Assembly (NCBI GenBank): GCA_022385805.1
Contig: MU277722.1
Coordinates: 1-64,000 of the forward strand
DNA: 64,000 nt
From: Pilatotrama ljubarskyi
Lineage: Eukaryota > Basidiomycota > Agaricomycetes > Polyporales > Polyporaceae
Direction: 5' to 3'
This document shows positions 1 through 64,000 of this stretch, in pieces. The position numbers and the translations under genes are program-made. Below the pieces are notes generated by a model that saw only the letters and a program-made list of their open reading frames with translations, did no database searches and was not told where the DNA came from. Numbering within the stretch: position 1 is the stretch's first letter; the number at the start of each line of letters is the position of its first letter.

Positions 1-1651
1 TAGCGGGCTTTCCGCTGCGTGCCAAGCCCTGCTCAACAATCCGACGCGTCCAACATGGAGGAGGGTATACCCAAGCAAGAGAACTCACCGTGCACGTCCA
101 TTCTTGCTATTTATGATTGTGAATTATGTTCAAATAGGTACAAGAGCCGTATGTATGGCGGGACGGTGGTTGTGATCAAGGAAGGTGGCTAGAGCGGTTG
201 GAGGGACGAGCGCGTCTTATATGCGCGACCCAAGGCTGACTAAGGATACCGGATATAGCCAATACGTTCAAGCACCGCGACGCTACTGAAGCACTCGGGT
301 AGCTGGCAGCTCCATCTCAGTTTCTCTGCGAACAGCCCAGCAGCGCAAGGTGTGCCAGGCCGGGCCAGTAGTAGAAGCTCACCCGTCGCGAGCCGGGAAG
401 GGAGTCAGGACATATCAGCTCGCCTGCACACAGACCGTAGCTAAGCTTTGTGCGTATGGCACCTCAAATAATCAATGCGACTGCATAGTAGATAGGTGAG
501 ACGACCCTCCACTAAGGATACGATCTTTCTGCTGCAATTGAGCAGGCACTGAGACTCGACGCCGCTCAGAGGCAGTTTAGCGGCTCTCCACTGCGCCTGC
601 AACAAAACTTCCCTCCGTAGCGTAATCTTATGAATCGTTATAGTATATCTGTTCCAATAGGAGCCGTGAATTGGTGGCGGGTGGTCGTTAGATACTCCCT
701 GGTCGCGTCAGGTCGCGTCGGGGCCCATACTGGTCGACGGTGAAGCCACACAAGCGCCCGTGACCTCGCGGGCGCGGCTGTGACAGTTTCGTGGAACGCG
801 TTCTTGGCTGGCACTGCGGGCGCTTGCTGCGTTGGCGATTGTTGACGTTCACCGGCAGCCCTCTACTCCTGTGCGGCGAAATCTGAACCTCGGACATTCG
901 CCAAGTAAACATATCCATGCAGGGATTTGTAGCGTGAAGTGGCCCGCGTCATATCACTCCTCTAGTTCTGTGTCTGGTATGTGAGCTTGGACCTACCGCC
1001 ATATCTCCTGGGCTCGCTGGCGCTGGCGGATGAGTGGACTTTGAACAGAGCCTTGGAGCGTATACCAGAGACAACAGCGGTAGTACTGATCGTAGCTGAG
1101 GTAGGTGTCCTGGCGGATGTACAAGCTGTACCCTATTAACAGCCCCTTCGCCCGAGTCAAGCACCTCGCCACGGTCGTCCACGAGCGTTGTGATGGTGTC
1201 GTGTGAGTACTGCTGCCCACTGATGCGGTCGAGCTGACAGTTTCGCTCCTGATCTGTGCGCCGTCCAGGCTGCCGTTGCGACGTCGCTGTTGCCTGTCAT
1301 AACTGGATGATCCGAATCCGCATTATCTTGAGCATTCAGTCCCCAAATGCCGCCGGCGTACGTGCACGTCTTTGTGCGTCCTCTTCTCGTTTTGTATGAG
1401 ACCGAATAAACGCGCAGGAAACGTGATACCATGTGGATCGAGCGCGGGGTGTTATGTTCTCCATTTCCCGCGGACGCATCTCTTCCACCAACCACTACCA
1501 CTCCCGGATTACATTGGTGCGTATATTGCTCCTTCGAAAATTGCCATACCGGTCGTTGGATGAACTATCGACTAGCCTGTCCCTTTTGCTTGCTGCAAGA
1601 CCGGACTCCAAGTACTGCATTCACTTGCCACAACGGCTCTTACTGTCGAAG
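1..1651. other. no supported gene; upstream region of the HMG-box gene
   Basis: I find no recognisable gene here. Short open frames occur on both strands. The most coding-like patch is on the minus strand at about 949-1220, where two frames are open, but it has no family resemblance I know and no convincing splice structure. It could be a fragment of a decayed gene or element. The right-hand part must contain the promoter and 5' leader of the HMG-box gene that starts at 1652. Confidence 0.4.
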
Positions 1652-2907
1652 ATGGCCGGAACCAGAGATCGCGGCGACAGCGATCGAATTAAACGACCGT
1701 CCAACAGCTTCTTTCTCTTCCGCTCCGAGTATTGGCACCGTTGGAAGGCTGCCCAAACCAGTCTCAACAAGCCAGTCAGACAATCCGAGTTCTCCAGAGT
1801 CGTCAAAGAGGCGTGGAAGAGTGCTGATCAAGCCGAGTACAAGCGGAGAGCAGACCAATTGAAGGCCGAACATGCGCGGAAGTATCCTGACTACAAATTT
1901 CAGCCGCGGCGCAAACGAAAGCTGGCCGCTGATGACGTCCGGCGGTCACCAGACCCTCAGCGGAGGCGAGGGAAGAAGAGCCCCGTGGCGACGTCAAGCT
2001 CTTCCCGAGTTGCCCTGAACGAGAGGTCAGTCTTGCCCAGTATTCGAGGATGCAGCTGAAAACGCCTAACGACATGTCAAGGAGCTCTTCAAAGAAGAAA
2101 ACCCCGCGTCCTCGAACCACCATACAGCCCGATTTGACAGCCGATATCACCGTGAACAATCTCCCATCCTCCACGCATACCCCGACGGTTATCAAAGTGC
2201 CTACTGTGGCGAACGTGTTCCCCGCGGTGGCGCGGAGCATATCCCGCACACGACCGGCCCTTCTCCCGCCTTCCCCGGGCGGCCTTCAAGATCCACCTCG
2301 TCTTTCCCGGCCCTCGACCGTCGCAAGGGGTGCCACCACCGCACTTACTGCGTCTGACTTCTTTGGAGCTGGCAACTCTCAGTCTGTGACTCAACCTCAA
2401 CGTTTCCGTAACTCCCATAACAATCGTCAGTCAAGCAGGACGCAGTCTGCGGTGGCATCTGCATCGCGCGAATTCCCTCCTCTCCCGGCTGAGACCGCGA
2501 TCGGTGAACGGCAAGGTCTATATCACCGTGAGCCACAAGAATATCACGGTGCACTCGCCACCCAGTTCTCTACTTCTCCCGAGCTGGTCTCAAACGCGCC
2601 TCCTTCCACCGTGATTGCTAATTGGCCTCAGACATACCAAGACTCCTCTAATAACCAAGAGAACTTCCCTCCCGTCGCCCCGAGTTCATCCTTCCAGTGG
2701 CCCCCTGTTGACCAGCCAGAGCTGTACGTCCCCGTTCCTCTTCAGGAGGTGCAGGATACATCGCAGGTCTCGTTTGATTGGTATACGGGCTTTACGGACC
2801 AGTGGCAGTACTCACTGGCAGCGCCCGGACCATACCATAACGCCTACTATCAAGCGGACGTCGGAGCGTCTGCTCCGTATGCTGCGATCGAGGAATTCGA
2901 AGGCTAA
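1652..2907 (+). CDS. HMG-box (MATA_HMG-type) DNA-binding protein
   Basis: Two exons, 1652-2025 and 2082-2907, joined across a 56-nt intron with donor GTCAGT, branch CCTAAC and acceptor TCAAG, give about 399 residues. An HMG box lies at residues about 11-85. It opens with the IKRPSNSFFLFR motif, includes the conserved 'VVKEAWKS' and 'KAEHARKYPDYKF' segments, and is followed by a basic tail (RRKRK, then RRRGKK) that looks like a nuclear localisation signal. The rest is low-complexity, rich in Pro/Ser/Gln and then Tyr/Gln, typical of a transcription-factor activation or disordered region. By family it binds the DNA minor groove. Basidiomycete relatives include mating and fruiting regulators, but nothing nearby (no pheromone, receptor or homeodomain gene) marks this as a mating-type locus. 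The start is the ATG just before the box. Longer upstream reading in the same frame is judged leader. Confidence 0.88.
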
Positions 2908-3815
2908 AGAAGGACGTGCGTCTTACCCGATTATGCCGGCTCTAACCAGCGCGCTCATTTCATCGGCAGTGCTTTGTAGCTCTCTTGCTATGCTAGTAGG
3001 TCTCATATACTGATAGTCGTAGTACGTTCGACACAATGGTCAACGTAATGGCACCCATGATGATACAGGTTTACAAGAACAATCCAGATCACTGGCAGCG
3101 CAAGAGTGTATCTGGTCTCGGATTCTCCGGCCCGCTCAGTCTGCATCGCATTGGAAGTTGTTTCGCGCTCTGCCTTGGGGGTTCCGTTCAGATAGGCGTC
3201 CACGGCCGCAACCATCGCACCCTTTGCCCAGTCCGGAGTCCGGAGATGTAAGTCATGCGCGCCGACGAGCACTGAGGCTGTGCGCGCCCTTCTGAGCTGC
3301 CTCGCCTGCATACCCATCTGAAGCAGATTGTGCCTTCTAAGTCGGAGCAAACGCTGCATGCCGTTTCGAATGTAGGTCTGCCTTCGTATATCACTTGGTA
3401 GTGCGGCTTCACGTCCGTTCTCACTCTTTCGGACAGGCGCCAGCTATTCTCATCCGTCGGCCGCTACGCCCGAAGGACGGTGTGTCCACGAGACTAAGTA
3501 TTGACTCACCACTCTTGCAGCATGTACTGCTTCTGATATTGAGTGTTATCCGGCACGCGTACCGATTGCGGAGAATCATCATGTGGCCGAGGCCTTTCGA
3601 CCCCGCCACACGACTGCCTGCAGAGCCGTACCACTCTGGGTGACGTACAGGGATGCCGCCACGCCTGGTCGTGGGGCGCGATCTGAGCGGTTCCCGTAGA
3701 AAAATTTGCCTTGCGTAGGTCCTATATCTTCTCCGCGGTCGGAGGGAAGTCAAGCTGCATTCCCACTTGCATCGTCTGTGAGGCTTACGAGTCTCTTCGC
3801 TGAACGATACCTGCA
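2908..3815. other. intergenic, no supported gene
   Basis: About 900 bp between the HMG gene and the MFS gene. Only short overlapping open frames without recognisable domains or splice patterns are seen. It should hold the HMG gene terminator and the promoter of the transporter. Confidence 0.4.
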
Positions 3816-6145
3816 ATGCCTGCGGCCGCCAGTGCCATGTCCACGACCGAGGGCCCCGCCGAACAAGACGACCGCACGGTCGTGTTGGAGTCGCGATCTG
3901 ACACGGTGTCCCTGACTGACCAGACAAATTTGCTACCCCGCAGGAAAGTCATCGCGGTCTTCTTCGGTCTTTCCTTGTGTATACTGGTCTCCTGTCTGGA
4001 CTCGACCATCGTTGCGACAGCACTGCCGACTATCTCTGCTGCCTTCAATGCAGGCTCCGTCGTCTCCTGGGTCCCTTCGGCATACTTCCTCACGTCCACT
4101 GCCTTTCAGCCTGTCTGTGAGTACTATTTATCTCGACCGTGCTCGTGTGACACGCTTACGATGGTCCATGAACGTCTTTTCGCAGATGGGCGCTTTAGCG
4201 ATATTTTCGGCCGAAAAGCCGCCTTGTGTATGGCCATGGGCATCTTCATGATAGGGAGTCTCGCCGCCGGCTTCTCGCGAACAATCATACAATTGATTGT
4301 TCTGCGCGGCCTAGCCGGCGCTGGGGGCGGCGGTATTGTGAGCATGGCACAGATTATCATCTCTGATGTCGTGTCGCTGCGGGACCGGTGAGCCCTCCCT
4401 CACAACGTGATTATTCGCTCATCACGTCTCATAAGATGTTTCAGTGGGAAGTACCAGGGAATCATTGGTGTCGTCGTCGCATTCGGGTTCGCAGTGGGTC
4501 CCCTGCTCGGCGGCGTACTCGCTGAAAAGGCCGGATGGCGTTGGTGCTTCTGGGTGACGCTTCCGGTCTCAGCAGGCGCCGTCGCTGTCGTTTTACTGGT
4601 CCTTCCGCTCAAGCCCGTGGAAGGGAACATAGTAAAGAAGCTTGCAGCGGTCGATTATCTTGGCACCGCCTTGACCCTGGTCACCTGCACGTTGGTCATA
4701 CTGCCTCTCATTTGGGTGAGTTCTCCGCAATCTATTTTCCCAGTCCTGTAGTGACAGGCGGTTTTACTTCACTCAGGGAGGCGTCACGTTTCCATGGACA
4801 TCTCCAATCGTGCTTGCACCACTATGCGCAGGCGCTGTGGCCCTCGCGCTCTTCTGTGTATGGGAATGGAAAGGCGCAAGACTCCCCATAGTACCAAGTG
4901 GGTGGGCGACTGCGACGAAGACAACGTCTTCACACTCACATGGCTCTATCAGTGTACATCTTCAAGCGGGTCACCGTAACGGGCGTATACATCACGATGC
5001 TCATCAAGTATGGATCACGTCGCATATCCGCAGACGCTCGCGCTCATGCAGCCACCTCGCAGTGGCTTCGTCTTCTATTCCTCTTTGTTCTATCTGCCGC
5101 AGTACTTCCAGGTCGGACTCGGATACTCTGCTATTCGGTCCGGCATCTTCCTCCTTCCAGTGCTCGTCAGTCAGACGCTGGCGAGCTTCATCTCGGTACG
5201 TCTGTGATCTCTTTGCTATAGCAATTCCAAATACCAATCATCGCACAACGGCGTCACAGGGCCAGATCATAACCTGGACAGGACGCTACCGGGTATGTCA
5301 ACTTCATGCGAGCCTTACTTATATGCCGACCTGAAGTATCATCATAGGCGACCATCTATGTTGGTTTTGCGATCTGGACGGTTGCATGCGGTTGCCTGTC
5401 CACTGTGACTCCGTCCACGCCGAAGGGCGTCCTGGTGTTCTTCATGCTCCTAGCTGGCACCGGTGCAGGAGGGGTAGGTCCTAGTACGACACGCCGAAGT
5501 GATTATGCTCAATGTCGTGTTGCAGACCCTGCAAACAACTACTGTGGCAGCGCAGGCTAGTGTGTCGAGGAGAGACATGTCGGTCGTCACCGCTGTCAGA
5601 AATGTGAGTACCTATACCTACTCGAGCAGACGTCCCCGCTCTGACAGGCTTAGTTCATTCGACTGCTCGGAGGGACGCTGTCTCTCGCAATCGGCGCCAC
5701 TATCATGTGCGTATTCAGTTTCTCTTTCGGCGGGTTGCTAATAGCATGCTATGTCCTACGTAGTAACAACTGCCTCCGCCATTACATGAGTTCCCTTGGG
5801 TTACCTTCGTCGACCATCTCAATGATCGTGGACGACCCCACTATCTTAGGAGCACGAACCTCAGCCACGGACTCGACCCTCGCTGGCCTTGGGGTCAGCT
5901 CCGAGGTAGCGCAGCACATCCTAGGAGCGTACATCACAGGGTTCCGGACTGTCTTCATCCTGAACGCCAGTCTCAATGCCGTAGCCACTCTGGCAGCTAT
6001 CGCTCTGATCCGGCATACGGAACTAACGCGAGGTGACGAGGAGAGCTTGCGGAAACAAGCAGCTGAGGCTTCAGAGAAAAGCAGCATCGCTGAGACAAAG
6101 ATGGAATCGCAGAGCCACAGCGGCGGGTCCAGCCAAAATGTATGA
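3816..6145 (+). CDS. MFS drug:H+ antiporter, DHA2-type (14 TM)
   Basis: A multi-exon gene. The first exons are 3816-4116, 4186-4387, 4445-4715 and 4777 onward, with further short introns near 4.9, 5.0, 5.2, 5.3, 5.5, 5.6 and 5.7 kb. Family marks are 'SCLDSTIVATALPTI' in TM1, the motif A loop 'GRFSDIFGRK' formed across intron 1, 'RGKYQGI' formed across intron 2, and the DHA2/antiporter motif 'GPLLGGVLAEKAGWRW'. Later membrane segments ('FYSSLFYLPQYFQV', 'SGIFLLPVL') and the cytosolic tail 'RHTELTRGDEE' also fit. It should be a plasma- or vacuolar-membrane exporter of toxic or secondary compounds driven by the proton gradient. The substrate cannot be told from sequence. No biosynthetic cluster sits beside it. 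A second in-frame ATG at 3837 is an alternative start. Confidence 0.92.
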
Positions 6146-6317
6146 TACATACTCACATAGATACATAGATTAGATAGATGTTTCTCCATGGATGTCCTCA
6201 TGGAGATGTCGGCTGCGCTCCATATTCACGACTTCCAGAGAGTAGCCAATATATTCATAGCGTAGTGATGCAATGTGCTACAAGTTGCGTGTAATGCGAT
6301 GGATTCGTATAGGTCGT

Positions 6318-9300
6318 TCAGAATAGTCCTTGAAGTGCGTCGTCTCCGGACGCTTTTAGCAGATCCCTCGCTTCGCGCGCTGGTCGAGCGATTGATGGCT
6401 TTTCGTTGGCAGCGCTCTCCAGGGCCTTCTGTGCTACTGCCCTGGTGACACCGAGTTGTTGGAAGACATTTGGTCCTTCTTGTGAATCGTCGTCGTCGTC
6501 AGATGACACTACTGCACGTATGCAGAGCGAAGAGAGCACGGATTGCGGGGTACCCGCGACGAGGTATGAGCTGTATGAAGGAGATGAGAGACCTGTAGAG
6601 ATGCGCCGGAGTACAACTGCGTACCTGATGAGTGGCTGGACAATCTCCGGGAATTGACATAAAGCCGCGAAAAGGGCAGCCACAGATCGGTTGTAAGGTT
6701 CTGAAGAGGAACAAGTTAGCCTGATATCTAGTGATTATACGATTCACTGACCTTCGTGTTGTCCTCTGAAGGCCTCCGCGACAAGCTCCACACAAGCCTC
6801 ACGAGCCTTCTCTCCCACGTTCGACCCAGCACTACGTACAACACGAGCCAATGCGAGAAGCAAGCTTGCAGCGATCTCGTCCTCGTTGCTCCTGGCGCCG
6901 GTCAGCAGCTCAGTGACAACTGGGTCAACACGGGGCTGATTCTTCATCAAGACGCCAAGGGCATGGGCCGCATTCGTTCGTACGGCCAAGCTGGCGGGAT
7001 CGCTAGCACTCTTGACAAAAGTCCGCTGCAGTTGAGGGAAGAAGGGTTTGACAAAGGCCGGGATACGTTCGAGCATGGTCGTAAGGGCGGTGAGAATGGC
7101 CGTCTTGACACCGGGCGGGTACGTAGTTGCCTGAGTTGCCACACGAATCAGGGGTCCAGTGAAGGGCACGACGAAGGGTTTCATGGCGCTCTCCTCTGTC
7201 CGCTCCACAAGATCGCCGATCGCGTATGCGGCTTGTTCACGCTGTTCATTGCTGCCCGTGGTGAGACCTGCGATGATGATAGGCACCATAGGCGAGATGC
7301 CTTTGGGCAAGCTGAAGCCAGGTACGTATGCTCCAGGAGCACCAGTTCCCTCGATTGTACGGCGAAGAGGCACTACCAGCGGCTCCAGTTCGTCCTTAGG
7401 GATGGATTTGACGAAGACGTCGAGAGCGCTCCATGCAGCGGTGTGGACGGAGCCTTCGCGATCATCGAGCAGCGAGACCAATTGACGTATCCAATCAATT
7501 CGATAGAGCGACGAATCGAGTTCAGACTCTTGGCAAAATATGGCGAAGAGTTCACAGGCACTGACGCGACGCCTCACGGATTCGTGCTTGGCCCTGGACA
7601 GCGAGTCAGTAGCAGTCCTTCCGTTCCACGCCGGTCGTACGCACCATCCGAGTAGGAGTAACATCAGGGTATTGAGACCTTCTGCATCGCATACAGACTT
7701 CATGAGGGCATGGATAGCTTCATCGACGCCTGCCTTCAACTCCTCGTCTGCTTCAATGTCCTTGCTCTCTTGCACCTTGACAAGGGCATTCAGGATGACG
7801 TTGAGACGTCGGCTTAACGCCGTACCCGCGACTGTGATTAGGGATGCCAAGGCGCGAGCGTTGAAGGCAGACATCGGGATTGCAGTGAGGGTGGGCAGAA
7901 GGATTGGGAAGACGGTCGATGCTCGAACCTGAATATGGACACGAGCATAAGCGTTCGTCTGTGATTTTTGCAAAATGCATACTTACCGCCATGACTTCTC
8001 TGAGTGCCTGCAGCGCAGTACCAGAGCTTTGGCCGGGTTGTCGAAGCGCTTCGAGAAGCGTAGGAATGGTCTCGTCGATAGCCCGCGCACCTATATGTTC
8101 TTGCAGAATGTCGAATGCCTTCGCCGCTGCAGCACGCACGTTGGCCTCATCGTCGACAAGCGAAGAACGAACGATGATAATGATATCGTCCTCCTGCCCT
8201 TCCCGCTGGTTGTCGGTAGTGCTTTCCCTGTGTATTTGGGTGAGCGCAGGCTGAAGACGGACCGAACAAGACCACATACATCAGTTCGCATAGCATCAAG
8301 GAGACTCCTTCGCGTTTGCGTGGGTCTGACGAGTTCGAGGTTGCGCGCAGGATGGCCACAAGGTCTGACAGCATCTTCTCGCCAGATTTGCGGCAAAGCT
8401 CAGTGACAGTGCGAGCGGCGGTCTACGGAAAGCCCAGTCAGTTACTTGTTAATCTATACCGAAATTCGAGATCCATGCCTCTTGCTGATCCACTTCGTCG
8501 CTGGTAAGAAGGAAGATGATCTGGTTGGTGAGCTCGGGGAGTATCTCGCGCACTGTGCAAGACAATCAGTTACACGAGTAGGCATGGGCTGCAGTGTTGG
8601 ACACGGACCTGTACGAGGGGTGTTGTGCACCAAGGCCTTCCAGATATGGATCGACGACTGGCGGACGACATTGACGGAGTCCTGGCGAGCGAGATAGAGA
8701 GCTGCAAGGATACGATCCCGCCTCTCGAGACCAAGTACTTCGACAAGAGCCTTGCGTGAAGACTCGGTCATGGCAGTATCCACAACCTCTTCTTCCTCCT
8801 CGATCTCCGCTTTGCCACTGATACCGGAGACCTTGAACAACAATTCTCCGACAAGGGTGATCGACGATTGCTGCAAAGGAATTCAGTACCCTTCACCAAG
8901 GAATCACTTGAAGACATACCCTGATACGCCATCCTGGGTCGAACATGCCACGCTCCAGCTCGGGGAGCAATAAGTCGATCGCCTTGCTGGAGTAGTTGGT
9001 GACCATCATGCGTCCTGCGCGCATAGCGGCCTCTCTGACATAGTCTTCGGAGTCCGATAGGCCACTCAAGATAGGGGGAATAATCTTCGGGAGATGAGGC
9101 TGGAAACGAGCTCCAAAGGTTGCCGGCAGGAACACCAGCAGGGACATGAAGCCTTCCCTGACGGTGCTGCGGGGAGATTGTGCGTTGGCGATGATGTCTG
9201 GGAGCAAACCCTCCATGCGTTCCATGCCAAGCCCAGCAAGTACTTCACTGAGACCTTGAGCAGCTCCTTGCCGATCGACGCCGGAGGTGTCTGTCTTCAA

Positions 9301-12300
9301 GGTGCGGAGGAGACCTGGTACCAGATCGGGGAAGTGAACCTCCCCGAGTCGCTCTACAAGCGTGCCGAGCGCCTTCGCAGCCGTTGCACGCGCCTCGGGC
9401 ACAGGGTCTACCAGGACGTTGTGAACCATGGGGAGCAGGCGAGAGAGGTAGGGAACGAAGTCCTTCGAGTCGGTGAGCGATGCGAGGTTACCCACGATCT
9501 GGGCAGCCTTCTTCTTCGTATCGGCGCCTCGTTCACGGAGACCACGCTCAATGATGGGGATCACCTAAAGAGGACGGTCAGCCAAGGGTGTAATGAGAGA
9601 ACACAGTGCGCACCAGAGCAAGAGAAGAGTGATCGATGTAGTGCATGAACGACGTCTTCAGCAGTGCGGACAGGGCATTGGGCGTCTTGGCTGGATCTAC
9701 CATAGCCTTGAGGAAGACTGGTACTAGGGACTGGATCTCGGGGTTGCTGATGACCTCGCCGAACTGCTTGAGGGACTTGTTGGCGGCGGCCCGAACTTGT
9801 GCGTGCGAGTCCGTCAACACACCAGTAAGTCGCGGAATGACGACTGGCAAGGACTGCGAGAGTTGCTTCGGGGCACAATACGCCATCATACCGAGAAGCT
9901 CGATAGATCCCTTCTTTGTCCGCCATTGCTTCTCGTCTAGACCCTCGAGGAGAGAAGGAAGGATAGTCTTGAGGCCGTATCCGGACATGTTGGCCATGAT
10001 GACTCGGGCTGCATCTTGAGTAGCCTCTCGAACGTCTGGGATACCATCACCAAAAGAGTTGAGCAGCAATGGGAGGATGTGGATGACATATGGTTCAAAC
10101 AAACGTCCCAGTATGCTAGAGAACGTCTCGAAAGCGAACATCGCGCCTTGACGAGGTTCGAAGCGCTTCTTGTCCTCCGTGGCCGCCTTCAGGCGCTCTA
10201 TGAGGTTATACTCCTTGATCGCAGAGATTCCAAGACCCTTAACGACTCCGGCCAGACCGTAGGCCGCTCCCCGACGCGCAGCGTAAGAAGGCGAGCTACA
10301 GAGCTCGTCCATGAGGCGGTCGATAAGCTGCGAGGGAGGAGCCTTCATAGCTTGCACCAGGGGAGACAAGCAATCCGATACCGCCATCTGAACCTGCTCA
10401 GCGGGCGTTTTCAAGGCGCTTACCAACCGCTCGACGATACTGGGGAGCCGAGGGTCTGCAGGGTCCAAATGTCTTGCGACTCGACCGAAGAGAATGACTA
10501 TGGCCTCCTTGATCTGGTCTGAGGTCTCAGTAGCCGCACCCGCACTGGCCAGTCCGGCCTCGAACATGGAGATGAGCTCGGCGAGACGCAGAGAACCGTG
10601 TTGGTCGATCACAGCAGTGCCACAGTTCAGCATGCCTCGGCGTACGTCCGGATGGCGGTCGCCTAGAGCCTGATCCTGAATGAGGAACTTGAAGAAGGGC
10701 ACCACATCTTCAGGAGTGAATGCCGGCGCCAGAAGTTCAAACGTCCGCGCAATCGCGACCCTGGCAGGCCAAGGATCCGTCCGATCGACGCTCTGAGGTA
10801 TGAGCATGCCCTAGCATGGTTATGAGACACTGTTGAAACTATGACGCTGGAATGTGGCACTCACATACTCATCGAACTCGGGTGCAAGGACCTTTGCCTA
10901 GACGACACGCGTAAGTGCCGCCACGGGTAGGACGGACGGAATGCTCACCTTATCGCGGTAGTAGTCCTCTAGCGTTGAAAGCACCGCATTGATTGAGGTT
11001 GGCCAGTAGTCGGTAACAGCTTCCGCCAATGCAGAGGCAGTACAGGAACGGACGTGTGCGTTTTCATGCTCTAGTTACGAGTGTGAACGTTGTGCTCTCG
11101 CAACCGGAGAGAAGCCCCGAATTGCACTCACCAAGGAAGGGCAGAAGATCTTGCAAGAAGCCTTCAGGGACATCTAGCCCGTTATCTTCCCACACATGGT
11201 AAGCCAGACGGGCGTTCTGCTCGTCTTCGTCGTGACACGCGATCCAGAGCTCAGGAGACCAGTCAAGATCAGTCAAATCGAACGGCTATGTCGCTATTAG
11301 TCTCATCGCAGTCAGGGAATACAGAGCGAACACGCACCTGAAGTGCTTGGAGACAAGATGTGCGCACGTAGACTTCCTGGAACAATGTGCCACGCAAAAG
11401 CTCCGCCGTCTCTGAGCGGGATGCATTCGCTTGCATCGCTTGGCCGATGTCCACAAGCGCTGATGATGCTTCCTTCGACAACTTGGGCTGGTGCCTGATC
11501 GTATGAATGAGATCGCGGACAGTCTCAGTACGAGGGAATGCCGGATCGGAGACTGGCTAGCATGTTAGCAGGCGTTCGGTACGAGAATTGGTGAACATGT
11601 CAGACTCACATTCGCCGCAGTGGAACTTGATGATGTCCAGTGAAAGCGCGATCTGCTCGAGGGGATCGTCTTCCTCCGTCAGGGCGATGCCTCCTTTGCG
11701 AAGTACTTGGCTAAGGAGAGGAGAGGCATAGCAGTACGTCGCTGCGTCAAAAGGCGACTGCTCTGACAGCGTGCGCAGGCGGTACAGCACGCGAATGATT
11801 AGGGCTGTGGTACAACATGAGTGGGACGGACTAGTGACAAGTATAGTCTCAACTTACAATTCAGCGGCTCAAGAGTGAAGTCATCAGGAATCCCGGGCAT
11901 CTCGAAGCTGCGGAGGGTCGCCACCCCTACCCATTTACGGTAAGTGTCCAGTCTTTCAGAGCAGCATTCCGAGAGCGTCTGCGCCAAAGTCAGTCAATGG
12001 ATCCTGTACCGTAGTCCGCTTGAGCATACCAGGTAAGTTTCGAACGACGCACGCCCGACCAGCCTCACGGCATTACCAAATGCGCCTTCACGCAACAGAG
12101 CAGCGAGCGTCGACACAAATCCACGAAGCTCCTCGACACGTGCTTCAACGAGACTGCGAACGAGGTGCAAGCCCTGCTCTACGCGCGCCTTGATCTGGTT
12201 GACATATTGCCGGATGGCAGCCTCCTTCTCCAGCTGCGCCTGAACCAGCGCCTGGTCCTGCTTTGAAAGAGTACCTGTCGCTGACGCCTTCTTGCTCGCC

Positions 12301-15300
12301 AGGGACTTGCGGACCTCGGCTTCCCACTGCGCGTCCTTGTATCCCTTGCCCTTCTTGACCGGGGCATCGTCCTTCTTTGAAGCCAGGACTGAATGGGATT
12401 AGATGAGCATTGTCGACCTCCTCGCAGACAATCTGACTGCAGGGAACCATACCATCGATGTACGTCTGTCCTTCGGGCGTTGCCCAGATTCCGAGATCGT
12501 CTTCCGTCAAAGAATTGATGTTCACAGAACGGAGATCGCTTCGGATCTGCTCGACGACCTTCGGAAGGACAGCGCTAGGTGCGACGAAGGCAAGTGTCGT
12601 GATGGCTCGGTACCCAGCCTGCACGAAGCCTGGAAGAGGCTGCATAACATTCCTTCAATTCCTGCACAAGAGCCAGGTAACGGGGGACAGACCTTGCGTT
12701 CGACGTCAATCGCTTCGAGTACCTTCCTGAGCAGTCCATCCACATGGGCTGACACGAGCTCGTGGGGATCAACGCGAGCCTTTTGGCACAACTCAATCCA
12801 CACTGGACGCAGGTTCCCAGCTGCAGCCGAATGAGTACACGTCCATATATCTACGAGATGGGATCAAGAGTGGTACGTACACGATCCCGGATGATGCGCC
12901 ACGAGGACGAAGTCCAACAGCAGAGATTCTTTCACCTCTGCGGGGCACTCTTCGCTGAACGCACCGCAGGCAAGAGTGATCACGGAGAGACGGCCTTCCC
13001 TGCTAGTTCGGTTCTCAGACTCCTCGCCATTGACCATGGTCGCCTTCGGCGTAGATGACTGGGCTTTGGAGAAGTAGGTCAATAGTGAGGACAGGATGGA
13101 TAGATCGACGAGCTTCGGGTGAGATGCAACGAGTTTTTCGACCGTCGCCAGCGTCGCTCTACGGATCTGCGGGAAGGAGCTTTCCACGGCGAGATGCAGA
13201 AATATAAGACCAGCCAGGGTTCTACGTGAATTAGAGTCAAAAAGGTGAAGGCGGAAGGCACATGATCTCGAGACGAACCGAGCGTGTTCGTTGCGGAGGA
13301 AGTCATCCCGAAAGGAGGGGAGCACGGCTTCAATCGCGCGAAGGAGCCACCTTTCCTCCTCCTCATCGCTGAGCTTCTGATACACCTTGTCCCACAACAG
13401 GAACGATGGCTTCGGACTTGCCGCGGTGATCGATTGCAGTGTAGCATTGCGAGAGATGACGTCGTCTAGAGTCCGCAGGTAGGGGCTGGATCAGAATGGT
13501 ACTCCTTATTCGAGAGTGTAAGGGAAGTTACCGAATTGCTTCGACTTTGAGAGCGGTCCGAGCAGAGCCGTGACGGCGATATAAGCCTCCAATGGTCCCG
13601 CAGGGGCGGTGACTGGGTTCGCAGCGACGGTCTTCAGGTTTGCCTCGAAAGAAGGGACTATCGCCTTAGCGAAGCCGATCCCCGTCGCAGACTCGAGCTG
13701 GCCAAGATCCCACAGGGCGTTACCAACGAGCGAACAGAATGCGCGCCGTATGACGGGCTTCGAACTTGTCATCTCCTTCGCGATCACGCCAGTAGACTCG
13801 TCGAGGAGCGCAGAATCAGAGCGGAGACAGGATGCCAGGTGGGGAGTGACGGAAGCAGCCAGAGCCGTAACAGCAGCGTCGTGTGTCTCCTTAGCCAAAA
13901 GGGGCAAAGCCGTCTGCAGCACCGTCGGAGACACGGAGGACGAAGGAGGGACCCCACCAAGCATAGTATAGAGCACAACCCTGTGATCAGGACCAGAGGT
14001 CTTTCCAGATTTCGGCAGGCTCAGCAGCTCGGTCGCGACATGCTCTTGATCGGCAGCGTTGCGATTCAGCTGCATCAAGACCGTGAAGAGTGCGCCGGCG
14101 TTGGCGCGTACAACAGGATGAGCGGACTTGGCGCTGTTCAGCGTGGGTGTCAGTAATCTACGGAACGAGTCACCTTCCAGGGGATGCGGATACGCCGGCA
14201 GGAACTCCGAGATGACTAAGACTCATACGTGAACTTCCATCAAGAGGTAAAATGGGGGGGAGACTCACTGCTAAGGGAAATCTCAGGGGACCGCAAGAGA
14301 GCCTTCTCCATTGTGGGCAGGATCGTGCCGGTGAAGTCTTCGGGAGTGACCGAGGAAGTCACGAAGTCACGAAGAGCCCCCTGTGGCTGGTCAGAACGAG
14401 CATGGAGAGATAATGATTGAACCGACCGAGATGTGGGAGGAAACCGGCGTTCTCGACATCAGCACAGAACCTGTGTATAGTTGCAGAATCTCGTTCTAGG
14501 CCAGCTGTCAGAGTTTTTCAGGCGGAGAACTGAAGCTTACGCACCTTCAGCGAAGGGTCTATCTCCTTCAACTTCACGTCCTTGACGTCCTTGAGCCGGA
14601 GTGTTACCTCGATGGAGATGCCGAGCAATGGGACGACCAACTGCGGAGAAGGCATCGTCTTCGCGAGGGCAAGTAGGCTTTTCATCACCAGAGGCAATGC
14701 CTCTGGTCGCTGAGAAGGCATAAGTCGCATGGCAATACGTTGTGAACAATCCGTACACGCACATGGCGCAACGCGCGACGCGTGCGAACCAACGCACTCT
14801 TCTGGAGAGGCTTCTTAGCTCGGGTAGCAGGGTCGATCAACATGTCCACCAGTGTCGCCATGATTCCGAGTAGTGCCTGCCACGAACGCGTCTTGGGGAA
14901 ATCGGGGTTGCTGTCGAGACAGGCGACATATAGTCCACAGCACCAGCTTAGCAGCACAAACATGTCTGCTGCCGCATGCGAGCTGCACAAATTCGTTGAG
15001 GGATTTGGTGGGGTTATGGAGGTAATGATGCTCACCTTGACCGTTTCGCTATTCGTCCGACCTCCTGCGACATCCATCCTAGCACCTGCTCCGTGACACC
15101 GAACTTGCTCTCGTCCGGCTCTCCTTGAGGAGTTCCGCGCAGCTCATCCCGGCGAACAAGGGTGATTCCCACCTCTTCCACCGCTTCTCTTGACTCTGAA
15201 TCAACGTATCGCGGATAGGTGGAGGTAAGCAGCTTGAAGATGTCCATAACTTGGGATAGACTGAGATCTAGACGAGATGTCGGTGACTCGGAACTGCTTG

Positions 15301-15543
15301 CTCGGAATGACGGTTGCACCTACCGCCATGATTTGCGAGCACAAGCAGTTCTTCTCTCAAGAACCTGATCCTTTCCTTCGTGCTGCTTGTGAACAGTCTT
15401 GTCTGTGCCGCAAGCATTGCACCCGACCAGTCCTTGAAGATGTTTTCTCTTCGCCATTGAGGCCCAGCAGTACTAGACTCTTCGTCATCGTCATATGCAG
15501 TAGTCGTTCCTGCTATCCAAGCCTCTATTTCAGATCTCCCCAT
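6318..15543 (-). CDS. GCN1: eIF2-alpha kinase activator GCN1 (HEAT-repeat translational regulator)
   Basis: One very long minus-strand gene of about 9.2 kb with many short introns, encoding roughly 2,500-2,700 residues, the usual size for Gcn1. It starts at 15543 with 'MGRSEIEAW' and ends at 6318 in a tail with an acidic SSDDDDDSQEG patch. Nearly all of it is tandem HEAT repeats. The best preserved block, at 9.6-10.8 kb, contains 'KQWRTKKGSIELLGMMAY' and 'LTDSHAQVRAAANKSLK', hallmarks of the eEF3-like and following region. The more C-terminal repeats at 7-9.5 kb correspond to the segment that binds the RWD domain of Gcn2. By family it sits on translating ribosomes with Gcn20 and passes the uncharged-tRNA or collided-ribosome signal to Gcn2, in general amino acid control. 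No frame breaks were seen. It is divergent from the GGPP synthase gene. Internal exon borders were not all resolved. Confidence 0.95.
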
Positions 15544-15963
15544 CCCTACGATGGTTCGAGCACAGTTAGAAAATGGTAGAGAGAAGTGGATGAGAGCAGG
15601 ATTGCTGTGGCTCTCTGGGTTAATCAAAACTTGTTGATGAAGAGGCAGGCGCCTATGTCGCATAGAATCCTCCAGTAGTCTGGGTAAGCATGTCAGGTTC
15701 TAGGTGATACAATGATGTTTATATCTCTTTCCCCAGATATTGATCTCCCGTTACTCCGGTAAGGAGGCGGTAATAAGTATGCGTTCGGTCACATCGATAC
15801 TCGCCGCTGCGCCTCCTCTGTGAGCAGATCCGCATCCGAGCCCTGTCAGGTTTCGCCCCTGTTCTTGCTTCATCTGTCTTGTGGATTCCACATCGGCGTT
15901 GTAATAATCTTCAATACCGCACCACTGACAGTTTAGACGACGGAAGTCTTGAAGAATACGGAC
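15544..15963. promoter_or_regulatory. shared divergent promoter region, GCN1 / GGPP synthase
   Basis: A 420-bp spacer between two divergently oriented start codons, so both promoters must lie here. I see no clear TATA box and no obvious repeated motif. The call rests on gene layout alone. Confidence 0.45.
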
Positions 15964-17414
15964 ATGACTGAACATGCGGAGAGATCACTCGACGTGCGGC
16001 AGATTCTCGCCGAATCTAACTCTTGGTCGGAGGGGAATGAGGCTGTCAGCTTCACTCAATGATCTTTATGATACTTAGCTCACAGACAGTCCAACAGGCC
16101 CTGCTCGAACCCTTCACACATATTTTCTCGATCCCTGGAAAGGAGATCAGGGGGCAGATGATCGCCGCCTTTAATGCATGGTTGAACGTACCTGCGGACA
16201 AGTTGGCAGTGATCTCGAAAGTCGTCAGCATGCTGCACACCGCGAGCTTGCTGTAGGTTTCTATCCGCCACCCTCGGATGTCCTGTCACGACTGAAGTAT
16301 AGTGTAGACGACATCGAAGACGATGCACAGCTTCGCAGAGGGGTACCAGGTATGCGCTCTGGTATGTATGACATGCTTGCTTGTCTCAAGTTGGTTATAG
16401 TCGCGCACAAGATATACGGAATACCGCAGACCATCAACTCTGCGAACTACGTCTACTTCCTAGCATACCAAGAACTATTCGCTTTGCGCTCTGGGGTTGG
16501 CGTAGACGATGCCGCCGACAGTGACGGGCACTCACGACAACGGCTGGTCCCATTCAAAGAGCTAGATCGTATCGTGACCGGTGATCATGCTTCCTCCGCT
16601 ATCTCTTCGTGCTGTCCTAGCTGACTACGTGAAAGCCGAATTGCTCTCCCTCCATCGAGGACAGGGATTGGAACTATTGTGGCGTGACTCACTCCAGTGT
16701 CCTACCGAGGAAGAATACGTCTCGATGGTCAATAACAGTACGTCGCCCCTGATGCCTTTCGTGTTCAACCCTCACTCCGCAAGCGCTATAGAGACTGGTG
16801 GCTTGTTCCGCGTGGCGGTCAAACTCATGATGGCATGCTCAACTGCAAACATCGACGTGTGCGTACGGTGAAGCCCTGGTTTGCTTTAACATTTCTTGAC
16901 GATGCGGTATAGGGACTACGTCCCGCTTGTCAACCTCTTTGGGGTTTACTTTCAAATCCGTGATGACTATATGAACCTGCAAAGCACGCAGGTTAGTCGT
17001 CGCCTCTCCACTAAATATTTTGAGCTATCGTTGATACAGCATTGCAGTACACCGAGAACAAGGGCTTCGCGGAAGACTTAACTGAGGGCAAGTTCAGCTT
17101 CCCTATCGTGCACGGCGTGCGCGCAGACAGGTCAAACCGACAGATCCTGAGTACGTCGATCGCCCGGATGTCTCGACATTCCTCGCTATGGCATTGATGA
17201 TGTTGCAGATGTGCTTCAGAAACGCCCAACGACCCCGACATTGAAGACACATATCATCTCGTATATGCGCGACCACACGAAGTCTTTTGACTACACCATC
17301 GATGTCATGGACGATTTGGAGGTGCAAATAAGGGGAGAAATTGCCCGGCTAGGAGGTAATCCGCGCTTAGAGAAGATCATGGACGCCTTACATGTCGAAC
17401 GCCCTTCTCAGTGA
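15964..17414 (+). CDS. BTS1: geranylgeranyl-diphosphate synthase
   Basis: A multi-exon trans-prenyltransferase of about 310-320 residues. Exon 1 is about 15964-16044 and later exons run to the stop at 17412-17414. The first Asp-rich motif reads '[15 protein letters not shown]', assembled across the intron near 16.3 kb. The second is '[12 protein letters not shown]', followed by '[16 protein letters not shown]'. Both aspartate clusters coordinate Mg and diphosphate. Residues just before the first motif are small (HTASLLV), as in yeast Bts1, which fits a C20 product rather than C15. The enzyme condenses FPP and IPP to GGPP for Rab/Rho prenylation and can also feed diterpenes. No terpene cyclase is nearby, so a housekeeping role is likely. 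Intron 1 is unusually short (about 41 nt) and its acceptor could be 4 nt further on. Confidence 0.93.
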
Positions 17415-18998
17415 AGTATGCAACCAAACTCACATACCATTCACATGACCTGCACACTAAGTCAGACATCAAATCAATCTCCCTTCCGTTAGTCGCAGTG
17501 CAATCTTCAAGAAACGTCGAATATGCGCCTGCGCTTCGTCAACACTCTCTCCGAATCAATACAATGCATCTACACATGGGATCCCGACAGTAAATACTCG
17601 AGGCGTCTTCGACCCGCGAACCGGGGAGCGCCGTATCGCCTGTGCTGCGAGCCCGATATAGTACTGGTGTATTTGTTTTCATCTGTGTGTCCGAGACACT
17701 ACGTGAGCCCCGTGTATTGTACAGTCGGCGGTGCCATTATTAACTCACCTAGATACCAATATGGCACCTGGCATCGCCTAGCTTCACTAGAAGATGGTCC
17801 TCACGGTAACCCGACACGCCTCCTCTCCTGGTCCTATCGAATTCTGAAAGCAAGGAGCGGCTCGGACGATCACGCGTCCAAATAGAGGAAGGAAACGCGT
17901 GTGGAATCGGGACGATGTTTCAGAAGGGGCCGCTGTGGTGACAATACGCGTCAGCACCGCAGCAGCTACGAGAGCGTCGCCCGAGGGTGGAACGAAAACG
18001 TACCCAACTGGTTACCGTGAATCTCGTAAAGTTCCACCACCCCTCTCAAGACTCTGCCTGTATGCTTCCGTACAACTCGCTTCAACACGCATAAAGTGCG
18101 CTGTGAACGATAGTTGGCGGGTGGCAGGTACGGCGGACTCGAGTAGAGGTGTATTCTGAGCTTACGAAGGACGATGAGGGTGGCTTATAAAGGGATCCTC
18201 CTGAGCGCATAGTATCTGCGTCGCTGCAGCTAGACCGCTCCGTACGACCTGTATCGCGGCTGGTCTTCTACTGTACTGCGGTAGAGGTTTCAGTCTTGGG
18301 CTATACTTCACGCTGCGGTAGCTGCAGCTTGGTAAGTGAATAGGATGTAGCACGGCTCGCGGAGTCCGAATCAGAAGGCAACTCTCGACAGAGGTGACTG
18401 CGGTAGCGCCCCTAGTAGGTGTCGTGTATGGCGACTCGACCGCGGAAATACGACAATATCTAAGGTCTGTCTTCCGCAGTAGCCTGAGGGGGTACGAACA
18501 TCGTCACGGTAGTCCCACGCCGATATCAGGTCTTGTCGTGATTGAACTACTGTCGACTCGGAGGTTGGATATGTCCTGGAGGCTGCGCGAAAGAGGCTCG
18601 CAAGGTAATATATGGGTGCGCTGCCAGTGATGGTTGGCATGAGATAATAAGTCACCTTATGTACGTATGACGGTTGTGGCGGTGCTCGAGAGCCTTCCTC
18701 CGGAGAGGCCTGCTGTTACCCCGCTGGACTCCCACCGGATGCCCGTAGGGATCTTACTTCAGTCATTTGACCTCGTTGCTTCGGGCAGCTCACCCCCGCT
18801 AATAGTGCGGGATTTCTTCGTTTGCTGAGGACTGTACAAGCTGTGCTTGCGGGCATTGGGTACAAATACAAATGTCCGAGATAGACGAGAGCGATCCCCA
18901 ATAACCCAAGAGAAAATGATCCGACAAGCGGGATAAAACTGGCACGGCGAGCGTAGGCGACAGGCTGTCGTGGGCATGCGCGTGGGGGCATGTACCGG
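17415..18998. other. gene-poor stretch, nothing supported
   Basis: About 1.6 kb with only short open frames on both strands. A TATA-like TTTATAAG on the minus strand near 18.19 kb is followed by no convincing gene. I looked for tRNA A/B boxes and found none I trust. Confidence 0.35.
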
Positions 18999-19458
18999 TC
19001 ACCAGACCCGGCTCGACTCGCGTTCGAGGGTTGCCCACGCAGCCCGGGTGCACTCGTCGCACCTATCGTGGATGAGGCTCAGCACCCTCCGGCATTCGCG
19101 AGGGACCTACCGGCAGACGAGAGAGATGCAAGATTAGACACCGAAGAAGTGTGGCCTATTTTTGGGGACGTACCCTCGCACAGGTGCACGTCCGCTGGCC
19201 CGGCCGGTGTTTATGCGCCTTGCTGAGAGCACAGCTCGGGGAGCCGCAGTCTGTTTTGTTGCCGCTTTCGTACATCTTAACATAGTGCTGTGTCATGAGG
19301 AGTCAACTTACGGCTACGGGCAACAGGTTCAAGATGGATAGCTCACCTCGCACTTGCGGTGGTAGTTTCCGAAGCTGACGGGCCAAACGAAGGGGATTGG
19401 GTTACTACGAAGATTCGCCGAGAGCACGCCTATACGCTTACCACTCAATTTCGCACAT
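18999..19458 (-). CDS. small cysteine-rich protein, four exons, unknown function
   Basis: Too finely split to appear as one open frame, but four exons join cleanly: 19442-19458, 19347-19374, 19174-19287 and 18999-19106, giving 88 residues. The three introns (67, 59 and 67 nt) have donors GTAAGC, GTGAGC and GTACGT and AG acceptors, and every junction keeps the frame. The product starts MCEIEC and has ten cysteines, including 'HRKCEHYVKMYESG', 'KTDCGSPSCALSKAHKH', a CTC cluster and 'DRCDECTRA'. Spaced Cys and His residues suggest a small zinc-binding or disulfide protein. There is no signal peptide, so I favour an intracellular metal-binding fold. It resembles the short 'MCxxxxC...CGHYV...DCxSxxC' proteins that recur in Agaricomycetes, from memory of the general pattern only. 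A weak ACTTAAAG box lies about 170 bp upstream. Confidence 0.68.
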
Positions 19459-21654
19459 TGTGGCTGTTCGTAGTGAAGTATAGGTGCAGGGAGATGGTAC
19501 GATTCGGCGTGCTTGGGAGATTTCGGGCAGAGCACGTACGTGCTGGTGAGTGCTGAGAGGAGGCGATAGGGTGTGAGGTCGTCGAGAGGGAACTCGAACA
19601 ATGAGCTGAACGACGAGGAACCGGGTGCTTTAAGTACTCCTCCGGCCACGAGATTCCAGCGATGAGACGTCGGAAATCCTCTCGCCACGCCGCACCCGAT
19701 CACTGAGCGCATAGGCAAGCGCACGTCCGTTCCGGGTCCCCAGTCCGCGTCCGTGCAGACGCTGTACGCCCGACCCAGCGGAGTTGGCCATCGGCTCGGT
19801 CGGTCGTGCCATCTTCGCCCGCGAGGAACACGAGCCGAAGTCGTGTGATCAGCACGCCCGCTGGGCGACCGTGGGTGCACACCCTATCAGACAGCGTCCC
19901 GCGCTTCTGATCACGCCGCGCGAGCGCGGCATGGCTTCGTACTGAGAATGGGCTGTGGCTGAACGAGACGCAGACGGGCCCTCGCAGTGCTAACTCCCGC
20001 CGCGGGCGTAAGCAGGAGCGATCGAGGGGACTCGCCGACCTACAGATAGAAGCAATTATTCCTGAAGACACGAGAAGTCAGCCTTGGTGACAGAAACTGA
20101 GGGAGGGGCCCGCCGCGGTTCTGGGAAGAGGGTGCCTCATTGCCGCCGCACTCGCATTCCGGTCCGAGGTGACCAGGGTTGCATACAGGCATCCGCGCCG
20201 TAGTCCGGAAATGAAGCGCGTTGCGCCGCAGGAAGCCGGTGGCCTATACAGCTTCGATCCGCCCTGGGATCTCAGCGAAGGGCGGTCGCGTGGCTTTCAC
20301 CGTTGCCGATGAGATTGAATGCGAGATAGGGCAAGCAATGAGCCTCTGGGACAGCTCGACGTGATCGGCTAGGGTAGAGCGATGTATGTCTGCAATTCGT
20401 TGCTAGGCTTCGCCTTCTGCGAAGGAGAGCTGGGTGAAATTTTTGTGAGTAAGGCGGGAAGGCAAGGCGGTGGGACAGCCATACCGGGAGAAAGACCCTG
20501 AAAGCGATCAACAAGGATGCCGGGGAGTAGTGACGCCAGGGGGTGCTCGTGTGTCCGCTACATCATCGAGGAGGAGTTGCGTCAGACTTGACTGCTTACC
20601 ACGTCCCGAACAGGGCAGGAATCAATGCCTGTACGTTCGCTCCAAACTTGTCAGAGTCATGGTTCAGGAAGTTCCGCGAGGCCGAGGCTCTGCAGAAGCC
20701 TGCCTGCGCCCCGCGCCCGATCAGCCTGAGAGCATAAACCACTTTCCGCCCTCCTTCGCCCTTTCAGGCCCTCTCCCCTGAGCGCGGGTAGATCGAGATC
20801 AACAGTGCGAGCAGCTTCGAGAGAGCGTCAGCGACCGGGGACGACGGAGGGGCCAAACCGACCGCAGGACGTGCCGTACCGCGTTCCCGAGTCAATGTAG
20901 TAGTCCGCCGCTGAGAACGCGAAGCGCGCCCATTACGTTTGCGTTGGTCGTCATGCCTAGATATGGGATTCACGACTGAATGGAAGCAGGCAAATTAGCA
21001 TGTGGCATCCCCGCTCAGAGCGAGGGACGCGCTTGGCATCGACCGCTTCCTCAAGGGAAGTGTGGCATAATACACCCTGGCGCTGGCCGGGAATGCGTCC
21101 CAAGTCCATGCAAGCCCATTGTCAAGCGCGAAGGTAGGGCGGCTAGGGGACGGATTGGTCCCTGCAGATGCTCATCATCTCTGGAATGTCGGCGACTACG
21201 CATTGGGTGAGCGCACGAGTGTCTAGACTTCCACCTGAACAGGACGTCCGTCCGCAGCAAAATCTCCCATCCAGTGTCACGCGACCCTGCAGACGACAGT
21301 GCAGCGGATCCTGGCGCTGCTTGACGGCGATATCACCGACGAATGAATGGCTCAGAATATGAAAGACGACCGCCGTCGACGTCTAGAACGCGTCTGCGCA
21401 TCTTTGGATGTGAGGTCAAGCCCTCGACAGGATGACGATACCTGTCGCATCGGCGGAGCCTGAGCCAAGCTGACGTCGCCACCACACCAAGTCACAAGAT
21501 ATTAATGCAGTTCGGATGGTGGGCCCTCGTTCCGGATCGTCCTCTCCACGCGTCCACTCGTACGGGCTCCGTCGGATGAGGAGGGCCGACTCTAGGCCGC
21601 ACTGGGTCCGAGGACGAAGAAAAGTTGGTCATTGCGGCAAGGTGAGTGTATCGT
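19459..21654. other. gene-poor stretch, nothing supported beyond the Cys-rich gene promoter
   Basis: About 2.2 kb. The first 200 bp next to 19458 look like a leader and promoter for the Cys-rich gene, with pyrimidine-rich text on the minus strand and a weak TATA-like box near 19.63 kb. Beyond that I see only short GC-rich open frames in several phases with no family resemblance, and no repeat long enough to call. Confidence 0.35.
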
Positions 21655-23392
21655 CTACTGGCTCGGGTAGTCGTAGAAGCCCTTGCCGCTCTTCTTCCCG
21701 AGCCACTGCGCGTCCACCATGCGCTCGAGGAGCACGCTCGGGCGGTACTTCGAGTCGCCCGTGCCCGCATAGAGCGTCTGCTGGATCGCGAGGCACGTGT
21801 CCAGGCCGATGCTGTGGTCACGAGGGCAGGCAGAGAGCAGACGGTCGGCCGTGCGTGTGCCCGCGGATTTTTGAAAGGGAAGTGATGGTGCGAGGGCGCA
21901 GAAGGTGAGAACAATACGCACGCACAGTCATATTATTTTCGGCAGGATTTCCGGTGAAATCGATCGTGAAGTTGTCGCCAGTGCCATACATGGCGGGAGA
22001 AACGAGAGGCGTGGAGGAAGAAGTGGCATAGACGAGGTGCAGTTGGCCAATGTGCGCGATATGATTGGTGCTCCGGTCAGTGCCGAACTCTTCGCATGCG
22101 CACGCGAAGGACTTACAAGTCAGCTGTGAAGGGTGGAAAGCTTTGTAAATGAGATTGGTGTGTTGAGTGATACAAATCGACGCACCTAGCTGCAGCGGGC
22201 CCATCGGGTGATTCATGCCCAACTTCAACGTCTTGTCGATGTCATCACGGGTGGCAACTCCCTACAGGGACCGTGAGGGGGTGCGTCCGCTCCAGATCAG
22301 ACAAGACCCTACCTTCTCCAGACACATAATCGCCTGAACGCACAGGGTGAGGCAAGGATCGACTATTGCCGGTGGCAATTGGGTAGCGCAAACGACGCAC
22401 CTCGTTGATGAAAGGCATCAGCAACGCGTTTGCCACGAATCCGGGTACATCCTGCGAGGAAGTGACCTCTGATCACGCAGTCCGGCTAAGCGTTAGCGGC
22501 TGGTCGAGACAAGAAAGAGGAAAAGTGAAAGGGGCGCGGCTGACGGCTAACGGTGCCGAGTCCATTCAAGGAGTAACAGAAGACTAGGAAAGCGCATGCG
22601 TACCCTTTCCGCAAGCGATCGCAAATGCGCGGGCTCGCTCGAGTGTCTCCTGTGATGTCTGCACCGCAGCGATCAACTCCACGAGTTTCTATCGGATGAA
22701 CGCCGCCGAGTTCGCGGAGAAGGAGAGAAGAGGCGAATTCAGTAACACTGCTAGGCTCAGCCACCGGGGAGAGCTCACCATCACAGGGACCGGGTTGAAG
22801 AAGTGCAGGCCGACTACTCTCGAGGCGCTCTGCTGGCCTTCTGGATCGGAGGCGGTCTTGCCTTCGGGGATCGTTGACGCAGCAATTTTTGTGATGCTTA
22901 TTGAGGAGGTGTTGGATGCCAGGATCGTCTTTGGAGACAATTCGGCAGACAGAGAGCGGAAGATTCCTTGCTTGAGGGCAAGGTTCTCCGACACGGCCTA
23001 CGCATACACCTGTTCATATCATGGAACAGAGATAGAGTGTGGCTAATTGACTGACCTCAACGACCATGTCAACATCTCTGAAGTTCGCAATGCCCTCCAC
23101 CACGGCGACGCGGTCGCGAGCTTCCTTCGCCGACTCCTGAGTGATCTTGCCCTTCGAGACATCCTTGGCCAGCAGCTTGTCCATGAGAGACAGCCCCGAC
23201 TTGATCTGCGCTGCAGATCTGTCGTGCAGCAGCACCGGAACCTTCGCATGCACCGCCGACACGAATGCGATCCCGAGGCCTGTTGGCGCAGTATTCAGGC
23301 GGCTGCGACTCGCTATTCCGAAGGGCAGAAAGCTCACCCATCTGGCCTGCGCCGATGACGCCGAGTTTCTTCACTCCGTGCACGATGCTCAT
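21655..23392 (-). CDS. 3-hydroxyacyl-CoA dehydrogenase (3-hydroxybutyryl-CoA type)
   Basis: A minus-strand gene with at least seven introns, about 310-320 residues. The N-terminal Rossmann NAD-binding motif is '[10 protein letters not shown]', continued after intron 1 by 'LGIAFVSA'. Then come '[12 protein letters not shown]' and the conserved '[13 protein letters not shown]', whose His is in the catalytic region. The C-terminal domain has '[18 protein letters not shown]', '[12 protein letters not shown]', 'FIGLDTCL' and the ending '[12 protein letters not shown]'. It oxidises L-3-hydroxyacyl-CoA to 3-ketoacyl-CoA in beta-oxidation or short-chain acyl metabolism. No mitochondrial presequence and no PTS1 tripeptide (it ends PSQ) are visible, so location is open. 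It is head to head with a peroxisomal-type carrier gene, which may share its promoter. Confidence 0.92.
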
Positions 23393-23870
23393 TTTACTCT
23401 GACTGCCCGGTGTTTTGCTATAGACGTGGGGTGCGTGGTGGTGGTCGAGAAGGACGAGCCCGACGTTCCCCGCACTTGCCCAGCCTTGTGCGCGAGATCC
23501 GGAGTGCGGGGTAGCCGACGCTCATGTGATTAGACGGGCGTTTCTGAACTCCGCCCCAATACTGTATACTGACGCGTCGCGACGCGTCTGGGCGCTTCCC
23601 ATTCGAATTCTCCTCTACTTGAAGGTTCAAAGCTTCATCCTCTTCTCCTCCCTCCAAGGTGTGAAATACGACTGATGCTGGAGTGTACGACATCCTTCTT
23701 TTATTCCCCACAATATCTACTGAACGAAGCATTTACAGCAGCACAGAGTGTCCGGTACTGGCAGATAGAATCACGTGTGCGCTGGACTGCTGAAACGACG
23801 TCATCGCCTATGTACTGCCGCCCTTATAACGCGGTACGCCCGATACCCGACCACAGTATACTCTCTAGCA
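23393..23870. promoter_or_regulatory. divergent promoter region, hydroxyacyl-CoA dehydrogenase / carrier
   Basis: A 478-bp spacer between two start codons pointing away from each other. A TATA-like 'CCTTATAACG' occurs about 45 bp before the carrier ATG. Shared control by fatty acids would be sensible but is inferred only from layout. Confidence 0.45.
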
Positions 23871-25049
23871 ATGACTTCCTCCCTCCCCCCTCTGGCCCAA
23901 GCGTGGTCCGGGGCCCTCGGCAGTGCAGCGGCAAACTCGATCACGTATCCTCTAGACCTTGTCGCCACAAAGCTACAGACGACCAGCTCGAACAGGCTCC
24001 GCGGCCTTGGAGGAGTGTCACGCCTCCTCCGACACATTATCCGTACAGAGGGCTTCTCGGGCCTGTACGATGGATTAGGCGCAGATACCGCCTCTACTCT
24101 AGTATCTAAGTGCGTAGGGAAGACCATCCTCATGATGCATTACTGAAGTCGCCCGAAGTTTCTTGTACTTCTACTTCTATACCCTGTTGCACGCCCTTGC
24201 TGCGAGGCGACGAGCCGCATCGGACGTGCCCCTAATTCAAGCCATAAAGCATGCCCTCACATCGCCAACGGCGCCAGTCCTTCTTAGCGTGCCAACTGAA
24301 TTGGCAGTGGGCTTCGTCGCCGGCGTCGCTAGCCGCGCTGTCTCCACACCTCTCAGCGTCGTCACTGTCCGCTTGCAAACCGGAGATGACGAGGATAACG
24401 ACGACAGCAATGACGAGGAAGAGTCAGCTACGGAGAAAGCGCCCGGCGCCGCTACGAAAGGTCCTCCGCGTTTCTCTGAGGTCGTCCGGAGGATATACGC
24501 AGAGCAAGGACTGGCTGGATTCTGGGCTGGTTCGTATGGAGCGCCTTTCACGGAAATGTTCACTGACGAAGGCGACCATGCCCAGGTTTCCAGCCAACGC
24601 TGCCGCTCTGCCTCACGCCCGCACTTACGCTCCTGCTCTTCCAGCTACTCAGCCGGCTACGTGTACCGCGGAAAGTCCGTCCCTCAAGCACGGGCCCGTC
24701 CGCAGCTGGAGCTTTCCTGAGTGGTGCTACCGCGAACGCCCTGGCGGTAGCCATCCTTTATCCATTGCTGCTCGCGAAAGTGCGCGTCCAAGCATCCCGC
24801 AAGCGCAACGGTGGCGGCGGTGGCTCGATGATGGACGTGTGGGCTCGAGCCATTCAGGAAGACGGGTGGAGGGGGCTGTATCAAGGTCTGGCGGCACAAC
24901 TCGTCAAGGGCTTTGTCAACCAAGGCGTGACCATGCTCGTGAAGCAACGGTAAGCGCGACGCCGCAACCGCTCTGGCCGTCACATAGTCTAATCATGCCG
25001 TCGTAGGATTGAGCGTGCTGCAGTGAGGATCTACTCGAAAGGACGGTAA
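23871..25049 (+). CDS. mitochondrial-carrier-family protein, peroxisomal nucleotide carrier type (PMP47/PMP34/Ant1-like)
   Basis: Four exons (23871-24109, 24159-24529, 24586-24949, 25007-25049) give 338 residues with all phases consistent. Three carrier repeats are visible. Repeat 1 has 'NSITYPLDLVATKLQT' and 'EGFSGLYDGLG', then 'NFLYFYFYTLLH'. Repeat 2 has 'AVSTPLSVVTVRLQT', 'EQGLAGFWAGFQPTLPLCL'. Repeat 3 has 'VAILYPLLLAKVRVQ' and 'WRGLYQGLAAQLVKG'. An acidic DDEDNDDSNDEEE insert follows the signature of repeat 2. The wording of repeat 1 (SxxxNxxxYPLDLxxTxxQ) and the 'GFQPTL' stretch match the peroxisomal adenine-nucleotide/CoA carrier branch rather than ADP/ATP carriers of the inner mitochondrial membrane. 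By family it would exchange ATP, AMP or CoA across the peroxisomal membrane to support fatty-acid activation. The dehydrogenase neighbour fits that role. Confidence 0.88.
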
Positions 25050-25334
25050 CGCCGCGCAGATGCCTCCTTGCTTGCTATCTTAGCTCGTGTGGCTACCCCT
25101 CTATCTACGAAGTTCGCTGCACTTATGTTATCGACTGAGACTGGACACGTTATCGACCGATTGAACTAGTCGATGCCTGCCGCAGTTGTTCTGCGAGTTC
25201 CAGTCTGAGCCGGGTCGCGGCGAGAGTTCGTTCTTTGACTGCCGCAGCGTTTCTTCGCTACCGCAGCTGCACGCTTCTTTCCCCGTGATCGCATACCGCA
25301 ACCGTGCAAGCGCCGTGTCGAGATACGACGCGAG

Positions 25335-25342
25335 TATATAAA
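25335..25342 (+). promoter_or_regulatory. TATA box
   Basis: A perfect TATATAAA lies about 30 bp before the first ATG (25373) of a decayed small gene. This is the clearest core-promoter signal in the left half of the window. Confidence 0.5.
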
Positions 25343-25372
25343 CTCCTGTGGAGGCCTGCGTTTTTTTCTCCA

Positions 25373-25990
25373 ATGGACACCCGCAACGCGGTTGGCAACC
25401 CAGATCAGCCCGTACGTCCTGCATCCTCTCACGGCCGTCCCTCGACTCACGCACTCACTTTGTCCCGCTTTCTGTAGGCTTTCTACGGCCTTCCGTACGC
25501 TGAATGAGTTATATCTCGTTCGGGTACGTGACGCTGGCGTAATTGTGGGCATATCGAGCGCGTGAGTATCCTCCTGGTCTCCGATTGAATCGTCGCTCTC
25601 GCAACTCGCAAGCAATTCTCACGCTTCCTCTCTCTCAGCGTCCCGTCAAGGGCCTGGCGTGGGTGATCCCCGACGGATACCCGCCGTGGATCACAGTGCG
25701 CAGACTGCGCAACAGATAGGGTGCGCTGCTTTGCGGCGTATCCTATCTGCCTTTCAAACAAATACCCCAGGACGTCCGGCCCCGACTCGCACCAGTCCCC
25801 GCCGCCCCTCCCTCAGCCCGCCAGGGTTCGATCTACGGCCGCAGCGTTCAGCTGCGGTCGGAGGTCGGACGAAGGTGGGATGTACAGTCGAAGGGGCGCG
25901 GGAAGGCTGGTCCACAAGGCGACGGGAGAGGGCTGGAAAAATACAAACATCATCGGATTCGCTGCCGGGGACCTACGGGCTCTATGACAT
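25373..25990 (+). pseudogene. decayed small intron-containing gene, family not recognised
   Basis: Downstream of a TATA box there is an ATG exon (MDTRNAVGNPDQP), a good intron (GTACGT to CTGTAG), a second exon readable as 'ELYLVRVRDAGVIVGISSA', another good intron (GTGAGT to CTCTCAG) and then 'VKGLAWVIPDGYPPWITVRR'. These pieces read like protein, but their frames do not join: at least two single-base-scale shifts are needed, and the third piece meets TAG. A following open stretch ('VRCFAAYPICLSNKYPRT' to 25987) again lies in another frame. I read this as a recently inactivated gene that kept its promoter and introns. The alternative is that I have chosen wrong splice sites. No function is proposed. 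Confidence 0.35.
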
Positions 25991-26358
25991 AGCGCAAGTG
26001 TGGAGTGATATGTTTAGTTGAGAATGTATATGTCGTGGAGAGGTGCATTTGGGTGTGTGTACTGAGCGGCCAGTCAGTAGGCCTATCGGTCTCATCGCTC
26101 TCATGGGTTTTTTATGCCGTTCCACCTCGTAAGAGTATCCTTGAAGTCCCAGCCAAGTCATTGCTCCGTTGGAAGCGTCCATTGCTCGCGATCCTGATAC
26201 CACTCCTAGAGCCGGGAGGAGACGCCGTCCTGAGCCGCTGAGCGCTTCACCCTGCCTCGGTCGAATCGTGGGCGCTGGAGCGTCGACTCCGACTCCTGTA
26301 CGTTCACCACCTCCATTGTAGTGGCCATTCCCGTACTCGCTGCGCGCATCTCGAGAGC

Positions 26359-28261
26359 ATGTCTACCTCAGCGGTGGACCGCGTACTCAGTATACCGCAT
26401 CTTCTAGGACACGTCTTGGAGATCTTTGCGCCGGAGTGGTCGGATGACCGCATCGGCTTGATCATTGAGCAAGAAAAGCGGAATAGGGCGTGTCGCAGGA
26501 ATCTGGCCAGGCTCGCGCGCGTGAACAAGACGTTTTCAGAGACGGCCCTCGGAGTCCTGTGGCGCAATTTGGACGACCTAGCGGTTTTGTTACGCGTTCT
26601 ACCGTCCTTCAAATCCGGTCGGCACTGGGTGAGTCGTAGCAAACTCAGCACTGCGGCCTGTCCTTCGATCGGGCTTCGTGCTGTGCCTCCTCTCTCTGGC
26701 TGACCCAACACGCTGTGCGGTTCAAATCACAGGAAATGTTGGAACATGTCACGCAACCAGACTGGGTCCGCTTCCAGGAGTATGCCAAGCGCGTCCAAGG
26801 CCTCAGGTGGCACTTTGCCCGGAGTCGTCCTGTTCATCGGACCGTATGGATCATGCTGGAGCGCAAGTCCGCCGGCCAGCCCTTGCTGCCGCGTCTCAGG
26901 ACCCTCGCTCTAATGTCCCTGCGCGTCAACGACCCGGTGACCTTGACGGTTTTGCTTGCGCCCTCTGTCCGCAACCTCAGGCTATCGTTCGAGGACGGAC
27001 TAACCATGCCGGAGGACCTAACCCATACAAGGCTGTCACCTGTAGGGATCCTCTTGCAACTCGCCATCGAGGCGGTTCCACAGCTCTCTACGCTCCACAT
27101 CGAGTCTGGTCTACCGAAGCAGATGCCAACTCTACCCTATTTCTCGCCACTAGTCCACTTGAACGGCCTGGAGAAGCTCGACCTCTTGTACTCTGGGGCT
27201 GTGGTCGACTATCAGACTCTCCAGCTGTTCTCCCACATACCCTCCCTCCGCAACCTGCTAGTCCAGCTTTCTCTTGCTGACGCTGGGCAAGCAGACGACC
27301 TCCGTTTTGGCGAGGCTTTCGAGCGGCTTGGAGAGCTTCATCTCTCGGGAAGCATATACGAGATCCGCCGGGTGATCCAAGCGAGCAATTTCCTCAACCT
27401 GACCAGTTTTGCGCTCTCCGTATCGATAGCTAATACGATAGAAGATCTCAAGGACGCACTCGCTGCTATTTGCAACAGAATGCCCCAATCCATAGACGAT
27501 GCAAATCTATTTTGCTCTGCAGCGATCTCTTCCCCAGCTATGTCTCTAGCGGAAATCCTCCGGCCCTATCTCTCGTTCGACAAGTTGGGAACTATGGACG
27601 TCGAGTTCGACAACTATGTCCCACGGGTGGACGACCACGACTGCCTGGCCTTTGCTCGCGCGTGGCCGAGTCTCACACGCTTCCATCTTTCCTGTTGGAT
27701 GCCCGAAACCCACCGGCGACGCCCGGATCCCCCGCCCCAGCCCACCGTCCTGGGCCTCGCTGAATTTGCACGGCATTGTCCTCGGCTGGATCTGCTCACT
27801 TTGCCCTATCTGGACGTCTGGACGCTCCCGTCTCCGCGCTCGGTCCCGCGAAGTGGGCAGGAAGCACTACGGCACTTGCAGATCGCGGAGTATCTCGGTG
27901 GCGAGACAGCAAACCTCTTGGACCTCGCGCTGATCCTGGACCTCCTGTTCCCTCGTCTGGGGTGCGAACGTTCGGTCACTCTGCAATCAAGATCGGGCTT
28001 CACTATTCCGACGCACAGACGTCCCGTCGAGATGACGTACAACTTGCTGGGCGCAATGGCGGCGCGTAGAAGGCTGGACGATGAAGGTTCTGCTGCGGGA
28101 GATGCAGACGAATCTCGTGGGCGATCGGGAGCTCACAATGCTGATGAGATGGACGAGGACGAGGTGCGCTGTTGATTCCTCGTTTTAATTGGCCGATGTG
28201 CCGTGACTGACCAAGTCTTGAATAGTACGCCGATGAGGACTCCGACGACGTTATAGAGTAG
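26359..28261 (+). CDS. F-box-like/LRR protein, intact copy A
   Basis: Three exons (26359-26628, 26733-28163, 28226-28261) give 578 residues, with all junctions in phase. The N-terminus is an F-box-like helix set ('IPHLLGHVLEIFAPEW', then 'LARVNKTFSETALGVLWRNLDDLAVLLRVLP'), the form seen in the large Agaricomycete F-box-like family. The remainder is a degenerate leucine-rich array: 'LLPRLRTLALMSLRV', 'APSVRNLRLSFED', 'HLNGLEKLDLLYSGAVVD', 'FERLGELHLSGSI'. An acidic tail follows (DEMDEDEYADEDSDDVIE). By family it would bind Skp1 in an SCF ubiquitin ligase and present a substrate through the LRR surface. The target is unknown. It heads a cluster of paralogs and is used here as the intact reference for the broken copies. 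Confidence 0.87.
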
Positions 28262-28281
28262 CCGGCTAGTCCGAGCTCCGC

Positions 28282-29502
28282 ATGAACAGGGGCCTAGCAT
28301 GTCCGCCTCGTCACCTCGCATCACTCGGGCAGCTAAAGCAGCTGCGAGTTCTCGACTCGCGGGCCAGCGGGGCTTTGGTCGACCATCCTGCCGTACGAAA
28401 CATTTCGCGTATCCCCTCCCTTCGCGTCCTTCGAGTCGATGTCTCTCTAGGAGTGACGAGTCCTCTTAGTGCTTAAGACCTGGGCAGGGAATTTATCATG
28501 CTGGATGACCCGGACAGACCTGAGCGGATCCTTCGGCGACATCCGCGCCTTGCTCCGGGCCTGCCACTTTCCCCAGTTGTCCAACCTCGACGCATCGACT
28601 ACGGACGACTCAGCGGCGGTTGGCGAGCTCATCGATGTTGTCAATGATATCTCTATAAGGCTATAAGGCTGTCCAGGTCCCGATACATCTCTACGATCGC
28701 GCTGTCCATCCTCACCGCTGTTCTCGGCCCTATCCTTCCTCTGGCGGATATCCTACGGCGGCTTCTCGCTTGCACCGGCCAGGGGCTCAGTTCGTTTAGC
28801 CTGAAGTTCAGCAACTACACGCCGCATCTGGGCGACCAGGGCTTGCAGGCCTTCGCAGATGCGTGGCCGGCCCTTACAGAGCTTGAACTCGGATCTCTGT
28901 GCTTCCACTCGGGGCGATACCAACGTCCACCTGCCCTTCGCTTGCAACACCCGACGCTCAGAGGCCTGGTCGAATTCACGCAGCGATGTCCCTGCATCCA
29001 GAGTCTCTCCTTCCCGGTACTCGACGTTGTCGGCTCTCGCGGACCACATGGTGTGCTGGAGTGGGCCGTGGCCCGCGCGATGTCGCCGTCCGGTCGCAAT
29101 CGCCTCTTGTCGTTGTCCATACACGAGCTCATGGGCGAGCGCCTCGTTGACCTCAAGAAGGTCGTGGCCGTACTTGCTCGTTTCGTCCCCAACCTGAAGA
29201 CCTGTGGCGGAGTCGTGCTCCTCAGCAATCCCGCCTCGGGGTCAACTACGAACTTGGGTCTCGGTGCTGCCAATGGAACTGCACTGTCATCGGGCCGTCA
29301 AGCGATGAAAATGGTCGTCCTCCTTATGGGAGCTATCAAAGCGCGCAGGGCCTACAATCAAATGGAGGATTCTATGCGCTCATCTTCTGCAGGACGGTCT
29401 CTAGCCGTAGCACAGCGTCACGGGAAGAAAGCGAGGGCAGGATTGTCACGGTACGTAGCCTGCGCTCGAGTCCGAGTCCACGGTGCCTATCTGCGATGCT
29501 GA
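28282..29502 (+). pseudogene. F-box/LRR copy B, 5'-truncated and frame-broken
   Basis: It begins only about 20 bp after the stop of copy A and matches its second half. 'RHLASLGQLKQLRVLD' corresponds to the A segment around 'PLVHLNGLEKLDLL'. 'DLSGSFGDIRALLRAC' matches 'HLSGSIYEIRRVIQAS', and 'LADILRRLLACTGQGLSSF' matches 'LAEILRPYLSFDKLGTM'. It ends with the shared 'LVEFTQRCPCIQSLSFPVLDV' type segment. The F-box exon and the first LRRs are absent. Three different reading frames and stop codons (near 28.47 and 28.66 kb) are needed to follow the homology. This is a tandem, partial duplicate that cannot make a full protein. A truncated product from an internal ATG at 28843 (219 residues) is conceivable but unlikely. 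Confidence 0.78.
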
Positions 29503-30271
29503 GATTTTCTTTGAAGGTAGTTGTGGAGGCAAGTCCAGCTGGGGTTCATGGATTTATTCGCCTTTCTTTGTCGATATCTCCCGAAACGCAGGTCATGATG
29601 CTGGCAAGCGGCTGGCTCTCGTCGTGCATCGTGGGCATCCGCTGATTGTACTTGAGATCTGAGATGGAAGATACATGCCCCCAAAAAGCGGGAACGAGTA
29701 TCGGTTTATGTTTGCGCACCCCAAGTACAACTTGAAGCGGTTCGCGAGTCATGTTCGATGGTCAACTCGTCACCATACTCCGAGTCCGACGGAGCGACTA
29801 CCGCTGCGCGGCCGCGGACCTCCGCGGACCGGCGCGGTGAGGTGCGTCAGTCACCTGTCACGCACCATCTTGTTCTCCGCCAGCGCTTGACCGACTGAGG
29901 CCGAAGCGCGCTGGCGATGTATGTTTCGCCCTGACTCGGACGGCTTCACGAGAACGGCAGCACAACGGCATTGATACCGTAGTGACAAATGTTTTTCAGT
30001 GCCGGTGACATCAAGTGTGAGTCGGAACCTGCGTGCATATGAAAGCTACGCCCTCATTGGGATGATATCATGAACTCGATAGATTTGCCCAAGACCCAGC
30101 ACAAAGCCTTTGTCTCAATTCGCTCCTCACTTACTCGGGTGCCATCCCTCGGCCCATATGAACACACGCAGAAAACCTGGACTCTTACGGTGAGTAACTT
30201 TGGGCTTGACCCTCAAAATCCTCACATCCCGAGTACTGTACACAGAACTTGAAGCAGCCAACGAGACTCAT
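29503..30271. other. intergenic, no supported gene
   Basis: About 770 bp between two broken F-box copies. No coding signal or repeat that I can support. Confidence 0.4.
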
Positions 30272-32277
30272 ATGACTGTACACCCCGGTGCCCAAATTGC
30301 AGCGTCACCAGAGCTCCTGTCTCTCATCTTCAGTCACTTCACACTGCCTTCGATAGACCAGGATGTGGGTGCCCCAGATAAAACGTGGCGCAGATACCGC
30401 AGGTACGCGAAGGCGCTCCGCACGTCTGCCCAGGCGTGCAAGGCGTTCTCGGAGCCGGCACTCGCAGTGCTCTGGCGGCGCCTCGACCTCATCTCACCGT
30501 CTTGCGTCTCCTGCCCGGGTGGGACGACATCGGAGGAATCGGCTACGACGAGGCACTGCTACATACTCCACTCCCTCCTCAGTGTCCAGAAAGCCAATCC
30601 TTCGAAACGCAGGTCATAAAGGACGAAATCAAAGACGACGCATGGGCGCGCGTCCGCTGGTATGCGCGCTTCGTCAAAATGCTCGACCAGAACTCCTGGG
30701 ACTGGATCCACCCGTACACCTGGACCGTCCTCGCGGAGCGGTGCGGCCGCGAGCCACTCCTCCCCAACCTCGAGACGCTCGCCGCTCTCCCGCTCAGCGC
30801 GCGCAACCCCGCCGTCATGCTGCTCATCTCCCCCACCCTTCGCGACCTCAAGGTCGTACTCCGCGACGGGCCGGTGCGCGAAGACACTCTGGTCGCGGCG
30901 ATGCTCATCCGGAGGATCACCGCGACCGCGCGCGGGTTACGGGCGCTCCACGTCAAGAACGACATGGAAGTGAGGGCGCCGGGCTACATCCGCGCGTTCG
31001 CGGAGTTGCGCGAGTTGCGGACGCTCATCCTGGACAAGCTCTTCCTGAGCGAGAGCGACCTGCGCGCGCTCGCCGGGTGCCCGCATCTGACGACGCTCAC
31101 GACTATGGTCGACTTGAGCGTGTTCACCCCGCCGTTCTACGACTTCAACGCGGGAGGAGGACAGTGAAGATGGGGAAAACAGTGCGCATAAGGAGATGCG
31201 GGAAAAGGTACAACATGGGATGGTGATGGAGTCAGATGATGAGCCTGAAGAAGACGAGTGCGAAGTGATCGGAGCGGACGAAGTTATTGGACAGAATGAC
31301 GAAGATGTCGAAATCGTCGACAACGCAGAGGAAGAGGAGGAAGAGGATCCTGATGCAACCAAGGACGACTGGGAACCACTTAAGCTGCGCCCACTGCCCC
31401 CCGGATTCCCCGCCCTCAAGCATCTCTCCCTCATCGGTCTAGTAGCCCACCTCGACCTTGTCCTTCAATCCCGACCGCCCCAACTGTCCACGCTCTCCTT
31501 AGAGATCTTGGGAGGCTCTTCCCTTGAATCTCTGAGTACCGCGCTCGCATCCATCTTCTCCAATCTTCCCATCACCCTCTCCAGCTTCTCGCTCGAGAAC
31601 AAAAAGACGTTCACCGACAACCGCGACTCGTCCAGGGGCGAAGACGAGGGGGAAGACCCAGGCTACCGGCTGTTTGACCTCATCGAACCGCGCTCGCCCG
31701 CTTCCCCCAGCTGAACAGCATCAGCCTCGAGTTCGCACAGCTCCCAGCTGTGAGCGACGACCACATCGACCAGATGCTCCGCGCCTGGCCGCACCTCGCC
31801 TCTTTCCGCCTCCCGCACAGCCCCACCGTGCCCCCTCACTATTTCTCCTCCCGCAACGCATGCTAAACCCGCGCGGAGCCGCACCGCTCCACGCACGTCG
31901 CGCTCATGCTCTTCGCAGCGTTCGCGCCCAAGCTCGAGACGCTCGTTCTCCCCGAGCTCGAGTTCGCGGGTCTCCCGCTCCGCGTGCCCGTGCGCACCGC
32001 CGCAGCGGGGCACGTCCTGCGCACGCTCGCGTTCGACCTCTTCTCCAGCAGCGGGTAGTCTGTCGCGCGGATGCACGAGATCGCGATCATCGTGGATTTG
32101 CTGTACCCGGAGATCGAGCTGGACATGGAGCGCGACAAGGAGCCGCCGGAGCCGGAACCGGGGTCGTATGATAGCGTCGTTAGGCGCACGCTGAGGGTGA
32201 GCGCGTGTCATAAGCTGAGAAGGTACATTGCTGCTCTGCAGTCGGGGGAAGAGCGGGGGAAGAGCTTGAACAGTTAG
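30272..32277 (+). pseudogene. F-box/LRR copy C, several frameshifts and a stop
   Basis: An F-box-like N-terminus is clear ('SPELLSLIFSHFTLPSI', 'AQACKAFSEPALAVLWRRLD'). Immediately after LWRRLD the homology jumps to another frame ('LTVLRLLPGWDDIGG'), which carries the first LRRs ('LLPNLETLAALPLSARN', 'SPTLRDLKVVLRDG') to about 31150. It then shifts to a frame with a long acidic insert (REEDSEDGEN..., EEEEEEDPD) and more LRRs ('PALKHLSLIGLVAHL'). A third shift near 31.7 kb leads to 'FPQLNSISLEFAQLPAV', and a fourth near 31.87 kb leads to 'FAPKLETLVLPELEFAGLPL'. A TAG follows at about 32.06 kb, before the final 'HEIAIIVDLLYPEIELDME'. None of these shifts can be explained by a GT-AG intron at that point. 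Local GC content is very high and creates long shadow frames. Confidence 0.8.
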
Positions 32278-32447
32278 GAGAAGATGGTCCGCTCAAAGTG
32301 TCCGGGTGACGTGTTGTGGGTCGTGGATGTTACCAGATCCACATGTCCGATTCCTCGTCCGAGTCGGGGTTGATTGTTCTGACATCTAGTATGAGTATGT
32401 CTGGTATTCCTGGGCGGCTGCAGACATTGCGAAGAAGTGTGCAAAGC

Positions 32448-34419
32448 TCACATGTATTGTGGGAGGCTTGAAGCCGCACGCTTGCGCACGGTTTCTCGGT
32501 CCTCCTGCTCGTGACCTAACACGTCTCCGGTAGCGACGACCTGCAACACATCTCAGCACGGCAATGTGGAAGGACACCACCCGTATACTCTCACATCGAC
32601 GAAGTCCTCAGTGAGGCCTACTTCAGCCATCGTCCTCGGCTCAACCTCCTCCAGCAAGCCAGCCTGCCATCGCCCAGCCTGCATGCACATGAGGTACTCC
32701 AGGACCGGTGTCCACTTGGTCTCGTCACGACGGAACGACGGCGGGAGCTCCAAAAAGGGGAAGAGCCGATCTAAGAGGAGCGCAACGTCGTACTTCCACT
32801 GACCGTTGTCGCCCTTCCGCTTGATTCTTCTGCCTTCAAGGTCACAGTCGGCGGCCTGCCAAGGATCGAGCAACAGTCTTCTAAGTTTATGGTGACCTCC
32901 GGGCGAGGATAGCTTCTCGCAGAGCCTGCCCGCCATCGCGACGTCCGTCTGCGGCAGCTCGAGCCACCGGAGCCCCGGGTACCGCGTCCCAATCGTCACC
33001 AGCGCGTTCAAAGTGGGCCGGCGCAACGGGCCGTCGGACGTCGACGCATCGGACCTGCGCCCCACATCTATGCGGAGCTCGGCGAGCGCGGGCCACGCCG
33101 CGAGCATCCGCTCGATGCTCGCGTCATCCACGGGAGGCAGGTACACCAGGTCCACGACGACTCTCTGGAGGGCGCGCATGTTCTTCAGCGCGGGCTCAAG
33201 CAGCCTGAGGAGTGCGTCGGGCGGATCTGGAGGGTTGGTTGTTTCAAACCAGTACAGGCTCTGCTGCCGCGCGCTCGTGAGCTCGAGGCTCGTGAGTGTG
33301 TGGGGAACGTTCCGGAGGACAGTGGTGACGCATTTGAGGAAGTCCAAGGGCTCGCGGTCTCTGACGAGCTGCAGCGCGAGCGACTCGAGCAGCGGCATCG
33401 AGGAGGCCGAGAAGAAGAGGGCGAAGTGGTCCCCGCAACCACTCAGGGAGACGTGCTTCAGCGTCGGGAAAGTGCCAAAGTGCAGGTCGGCAGTCGGACG
33501 GTTTTCCGCGTCGAAAGGGAGTCCCAGAGACGCGGAGAGGTACTCGAGCGACTCCATTCTGCTGAGCTGTATCAGGGCGGTGGTCTCCAGGATGCACTCC
33601 TTGTCAATCGCTAGGTGACGCAAGCCCCGGAAGGCGCCCACAAGGGTTGGCAAGATCTGAACCACCTCGTATCGGGTGATCGCATGGGTGATTGCATCCT
33701 CGATCTCGAGGCTGAGATGCTCGAGGCACGGGGAGATCGAGTGGAGCGCTTTGACGCCTTCGATGGCGATTTGGCAACCTCCCCGAGTGGCCTCGGCGGT
33801 GAACGTGATGGAGAGGCGGCGAAGCCCAGGCGACAAGAGCGCCGTCTCGATCAGAGGGCCCACCCTGCATGGGAGGACGGTGAGCCTGCGCAAGTATCGT
33901 AGTCTAGGAAAGAGCGGCGCGCCGCCGGCCCTTCTGGAGAGCCGCGTGAAGAGATCGATTTCGTAGTTTGACCATCGGGAGGACGTGCAGTGGTGGAGGA
34001 CGCGCACGCGACGTGCGTAGCGTTGGAAGCGCTCCCACTCATCTTCGTCGACCTCCACGTTGGAGTCCTGTTGGATCAGACGTGAACGGTTCAGTAATGC
34101 AATGAAGTCTGAATCAAAAGCGCAGTCGACTCACGCAGTCACGGTACTGTTCATTTCGCGCTTTCGGAACCAGCATGAGGAGAGGTAGCAGATCATCAAG
34201 CCGCATCCATAGAACGTCTAGAGCGGGCTCCGAGAGAGCCTTGCAGGTGAGGGCGCAGTGTAAAAGTGTGAGTCGCAAGCGCAGTCTCGTAGCTTCTACT
34301 CGTGGCTGAAACCCCGGGTGCTCTTGGAACATCTCCACAAGGGTCATAGGGGCGAGATGCTCGAATACATTCGCGGCGATTTCTTGACAGTAGAGTGCTC
34401 GGTGTGCCACTGTAGCCAT
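32448..34419 (-). CDS. F-box-like/LRR protein, intact copy D
   Basis: Three exons (34135-34419, 32595-34067, 32448-32540) encode 616 residues with consistent phases. The introns are 67 nt and 54 nt. The N-terminus has 'CQEIAANVFEHLAPM' and 'CKALSEPALDVLWMRLDDLL', the F-box-like pair. After 'EWERFQRYARRVRVLHH' comes the LRR array ('LFPRLRYLRRLTVLP', 'SPGLRRLSITFT', 'FPTLKHVSLSGCGD', 'AWPALAELRIDVG') and a C-terminal helix block ('VALLLDRLFPFLELPP'). The predicted role is an SCF substrate adaptor with unknown target. Its start is shared almost word for word with copy E (QEIAANVFE), so D and E are close paralogs. It is divergent from CHL1 with a 463-bp spacer. The last exon is inferred from a good donor (GTGAGA) and acceptor (TTGCAG). 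Without it the frame stops at 32553. Confidence 0.86.
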
Positions 34420-34882
34420 AGCGGTGTGTGAGGAGTACAGATGTTCTCCTTAGTCTCAAGGCGCGTTTTGGCGGTGAGCACCGTGTCTTGCGGGACGCGG
34501 TCAATTAGTAGGATTGCAAGACCATTGTATCGAAACTCACCGTTCGTCCGCAGTCTACTGAGGTTGCTTGCGACTTGTATTCTCGTGGAAAGTTCAACGG
34601 CGCTGGCCTGCAGCCGGAGCCAAATCCGGGGAGGTGAGGGACGGAGAGCTTGAAGACGACGTGGTCCTCTGCGGAGGCGTCGTCGTCTGAGTCTGAGACG
34701 GTGGCAGAGCTCAGGAGTAAGTGGAGGCGCCGGCGCGCCGAGGTACATTGTGGTCACGATCGCGTTATGTCACGCCCTTCGTACGCGTCGCGTGAACCAC
34801 AGAACGCGACAGCACAGCCTCATCCGGCTCAACCTCCTCCTCTATCCTTAACTTCACTAATTTCCCGCTTTTCTGCAGCAGC
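34420..34882. promoter_or_regulatory. divergent promoter region, F-box D / CHL1
   Basis: A 463-bp spacer between divergent start codons. A short minus-strand open frame crosses it, but I see no domain. No TATA box is obvious. Confidence 0.4.
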
Positions 34883-37800
34883 ATGTCGGAGCTGCGTCTT
34901 CCTACGCCAGAGGCGTTCTCGGCATTCCCATTCAAACCGTATGATATTCAGCTCGAGCTCATGCGACATGTCTACACCTGCATCGAGCATGGAAAGGTCG
35001 CTATCACCGAGAGTCCCACTGGCACAGTGAGTACCGATTCCACACGTCATGCATCTTGAACATACACCGCGGACACCTCTCGCATGACTATTTGCGTCAT
35101 AATCGATTGGAGGGCTCATCTATGTAGCGGATAGTACTGTACTATTTACCGGCACGGCATACGTCTCCGCGTGGTGGAAACACTGACACGCCTTGGGAAC
35201 ACGGAGACGTCTGCCGTTTCTGTGAATAGTACAGCGATATACAATGGCTATTCATGACATGAGAGCTGCGGCATATCTTCCTTGATAGTGTAAGGAGTTC
35301 AACAGGTTATGACTCCTTTACCAGAACATGCCGGACTCCAAAGAACCATTCCACGACCATCGGTCTGTTCGGCGACTTTTCCGGGGCGGCGAACATGGCA
35401 AAGGCTTCATGTTGGGTTTGAGGTGCCTTCAAAAGTCTCCTTTGAAAACCTTTCCAGGCCTTCGCTGGGCCTTTACCAAGTTTTTGTGCGGCTTCTGGTC
35501 GTGGCTCTCGCCTCATTGGCGCAATCTGACATGATCTACTATAGGGGAAGACCTTGAGCCTCTTGTGCTCCTCACTCACGTGGCTACGAGACGAGCAAGA
35601 GAGGGCACGAGCCGGTAAATTGACAATGCAGACAGACCCCTCCGATAGTAATAGTTTTCCTTGCCTCAAAATTTGAGCCAGCTGAGACCGTACCTAGCTC
35701 CGGATTGGGTTGTCGCTCAAACCATCGAACGTCAACGCCGCGCACTGGAAGCCGAGGAGGCGGAGTATGCGTCTCGCCTCGCGGCCGCCCGCAAGCGCGA
35801 GGCACAGTTGCGCAGACTTACTCGCGGACATGTCCGGAAGAAACCTGTGTGTACAACGTTTCACACATGCACGGCTACGTCGGGCTTATATCCTCGTCAC
35901 AGAGACTCGAGCCAGAAGACGAACGAGCCGACGACACACCAATAGACGATGAGGAAGCCTACCTTCCTGATGCCGGCGACGTTGGAGACGAGCAGTGTAA
36001 CCTCTCCTCTGCCGTCCTGGCGCTTATGAGGAAGTAGGCCCGATCTCCCTTAGTTCGCTTGCCCCATCCTCAGTGAGCATTACAGGCTGCAGCGCGGGCC
36101 CGCCGCCGGGCAAGAAGATGAGAAGGAGCCGACGTGTACAAAGATATACTACGCCTCACGCACACATTCCCAGCTCTCTCAAGTACTCCATGAGCTTCAG
36201 AAGCTCAAGCTCAAGCTCAACGTGGCGGTCTCAACACTGCAACAGCCTCACTCGAACGCGACCTCTTCAACCAGCGGGAAGCGCCCTGCATCTGTCGTCG
36301 AAGACGCCGACAACACACTAGACGAGGAAGGCTCAGGACCCAGGGCGGTCTCATTGGGCTCTCGGAAACAGCTATGCATCAACGAACGATTGCGCGAGAA
36401 GGCAGGCGACCTCGACGAGGCATGCCGACAAATGCTAGGAGGTGCTCATTCAATCACATTGTTTTGGGCGGGAACCTTCTGACCGCAGCTGAAGAGAAAG
36501 GCAAGAATCGTTGTCCACACCTCCCGCCAGCCGACGAGGAAACCAAGATGCTCGACCTTCGAGATCAGATACTGGTGAGTCGGAACACCGCATGTGCAGA
36601 CTATCCAATTATTCAGTTGGAAAAAAGGCCGTTCCGAAAGACATCGAAGAGCTGTACAACACAGGACAGGCGGCGGATACCTGTCCCTACTTCGGTGCGC
36701 GGAGAGCGATCCCGCAAGCACAGGTCAGGATACGCAGTCGGAAACGCACGCGGCACAATTTCCCGCTCACTCTCTCGATAGCTGGTGTTACTCCCATATA
36801 ACCTCCTCCTGCAGCGGAATGCCCGCGAAGCACTCGGCATCGACCTGGCTGGCCAGGTCGTCATAATAGACGAGGCGCATAGTGAGCACTGGGCCCTTGG
36901 ACACTACAACCTGTGTCGGCGGCTCACACACTGCTCTACAGATCTGACCTCGACCCTCCTTTCCCTCTCCACGACTCGTCTCCCGCTCCGTACGCTTGTG
37001 AACGCAAGACACCAACTCTCCATCTACCTTACGCGCTTCCGAAACCGACTATCCACGACGCACGCACTGAACCTAAAGCGCCTCATGAACCTGTTAGACG
37101 CTCTCCACCAGTATGCGGAGGAGTGGCACACGGCTCAGCAGACGAAGCAAGAGAACGAATTGAAGTCGCGGCCCTCGGAGGTCGAAGTGATGACGAGCGC
37201 AGAGCTACTACAGAAACTAGGCCGTAAGACGGAGGGTGTGAACTTGCTGGAGGTCGAGAAGTATTTGCGAGAGAGCAAGGTGGGCGGTTGCGTTTCATTC
37301 GTGCCCAGAGAATGTTGCGGGAAGGCTGAGGGAGTCGACGAGGGTAGATTGCCCGCAAGATCTCGGGCTATTCTGTGAAGACGCTCGAGAAGGCGGCAGG
37401 TCAAGGTTTATCGCTCGACACCGTCAGCACATGCATCTTTGACTCATCAAATTGTCAGACGCCGTGAAGTTGGCGAAGCTCGCCCGGCTAGCGAACACGA
37501 CTCCGCCCTTGCATTCGGTGGAAAGCTTCATCAGCGCGCTTTCGGCGTCGAGCGACGGTAGGTCGACCACTCCGACTGTTTTGCCTACCCGCTGAATCGA
37601 TACCTTGGCTAGACGGTCGCGTGACGCTCTCTATCGTGGATAGTCAGGTTGAGATCAAGTACCAGCACCTCAACCCCGCGACGTACTTCCAAGAAGTTAT
37701 CGACACAGCGCGCGCCGTTATCCTGGCCGGCGGGACGATGTCTCCGGTGCGGGAGCATCGCTTCTCGCTGCCCACGAGCGAGCTTTCCCACTGACGTCCT

Positions 37801-38941
37801 GAGGTATTGACAGATCGAAGACGTCGTGAACCAACTCTTCTCGAACCTACCCGCGGAGCGACTCTCCACATTCTCGTGCGGCCACGTCATACCTGCGTCA
37901 AATCTGCAGACGCTGGTGCTCAAGAAGGGTCCGCGAGGAGGCGAGCTGCAGTTCAAATACCAGCAGCGAGGCGACGAGAGCCTTGTACGAAACACGGCCG
38001 TGCACGTACCTCCGAGGTTCATGACTGATGTCTGACTGGTGCAGATCGCCGAGCTCGGCCAGATCCTGCTGAACCTCACCAATGTTGTGCCGGGCGGCAT
38101 GGTCGTGTTCGTACCTTCGTACGCGTTCCTGAACGCGGTCACAAAACAGTGGAAGTCGAGCGGTCTGCTGGACAAGCTGAATGCCAAGAAGAAGGTACGG
38201 AGGTGTTGTGTGTACTCACAGGTCGGGCGCTGATGCAGCCACCGGGCAGGTCTTTTCTGAGCCCCAGCAGAGCAACGAAGTCGAAGTGGTACTCCGCGAC
38301 TATTCGTCTGAGATCCAGAATAAGGTGTGTTGCGCTCCGAGTCTCTAGTCATCGGCAGACCCTTGCATATCCGCTGAGAGCCTGCACAGGATTCCCGCTC
38401 TGGGAAGAAACTAGGCGCACTCCTCTTCGCTGTCGTCGGGGCGAAGCTTTCCGAGGGCCTCAACTTCGCAGACGACCTCGCGCGGGCCGTGGTCATCATC
38501 GGCCTCCCGTTCGCGAACCTGGGATCCCCGGAGCTCCGAGAGCGCATGAACTACGTGAACCGCTTGGAGCAGCGGAGACGTGCAGCCCTTAATCATGCCA
38601 GTGCTGCCGCAAATGCGCGAGGTGCGAAAGACGCTGGGACGGAGCTTTACGAGAACATGTGCATGAACGCCGTCAACCAAAGTATCGGTGGGTTCTCCTC
38701 GCTTCTCTATGAGAGTTGGCGTAGCTTGAGCTCATCTTGACTTCTTCGGCATTAAGGGCGAGCGATACGACATCGAGAGGATTGGGCGGCACTCATCCTG
38801 GTGGATACCCGTTACGCGTCGGCGCGAATCAGGAGTAAGCTGCCAAAATGGATAGAGTCGGGCACGACGGTAGCGGAGAGTTTTGGCCAGGCGATGAAAG
38901 AGCTCGGGCGGTTCTATCGCGAGAAAAAGTCGGCTTCGTGA
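34883..38941 (+). CDS. CHL1: ATP-dependent DNA helicase CHL1 (DDX11/FANCJ-type Fe-S helicase)
   Basis: A gene of about a dozen exons, intact after splicing. Walker A reads '[16 protein letters not shown]' but is split: exon 1 ends at 35026 after ACA, and exon 2 resumes at 35545 with GGGAAG. Four Fe-S cysteines follow in order ('KQLCINERL', 'DEACRQML', 'KNRCPHLP', 'DTCPYFGAR'). Then come '[11 protein letters not shown]' (motif Ia), the Walker B box 'VVIIDEAHN' assembled across an intron, '[11 protein letters not shown]' (motif III), '[13 protein letters not shown]' and '[21 protein letters not shown]' (motif V region). Motif VI is '[13 protein letters not shown]', formed across the last intron. 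Chl1 is a 5'-3' superfamily-2 nuclear helicase for sister-chromatid cohesion and fork repair. Coiled-coil-like '[18 protein letters not shown]' sits after Walker A. The gene is bracketed by F-box copies but is not itself disturbed. Confidence 0.95.
35027..35544 (+). other. unusually long (518 nt) CHL1 intron 1 inside the Walker A motif
   Basis: Donor GTGAGT, branch CTGAC and acceptor CTATAG are all good. Other introns in the window are about 40-80 nt, so this one carries roughly 450 extra bases. The extra sequence includes a 98-bp hairpin (35137-35234) and a 250-bp stretch after 35300 that lacks stops in several frames on both strands. No transposase or known element is recognisable. Confidence 0.75.
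35137..35234. repeat. long imperfect inverted repeat (hairpin) in CHL1 intron 1
   Basis: Arms 35137-35171 and 35200-35234 are each 35 nt and match at 29 of 35 positions as an inverted repeat. They start and end with CTGTACTATT / AATAGTACAG. The loop is 28 nt. This has the form of a fold-back mini-transposon remnant or a small-RNA precursor hairpin. A clean target-site duplication was not found; a GATA on each side is too short to count. Confidence 0.65.
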
Positions 38942-39258
38942 GGGTATCAGCACACTTCGGGTACTTGGCCATGTATGTATCATCACAATACTGTCTGTAC
39001 TACGGGGTCGTATTAAGGGGCTGCGCAGATCATATAGGCGGCTGACATAGGAAGTGTGTCATGCATTGGACGGCCCCACGACAGACAATCATCTCAGGCG
39101 GAACAGGACAGTTAGTACTGTAGCCTGACGGACATGTGAAAAGACATACGGCCGGGGCGATCACTACCACATTCTACGGAACCTCTATACCGAGTCCCGT
39201 TCCACAGGGAGGACTTTTCCAGTGGGTGTAGTCTATGAATACGTCTACGTCACGATGA
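38942..39258. other. convergent intergenic region, nothing supported
   Basis: A 317-bp spacer between the ends of CHL1 (plus) and F-box copy E (minus). It must contain both terminators. No gene or repeat is seen. Confidence 0.4.
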
Positions 39259-40993
39259 TCAATTCTGAACAAGCATATCGTACTCATACGAACGAGGCTG
39301 GAGTGTCGGTGCCGAGACACCCGTACTATGGCGCGCGGCTCGACATCCTTGAACAGTGCGACGTGAGCGCGACCAACGTATGCACATGAGGAACTGTTGC
39401 ACTACTACGAAGGCGTCACCCCCGTAGATCAGATCCTCAGGAAGCTGGAGATGTGGGAATAGCCGGTCGATGAGGAGCGCGGCATTGTAAGCCTCCTCCT
39501 CATCCATCGCCTGCGTAGTCAAGTACAGCGTCTTTAGACCATGGCCAGCTGACCGCAACTTCGACGAGAGAGGACGGGCGTTCTTCAGATTTAGCCGCGG
39601 AAGCTCAAAGTCAACAAGCTTCGGAGACTGCGCCGCGATGGTGACAAGCGATTTTGCGGTGGGCCGCCGTGCAGGTTCGGCCTCGTCGCGTTTACTCGTG
39701 CTGAAGGATGCGAAGCTCCGTAAGATTCGGCCACGCAGCAAGCAGCCTTTCCACGTCGTCGTCCTCGACAGAGGGAAGGTATGTGTAGTCGACGACAACT
39801 CTTTTGAGCTCAGTCAGGTTGAGTGCTGCCTCTAGGATCGTGATGAGTCGTTCTGGAGAGGGTCTGCGCCAGGTCGCGAAGGTGAGGTGGTCGTCCTGGA
39901 CTCGTCTGAGCTCGAGGCTCGTCACGGTGTGGGGAACGTTGTCGAAAATTCTCGCGAAGGAGTGCACGAGCATGTCGGGTGGAGGATCTTCAGTGTATTC
40001 CATAGTAAGCTCTGCCAGACGGGGCATTGATACTCCGGAGAAGAAGCTGGCGAGAATCCGTGGAGTAGCGCTCAGGGATGCCTTCTTGAGAGATTGCAAC
40101 CGTGCAATGGGTGCGGGATCGGCTGGGTCCCAGTCCAGGCTCGCAGAGAGGCATTCCAACGAAGTTATGCACCCGAGCTCGACTAGATAGGCACGCCCGA
40201 CCTTGAGGTGCTCGTCAAGGGTGAGATGCTGCAAACGTCGGAGTGGCGGAAGGGATGGGGGAGATACGTGGCCCTGTTCCCAGCCTGCACACTCCAACTG
40301 CAACTGGAGCTGCTCGAGGTGGGGTGCTAAGGAGTGTATCTGCTCGAGGGAAAGAATCGCGACGCGGGGATCCTGGTTGACGACATTGCGAGCAAGGACT
40401 AGTGATGTTCGGCGAAGAGATGGCGACAGGAGCGGCAACTCGAGGATGCCCTTGTCGTCGATATGGAACGACCATACTCGTTCCAATCTCGGAAAGAGCG
40501 GATGTCCATCAGCTCTCTCCAGCAGCGTCGCCCAGAATGCAGAAGGACACTTCGATTCCGGTAGGTACGATCCAGACTCGAGTTCGCGAACGCGGCGATC
40601 AAAGCTCTGGAAGCGTTCCCGTTCCGCCCTTCCGACTGGGTCGTCCAGGGTCTATCGTATGAATTGTGCGTCAGTGACGTCCACCGGCATACGTGGTTAC
40701 AGAAACTTCCACACGATGCTGTGTCCGGTTTTCCCTCCAGTCCAATTAATAGTTTCATCAAGGCGGGCAGGGGAGTCAAGCCGTCGCCATAAGATTGCCA
40801 CGGCGGGCTCCGTGAATGCTTTGCAGGTCCGGGCGAGGTATGCTAATGTTCGCCTCGACGTAAGTATTGATCGCATAGCTGCCCATTCTATCCTGGTATC
40901 CTCCGTGCCTTCAGAGGGAATGAAGGGTACGAAGTTCTCGAAAACGTTCGCTGCGATTTCCTGGCAGAATAGTGCTGCCTGTGCCGCCGACAT
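39259..40993 (-). pseudogene. F-box/LRR copy E, one frameshift in the LRR region
   Basis: The first exon starts at 40993 with 'FCQEIAANVFENFVPF' and 'CKAFTEPAVAILWRRLD', as in copy D. After an intron at about 40.65-40.73 kb the frame carries 'ERFQSFDRRVRELES', 'PLFPRLERVWSFHI', many LRRs and 'LLAAWPNLTELRI', but stops at 39692-39694. The homology (compare copy D 'LAELRIDVG ... RRPTLNALVTIG') continues in a different frame with 'RRPTAKSLVTIAAQSPKLVD' and ends at 39259 after 'AALLIDRLFPHLQLPED'. A splice that would bridge the two frames is possible on paper (GTAAAC to GCGCAG), but it would remove the conserved RRPT block and lands in the wrong phase. The copy is therefore either a young pseudogene or carries a one-base sequence error. 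If functional it would be an SCF adaptor. Confidence 0.72.
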
Positions 40994-41654
40994 GTCGCTT
41001 TCACGTGACCCGCCCCCCGCGACCTCCGGAGCCGGCGTAAGAGCTTGACTTGAAAGTCACTGAAGTTGAAACCTCAGGCGTTCAAGCGTTCATGTTCATC
41101 TTTGGGCATAGCGGAGTACATCGTGCAATGTCGGGAGGAGGCTGTGTATGCGCGAAGTGTTCGCCTGAGTCCGCGTGAAGTCAGACCTTGGCCCCAGAGG
41201 TCGCCGTCGCGTGCTTCGTAGGGCAAGTGTATGACCAACTTCATGAGAAGGTTCATCGGAGTTTGGGGGTAAAATCAGAAGGACAGCAATCTGCTACAGC
41301 TATGATTCACAAGGAGGACCACTTTCGACATTGCGAGTTCGCGTTCGGCCACGTATCCACCCGCTGTGGCCTGATCTTCTCATGAGCGTTGCGACACTTG
41401 TCGGCCTTGGTAGTACAGTCTGTTGTCTCTGTAACGAGTCGAAGTAATGAGCACCAGGACTGGCAGAAGGTAGCCACGCCTCTACTCACTGCGAGACTAC
41501 TTGTTGCAACCTACAGAGCTACGGAAGAATAGGATGATACTCTTCTTTCACGACAACCTGAAGAAGAAACAATTAGCCAGGTCCCGTCAATACACAGTAG
41601 GGATAAAATGTGCGTACCTCTATCATGTGCACTTTGAGATCGACCCGCCGTCCA
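40994..41654. other. intergenic, no supported gene
   Basis: About 660 bp between copies E and F, with short open frames only. It should include the promoter of copy E and the 3' end region of copy F. Confidence 0.4.
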
Positions 41655-43287
41655 TCAGAGGGTAGCCTGAGCGCTCCTCTGAGGGGGGCAAGACTGTTCC
41701 TTGCGCAAACGTTCATGCTCTCGGCCGAGCTGCATCGCTTTCAGGATAGTCTTAATGCGGCCGCCCCTCTCCACATTAGCTGGCAAGAATCCTCGGATGC
41801 CACAGCTATGAAGATTCGGGAAGAGGCGGTCCAGCAAGATAGCCAATTTCCCATCCGACTCATCTTCGCCGACAAGGGAGTCAAACATCAGGTAGGACAG
41901 AGGCATCCGCAGGACTGGAACAGAGTCCGAAGACGGCAGTCGCGACCCAGATATATCCAGGCATGGCAAAGTCAGACTCTCCAGAGAGGGGCAGTGACGT
42001 GCGAGTTCGACCAGTGCTCGGACTGTAGGGCGGTCCGAGGTCGGGGAACCTTCGTCATGTGGTCCAGGGGTCGATGAGGAGATGTGCATCTTCCGTAGCT
42101 TGGGCCACGTTCGCGTGATCTCTCCAATATCGTCGTCTGTGATGCGTAAAGTATCTTTTCTGGCAGAGAGCCGAACGTCACTGAGGTCTTTGAACGATAG
42201 GAAGGGGCGGAGGATCCGGTGGGCCTCAAGCGCGGGAACGGGTGTGTCAAGCGTTGGCAACTCCACTTCCAAGGTCAACATCTCCAGCTGCGGGGGCAGG
42301 TAGTTGCGGACCTGCGAGAGATGGCGGTATATGGTTTCAGGATCTTATTCGGCTTTGAAAGAGAGCCTGAGCGTGCGCAGAACGGGCGGCCGCGCCTCGG
42401 CAAAGAAACGGACGATTTCTTTCGCCGATCCGGTCAAACATAGAGTCGTCAGACTCGAAAACCTGGGTTCGGTATGGAACCATCTGTTTGTATCGGAGTC
42501 GTCGAAATCAGCTGGAAGGATCAACAGCTGGAGGTCCTGAAGGCAGGAGAGCGCGGAAATAGCGGCCGCAGATATCTTGATGGAAGCGCGTGATGGCGAG
42601 ATGTGTAGCGTCCGAAGTCTCCGACAACCGTCGAGGGCGTATAGATGTGTCGATAAGAGAGGGAAGTTGCCTCCGATCTCAAGCTCCGTCAGATTCGGAG
42701 CCGTCTTGACCGCAATAGAGTGGAAGAGATGGGCCGTCCAGAAGTTGTGATAGGAAGGATCCTGGAAGTGCTCTTTCTGGAATCGAATCCTGACGTGGCA
42801 CAGTGTGGGGGAGAGAAGGAGAAGCAAAGTCGGTATATCCGCATGCGAGACACCAGTGGCATCCAACCTTCTAAGGTTCGGCAGTAGAGCTGCGCCGCAA
42901 CACTGCTGCGCGAGCAGTATCCAGATACCGGTTTGTTCTCCTACGCCACTGGGATACTGGAGCTCGCGAACCTTAGCAGCATACCTCTGGAAGGTCGACC
43001 AGCCTGCGCTGATGTCACGAGTGAAGCTATAGGACGGTTGAGACCTGGGCGCAAGCTGCGAGGTCACCCTTGTTCTCGCTGATAGCATCCTCGATGTAAA
43101 GGCAGCCCGCATCAACGGCAAGGTCAACTGTAGTCGCGGAAAATGACTCGAAGATATTTTCGAGTAGTTCCGGGCATTGAAGAACGCGCTCGCTTGCGCT
43201 TGGGTTCTCGGGCGGACTTGGCATGTCCATGGATGGGAGCCGTGTGAGATGCGAAGTGGGAGGTCCCTGTGTATGACTCATTATCAA
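41655..43287 (-). pseudogene. F-box/LRR copy F, in-frame nonsense codon and damaged F-box
   Basis: The N-terminal exon (43287 downward) has 'RVLQCPELLENIFESFSAT' and 'LAACAQVSTV', the first half of an F-box. The expected second half (the CKAFSEPALDVLWRRLDDL type segment) is missing, and the sequence passes within about 40 bp to 'GWSTFQRYAAKVRELQYP', suggesting a deletion across the F-box/intron junction. The LRR frame then runs cleanly to 'LRTLRLSFKAE', meets TAA at 42345-42347, and continues in the same frame ('DPETIYRHLSQVRNYLPPQ') to a natural stop at 41655. A single point change explains the stop. No intron can remove it, because there is no GT donor just upstream. The last part has 'PKLRKMHISSSTPG', 'CPSLESLTLPCLDISGS' and 'LAILLDRLFPNLHSCG'. 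Confidence 0.8.
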
Positions 43288-43802
43288 TGCGTAAATTCAG
43301 TCGCTGTCGTTGAAGGACGCTCACCTCGGGCCTCAGGCGTTTGCGAGCAGCAGCTGATGAGGATTCTGAACTTGGTGGCCAACACGGAGGTGTCATTCCG
43401 GCTTCCGGAGATAATCGGGCCGACTCGATTGGGCAGGGTGACAGCTGGTCACGCCCACACGCATCGCCACCTCGATGTCACAGCACGCGCCTATGGTTGA
43501 ACGTGAACTTCAACTAGCTTTTGGACCATTGTCGGAGCCACAGCTAGAGAAGGCTGGATGATATCACCCGTATAACGCTTTCAAACCTGGTCAGTGAGCC
43601 CTAAATTCTAACATAAGGGACTCCGTACCTCCAATCTTTACTCACTAGCTTGAATATTCTGAGTCAGACCCACGCGGGGATCTGACAACGTTTAAGCGGA
43701 CTCCGACGCACCCGTTCAGGTCAGTTCGACCTGGTTATCTCTGTTGTGCCACCCTAGTCAGACTAAGTCCTATGACACGTAGAATCGACGCCTATAACGG
43801 CC
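43288..43802. promoter_or_regulatory. divergent spacer, F-box F / SLD7-like gene
   Basis: A 515-bp spacer that should hold the promoter of the SLD7-like gene. No TATA box is evident and no other gene is supported. Confidence 0.35.
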
Positions 43803-45199
43803 ATGGCAACACCAGCGAAAGCACTCGCCCCGACACCCCGTCTGCTATACCGTGGTTCACTGTCTCTCCCAGATTCCTTTCTGCTTCTCGATGGGCTGAG
43901 CTTTACGACAAGGACGGGAAACGCTCACAACAGCCCTGCGCTACTCAACAATCCTCTCGCCCTAACACTTGAGAGTATGCGTGGCCTGCCACTCCACTTC
44001 CTCGACACCGTCAAAGTGACGGACACCTGGATCGATCCCCCCGGTGATATTCTCGTGTAAGAGCCCGCACTTGGTCACTACCACTTCGGCACTGAGGTGG
44101 CTCGAAGGGATATACATCCGGACGCGACTTTGACAATGATCTACTTCGAGAACATATTCTGCCTCAGGCCGGTCACCTCGGCCAACGGTCGCACCGAATA
44201 CGGCGTACGCGTTAGCTTAACCGAGAATAGTGAGTCGTCTGCCCTGTGCTTCTCCACTATCCCTCACCTTCACGCCAGACGACCCAGACACGCCTGATCT
44301 GCTCATTTATGGCGAACTGCGTGACGCACCGCCCTCGGGCGACACCCTAGTACCCTCCACCTCGTCGTCACCGCAGAAGACCCTCCATCTCTTAGCCGCA
44401 CGTATCCTCCCTGGTCCACCGCCACCTCCCACATTCCGTCTTCCCCGTCCAGACGATCCGACACCGCGACGTCCCCCACCGACGTTCAACGTCAAGCGGA
44501 AACGCGACATGGCTGGTCTGCCCTTCGACCTCACTGCATCCGGCGTCGACAGCAGCAAACGCACAAAGACCGGCGACAAGGGAAAGGGTAAAGCCTCCCT
44601 TGGTGCCGACGGGAGCCAGGAGGCGATGCGCAAGGCTGCGGCTGAGGTCATGCTCCGTATGCCGAAGCCTAGCAAGAACGCTGGCGCCACGCAGGTGAGC
44701 GTGCAGGCACTGGGAAAGGATGCGCGCGTGGGCGCGAGGAAGGAGGTGTTTAAGGTTCCGAGCTTGCCTGCGCGCGCGGGTGGAGCTAGCCGAAGTGAGC
44801 CCGACGTATTTGGAACTGTCAACGGAGAGCCTCCAGATGGTGCGACAGGCGATGGCGGCATAGAGAGGGAGAATAAGACGGTGAGTTCCCTCGCTTCGAA
44901 CTCCTGCCGGATCTCACTGACGGATCACTGGCCGTATTTTGTAGGCGGTCAAGAGGGCTGTCAAGGAGCGCCTTGGGAAGCAGGGAATATCGAAGACGCA
45001 CTCTGAGTTCAAGGAACTGTTCCAGATATGCTACCAGGGGGCCTCCTTCGCATTGGTGAGTGCGGCCCAACGCGGCGAGGCTTCGCTTACGCGAGCGCGA
45101 CAGAGACGGCAAATGAGCACTGCTATCATAGACAAGTCAACCATCGACCACTTTGTCATGGCACACGTCAAGATGTACGTGCTCGATGCGCCTTCATAG
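43803..45199 (+). CDS. SLD7: Sld7-like DNA replication initiation factor
   Basis: Four exons, about 400 residues. The N-terminal region reads 'RLLYRGSLSLPDSFLLLDGLSF' and 'LALTLESMRGLPLHFLDTVKV', a short beta-rich domain. The middle is disordered (proline-rich, then KRKRDMAG, then KGKGKASLG). The C-terminus after the intron near 44.88 kb is a helical bundle: 'VKERLGKQGISKTHSEFKEL', 'ICYQGASFAL', 'DHFVMAHVKMYV'. This order of an N-terminal domain, long linker and C-terminal helices ending in HxxMY matches what I know of basidiomycete Sld7 proteins. Sld7 binds Sld3 and helps load Cdc45 at origins. The match is by remembered pattern, so a search of the C-terminal helix block should confirm it. 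It is convergent with the cyclase gene 67 bp away. Confidence 0.7.
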
Positions 45200-45266
45200 C
45201 ATCGTCATCTCCTCAGAGACACGTCTCGTATCACCATCCGTTACTATGCTAGACTCTGTGTCATTA

Positions 45267-45992
45267 TCATGCTTCATGTTCCCATGCTACTGCTCGTACA
45301 GGACTACCATCGCACCCGGCCAAGTTCAACGGCATCAAGCTGACCATTACCCGTGCCCATCGCCTCTCAACCAATGTCTCCAGGTTCGTCAAATTCTCCA
45401 CAATGATCCCGCCGCTGCCTAAGACAACCCGGTGGACGTCCGCACGCTCCTCGTCCTCCGTCACCTTGTCTGGACTCATCATGTCCAGTCCGAGCACCTT
45501 TACTCCTAGATCGAGGAGCCGCCGCGCCGCGTCCACGTCAAGGAACGGATGCTTGCTGTAGTCGGGCTTGTTCCAGCGTCGCGACCAACCCGTGCAGAGC
45601 AGGACCACGCGAGCCCCGCTCCTCTTGATCTCCTCCGCAGCCTCCACCAAGTCATCCCACCCTATCCGCTCATGTGCGCCTCTCGCACGGAGGTCAGCCA
45701 CGACAGCCGGAACGGACGCGAGGAGGGAGAGGTCGAGGTTGTCGACGCTCGCGCCGTCCGCGAAGAAGTGATAGGGCGCGTCGATATGCGTGCCGGTGTG
45801 CGTGCCGAGCGTCAGGGTGTGGACGTTCGCAAGGTCTCCGCGTGCGAGGCTGAGGCTGGGTGAGGCGCTGTAGCACGGATGACCATGGCACGCGGGGACT
45901 TCGCCTGGGACGAGCGCGTGTGTGAGGTCGACGACTGTCCGGGTGTGAGTGGCAGAGGTGTCTGGCAGTGAAGGTGGGCGACCGTCTGGCAT
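45267..45992 (-). CDS. cyclase-family metal-dependent hydrolase (kynurenine formamidase-like), copy 1
   Basis: An intronless frame of 241 residues. The family metal site is 'LGTHTGTHIDAPYHFF', with histidines and aspartate as in KynB/PF04199 enzymes. It is followed by 'GWDDLVEAAEEIKRSG', 'VVLLCTGWSRRWNKPDY', 'LGLDMMSPDKV' and the C-terminal 'LNLAGCDGSPVRAVAWE'. The members known best hydrolyse N-formylkynurenine or related amides, and others open isatin-type or lactone rings. The substrate here is unknown. It lacks a signal peptide and is probably cytosolic. Copy 2 is 430 bp upstream on the same strand, and the two share the layout but only moderate identity, so the duplication is old. The GC-rich antisense frames over it are shadows. 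Confidence 0.88.
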   Translation of the reverse strand: MPDGRPPSLPDTSATHTRTVVDLTHALVPGEVPACHGHPCYSASPSLSLARGDLANVHTLTLGTHTGTHIDAPYHFFADGASVDNLDLSLLASVPAVVADLRARGAHERIGWDDLVEAAEEIKRSGARVVLLCTGWSRRWNKPDYSKHPFLDVDAARRLLDLGVKVLGLDMMSPDKVTEDEERADVHRVVLGSGGIIVENLTNLETLVERRWARVMVSLMPLNLAGCDGSPVRAVAWEHEA

Positions 45993-46423
45993 GCTGGTGG
46001 GCAGGATGCAGGACTGTATGATTTGGTAGGAGCGAGGGTCAGGCAGCTAGGCTTTATGTATGCACAACCAGAGGCTGCCGGCAATCGCCGTCTCGGGAAG
46101 AGCGGACCGTAGTGGGCTTCAACCCTCGTCATGGCTGCCTAGCGAGACGGCGTATGTCACTTGTAGCTCATGTGTCGTCCGCAAGGCCGCACGAGGCTCC
46201 TGGTCGGGCTGCGGCAAAGGGGAAGACGGAGCTCCATCCGAGCGCGCGAGCTGTCTCTTTCGAGACGGCCGGCATTGCACTGGCAGTGGCCGAGCTGTGG
46301 GTCCAGATGGGCGGCAACGAGGGGTTCGCGCGATGCATCTCGGTACGGGACGTTCTGTGCAGAAACCATGCCCGGCAGAGGGAAGTCGCACCGTGGGCAC
46401 GGGTCCAGGGGAACTGTCCTGCC
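45993..46423. promoter_or_regulatory. spacer and promoter region of cyclase copy 1
   Basis: A 431-bp spacer between tandem minus-strand genes. It holds the end of copy 2 and the promoter of copy 1. Several open frames cross it because of base composition, and none is supported. Confidence 0.35.
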
Positions 46424-47107
46424 TCAAGGTATTTCGACTCGCTGTGCAAAGGCTCGCACCGGAGAGCCGTCGCAGCCCTTCAACTTGAGAGGAACAGCGC
46501 TGACGCGCCAATCGCCTGTCTGGATTGCTTCAAGGTTTCTGAGGTTTTCTGCGAGGAGCGCGCCAGCTCCAAGGACGACTTCGTGTACGCCGAAATCTGG
46601 AGTCAACCCGTCCACGCGCGTCTCATCCGGGCTCAGCGTGTCCACGCCGATGAGCTTCACACCGAGGTTTACAAGTCGCTGGGCAGCGTCGCGAGTGAGG
46701 AACGGATGATCGAGGTACGCGTCTGACTGCCAATGCTTGGACCAGCCGGTGTGTAGGAGGACAAAGACACCATCCGGGAACGCTGCCTTGCGGCGAATGT
46801 CATCTGAATAGGCAGAGATGTCCTCCCAGTCTATGCGCGCCTTCGGGCCCTTACTGGTAACATTGATGACGACGGCATTCCCGATGAATGCAGATAGGGG
46901 AATCGCGTCGACCTGGGCCCCGTCCTGTACGAAATGGTAGGGTGCGTCGACGTGGGTACCGGTATGCGAGCCCATGGAGATGCTGTGAACATTCAATCCA
47001 TCGTTTGCGATAGTCAGAGCAGGACAGCAGGAGAAAGCGGGGTCTCCGGGGTAGATTTGCACGTTCTCGTCGAGGGTATGGGAGAGGTCAATGTATGCGA
47101 GTGACAT
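46424..47107 (-). CDS. cyclase-family metal-dependent hydrolase (kynurenine formamidase-like), copy 2
   Basis: An intronless frame of 227 residues with the full family pattern: 'IDLSHTLDENVQIYPGDPAF', the metal motif 'MGSHTGTHVDAPYHFV', 'IDWEDISAYSDDIR', 'VFVLLHTGWSKHWQS', 'LIGVDTLSPDETRVDG', and 'LKLKGCDGSPVRAFAQR' at the end. The 'YPGDP' near the N-terminus is the usual substrate-side loop and is better preserved than in copy 1, which has a shifted 'ACHGHP' there. That difference may mean the two copies act on different substrates. The start at 47107 fits the family length of about 220-240. It is divergent from glucosidase II. Confidence 0.9.
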   Translation of the reverse strand: MSLAYIDLSHTLDENVQIYPGDPAFSCCPALTIANDGLNVHSISMGSHTGTHVDAPYHFVQDGAQVDAIPLSAFIGNAVVINVTSKGPKARIDWEDISAYSDDIRRKAAFPDGVFVLLHTGWSKHWQSDAYLDHPFLTRDAAQRLVNLGVKLIGVDTLSPDETRVDGLTPDFGVHEVVLGAGALLAENLRNLEAIQTGDWRVSAVPLKLKGCDGSPVRAFAQRVEIP

Positions 47108-47519
47108 GGCTGCTAGAGTCTCTCAGGAGCGTACAGGGCTACAATCCACGTCTGAATCCAGAGTAAAGTGAGGGTCCGAGCAGATGGTCCAGAAACTGAA
47201 GAAAATTCGGGCAAGCGTAGTATTGCCTCGGACATGAAGGGCAGGAGTTCGAGCGGGATGGGCATGCAAAGGAGCGGAGTTGATGGTAGGTAATCGGAGA
47301 ATGACAGTGTTAATAGAGGCTTAGAAAAGAGAGCTTTCGGGGAACTTCATATTCATACTCCGAAAGCTTCACTCTCGGCCTCTCACGTTCGCCTGCAATG
47401 ACGATGCTAATACCCGACGGCTTCACAGTGAGCGACGTGTAACTCTCCCTCGTACACATCGCGCTCCGGATTCATACATTGGCTTACGTCGCTCGGGTTG
47501 AACAAGACCACGTATCTCG
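47108..47519. promoter_or_regulatory. divergent promoter region, cyclase copy 2 / glucosidase II
   Basis: A 412-bp spacer between divergent starts. Pyrimidine-rich text precedes the glucosidase ATG. No strong TATA box. Confidence 0.4.
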
Positions 47520-50500
47520 ATGCGGGCGTTGAGCACCCTCCTCGTGCTCGCGGCTCTTCCAGCGGCGCTGGCTGTGAAGACCCACGACTTCAAGACATGC
47601 TCGCAAGCCGGGTTCTGTAGACGAGGACGCGCCCTGTCCGCGAGGGCAGCAGAGAACGCCGCCTGGAGATCGCCATACTCGATTGATGCGTCCAGCCTAG
47701 CGCTTTCCCCCGACCAAGCCGCGTTCACCGCCGCCGTGAAGTCCTCCATCTACCCAGAGGTCAACTTCGGCTTGGACGTCCGGATACATGATGACGGAGT
47801 AGTTCGGGTGCGTATGGACGAAGTGGGCGGATTGCGCAAGCGTTACGACGAGGCCGCCTCGTGGGCATTACTAGAAGAGCCGAAGGTCAGCAACACTGTT
47901 CAGTGGACGGTGGCAAAGGACGGCGTGCGCGCGAAGTACGGGGCGAAGAATGATGTTGAAGTAGTGGTCGCGTTCGAGCCGTTGAAGATCACTCTCCTGC
48001 GAAACGGAAAGGAGCAGGTCGTCCTCAACGGACGCGGCCTCCTCCATATGGAGCACTACCGGACGAAGGAGTCTGTTGCTCAGAGCAAGCAAGGAGTGGA
48101 GGCTCCCGAAGAGGGCCTCGACACCGACGACTCTCAGGTCGTCATTGAGCAGGTGCACCCGCGAGCTGCGTGGTTTGAGGGCGAGACGGAAGATGGCTGG
48201 TGGGAGGAGACGTTCAACTCCTTCACTGACCCCAAGCCTAGAGGTGAGTAGGCCTCCACTCTGCATATGATGCGCCTCTCTGAGCAAGCTGTCAGGGCCG
48301 GAGTCTCTGTCGGTCGATATTGACTTCCCTAACCACGGTCATGTCTATGGGATCCCCCAGCACGCTACCCGCCTCTCGCTGCCCACCACCACAGGCGAAG
48401 ACGCGTATTACTCCGAGCCCTACCGCCTGTACAATGCCGATGTCTTCGAATACCTTGCCGACTCTACCATGTCCCTTTACGGCTCGATACCGTTCATGCA
48501 GGCACACTCAGCCGAGTCGACCGTTGGCATCTTCAACGCGATTGGTTCCGAGACGTGGATTGACGTCGGACGCCCAACACCCAAGTCTACCACCACCCAC
48601 TGGATCTCCGAGACCGGGATCTTGGATATCTTCATCATCCCTGGCCCTACCCCTGCAGACGTCTTCGCTCAATATACGAGGCTAACCGGCACTCCTGCGC
48701 TGCCCGCCCAATGGGCGCTCGGCTACCACCAGTGCCGCTGGAACTACATCAGCTCTGATGACGTCCGAAGTGTGCAGAAGCGGTTCGACGAGGAAGACAT
48801 GCCTGTGGACGTGTTCTGGCTCGATATCGAGTACGCCGAGGACCACAAATACTTCATGTGGGACCATAAGCTCTTCCCTGATCCAGTCGAAATGATCAAG
48901 GACGTCGAAGCCATTGAGCGCAAGGTATAACTCTCTGTGTGGCCCACTGACATACGAGGCTTATTTCGTGCTGCAGATGGTGGTCATTGTTGACCCGCAC
49001 TTAAAGCGCACGGATGACTACCCCGTCTACAAGCAAGCGACTGAGCTGGACGTACTCGTCAAGCTCAAGGACGGCACGACCGACTATGAGGGCTGGTGCT
49101 GGAGCGGCAGTAGCGCGTGGGTCGATTTCTTCAACCCGAAGAGCTGGGACTGGTGGAAGTCGCTCTTCAAAATCGATTCCCCAAGCGACAAGTGGCACTG
49201 GACGGAAAGCACGGTTAGCACGTATATTTGGAACGATATGAACGAGGTTGGTGTTGCTTGCCCTCTTCTTTCATGGGGCCTGTTTGACGTCAGTTGATAG
49301 CCTTCCATCTTTAACGGTCCCGAGATCAGCATGCCCCGTGAAAACATACATTACGGCGGTTGGGAGCACCGTGACGTTCACAACATCAACGGCATGCTCT
49401 TCGTACGTAGAGTATTCTCTCACAAATGACTAGCTGAACTTACGAACGCTCGCTCCATAGCACAATCTCACCTCGCAGGCGGTGAAGGAGAGGACCAACC
49501 CGCCCAAGCGGCCCTTCGTTCTTACTCGTTCATTTTACGCGGGATCTCAGCGCTTTGGCGCCATGTGGACCGGTGACAACCTTGGAACGTGGGAGCATAT
49601 GCGCGTCGGTGTCAAGATGGTGCTCGCGAATAACATCGGCGGCTTCAGTTTCGCTGGCTGTAAGTCCACAGTCCCTCGGCATATGCCACCTGGTTCTCAT
49701 CGCGATATCTTCGCATAGCTGATGTCGGCGGTTTCTTCGGCAACCCCGAGCCCGAAATGCTCGTGCGCTGGTACGCCGTTGGCGCTTTCTCTCCCTTCTT
49801 CCGCGCGCATGCGCATATCGATACCAAGCGTCGCGAGCCATACCTCCTCGACGAGCCCTACAAGAACATCGTCCGTGACATCCTCCGTCTTCGCTACAGC
49901 ATGCTCCCGGTCTGGTACACCGCCTTCCGCGAGGCGAGCGTGACGGGGCTACCTGTCTTGCGCCCGCACTACATCGCCATGCCGCATGACGAGGCGGGCT
50001 TCGCCATCGACGACCAGTACTTCATTGGCAGCTCCGGTCTCTTGGTCAAGCCTGTGACTCACAAGTCGATCAAGGAGGAGACTGTTTACCTCCCTGAAGA
50101 TCAGGTCAGTCCCAGTACTAGGTAACACGGACTGTGGCTAATAGCATTTGCTTAGATCTACTACGACTACTTCAATCATCATGCATACCGTGGCGCTGCC
50201 AAGGGCAAAAACATCACCGTACCCGCTGAGCTGCACCAGATCCCTCTACTCATCCGTGGAGGATCCATCGTCCCAACGCGCGAACGCCCACGCCGTTCCG
50301 CACCCCTCATGAAGCACGATCCCTTCACTCTACGCGTTGCGTTGGACAAGGACGGCAACGCGCGTGGCGAGCTCTACCTCGACGACGGCGAGACGTACTC
50401 GCACGAACAGGGCGACTTCATTTGGCGCGACTTTGTCGCAGCGAAGCCTGCAAAGAAGAGCAAGGGCGTGCTGATTAGCAGCAAGAACCTCGCCGCGCAA

Positions 50501-50779
50501 AAGCCCGCCGAGGCGGTCGATCACGTCGCGCTCACGACCTACAACAGCGGTAACGACTTCGCGAAGAACATCGCAGGCGTGCGCGTCGAGAAGATCGTCC
50601 TCCTGGGTCTGCCGGCGAAGCCGTCGAGCGTGTCGGTGGAAGGCGGCAAGGAGCTGCAGTGGTCGTTCACGCCCGGAGTTGCCGCGTCGGACAAGAAGGA
50701 GGGCACTGCGAGCGTGCTGGTGATCAAAGACCCCAAGCTCAGCATTGCCGGCGATTGGGACATCGTGGTCCAGGCCTAG
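47520..50779 (+). CDS. ROT2: ER alpha-glucosidase II, catalytic alpha subunit (GH31)
   Basis: About eight exons, close to 970 residues. A signal peptide ([18 protein letters not shown]) is followed by the conserved '[17 protein letters not shown]', typical of glucosidase II alpha. The GH31 barrel shows '[13 protein letters not shown]', '[18 protein letters not shown]' and the catalytic nucleophile region '[16 protein letters not shown]' (split by an intron after NE). The acid/base region is '[16 protein letters not shown]', and '[16 protein letters not shown]', '[13 protein letters not shown]' follow. The C-terminal beta domains have '[15 protein letters not shown]'. It removes the two inner glucoses from N-glycans in the ER lumen for the calnexin cycle and needs a beta subunit for retention. 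None is seen in this window. All frames join without damage. Confidence 0.95.
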
Positions 50780-51024
50780 TGCGTCCGTGACCTAGATTGG
50801 ATATACCATTCATACGCGCCTTTGTCTACAGCTTTCGTACGCTTCTGTCCATGTAAATCTAACGCTTTGAACGCTCCGGAGATGTGGCCCAAGGTCGTGA
50901 CCAATGCTCCCCGGCCGCCTCGTGGCTGGCGGGGCAGGATAAAGCTACGTACAAGTCCACGCGCTGCATAATGGCGTCACGCCCCCGACGCATTGTGAAC
51001 GCGGCCACACTCTGCAATTCACTG

Positions 51025-51032
51025 TATATAAA
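51025..51032 (+). promoter_or_regulatory. TATA box of the acidic unknown gene
   Basis: TATATAAA lies about 100 bp before the ATG at 51131. It is followed by a pyrimidine-rich leader ending in ACTCAAGCACTGCCC-type text, as is usual for basidiomycete transcription starts. Confidence 0.6.
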
Positions 51033-51130
51033 CCATTGCTGAGCACCTGCATGAGGCAACCTATCCACTCGTCTCTGTTACTCAAGCACTGCCCAACTCT
51101 CCTCACTCGGACTTCTGAAGCACGCTGGCG

Positions 51131-51951
51131 ATGTCGCAGTCGATTGATATGCATATTCCCAGCATTGTGGTGACTCCGGCACTGCCGTCGAGGAACTCGT
51201 TGTCTTCGGAGATGCGCGCGACCCTAGACTCGGTAAGCCTGTTAGCCACAAATGCGCACGAATCAATCACCATTGACATTCACCTACATAGATCATAGGT
51301 CCCGCCCTGTCCCGGAGCCCTACTCCGTATACCGATGCCGTGGACTGGACCGCATACGGCTTTGCCGCGGACGACCAGGCGAAGAGCGAGGAGAAAGAGG
51401 TACCCTACATTCCTTCATGCACACATCCCGCAACAGCGGTGAAACCCGTTCTTTTACAACTGGACCTCAAGGACGTGCGCTTCAGCGTCGGCGAAGTGGT
51501 GTCCGCGTTGGAGGCCAAGTTTCGCAGCCTGACTAGCCGTGACTTTGCCTCCGACCCGGACAGCCCTGCGGCCGACGACTCCAACGAGTCCCCTACCTCT
51601 ACCTTGTGTGGCCCGTCGCCTGCTGGTTCGGACAGTGGCTCAGAGTGCGCTTTCCTCGAGGAGAACGAGGCGTACGACAAAGCTCAGGGGGACGAAGAAG
51701 AGGACGCGGAGGACGAAGGGGACGCGTTTCCAACCGTCCACGTCGTCCGCCGCCCTCCGCCTCCGCCTTCCTTTCGAAGGGCCAACCCGACGTGGCGCCA
51801 TGCCATGTACGTCAGCGCTATGGTCTGGCCCGCCGAGCACAAGGACTCGGATAGCCGCGCCGAAAGCCAACTCGACACAGCCAGCACGCTTAAGCTGCAG
51901 CTGTCACGGCTCATGACCTTGGCCCGATGCTTCGCCCGCCAGAAGCAATGA
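51131..51951 (+). CDS. acidic protein of unknown function
   Basis: Two exons, 51131-51232 and 51292-51951, with a 59-nt intron (GTAAGC to CATAG), give 253 residues. It begins 'MSQSIDMHIPSIVVTPALPS'. The middle holds a possible short helical domain ('LLQLDLKDVRFSVGEVVSAL') and a Ser/Asp-rich acidic stretch (DEEEDAEDEGD), followed by 'VRRPPPPPSFRRANPTWRHAMYVSAMVW'. It ends with 'LKLQLSRLMTLARCFARQKQ'. I do not recognise a family. The good TATA box, clean intron and coding-like composition support a real gene. It is not membrane-bound and has no signal peptide. The acidic and proline-rich parts suggest a protein-interaction role, which is only a guess. Confidence 0.75.
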
Positions 51952-52572
51952 ACTCACAGCCGGGGCTGGGGGAATCTTGGGGGAATTACAACGAAGACCG
52001 TTACTGCAGGCCAGGAAATAGGTATAGAAGGACGGATCTGCGCCTGGGACGCTTGCAAACTGTATGTACCTTCTACTAGTCATGTTCACTGTATTGTATG
52101 TATGCTGCACGTTTCACCCGGACTTCTAGTAGAACCTCCGAATGGTGTGAGAGTACTTGGCCGAATTTGACTGCGGATCCTCATGCACTCCGAACATCTC
52201 AATTTTTCAGCGGATCGAAGTCCAAACGCAGCAAAAGCTCGTGAATCCGGTTCAGTCCCAGTATACTCTGGCCTGGCAGTATGCTATGACAGGAAATACC
52301 GGTAAGTATGCGTCGAGTGGTAACTCCTCGGGAATAGTATTAGCCCTAGCCGCCTACGCAACACTCGATATTTGCTCGGCGGCGGCGACTCTTCAGGGTG
52401 GCGCCCGTAAACTTGGCACCACCCGTATCAAACTGGTACACACCTCCCGGCTGAGGCTTCATATTCCCTCGAAACCACATATCAAGGGATTGGAAACGCT
52501 ACAGCATTCTCTGAAATAAGAACACGATACTGAAGCGCACGTTTCCACCCAGAGTCATCCGCGCCGGGTAGC
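51952..52572. other. intergenic, no supported gene
   Basis: About 620 bp between the acidic unknown gene and F-box copy G. It is more AT-rich than the surrounding genes. No feature beyond the expected terminator and promoter is seen. Confidence 0.4.
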
Positions 52573-53119
52573 ATGCTTGGAACTCTGCCCGGGGCATCGA
52601 GGCGTGTCTTCCAATGTCGGGATGTAGTAGCCGAGATACTCGAGCACCTTGCCCCAGGTTGGCCCAGGGAAGGGTCCCGCAAACCGGAGGAACGAGAGCG
52701 ACAGAGGAGCACGCGGTTCCGTACCCTGGCATCCGCGGCGCTTGTCTGCAAACTGTTTTCAGAGCTGGCTCTCGACGTGCTCTGGCGCGTCCTCGACGAC
52801 GTGGACGTGTTGCTGAGGGTGTTTCCATCCTTGAAGGAACACCGTAGCTACGGCACCACCGTCGTAAGGCGTCTGCCTATTCCAGTCGATCATCTGAATT
52901 GATCCGCTACTGTGCAGCTCGTACTGGATGAAGTCGCCCTCGAGCACTGGTCCCGATTCCAACAGTATGCCAAGCGTGTCCGAGCGCTCAGGAGTGTTGA
53001 CTCTCTGCCTCGCGTCCACGCATCAGTGTGGACGTTACTGGAAAGCCTGTGCGAGGCAACACCATTGCTGCCGAATCTGCGTCGCCTCAAGATGGGCATG
53101 TCAATTCAAAACCCGGCCG

Positions 53120-53129
53120 GGTATATGAT
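53120..53129 (+). repeat. left target-site duplication
   Basis: GGTATATGAT, identical to 54046-54055. It marks the left edge of the insertion in F-box copy G. Confidence 0.75.
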
Positions 53130-54045
53130 AGTCTCCGTTGCCGCCCCTTAAAGATATAGATGACAGTCGATACATTTTCTATAAGGGTCTGCTCTTCTAC
53201 GCGCTGTTTACCCGACCTTTGGGGACGGACTCTGCTTTTCGGCGCTAAAACAGTTCGTGAACCAATGAGAGTGCTCGGACAGTCAGCAGACCTACGTGCT
53301 TTTGGCCCTAGAGTGTTTGGGAACCAATGAGAGTCTTCTCGCAGTCAGCAGACTTACGTGCAGGTCGGTCATGGGGATTTGTCACATCGAGGAGGGGTAC
53401 AATCTGGAGACTGCAACGGAAATAGTACACCGGCAAAGACAGTCAGTCTACACTTTTGCGAGGCGAGGATACCGCTGCAGCCACCGAAGACACTGCACCT
53501 CACTGTTCAACTTGAAAGCCCCCAGAACGTAGCTCATCGTAGTCCCTGGCTCCCGGCTGACTCACATGTGGACTCACTGTTTGTGGCAAGTTCTGGCGCA
53601 GGGGCGAGAAGCTCTTCCATCAACAAGTAAGGTGAAGTCATGCTATCAACATCCTCACTCCAACGCACCCGCCTTCGCCAACATCGTTATCCGATGGGGT
53701 ACAGCCCTATCAATGTGAGCATTGTGCTGTATACAAGTACCGGGACCATCAAGCTGATAGTCATGGGGCACCAAAGACATTTCATGGTATAATATTCTGG
53801 ACTACAGTAGGACTCAGCCACAAGACAAACTGAAGAGTAACCTTTCGGCTCGGCTGCCACTGTTAGATAGGACGTGTTACACTCACGACGCACGGGCAGT
53901 GGATGCGACGACTGGAGTGCCCAGCGCTTCTGCGCCACGCGTTGTTGACGACTGTTGACGCGTCACCCCTTTAGCGCCATGCATGTGACCTGGCAATTGC
54001 CGAGCCCCCAAAGGTGGGGGAAATCGTTCCGAGAGATAAAGACTA
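53129..54045. mobile_element. 0.9-kb non-autonomous DNA-transposon-like insertion (MULE-like)
   Basis: The insert sits inside the LRR frame of F-box copy G. It is bounded by a direct repeat of GGTATATGAT (53120-53129 and 54046-54055), of which one copy is the original codon text. With a 9-bp duplication the ends become TAGTCT...AGACTA, a short terminal inverted repeat. Subterminal inverted repeats ACCTTTGGGG (53215-53224) and CCCCAAAGGT (54006-54015) and a 62-bp internal direct repeat also occur. No transposase is encoded, so it would have been moved in trans. A 9-10 bp duplication suits Mutator-like elements best, while hAT (8 bp) is less likely. The class is inferred and not proven. Confidence 0.75.
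53258..53361 (+). repeat. direct repeat inside the insertion, 62-bp period
   Basis: Two copies of a roughly 42-bp unit (53258-53299 and 53320-53361) share GAACCAATGAGAG and CAGTCAGCAGAC, with a few differences. They are spaced 62 bp apart. Such subterminal repeats are common transposase-binding arrays in non-autonomous elements. Confidence 0.7.
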
Positions 54046-54055
54046 GGTATATGAT
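54046..54055 (+). repeat. right target-site duplication
   Basis: GGTATATGAT, identical to 53120-53129. It marks the right edge. The AG just before position 54047 could serve as a splice acceptor. Confidence 0.75.
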
Positions 54056-55767
54056 GCTGCTATCACCTTCTCTGCGTAACCTACAGGTGACCTTCCACCA
54101 CAGCTGGGGCAGATCTTGGCGCGAGGCAATCAACGAGCAACGGGTGGCTCCGGCTGCTGGCGTACTGCTTCAGCTCATCATCTATAAGGTCCCTGAATTG
54201 ACCACACTTCATGTTGAAGACGGCCTCGAAGGGCTGCCTCCTCGGCACCTCAAGTCTCTCGCAAACCTCAAGAAGCTAGAGAACCTGAACTTGATGTTCT
54301 CGGGCGCTGTCGTTGACTATGCGACCGTGCATCTCCTGTCTCACGGGCCTCCCCTGTGGTCCCTGGACTTGACGCTTTCCACGGATTTCACGGAGAGAAT
54401 ACCGGATTCTCCTCCAGGCGAAGCTTTCCGCAACCTCCGGACACTCAGCCTCAGCGGGAGGTCCAGACACATCACCCGCTTGCTCAATGCCATCCCATAC
54501 GACTCTCGCCGAAATCTATCTGACCTTCTCGGATGCTCCTGATCCTTTGACCTGGCGAAACAGGTTGTCTTCAATCCTGGCTAGGGTCCCGAAAACGCTC
54601 AGACACTTCAACTTCTGCTTGGAGAAGAACCTACCTCCGCCCATACGGCGCCTCGCCGATCTCTTCGAACCATGTCTCGCCTTCCCTGACATCACCGCCT
54701 TCGAGCTCGAACTGTTTACGAACACCCCGCACGTCTCCGATGCAGACCTACTGCAGTTCGCCACCGCTTGGCCGAAGCTCCGGTTCTTCAGCGTATCTCA
54801 CGAGTTACTGGTCGCTCACCCCCGCACAACGATACGGACCGCGCAGCAAGCCCGTCCCACTCTGAACAGTCTGATCAACCTTGCGCAGCTCTGCCCCTCT
54901 CTGTATAGCCTCTACATCCCCACGATCGACGTCAGCACGATCCCTTCGAAAGACTCGGTGCCCGTCGTTCGTCAAACGGCTCTGCGGAATCTGCAGGTCA
55001 GGGAGTTGCATGGGGGTCGCATTGCGAACCTCTTGGACGTCGCGGTCATCATCAATATGCTGTTCCCGAGGGTCGAGACGCACCGATCTGTCGTGTACGC
55101 GGAGCAGACGATATCGACCCGCCCGTACCCACCGCCGTCGGAGAGCCGGACGAACCCTTGGGGTCTGACGAGGGTGCTTCTTTCAGCGATGCAGGCTCGG
55201 CGTGAGCAGGAAGAGCTCGACTCGCCCCGAGCAGCGTCGCCGTCATCTTCTCTGGATGAGGATGAGGACGAGGAGTTCGTGGAGAACATGAGCATCGTGT
55301 CGGATGCGGAGGCCATGGATCATATGGCGGACATACAGGTCGGGGAGGATTTGGAGGGCGGGGACGGCGGGGAGAATCTGGAGGAGATGGAGGACATGCA
55401 GAACGTACTTCACATTCCAGCTTTCGGTGCCGCCGCCTGGCTAAGGGAGAAAACCATGGACAGGATATCGAGGGGTCGGAGCACTCATCCCTGGAAGAGC
55501 TGACGGAGTGATGGGCGTTCGGTGGGTGTTCGAGTCCTCCGAGTCGAGACAAGCAATGTCCTTGCGGCTCCCGTTCGAGCGGTTGTGCGCCCGCTTGCTG
55601 GTATGTTATGGGAACACGCAGCCATACTCCTCCATCCTTCTCATCCTCAGGTGCATGTAGGATCCGCAGCAGACGCTCCGCGCGTACCATACCCACTCAC
55701 GTTTCACCACGCTCGCCAGAATCCAGATAGCAATACAGAAGCAGCGACTCGGCGTAATACTGGTACA

Positions 55768-56628
55768 TTATGATAGAGGAAGAAGCCTGTTCTTACCTTG
55801 CCCTTTGTCAACCAAAAGCCGCATGCGCGTCCCAGCGGCGTCTTCCACTTCCACATGCGCGACCCTCTGTTCAACGACCTCCGACCGTCGGCTTCAGCGA
55901 GCAGCGAACGCTTGTCCCGCCGAGGAGCTTACAGCGTCCCTCCTGGCATATCCCTTCCTTGGGGTGACGTAGCCGTCGTCATCGCGGTCGCGCCGGCTAT
56001 CCGCAGAGTCGCAGTACTTCTGCACAAGTGCCTGGAAGTCGCGCTTCGGCGAGCGCCCGGGTGTCCCCGATAGATAGGTCTGGAGGATCGCAGCGTAGTC
56101 CTACGCAAGCGTGGACCGTCAGCACCACTACGACCAACTCGGAAGCCTCGTCAAGAAGAAGATATGCGACGTACGGAGGGACGAGACGCGCCCGACTTGC
56201 CGGTGGTCTTGAGGAGCGGACCCTTGCTCGCGCTCAGGCTCGAGCGGTACTTGCCCCGGAGACGCGCGAGCTTCGGGCGGTACGCGCGGTAGCGGTACTT
56301 GATCGTCTGTGTCGGGGAGGGCGGGAGCATGAACGCGTCCTCTGTAGACAGTTCGCCGTAGCCGGTCAGTGTGTACTCGTCTTCCCCGTCGCTTTCTCCG
56401 CCCTTGGAGTTGTCGACGCTCAGGCGCCGCGCGTTCCAAGGGTAGTTAAAGCCGGATGTGGTGGTGGGAGAGGGGAGCGGCGAGCCGACATAGTCGGCGA
56501 TCGCGCCGGCACTGTCGTAGAAGGAGCTGGTGGTGGTGAGGAAACGGCGGGGCTGCGGGTGGCGGGTTCAACATGGGACGGTTGAGGTGAGGCATATCTT
56601 GTACACATACCTTGCGATGGGGAGGCAT
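55768..56628 (-). CDS. unrecognised protein, multi-exon minus-strand gene
   Basis: Exons 56611-56628 (MPPHRK), 56175-56552 and 55933-56100 join in phase across introns of 58 and 74 nt (donors GTATGT and GTACGT). Exon 2 is open but has no early ATG, so it is easily missed. The product reads 'FLTTTSSFYDSAGAIADYVG', 'SGFNYPWNARRLSVDNSKGG', 'EDEYTLTGYGELSTEDAFML', then a basic stretch 'YRYRAYRPKLARLRGKYR', and after the intron 'DYAAILQTYLSGTPGRSPKR' and 'FQALVQKYCDSADSRRD'. The 3' end is uncertain. Reading on stops at 55894 (about 200 residues). Splicing a third intron (GTAAGC to GAACAG) adds 'RVAHVEVEDAAGTRMRLLVD' and ends at 55768 (about 221). No family is recognised. Opposing frames on the plus strand are shadows. 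Confidence 0.6.
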
Positions 56629-57170
56629 CGTGTGGCGGTATCGAATCAGCGAAGCAGGGATGCTCGGCCGTGGAAGAGACCCTTATAGGATGGCTTCGCA
56701 CCATCGCCTTAGGTGCGTGGCTAAAGGTTGAATGTGGCTTGGGTGCAGCCTCATGGACGCCTGCGCACAGAAGGCACTTCCGATCTGCTATGTGCAAAGA
56801 TCGTTTAGTCACTTCGCCCTTCCTGCTCTTTCCTCTTTCACCCACGTAAGGGCTGGTTTGATGACATCTCCGCCTGACAACTGTCACTGGAGGGCAATGT
56901 ACGATTGCGTCCGATTGGTATAGACTGCGAGGTGGGAGTCCGGCGAGTTGACGGCAGAGGGGAAGCGCTACAAGGTTCCTCGAGCTCTTCGTGGTCCAGC
57001 AGCCTGCAACGAAACGCTCGAAACCACGCGAGGGGAGGATGCCCCCGACGGATGACGTCATCACGAATGCCAAAGGAGGATTATAGCACAGGTGAGAAGT
57101 TCGTACGCACGCACTTGAGAGAACTTCACACATCCACGGCGAACGAACGTGCATGCGTATACCGCTCAAC
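56629..57170. promoter_or_regulatory. divergent spacer, unknown gene / acylphosphatase
   Basis: A 542-bp spacer between divergent starts. A minus-strand open frame crosses it, but it is proline-rich shadow text without splice support. It should contain both promoters. Confidence 0.4.
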
Positions 57171-57567
57171 ATGGCCTACAAGTCCGTTGACTTCCGCGTA
57201 AAGGGCAAGGTTCAGGGCGTCTTCTTCCGCGCGTTCGCCCGAGACAATGCGCAACAACTAGGTGTAGTCGGCTGGGTCAAAAACGACCCGGTAAGTGTAG
57301 CACAGGCAGTATTGTTAGAAGCCCTGCTCACCACTCGGCAGGGGGGAGATGTGATTGGGACTGCGCAGGGCAAGGAAGAGGCGTTGGAGAAATTGTACGT
57401 CTTCACTTGTATCTCCTATGCTGCTGAACCTCTGACAATCCTCCAGCAAAGAAGCATTGCGCAGAGGCCCGCCTCATGCTCAGGTCACTGATGTCGAGTT
57501 CACCAACGAGGCACCACTAGAGAGGCTGCAGTTCCAGGGGTTCGAGAAAGTGCTCAACCGAGCATGA
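57171..57567 (+). CDS. acylphosphatase
   Basis: Three exons joined at two clean introns (GTAAGT...GGCAG and GTACGT...TCCAG) give about 97 residues, the normal size. The signature 'VKGKVQGVFFRAFARDNA' holds the active-site arginine, and 'GVVGWVKNDP' holds the catalytic asparagine. Then come 'GGDVIGTAQGKEEALEKL', 'KEALRRGPPHAQVTDVEF' and 'LERLQFQGFEKV'. It hydrolyses carboxyl-phosphate bonds of acyl phosphates such as 1,3-bisphosphoglycerate in the cytosol. The ATG at 57171 (MAYKS) fits the family. An in-frame ATG at 57153 would add six residues. Confidence 0.94.
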
Positions 57568-58160
57568 CGGAGTCGTGTAGGTGTGCGCGGTGAAGTTTGT
57601 AGGGTGATGATCTAGTAGAACCTATGTCGTTTGCTATGTCCTTCACATACCACACCTTGCATCCAGCAGCATGACAGGGTTTTCCAGAGCAGCATTGAGG
57701 CGTTCTGGGGGCAGTGGATGTCCCATGTACAAGAGTCAAATTCAAGTTGAAGAGGAAGCCTTGGGAGAACTGCGACCACGCAGCCAGCCAATCAGAAGGC
57801 GCGCATATTCCGAATTTAGCGGGATTATGGGCGCCTATGCAATCTCAGGCGTCTGCTTCCACCTCCGCCGTGCCGGCAAAGAGAGCATGATGGCACACGA
57901 GCCTCGACTCTCTCTATCTCAGTTCCTGCACTCTCTCTTCTGTGCTGCCGCGCCACTATCTTGCTATCGCTGAGAAAGCAGCGACCAGTGACCTCCGCGG
58001 CGGTTTGACTCGGTTCAGGGACCCGCAGATACAGACACGAGCGAAACACAGCTAGGGCATCCACGGCTCACGCAGCTAGAAACGGCCGCTTCTGAGCGTT
58101 CTCGGCCCCACTCCTTCACGCCTACGCCCGTCTGGCAGAGTCATATCTGGACCGCTGAGG
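57568..58160. other. intergenic, promoter of the sulfate permease gene
   Basis: About 590 bp without a supported gene. Only short frames are seen. It should include the acylphosphatase terminator and the SulP promoter. Confidence 0.4.
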
Positions 58161-61100
58161 ATGGAGCCGAACGTGCCTGCGGGTGCGGATCACAACACGC
58201 TGAAGCCGTCGCAGGTGCCGTATAACACGCGGACGCTGTCGGGGTACGGCTCTGCAACTTCGAGCCTCCGCGGGATGTATAGCGTCCCTGGAAGTGGTGC
58301 CATGACCCCGAGAACACCGGCCATACCTGCAGACGAAGACGGTGAACGAACTGCGTTGCTGGGGGAGCGAGCGAGAGGGCTGGATGAAGTCGAGGAAGGA
58401 CAGAGACGACCTGCGAAACGTGAGCTCTTCTTCAATTGCGATTGCGCTGTGTATACGGATGGATCTGATGCTGCCTGGACAGGACCGTCAGAACGTCCTC
58501 CACTCTGGCGTAGAAAGTCGACCTGGGCGAAGGTGAGGTACTATGTACCGTCGACCGCCTGGATACCCGAGTATTCACTCTCCCTGTGCGTACATGCAGT
58601 CTACCCTTGCTGTATCCATAGCTGAAGGCACACCCCTCGGACAGGTTTGCTGGTGACTTCCTCGCTGGTATCACCGTCGCGAGCATGTTGATACCACAAT
58701 CTGTCTCGTACGCATCCTCTCTGGCGAAGTTGAGCCCCGTGACAGGCCTCGTAAGTCTTCCCGGTTCGTTCAGGACCGCATAGCGCCAGGCTGATGTAGT
58801 AAGCAGTTCTCCGCCGCTATACCTGGAATCGTGTATGCCCTTCTAGGAACGTCACGACAGCTCAACGTCGCGCCCGAGGCTGCTCTGTCCCTTCTTGTCG
58901 GGCAAGTTGTAGATGAGATTATGCACTCCGATCCGCATAGTCATCCCATAAACCCCGACGCTATCTCGTTGGCGATTTCTACTGTCATCACTTTTCAGGT
59001 TTGTGGCTCGCGTAGGACCAGTGGCGTGCTCCAGGGCTGATTATATGCGCGTACTATAGGTCGGCCTCATCAGCTTCCTGCTTGGTCTGTTCCGTCTGGG
59101 CTTCCTGGACGTGGTGCTTAGCCGCGCGCTTCTCCGAGGTTTCGTCACGGCTGTCGCTGTTGTCATTATGATGTATGCGCTTCCGCTCCCATCTTCCTTC
59201 TGGTTCGTCTGACGTTGGACAGTGAACAACTTATCCCGATGCTCGGGTTGACGAACCTCGAACACGTGCTGCAACCAAAGTCGACGCTCGACAAGCTCGT
59301 CTTCCTCATCGAGAACGCGTTCACGCACGCACACCGCCTCACCACCTTCATCAGCTTCGGGGCACTCGCGGTGCTCGTCGGCATGCGCAGCTTCAAGCGG
59401 GTATGCCGGAAGTATTGGTTCATCTACCGCCTACCAGAGGTGTTCCTTGTCGTCGTCGTCTCCACTTGTAAGCCTGTGCATATAGATGAGCAACCGCGGG
59501 AGACTGACCAGTGACGCAGTCTTGTCGGACAAGTTCGACTGGGACCAAGATGGGGTCGAGATCCTGGGCTCCGTGCCGATCAACACCGGCAGCTCGTTCA
59601 TCCAGTTCCCGCTCCGCAAGATGACGCTGCGCTACCTGCGGCGCACGACCTCCACGGCAGTGTAAGCACACGTCCCGTCCGCCCTGCCTACCCTTATATA
59701 CTGCGCACGGCGCTTAGCGCGAACGCATCTCCAAGCTGATCCTCGAAGGTTGATGTGCTGATTGCCCCCCTCGCGCAGGCTGATCTCCGTCGTCGGCTTC
59801 CTCGATAGCATCGTCGCGGCGAAGCAGAACGCAGGGCGGTTTGGCTACACCATCAGCCCGAATCGCGAGCTCGTCGCGCTCGGCGCAGGAAACATCGTCG
59901 GGTCGTTCATCCCTGGTACACTGCCTGCGTACGGCTCCATCACTAGGTAAGTCTCACGACCGGTCCGAAAGTGCTGTAACTCGGGACCGCTGCTGCTGTG
60001 TGGTAGGACCGATGGCTGATAGTGGCGGGTCTTGATCCCTTGGTGCAGGTCAAAGCTGAACGGAGACCTCGGCGGCCGGACGCAGATGGCGTCGCTCGTG
60101 TGCTCGACGCTCGTTCTGCTCGCGACGTTCTTCCTCCTGCCCTGGCTCTACTACCTCCCGAAATGCGTGCTCGCGTCGATGTGAGTGGCTCAGATTAGGA
60201 AAAGACTCCTTCGAGGGATGTGCCCGCGTCCTGACGGTCTGACTGACTGCCTGTGATCACACACAGCATCTGCCTGATCGTGTTCTCGCTGCTCGGCGAG
60301 CTCCCGCATGACGCCATGTTCTACTGGAAGTGAGTCCTCTCGCGATCTACCCCTGCATTACTGGCGTGAAACGCGAGACCTGGACGGGATTTGCTCACGA
60401 TCGTTGCGTGCTGGATGGCGGCGCTTGCTGTTTAGGATGAAGGCGTGGATCGATCTCGCGCTCATGACGCTCACGTTCGTGCTGACTATCATCTGGAACG
60501 TCGAGATCGGGATTGCAGTCAGCGTCGTCATCTCGCTGCTGCTCGTCGTCCGGCGCTCATCGAGGACTCGCATGACGATTCTGGCAAGTCTTCATCTTCA
60601 GCCTCCACTGGGCAGTTGCAATACTCGGAGGCCAGGTGCTCACTGTGCATGTTGTGCAGGGCCGCATTCCTGGGACGGACAGGTGGAAGCCGATAGACGA
60701 GAACCCAGAGGCAGAGGAAGATGCCTCGGGCGTGCTCATCGTGCGCATCCGGGAAAACCTCGACTTCGGTACGTCAGCACGGTCCAATCCCGATGTCGTG
60801 TCCTGTGTAACGGTGAAGAATGCTAATGCCAATTATTCTGCCTGTCCAGCAAACACCGCACAGCTGAAAGGTAAGGCCACAGACAGCCTCCTGCCTCTTT
60901 AATGCATCAGGACGGGCGCTGATGCCAGACGCTGCGCATTCTTCACCTCACAGAGCGGCTGCGGCGGCTCGAGCTCTACGGGCACGACAAGCATCATCCC
61001 GCCGACGAGCCGCACAGGCACGACGCGAACGTCCTCGTCTTCCATCTCGCGGATGTCGACTCCATCGACGCGTCGTGAGTGTCTCTCCTCTTTCCATCTT

Positions 61101-61497
61101 TGACCGTCGTCGCGCCGTCCGTCCGCGTGTGAAGGCGCGCCGCATGGCTCCCGAGCCTCGGAACATCGCTCATCTTTTGATTGTTCACTGCAGAGCGGTG
61201 CAGATCTTCTACGAGCTGGTGGAGACTTACAAGGTAAGTGTGGTTCATGGTGGTTCGCTCTCGCACTACCATCGCCGCTGACGTGGATGTCCGCCTTGTT
61301 CTCTCTTTATGTCGTAACTTCCGACGTTCATTTGCACCCAGAACCGCGGTGTCGGTCTGTACATCACGCACCTCAAGTCTGGGCCGCGGAGGTCGTTTGA
61401 GAAGGCGGGGATCGTGGACCTATTGGGCGAGGAAGCGTTTTGCAAGGACGTTGCAGCCGCCATGGCCCGCGTCGAGCAGGCGATGAGGCAGCGATGA
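58161..61497 (+). CDS. SulP/SLC26 anion (sulfate) permease with STAS domain
   Basis: About fourteen exons, roughly 800 residues. A cytosolic N-terminus ('LLGERARGLDEVEEGQRRPA') leads to 'STWAKVRYYVPSTAWIPEYS'. The transport core has 'FLAGITVASMLIPQSVSYA', 'KLSPVTGL', 'GIVYALLGTSRQLNVAPEAA', 'GFLDVVLSRALLRGFVTAV', 'ISVVGFLDSIVAAKQNA', 'GAGNIVGSFIPGTLPAYGSI' and 'SKLNGDLGGRTQMAS'. The C-terminal STAS domain begins about 'GVLIVRIRENLDFANTAQLK' and includes 'VFHLADVDSIDAS' and 'GVGLYITHLKSGPRRSFEKA'. By family it is a plasma-membrane sulfate or related anion transporter. The unusually interrupted layout (several exons under 50 nt near 60.3-61.3 kb) is typical of this genome and all frames join. 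Confidence 0.93.
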
Positions 61498-62832
61498 TCG
61501 AGCTCAGAGGCTGCGTTGAAGTGGACGGCGATGGCAGCGACAGATCTATGTGGCGCTAGCTAGGTGGTTCCTGTGAGTGTCGTACGGTAGCGTGGATGTG
61601 TGATATCTTATTTCCCCGCCCAATAGATTTTAGATGAGTCCTGCGGTTTGTTCCAGAATGCTCGGGGGCGTTGGAATGGCACCACAGTATCCGGGCCACT
61701 CACCGGCATCTGCATGAACCGCGCGCAAGCCGAGGGCTTTGATTTGCAGATCGTCCTGGGAGCATTCGCGTGCAGTCTTCCCATCTCTTTCTCAAGACGT
61801 CGGTCGATGCACATCCCCGAGGCCCGTTCTCCACCGACCGGCTAATTCTCCAAACACTGTTGTCCAATCGGTCCGAGCCCCAGCCCTGCAAGGCAATCAG
61901 AATCAACCTTGCTTCATTCCACTGCCAATAGTCGGAGCGTGATCGAGCCTCCGCCAGCGTCATCCGCATCAGCGTGCAGCTGGCAACGAGCAATGTGATG
62001 CCGGGATTCTGTGTACGCATGTCGAGTGGTTGGTGGTTGGTGGGGCCCGCCGACTGTCGTGGCAGTGACATGGCCCACATCAATGCTCTCGTACATTTAT
62101 CCGGGATCGGTATGATGTTAGGGCTCGCGAAGTTGGCGATCACACAGCTAAGGCTGTGGGCGCGGCGGGATGGCAAGATGCAGTTCTGTTGGTACATACA
62201 ATAGTACAGCAGGAGCGAGAGCCCAACTCGGCAGGGGCGAGCAAAGCAGTCCATGCGGAACGTCCATGAGAAAGACGAGCTCGGTTACGTCGAATGCATG
62301 CGATCTGTACAAATTTTCAGCGTAAGGATGCGTTACGGGCTCTAATGTACACATGGCGGCGAGTCCGGTGCAAATAGGGAGGGGTATGGGGCCGAGGTGA
62401 GGGATGTATGAGAAGAGGAAGCGGCCAGCAATGAACGAATAGATCAGAGAGAAGCTGAAGTAACGGCGGGCTGGACACGCGAAATTGACAAAGCGTCGAC
62501 TAGAGGTCGGGTCACGAAGGGTGGTATACTGTAAAAATGCAATAGCGAAAGCGACAAGCGTTGCGACTGTGGTTGTGGTGGTGAGAAACTTCAATGGTGC
62601 GACCGATGCAAGCCTCCAGAGAGGACCGCGCTGATCGAGCGGAAGTGCTTCCCGAGGCTGACACCGCGCTTCGGTAGGTCAGCCTGCCCATGCCCGAGGC
62701 TCGCCGCACGGACGTGCAGTGGCCCAGGGGAGGGAGGGGAATATGCCGATGGCGGTGCCGTCCTCACGGAATGCATGCTCTGGGGGGACGCCATGGCGGA
62801 GCGCTGTGTACACGGCAGCTCTAGTCAGAAAA
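61498..62832. other. spacer with possible remnants of a membrane-protein gene (minus strand)
   Basis: About 1.3 kb without a gene I can support. On the minus strand 62148-62594 is open and starts with a hydrophobic stretch ('VATLVAFAIAFLQYTTL', then 'YFSFSLIYSFIAGRFLFSYI'). A second open piece in the same frame lies at 62679-62876. They may be exons or a relic of a multi-spanning membrane protein, but splice sites joining them are not convincing and no family is recognised. Confidence 0.3.
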
Positions 62833-63960
62833 CTAGCAAGCCATAAGAGGCGTGGACGCTCTCTGGAGACGTACATCGTCCCAACTCGAGTCCGATCGCT
62901 GCAGCGATCCCAACGCGAATCCTGACGCGGCTGGCACAGGGGTCGTCCGGATCGGCACAGGTGGTAGCGGCCTACGTGCGACTCGGCTGGGGCTTGGCGC
63001 CGGGGGAAGGGCGCGACGCTTCTCCGGTAGTGAGGAATAGACGGAGTACGCGTCGAACTCGGGGCTGCTTTCTCCAGTACGTAGCATGCTTAGAGAGACA
63101 GCGCCGCTCCGTGCGGGGTCTTCGGACTCTTGGAAGAAGGTTACGGAGATGAAGGGTGCGTCATGGCGACTCTCGGGGTAGGACGGAGGTGATTGCTCCG
63201 CAGGCGAAGGGGGACCAGGAGGCGAAGAAGGAGCGGTGGACACAGAACCTTTACGTTCGTGGTTTGGGAAGGAAGGAGTCCCGGGTGTGTGGGCGTAGAA
63301 GTCGAAGATGTCGGAAACGGCAGGGGAAGAAGGGGAAGAGATAGCAGACGACGAGGATGAGGAGGAGGACGTAGAGAGCATGTCGGAGAACTGGGGCGGT
63401 GAAGTCGTGACGGGCGGAGCGCTCAGCACGTCAAGGTCAAATATCTCGTCCTCTTCCACGTCGAACGGCACAGGGCTCGCGATAAGACGTAGGCTCGGCG
63501 ACGAAGAGGACGAGGAGGGGGAAGGACTACCACTCTCGACCTCGCTAAATACGATCTCGTCATGCGTAGAGTCCCATTCTGCGGTGAACGTCCATGCCAT
63601 CTCGCGGGACGAGTTTGGGGGTGAAGGTCCGACGACCGGAGAGGTCGGGAGGTTGAGGTGTACACCGCTGAGAAGAGCTACTCTCCGTCGCATTTTCTTG
63701 ACATTAGGCTGCGGCCCCGCGGTGGCCTGTGCATGCGCAGCGTTAGCTCTGAAACAAGCTTGAGGAAGAGATAACACAGGAGCGTGCTTCATTACCTTGC
63801 TTTTGACCGCCGCAGAGCTCTGCCCAGCAGCACTGGGACCGATCACGGAGGACCTCAAGTCCAAGAAACTGGACGACGCTGAGGGCGTCGAGTCCGCAGT
63901 GCGCCAGGCACGGTCCGCTCCAGACGGGACCACGGCAAGCTTTGGTCGCGCAGCGGCCAT
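62833..63960 (-). CDS. Ser/Pro-rich protein of unknown function
   Basis: Open without a stop for 375 codons from 63960. A 69-nt segment near 63.73-63.80 kb has a good donor (GTAATG), branch (GCTAAC) and acceptor (CACAG), and its length is a multiple of three. It is therefore probably an intron hidden in the frame, and the mature protein is about 352 residues. After it comes a basic start 'NVKKMRRRVALLSGVHLNLP', a small conserved-looking core 'MAWTFTAEWDSTHDEIVF', then serine runs and 'VSDIFDFYAHTPGTPSF'. The C-terminus has SH3-ligand-like proline motifs ('RRALPPAP', 'RRPLPPVP'). Mostly disordered, it is possibly a scaffold or signalling protein. No family is recognised. The start lies 40 bp from the window edge, so its promoter is outside. 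Confidence 0.7.
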   Translation of the reverse strand: MAAARPKLAVVPSGADRAWRTADSTPSASSSFLDLRSSVIGPSAAGQSSAAVKSKVMKHAPVLSLPQACFRANAAHAQATAGPQPNVKKMRRRVALLSGVHLNLPTSPVVGPSPPNSSREMAWTFTAEWDSTHDEIVFSEVESGSPSPSSSSSSPSLRLIASPVPFDVEEDEIFDLDVLSAPPVTTSPPQFSDMLSTSSSSSSSSAISSPSSPAVSDIFDFYAHTPGTPSFPNHERKGSVSTAPSSPPGPPSPAEQSPPSYPESRHDAPFISVTFFQESEDPARSGAVSLSMLRTGESSPEFDAYSVYSSLPEKRRALPPAPSPSRVARRPLPPVPIRTTPVPAASGFALGSLQRSDSSWDDVRLQRASTPLMAC

Positions 63961-64000
63961 CTTGTAGGTCGAATCCTGAGTTCCTCGTCGCCCGCGGGTT

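Follow-up and report, generated by a model that had tools for sequence, protein, structure and literature searches.

The locus lies within a window consisting of the whole 64-kb stretch analyzed here, i.e., positions 1 to 64,000 of contig C53 in the Pilatotrama ljubarskyi assembly (33.1 Mb, 173 contigs) used for all genome searches. A predicted F-box/LRR-like gene occupies one part of this window and is interrupted within its second exon by a 917-bp DNA transposon (Table 1). The homologue used to trace the gene, P0002, is a 556-amino-acid protein of Trametes cingulata, named partial, which aligns in three blocks with identities of 61, 67, and 73% and is continuous across the insertion site. 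In the protein search, the 3' part of the gene matched, beside itself, only Trametes cingulata. The Pfam hits of P0002 to an LRR model (E 0.0005, 20.2 bits) and an F-box-like model (E 0.011, 16 bits) both fall below the curated cut-offs, and the F-box/LRR label of the gene is consequently weak and putative. Paralogous F-box/LRR-like pieces were located in the window by tblastn at 26368-28163, 28270-29403, 30374-32118, 33888-34407, 40475-43001, and 52573-55503, some of them with internal stops, consistent with a local, partly decayed gene family. Searched against the genome, the first part of the gene (52573-53119) hit only its own locus, so that neither a second allele nor a close DNA paralogue was found.

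Table 1. Features of the interrupted gene and of the inserted element (positions are those of the window)
Feature	Position	Strand	Basis or remark
Exon 1	52573..52863	+	Aligns to P0002 from P0002 residue 7
Intron, 54 nt, GTAAGG...TGTGCAG, in-frame stop inside	52864..52917	+	Gap in P0002 alignment; predicted
Exon 2 up to the insertion, including left duplication copy	52918..53128	+	P0002 alignment
Left target duplication copy, GGTATATGA	53120..53128	.	9 bp; supplies GT at 53121-53122
DNA transposon, non-coding, 917 bp	53129..54045	+	TAGTCT/AGACTA ends, 6-bp inverted repeat, six genome copies, no long frame
Left-end hairpin region	53145..53187	+	Folding versus shuffles
Subterminal inverted repeat, left arm, TTTACCCGACCTTTGGGG, 18 bp	53207..53224	.	
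Direct repeats, two of 47 bp each, 83% identical, within the element	53253..53361	+	
Subterminal inverted repeat, right arm, 18 bp	54006..54023	.	
Right target duplication copy	54046..54054	.	The terminal A of the element and the first G of this copy form AG at 54045-54046
Gene after the insertion, frame ending TGA 54540-54542	54055..54542	+	P0002 alignment
Open frame with the gene's 3' part after the frameshift	54487..55503	+	338 codons from first ATG
Frameshift	54502..54506	+	P0002 homology changes frame; no GT..AG intron there by eye

As assembled, the gene is damaged twice, by the insertion and by a frameshift approximately 450 nt downstream of it. Translation of exon 2 into the element runs into a TAA at 53149-53151, 23 nt beyond the junction. 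Splicing out the element would leave the frame ending at 54540-54542 all the same, with the loss of approximately 240 residues present in P0002. An intron across the frameshift was considered and rejected, as inspection by eye revealed no GT...AG and homology to P0002 reaches both sides. The frameshift itself may be an artifact of sequencing or assembly. Because of the stop in the element and the frameshift further on, the gene is most likely a pseudogene.

The sequence GGTATATGAT occurs twice in the window, at 53120-53129 and 54046-54055 (spacing of 926 nt), and the earlier note on this DNA had described it as a 10-bp duplication around 0.9 kb of foreign DNA. The duplication is real, but comparison of the borders of the copies places the start of the element at the T of TAGTCT at 53129, leaving a duplication of 9 bp (GGTATATGA) and a tenth base (T, 54055) that matches by chance; the 10-bp reading was rejected. 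The 0.9 kb is indeed foreign to the gene: P0002 is uninterrupted, and a paralogue in the window (approximately 26368-28163) has its exon 2 and exon 3 matches only 12 nt apart. GT and AG also lie where they had been reported, and deletion of 53121-54046 leaves a single copy of the duplication. With the correction of 1 bp, the observation of an insertion, its duplication, and the GT/AG positions is confirmed, and its interpretation as a transposon that entered an F-box/LRR-like gene and duplicated the target is supported.

A genome-wide search for the 917-bp element and its TAGTCT ends, which the earlier note had proposed, returned long near-identical copies at six places (C53, i.e., the window, C7, C24, C54, C34, and C13), diverging by K2P 0.003 to 0.019 over shared parts. 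Both ends are present in five of the six, each with its own perfect 9-bp duplication, and all five duplications differ; in element orientation, they are GGTATATGA (C53), CATATTAAG (C7), CATCCGCGT (C24), GTCGGGACT (C34), and GGTGTGTCA (C54). The C13 copy is cut by a contig end, so that the duplication count for the 917-bp family rests on the other five, and the C34 copy contains 620 N inside the element. Two copies harbor further insertions. The C54 copy (about 63550-71648) is split by approximately 8.1 kb of inserted DNA, by eye CACTA/EnSpm-like, whose inverted ends read CACTGGGTGGAAGGACCTC and whose duplication is 3 bp long (ACT), and the C24 copy contains a nested insertion of approximately 1.14 kb (362-1500 of the stretch read) with CAC... 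ends and a TA site, mariner-like in appearance. The 917-bp element is itself an ordinary non-autonomous transposon in which a long reading frame is absent.

DUF6589 (PF20231) is a Pfam family of unknown function that occurs in many mushroom-forming fungi. The genome contains 17 DUF6589 matches at eight loci, and both ends and a duplication could be closed at three of these (C38a, C16, and C38b). The C38a element (7,859 bp, TAGTCT...AGACTA, duplication GCCCAAGCC) encodes a protein matching DUF6589 with an E value of 1.4e-57 for one stretch, and over its leftmost 95 bp it shares 77% identity with the window element. Both have a perfect inverted repeat of 6 bp at their ends, and C38a also has an inverted match near both ends, like the subterminal repeat of the window element. 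The C16 element (6,301 bp) has a 98-bp perfect inverted repeat and the duplication GGTGACTGA, and the C38b element (6,181 bp) has an inverted repeat of 126 bp at 90% and the duplication GAGC(T/C)GGGC, with one mismatch. Among the other DUF6589 loci, C158 has a left end only and runs to the contig end, C123 has an inverted-repeat remnant only, and C64, C25, and C112 have no ends within the stretch read. TAGTCT...AGACTA ends are common to the window element, C38a, C16, and C38b, and 9-bp duplications flank five of the six copies of the 917-bp family and the three DUF6589 elements (one with 1 mismatch). Having no DUF6589 frame, the 917-bp element could belong to this proposed TAGTCT/9-bp DUF6589 group only as a non-autonomous member, linked to it through its ends. 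Folding against shuffled sequences supports a left-end hairpin clearly in C38a and C158 (none of 300 shuffles scored as low) and modestly in the C7, C34, C54, and C13 copies (p = 0.017 to 0.043), but the window copy did not reach significance (p = 0.43), and no strong claim is made for the hairpin.

AlphaFold models of DUF6589 resemble DDE transposases (P element, Hermes, and ISCth4), with no Foldseek match reaching significance and unrelated chains among the top ranks. Residues D59, D220, and E473 (P0059 numbering) are conserved in DUF6589. VIA-align was run on the second DUF6589 model only and covers the families listed there. Searching PDB sequences with the DUF6589 alignment gave no hit, and none of the DUF6589 proteins scanned against Pfam matched a KDZ or Plavaka model. 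DUF6589 is probably the transposase of the TAGTCT/9-bp group.

Mutator-like elements have 9- to 11-bp duplications, long inverted repeats, and non-autonomous derivatives. The group described here is like them in its 9-bp duplication, in the long inverted repeats of C16 and C38b, and in having non-autonomous derivatives, but it carries DUF6589, and the perfect inverted repeat is only 6 bp in the window element and C38a. Furthermore, PF10551 (MULE) gave no match at E<=0.001 in this genome, whereas the same search gives matches in three of 14 control genomes, and a MULE transposase was rejected as the partner. hAT and the P element generate target duplications of 8 bp. The 9-bp duplications and TAGTCT ends distinguish the present group from P element/hAT (Hermes), and identity between DUF6589 and the transposases of these elements is 9 to 10%. 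KDZ (Kyakuja-Dileera-Zisupton) and Plavaka are, like this group, DNA transposons of Agaricomycetes, but their duplications are given as 8 bp (Zisupton) or 2 to 3 bp (Plavaka) in the part of the source available (PMC12730594), versus 9 bp here. No paper on DUF6589 or the TAGTCT/9-bp group was found in the literature searched; the group may already bear a different name in Repbase, bioRxiv, or subscription journals. Our judgment is evenly divided on the wider proposal that DUF6589 would be a DDE transposase of a superfamily absent from that literature, with TAGTCT ends, a 9-bp duplication, and a P-element/hAT-like catalytic fold, spreading small non-autonomous elements (917 bp and possibly left-end fragments of 45 to 67 bp) that are able to land flush with splice-site sequence at GGT targets.

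We are highly confident in the account of the locus according to which a recently moved non-autonomous cut-and-paste transposon broke an F-box/LRR-like gene, the mover being probably the DUF6589 protein of larger relatives and the GT...AG a by-product. On this account, DUF6589 from the larger relatives elsewhere in the genome would mobilize the 917-bp element in trans, a staggered target cut would give rise to the 9-bp duplication, and the element, without coding capacity, would thereby be placed inside exon 2, with a transcript that is presumably not usefully spliced.

Twenty other places matching the left end were read. Eight contain left-end fragments of 45 to 67 bp flanked by matching 9-mers (C29, C60, C59, C23, C99, C52, C46, and C76); four of these duplications match at 9/9 positions and four at 8/9, each of the latter with a p value of 0.007 to 0.010 against random flank 9-mers (approximately 0.2 expected in twenty trials). 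No convincing duplication was found at C112, C41, C21, C1, and C55, while C89, C5, C11, C25, C49, and C36 have little in common beyond a 15-base pattern, and C100 is doubtful. The hairpin was not significant in 10 of 11 short fragments folded, with p<0.05 only for C60. The C76 fragment (1501-1555, 55 bp, duplication GGCCAGCTC) lies inside an open frame that is, by eye, 2OG oxygenase-like. The short fragments might be independent minimal transposons rather than products of full-length elements, as a duplication matching at 8 or 9 of 9 positions beside a 45- to 67-bp fragment at eight of 20 places would suggest, together with right-end searches that returned only long copies. However, the fragments have neither the right end nor the subterminal repeat, and inspection by eye places the ends of six of the eight within the 3' arm of the left hairpin, as would fit stalled copying followed by end joining. 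Independent transposition is possible but unlikely, and the best guess is that these fragments are remnants of interrupted repair after excision.

The earlier note had pointed to the GT and AG at the borders and described the insertion as resembling a ready-made intron, its actual splicing being offered as an inference. That idea was reasonable because introners with duplication-derived splice sites are established in other eukaryotes, according to PMC9860276. The flush GT/AG exists because the duplication starts with GGT and the element ends in A. With these ends, some flush GT...AG would be given by 5.5% of the 9-mers in the 64-kb window (both strands) and 5.1% of those within the exons of the gene, and 1.4% of 9-mers in the window begin with GGT. 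A flush GT...AG is possible at three (C53, C54, and C16) of the eight delimited large elements, i.e., five 917-bp copies and three DUF6589 elements, and all three duplications begin with GGT. This proportion is above expectation, perhaps reflecting a target preference, and since three of eight duplications begin with GGT versus 1.4% of 9-mers, the flush GT...AG is possibly less accidental than the figure of 5.5% suggests. The longest frame spanning the empty site, with frames taken by length alone, is 237 codons at C53 and 71 to 142 codons in the other seven large elements, including 89 and 91 codons at the GGT sites C54 and C16, respectively. A splice-site pair permitting clean removal of the insertion is present in the window copy, but only one of the eight large elements interrupts a long frame, and copies forming introns in different genes were not found among them.

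If the insertion were spliced as a 926-nt intron (53121-54046), the transposon would have made a new intron, and the gene could have stayed usable for some time. The flush GT...AG does restore the reading frame, and PMC9860276 describes introners in which the duplication provides all or part of the splice sites. Nevertheless, the acceptor is weak, as the earlier note had recognized: no CTNAY branch motif occurs in the last 60 nt, and pyrimidines make up 36% of the 25 nt before AG, compared with 60% for the gene's own intron, whose length of 54 nt the candidate intron, at 926 nt, also far exceeds. Exact splicing would still truncate the protein because of the frameshift near 54502-54506. The weak acceptor, this downstream frameshift, and the 5.5% chance of some flush GT...AG leave neither a working intron nor membership in an introner family supported, and splicing of the insertion is improbable.

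The window element resembles introners, as described in PMC9860276 and PMC4457414, in being a non-autonomous DNA transposon with a duplication from which splice sites could be drawn; unlike them, it is a single candidate, with a poor acceptor and a frameshifted host gene, and the other large copies lie outside long open frames. That the family consists of introners, of which copies or 45- to 67-bp left-end fragments repeatedly create introns, is very improbable: short fragments plus 9 bp would be intron-sized and, by eye in the minority of short sites looked at, the C55 fragment lies inside an apparent intron and the C76 fragment inside an open frame, but among the eight delimited large elements only C53 has a spanning frame of >142 codons, the C52 fragment lies, by eye, upstream of an ATG, and the C76 duplication begins with GGC, giving no flush GT...AG, with a fragment that adds an in-frame stop. 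The intron-like appearance of the window element is most likely a coincidence, or a by-product of a duplication starting with GGT.

The result that merits follow-up is that DUF6589 occurs together with TAGTCT ends and 9-bp duplications and has models resembling transposases. A domain of unknown function present in many mushroom genomes would thereby acquire a concrete and testable role, and those annotating fungal genomes would have an additional means of recognizing mobile DNA. In the window element, a target duplication imitates an intron, a clean case that suggests caution for claims of intron gain that are made from genome sequence alone.
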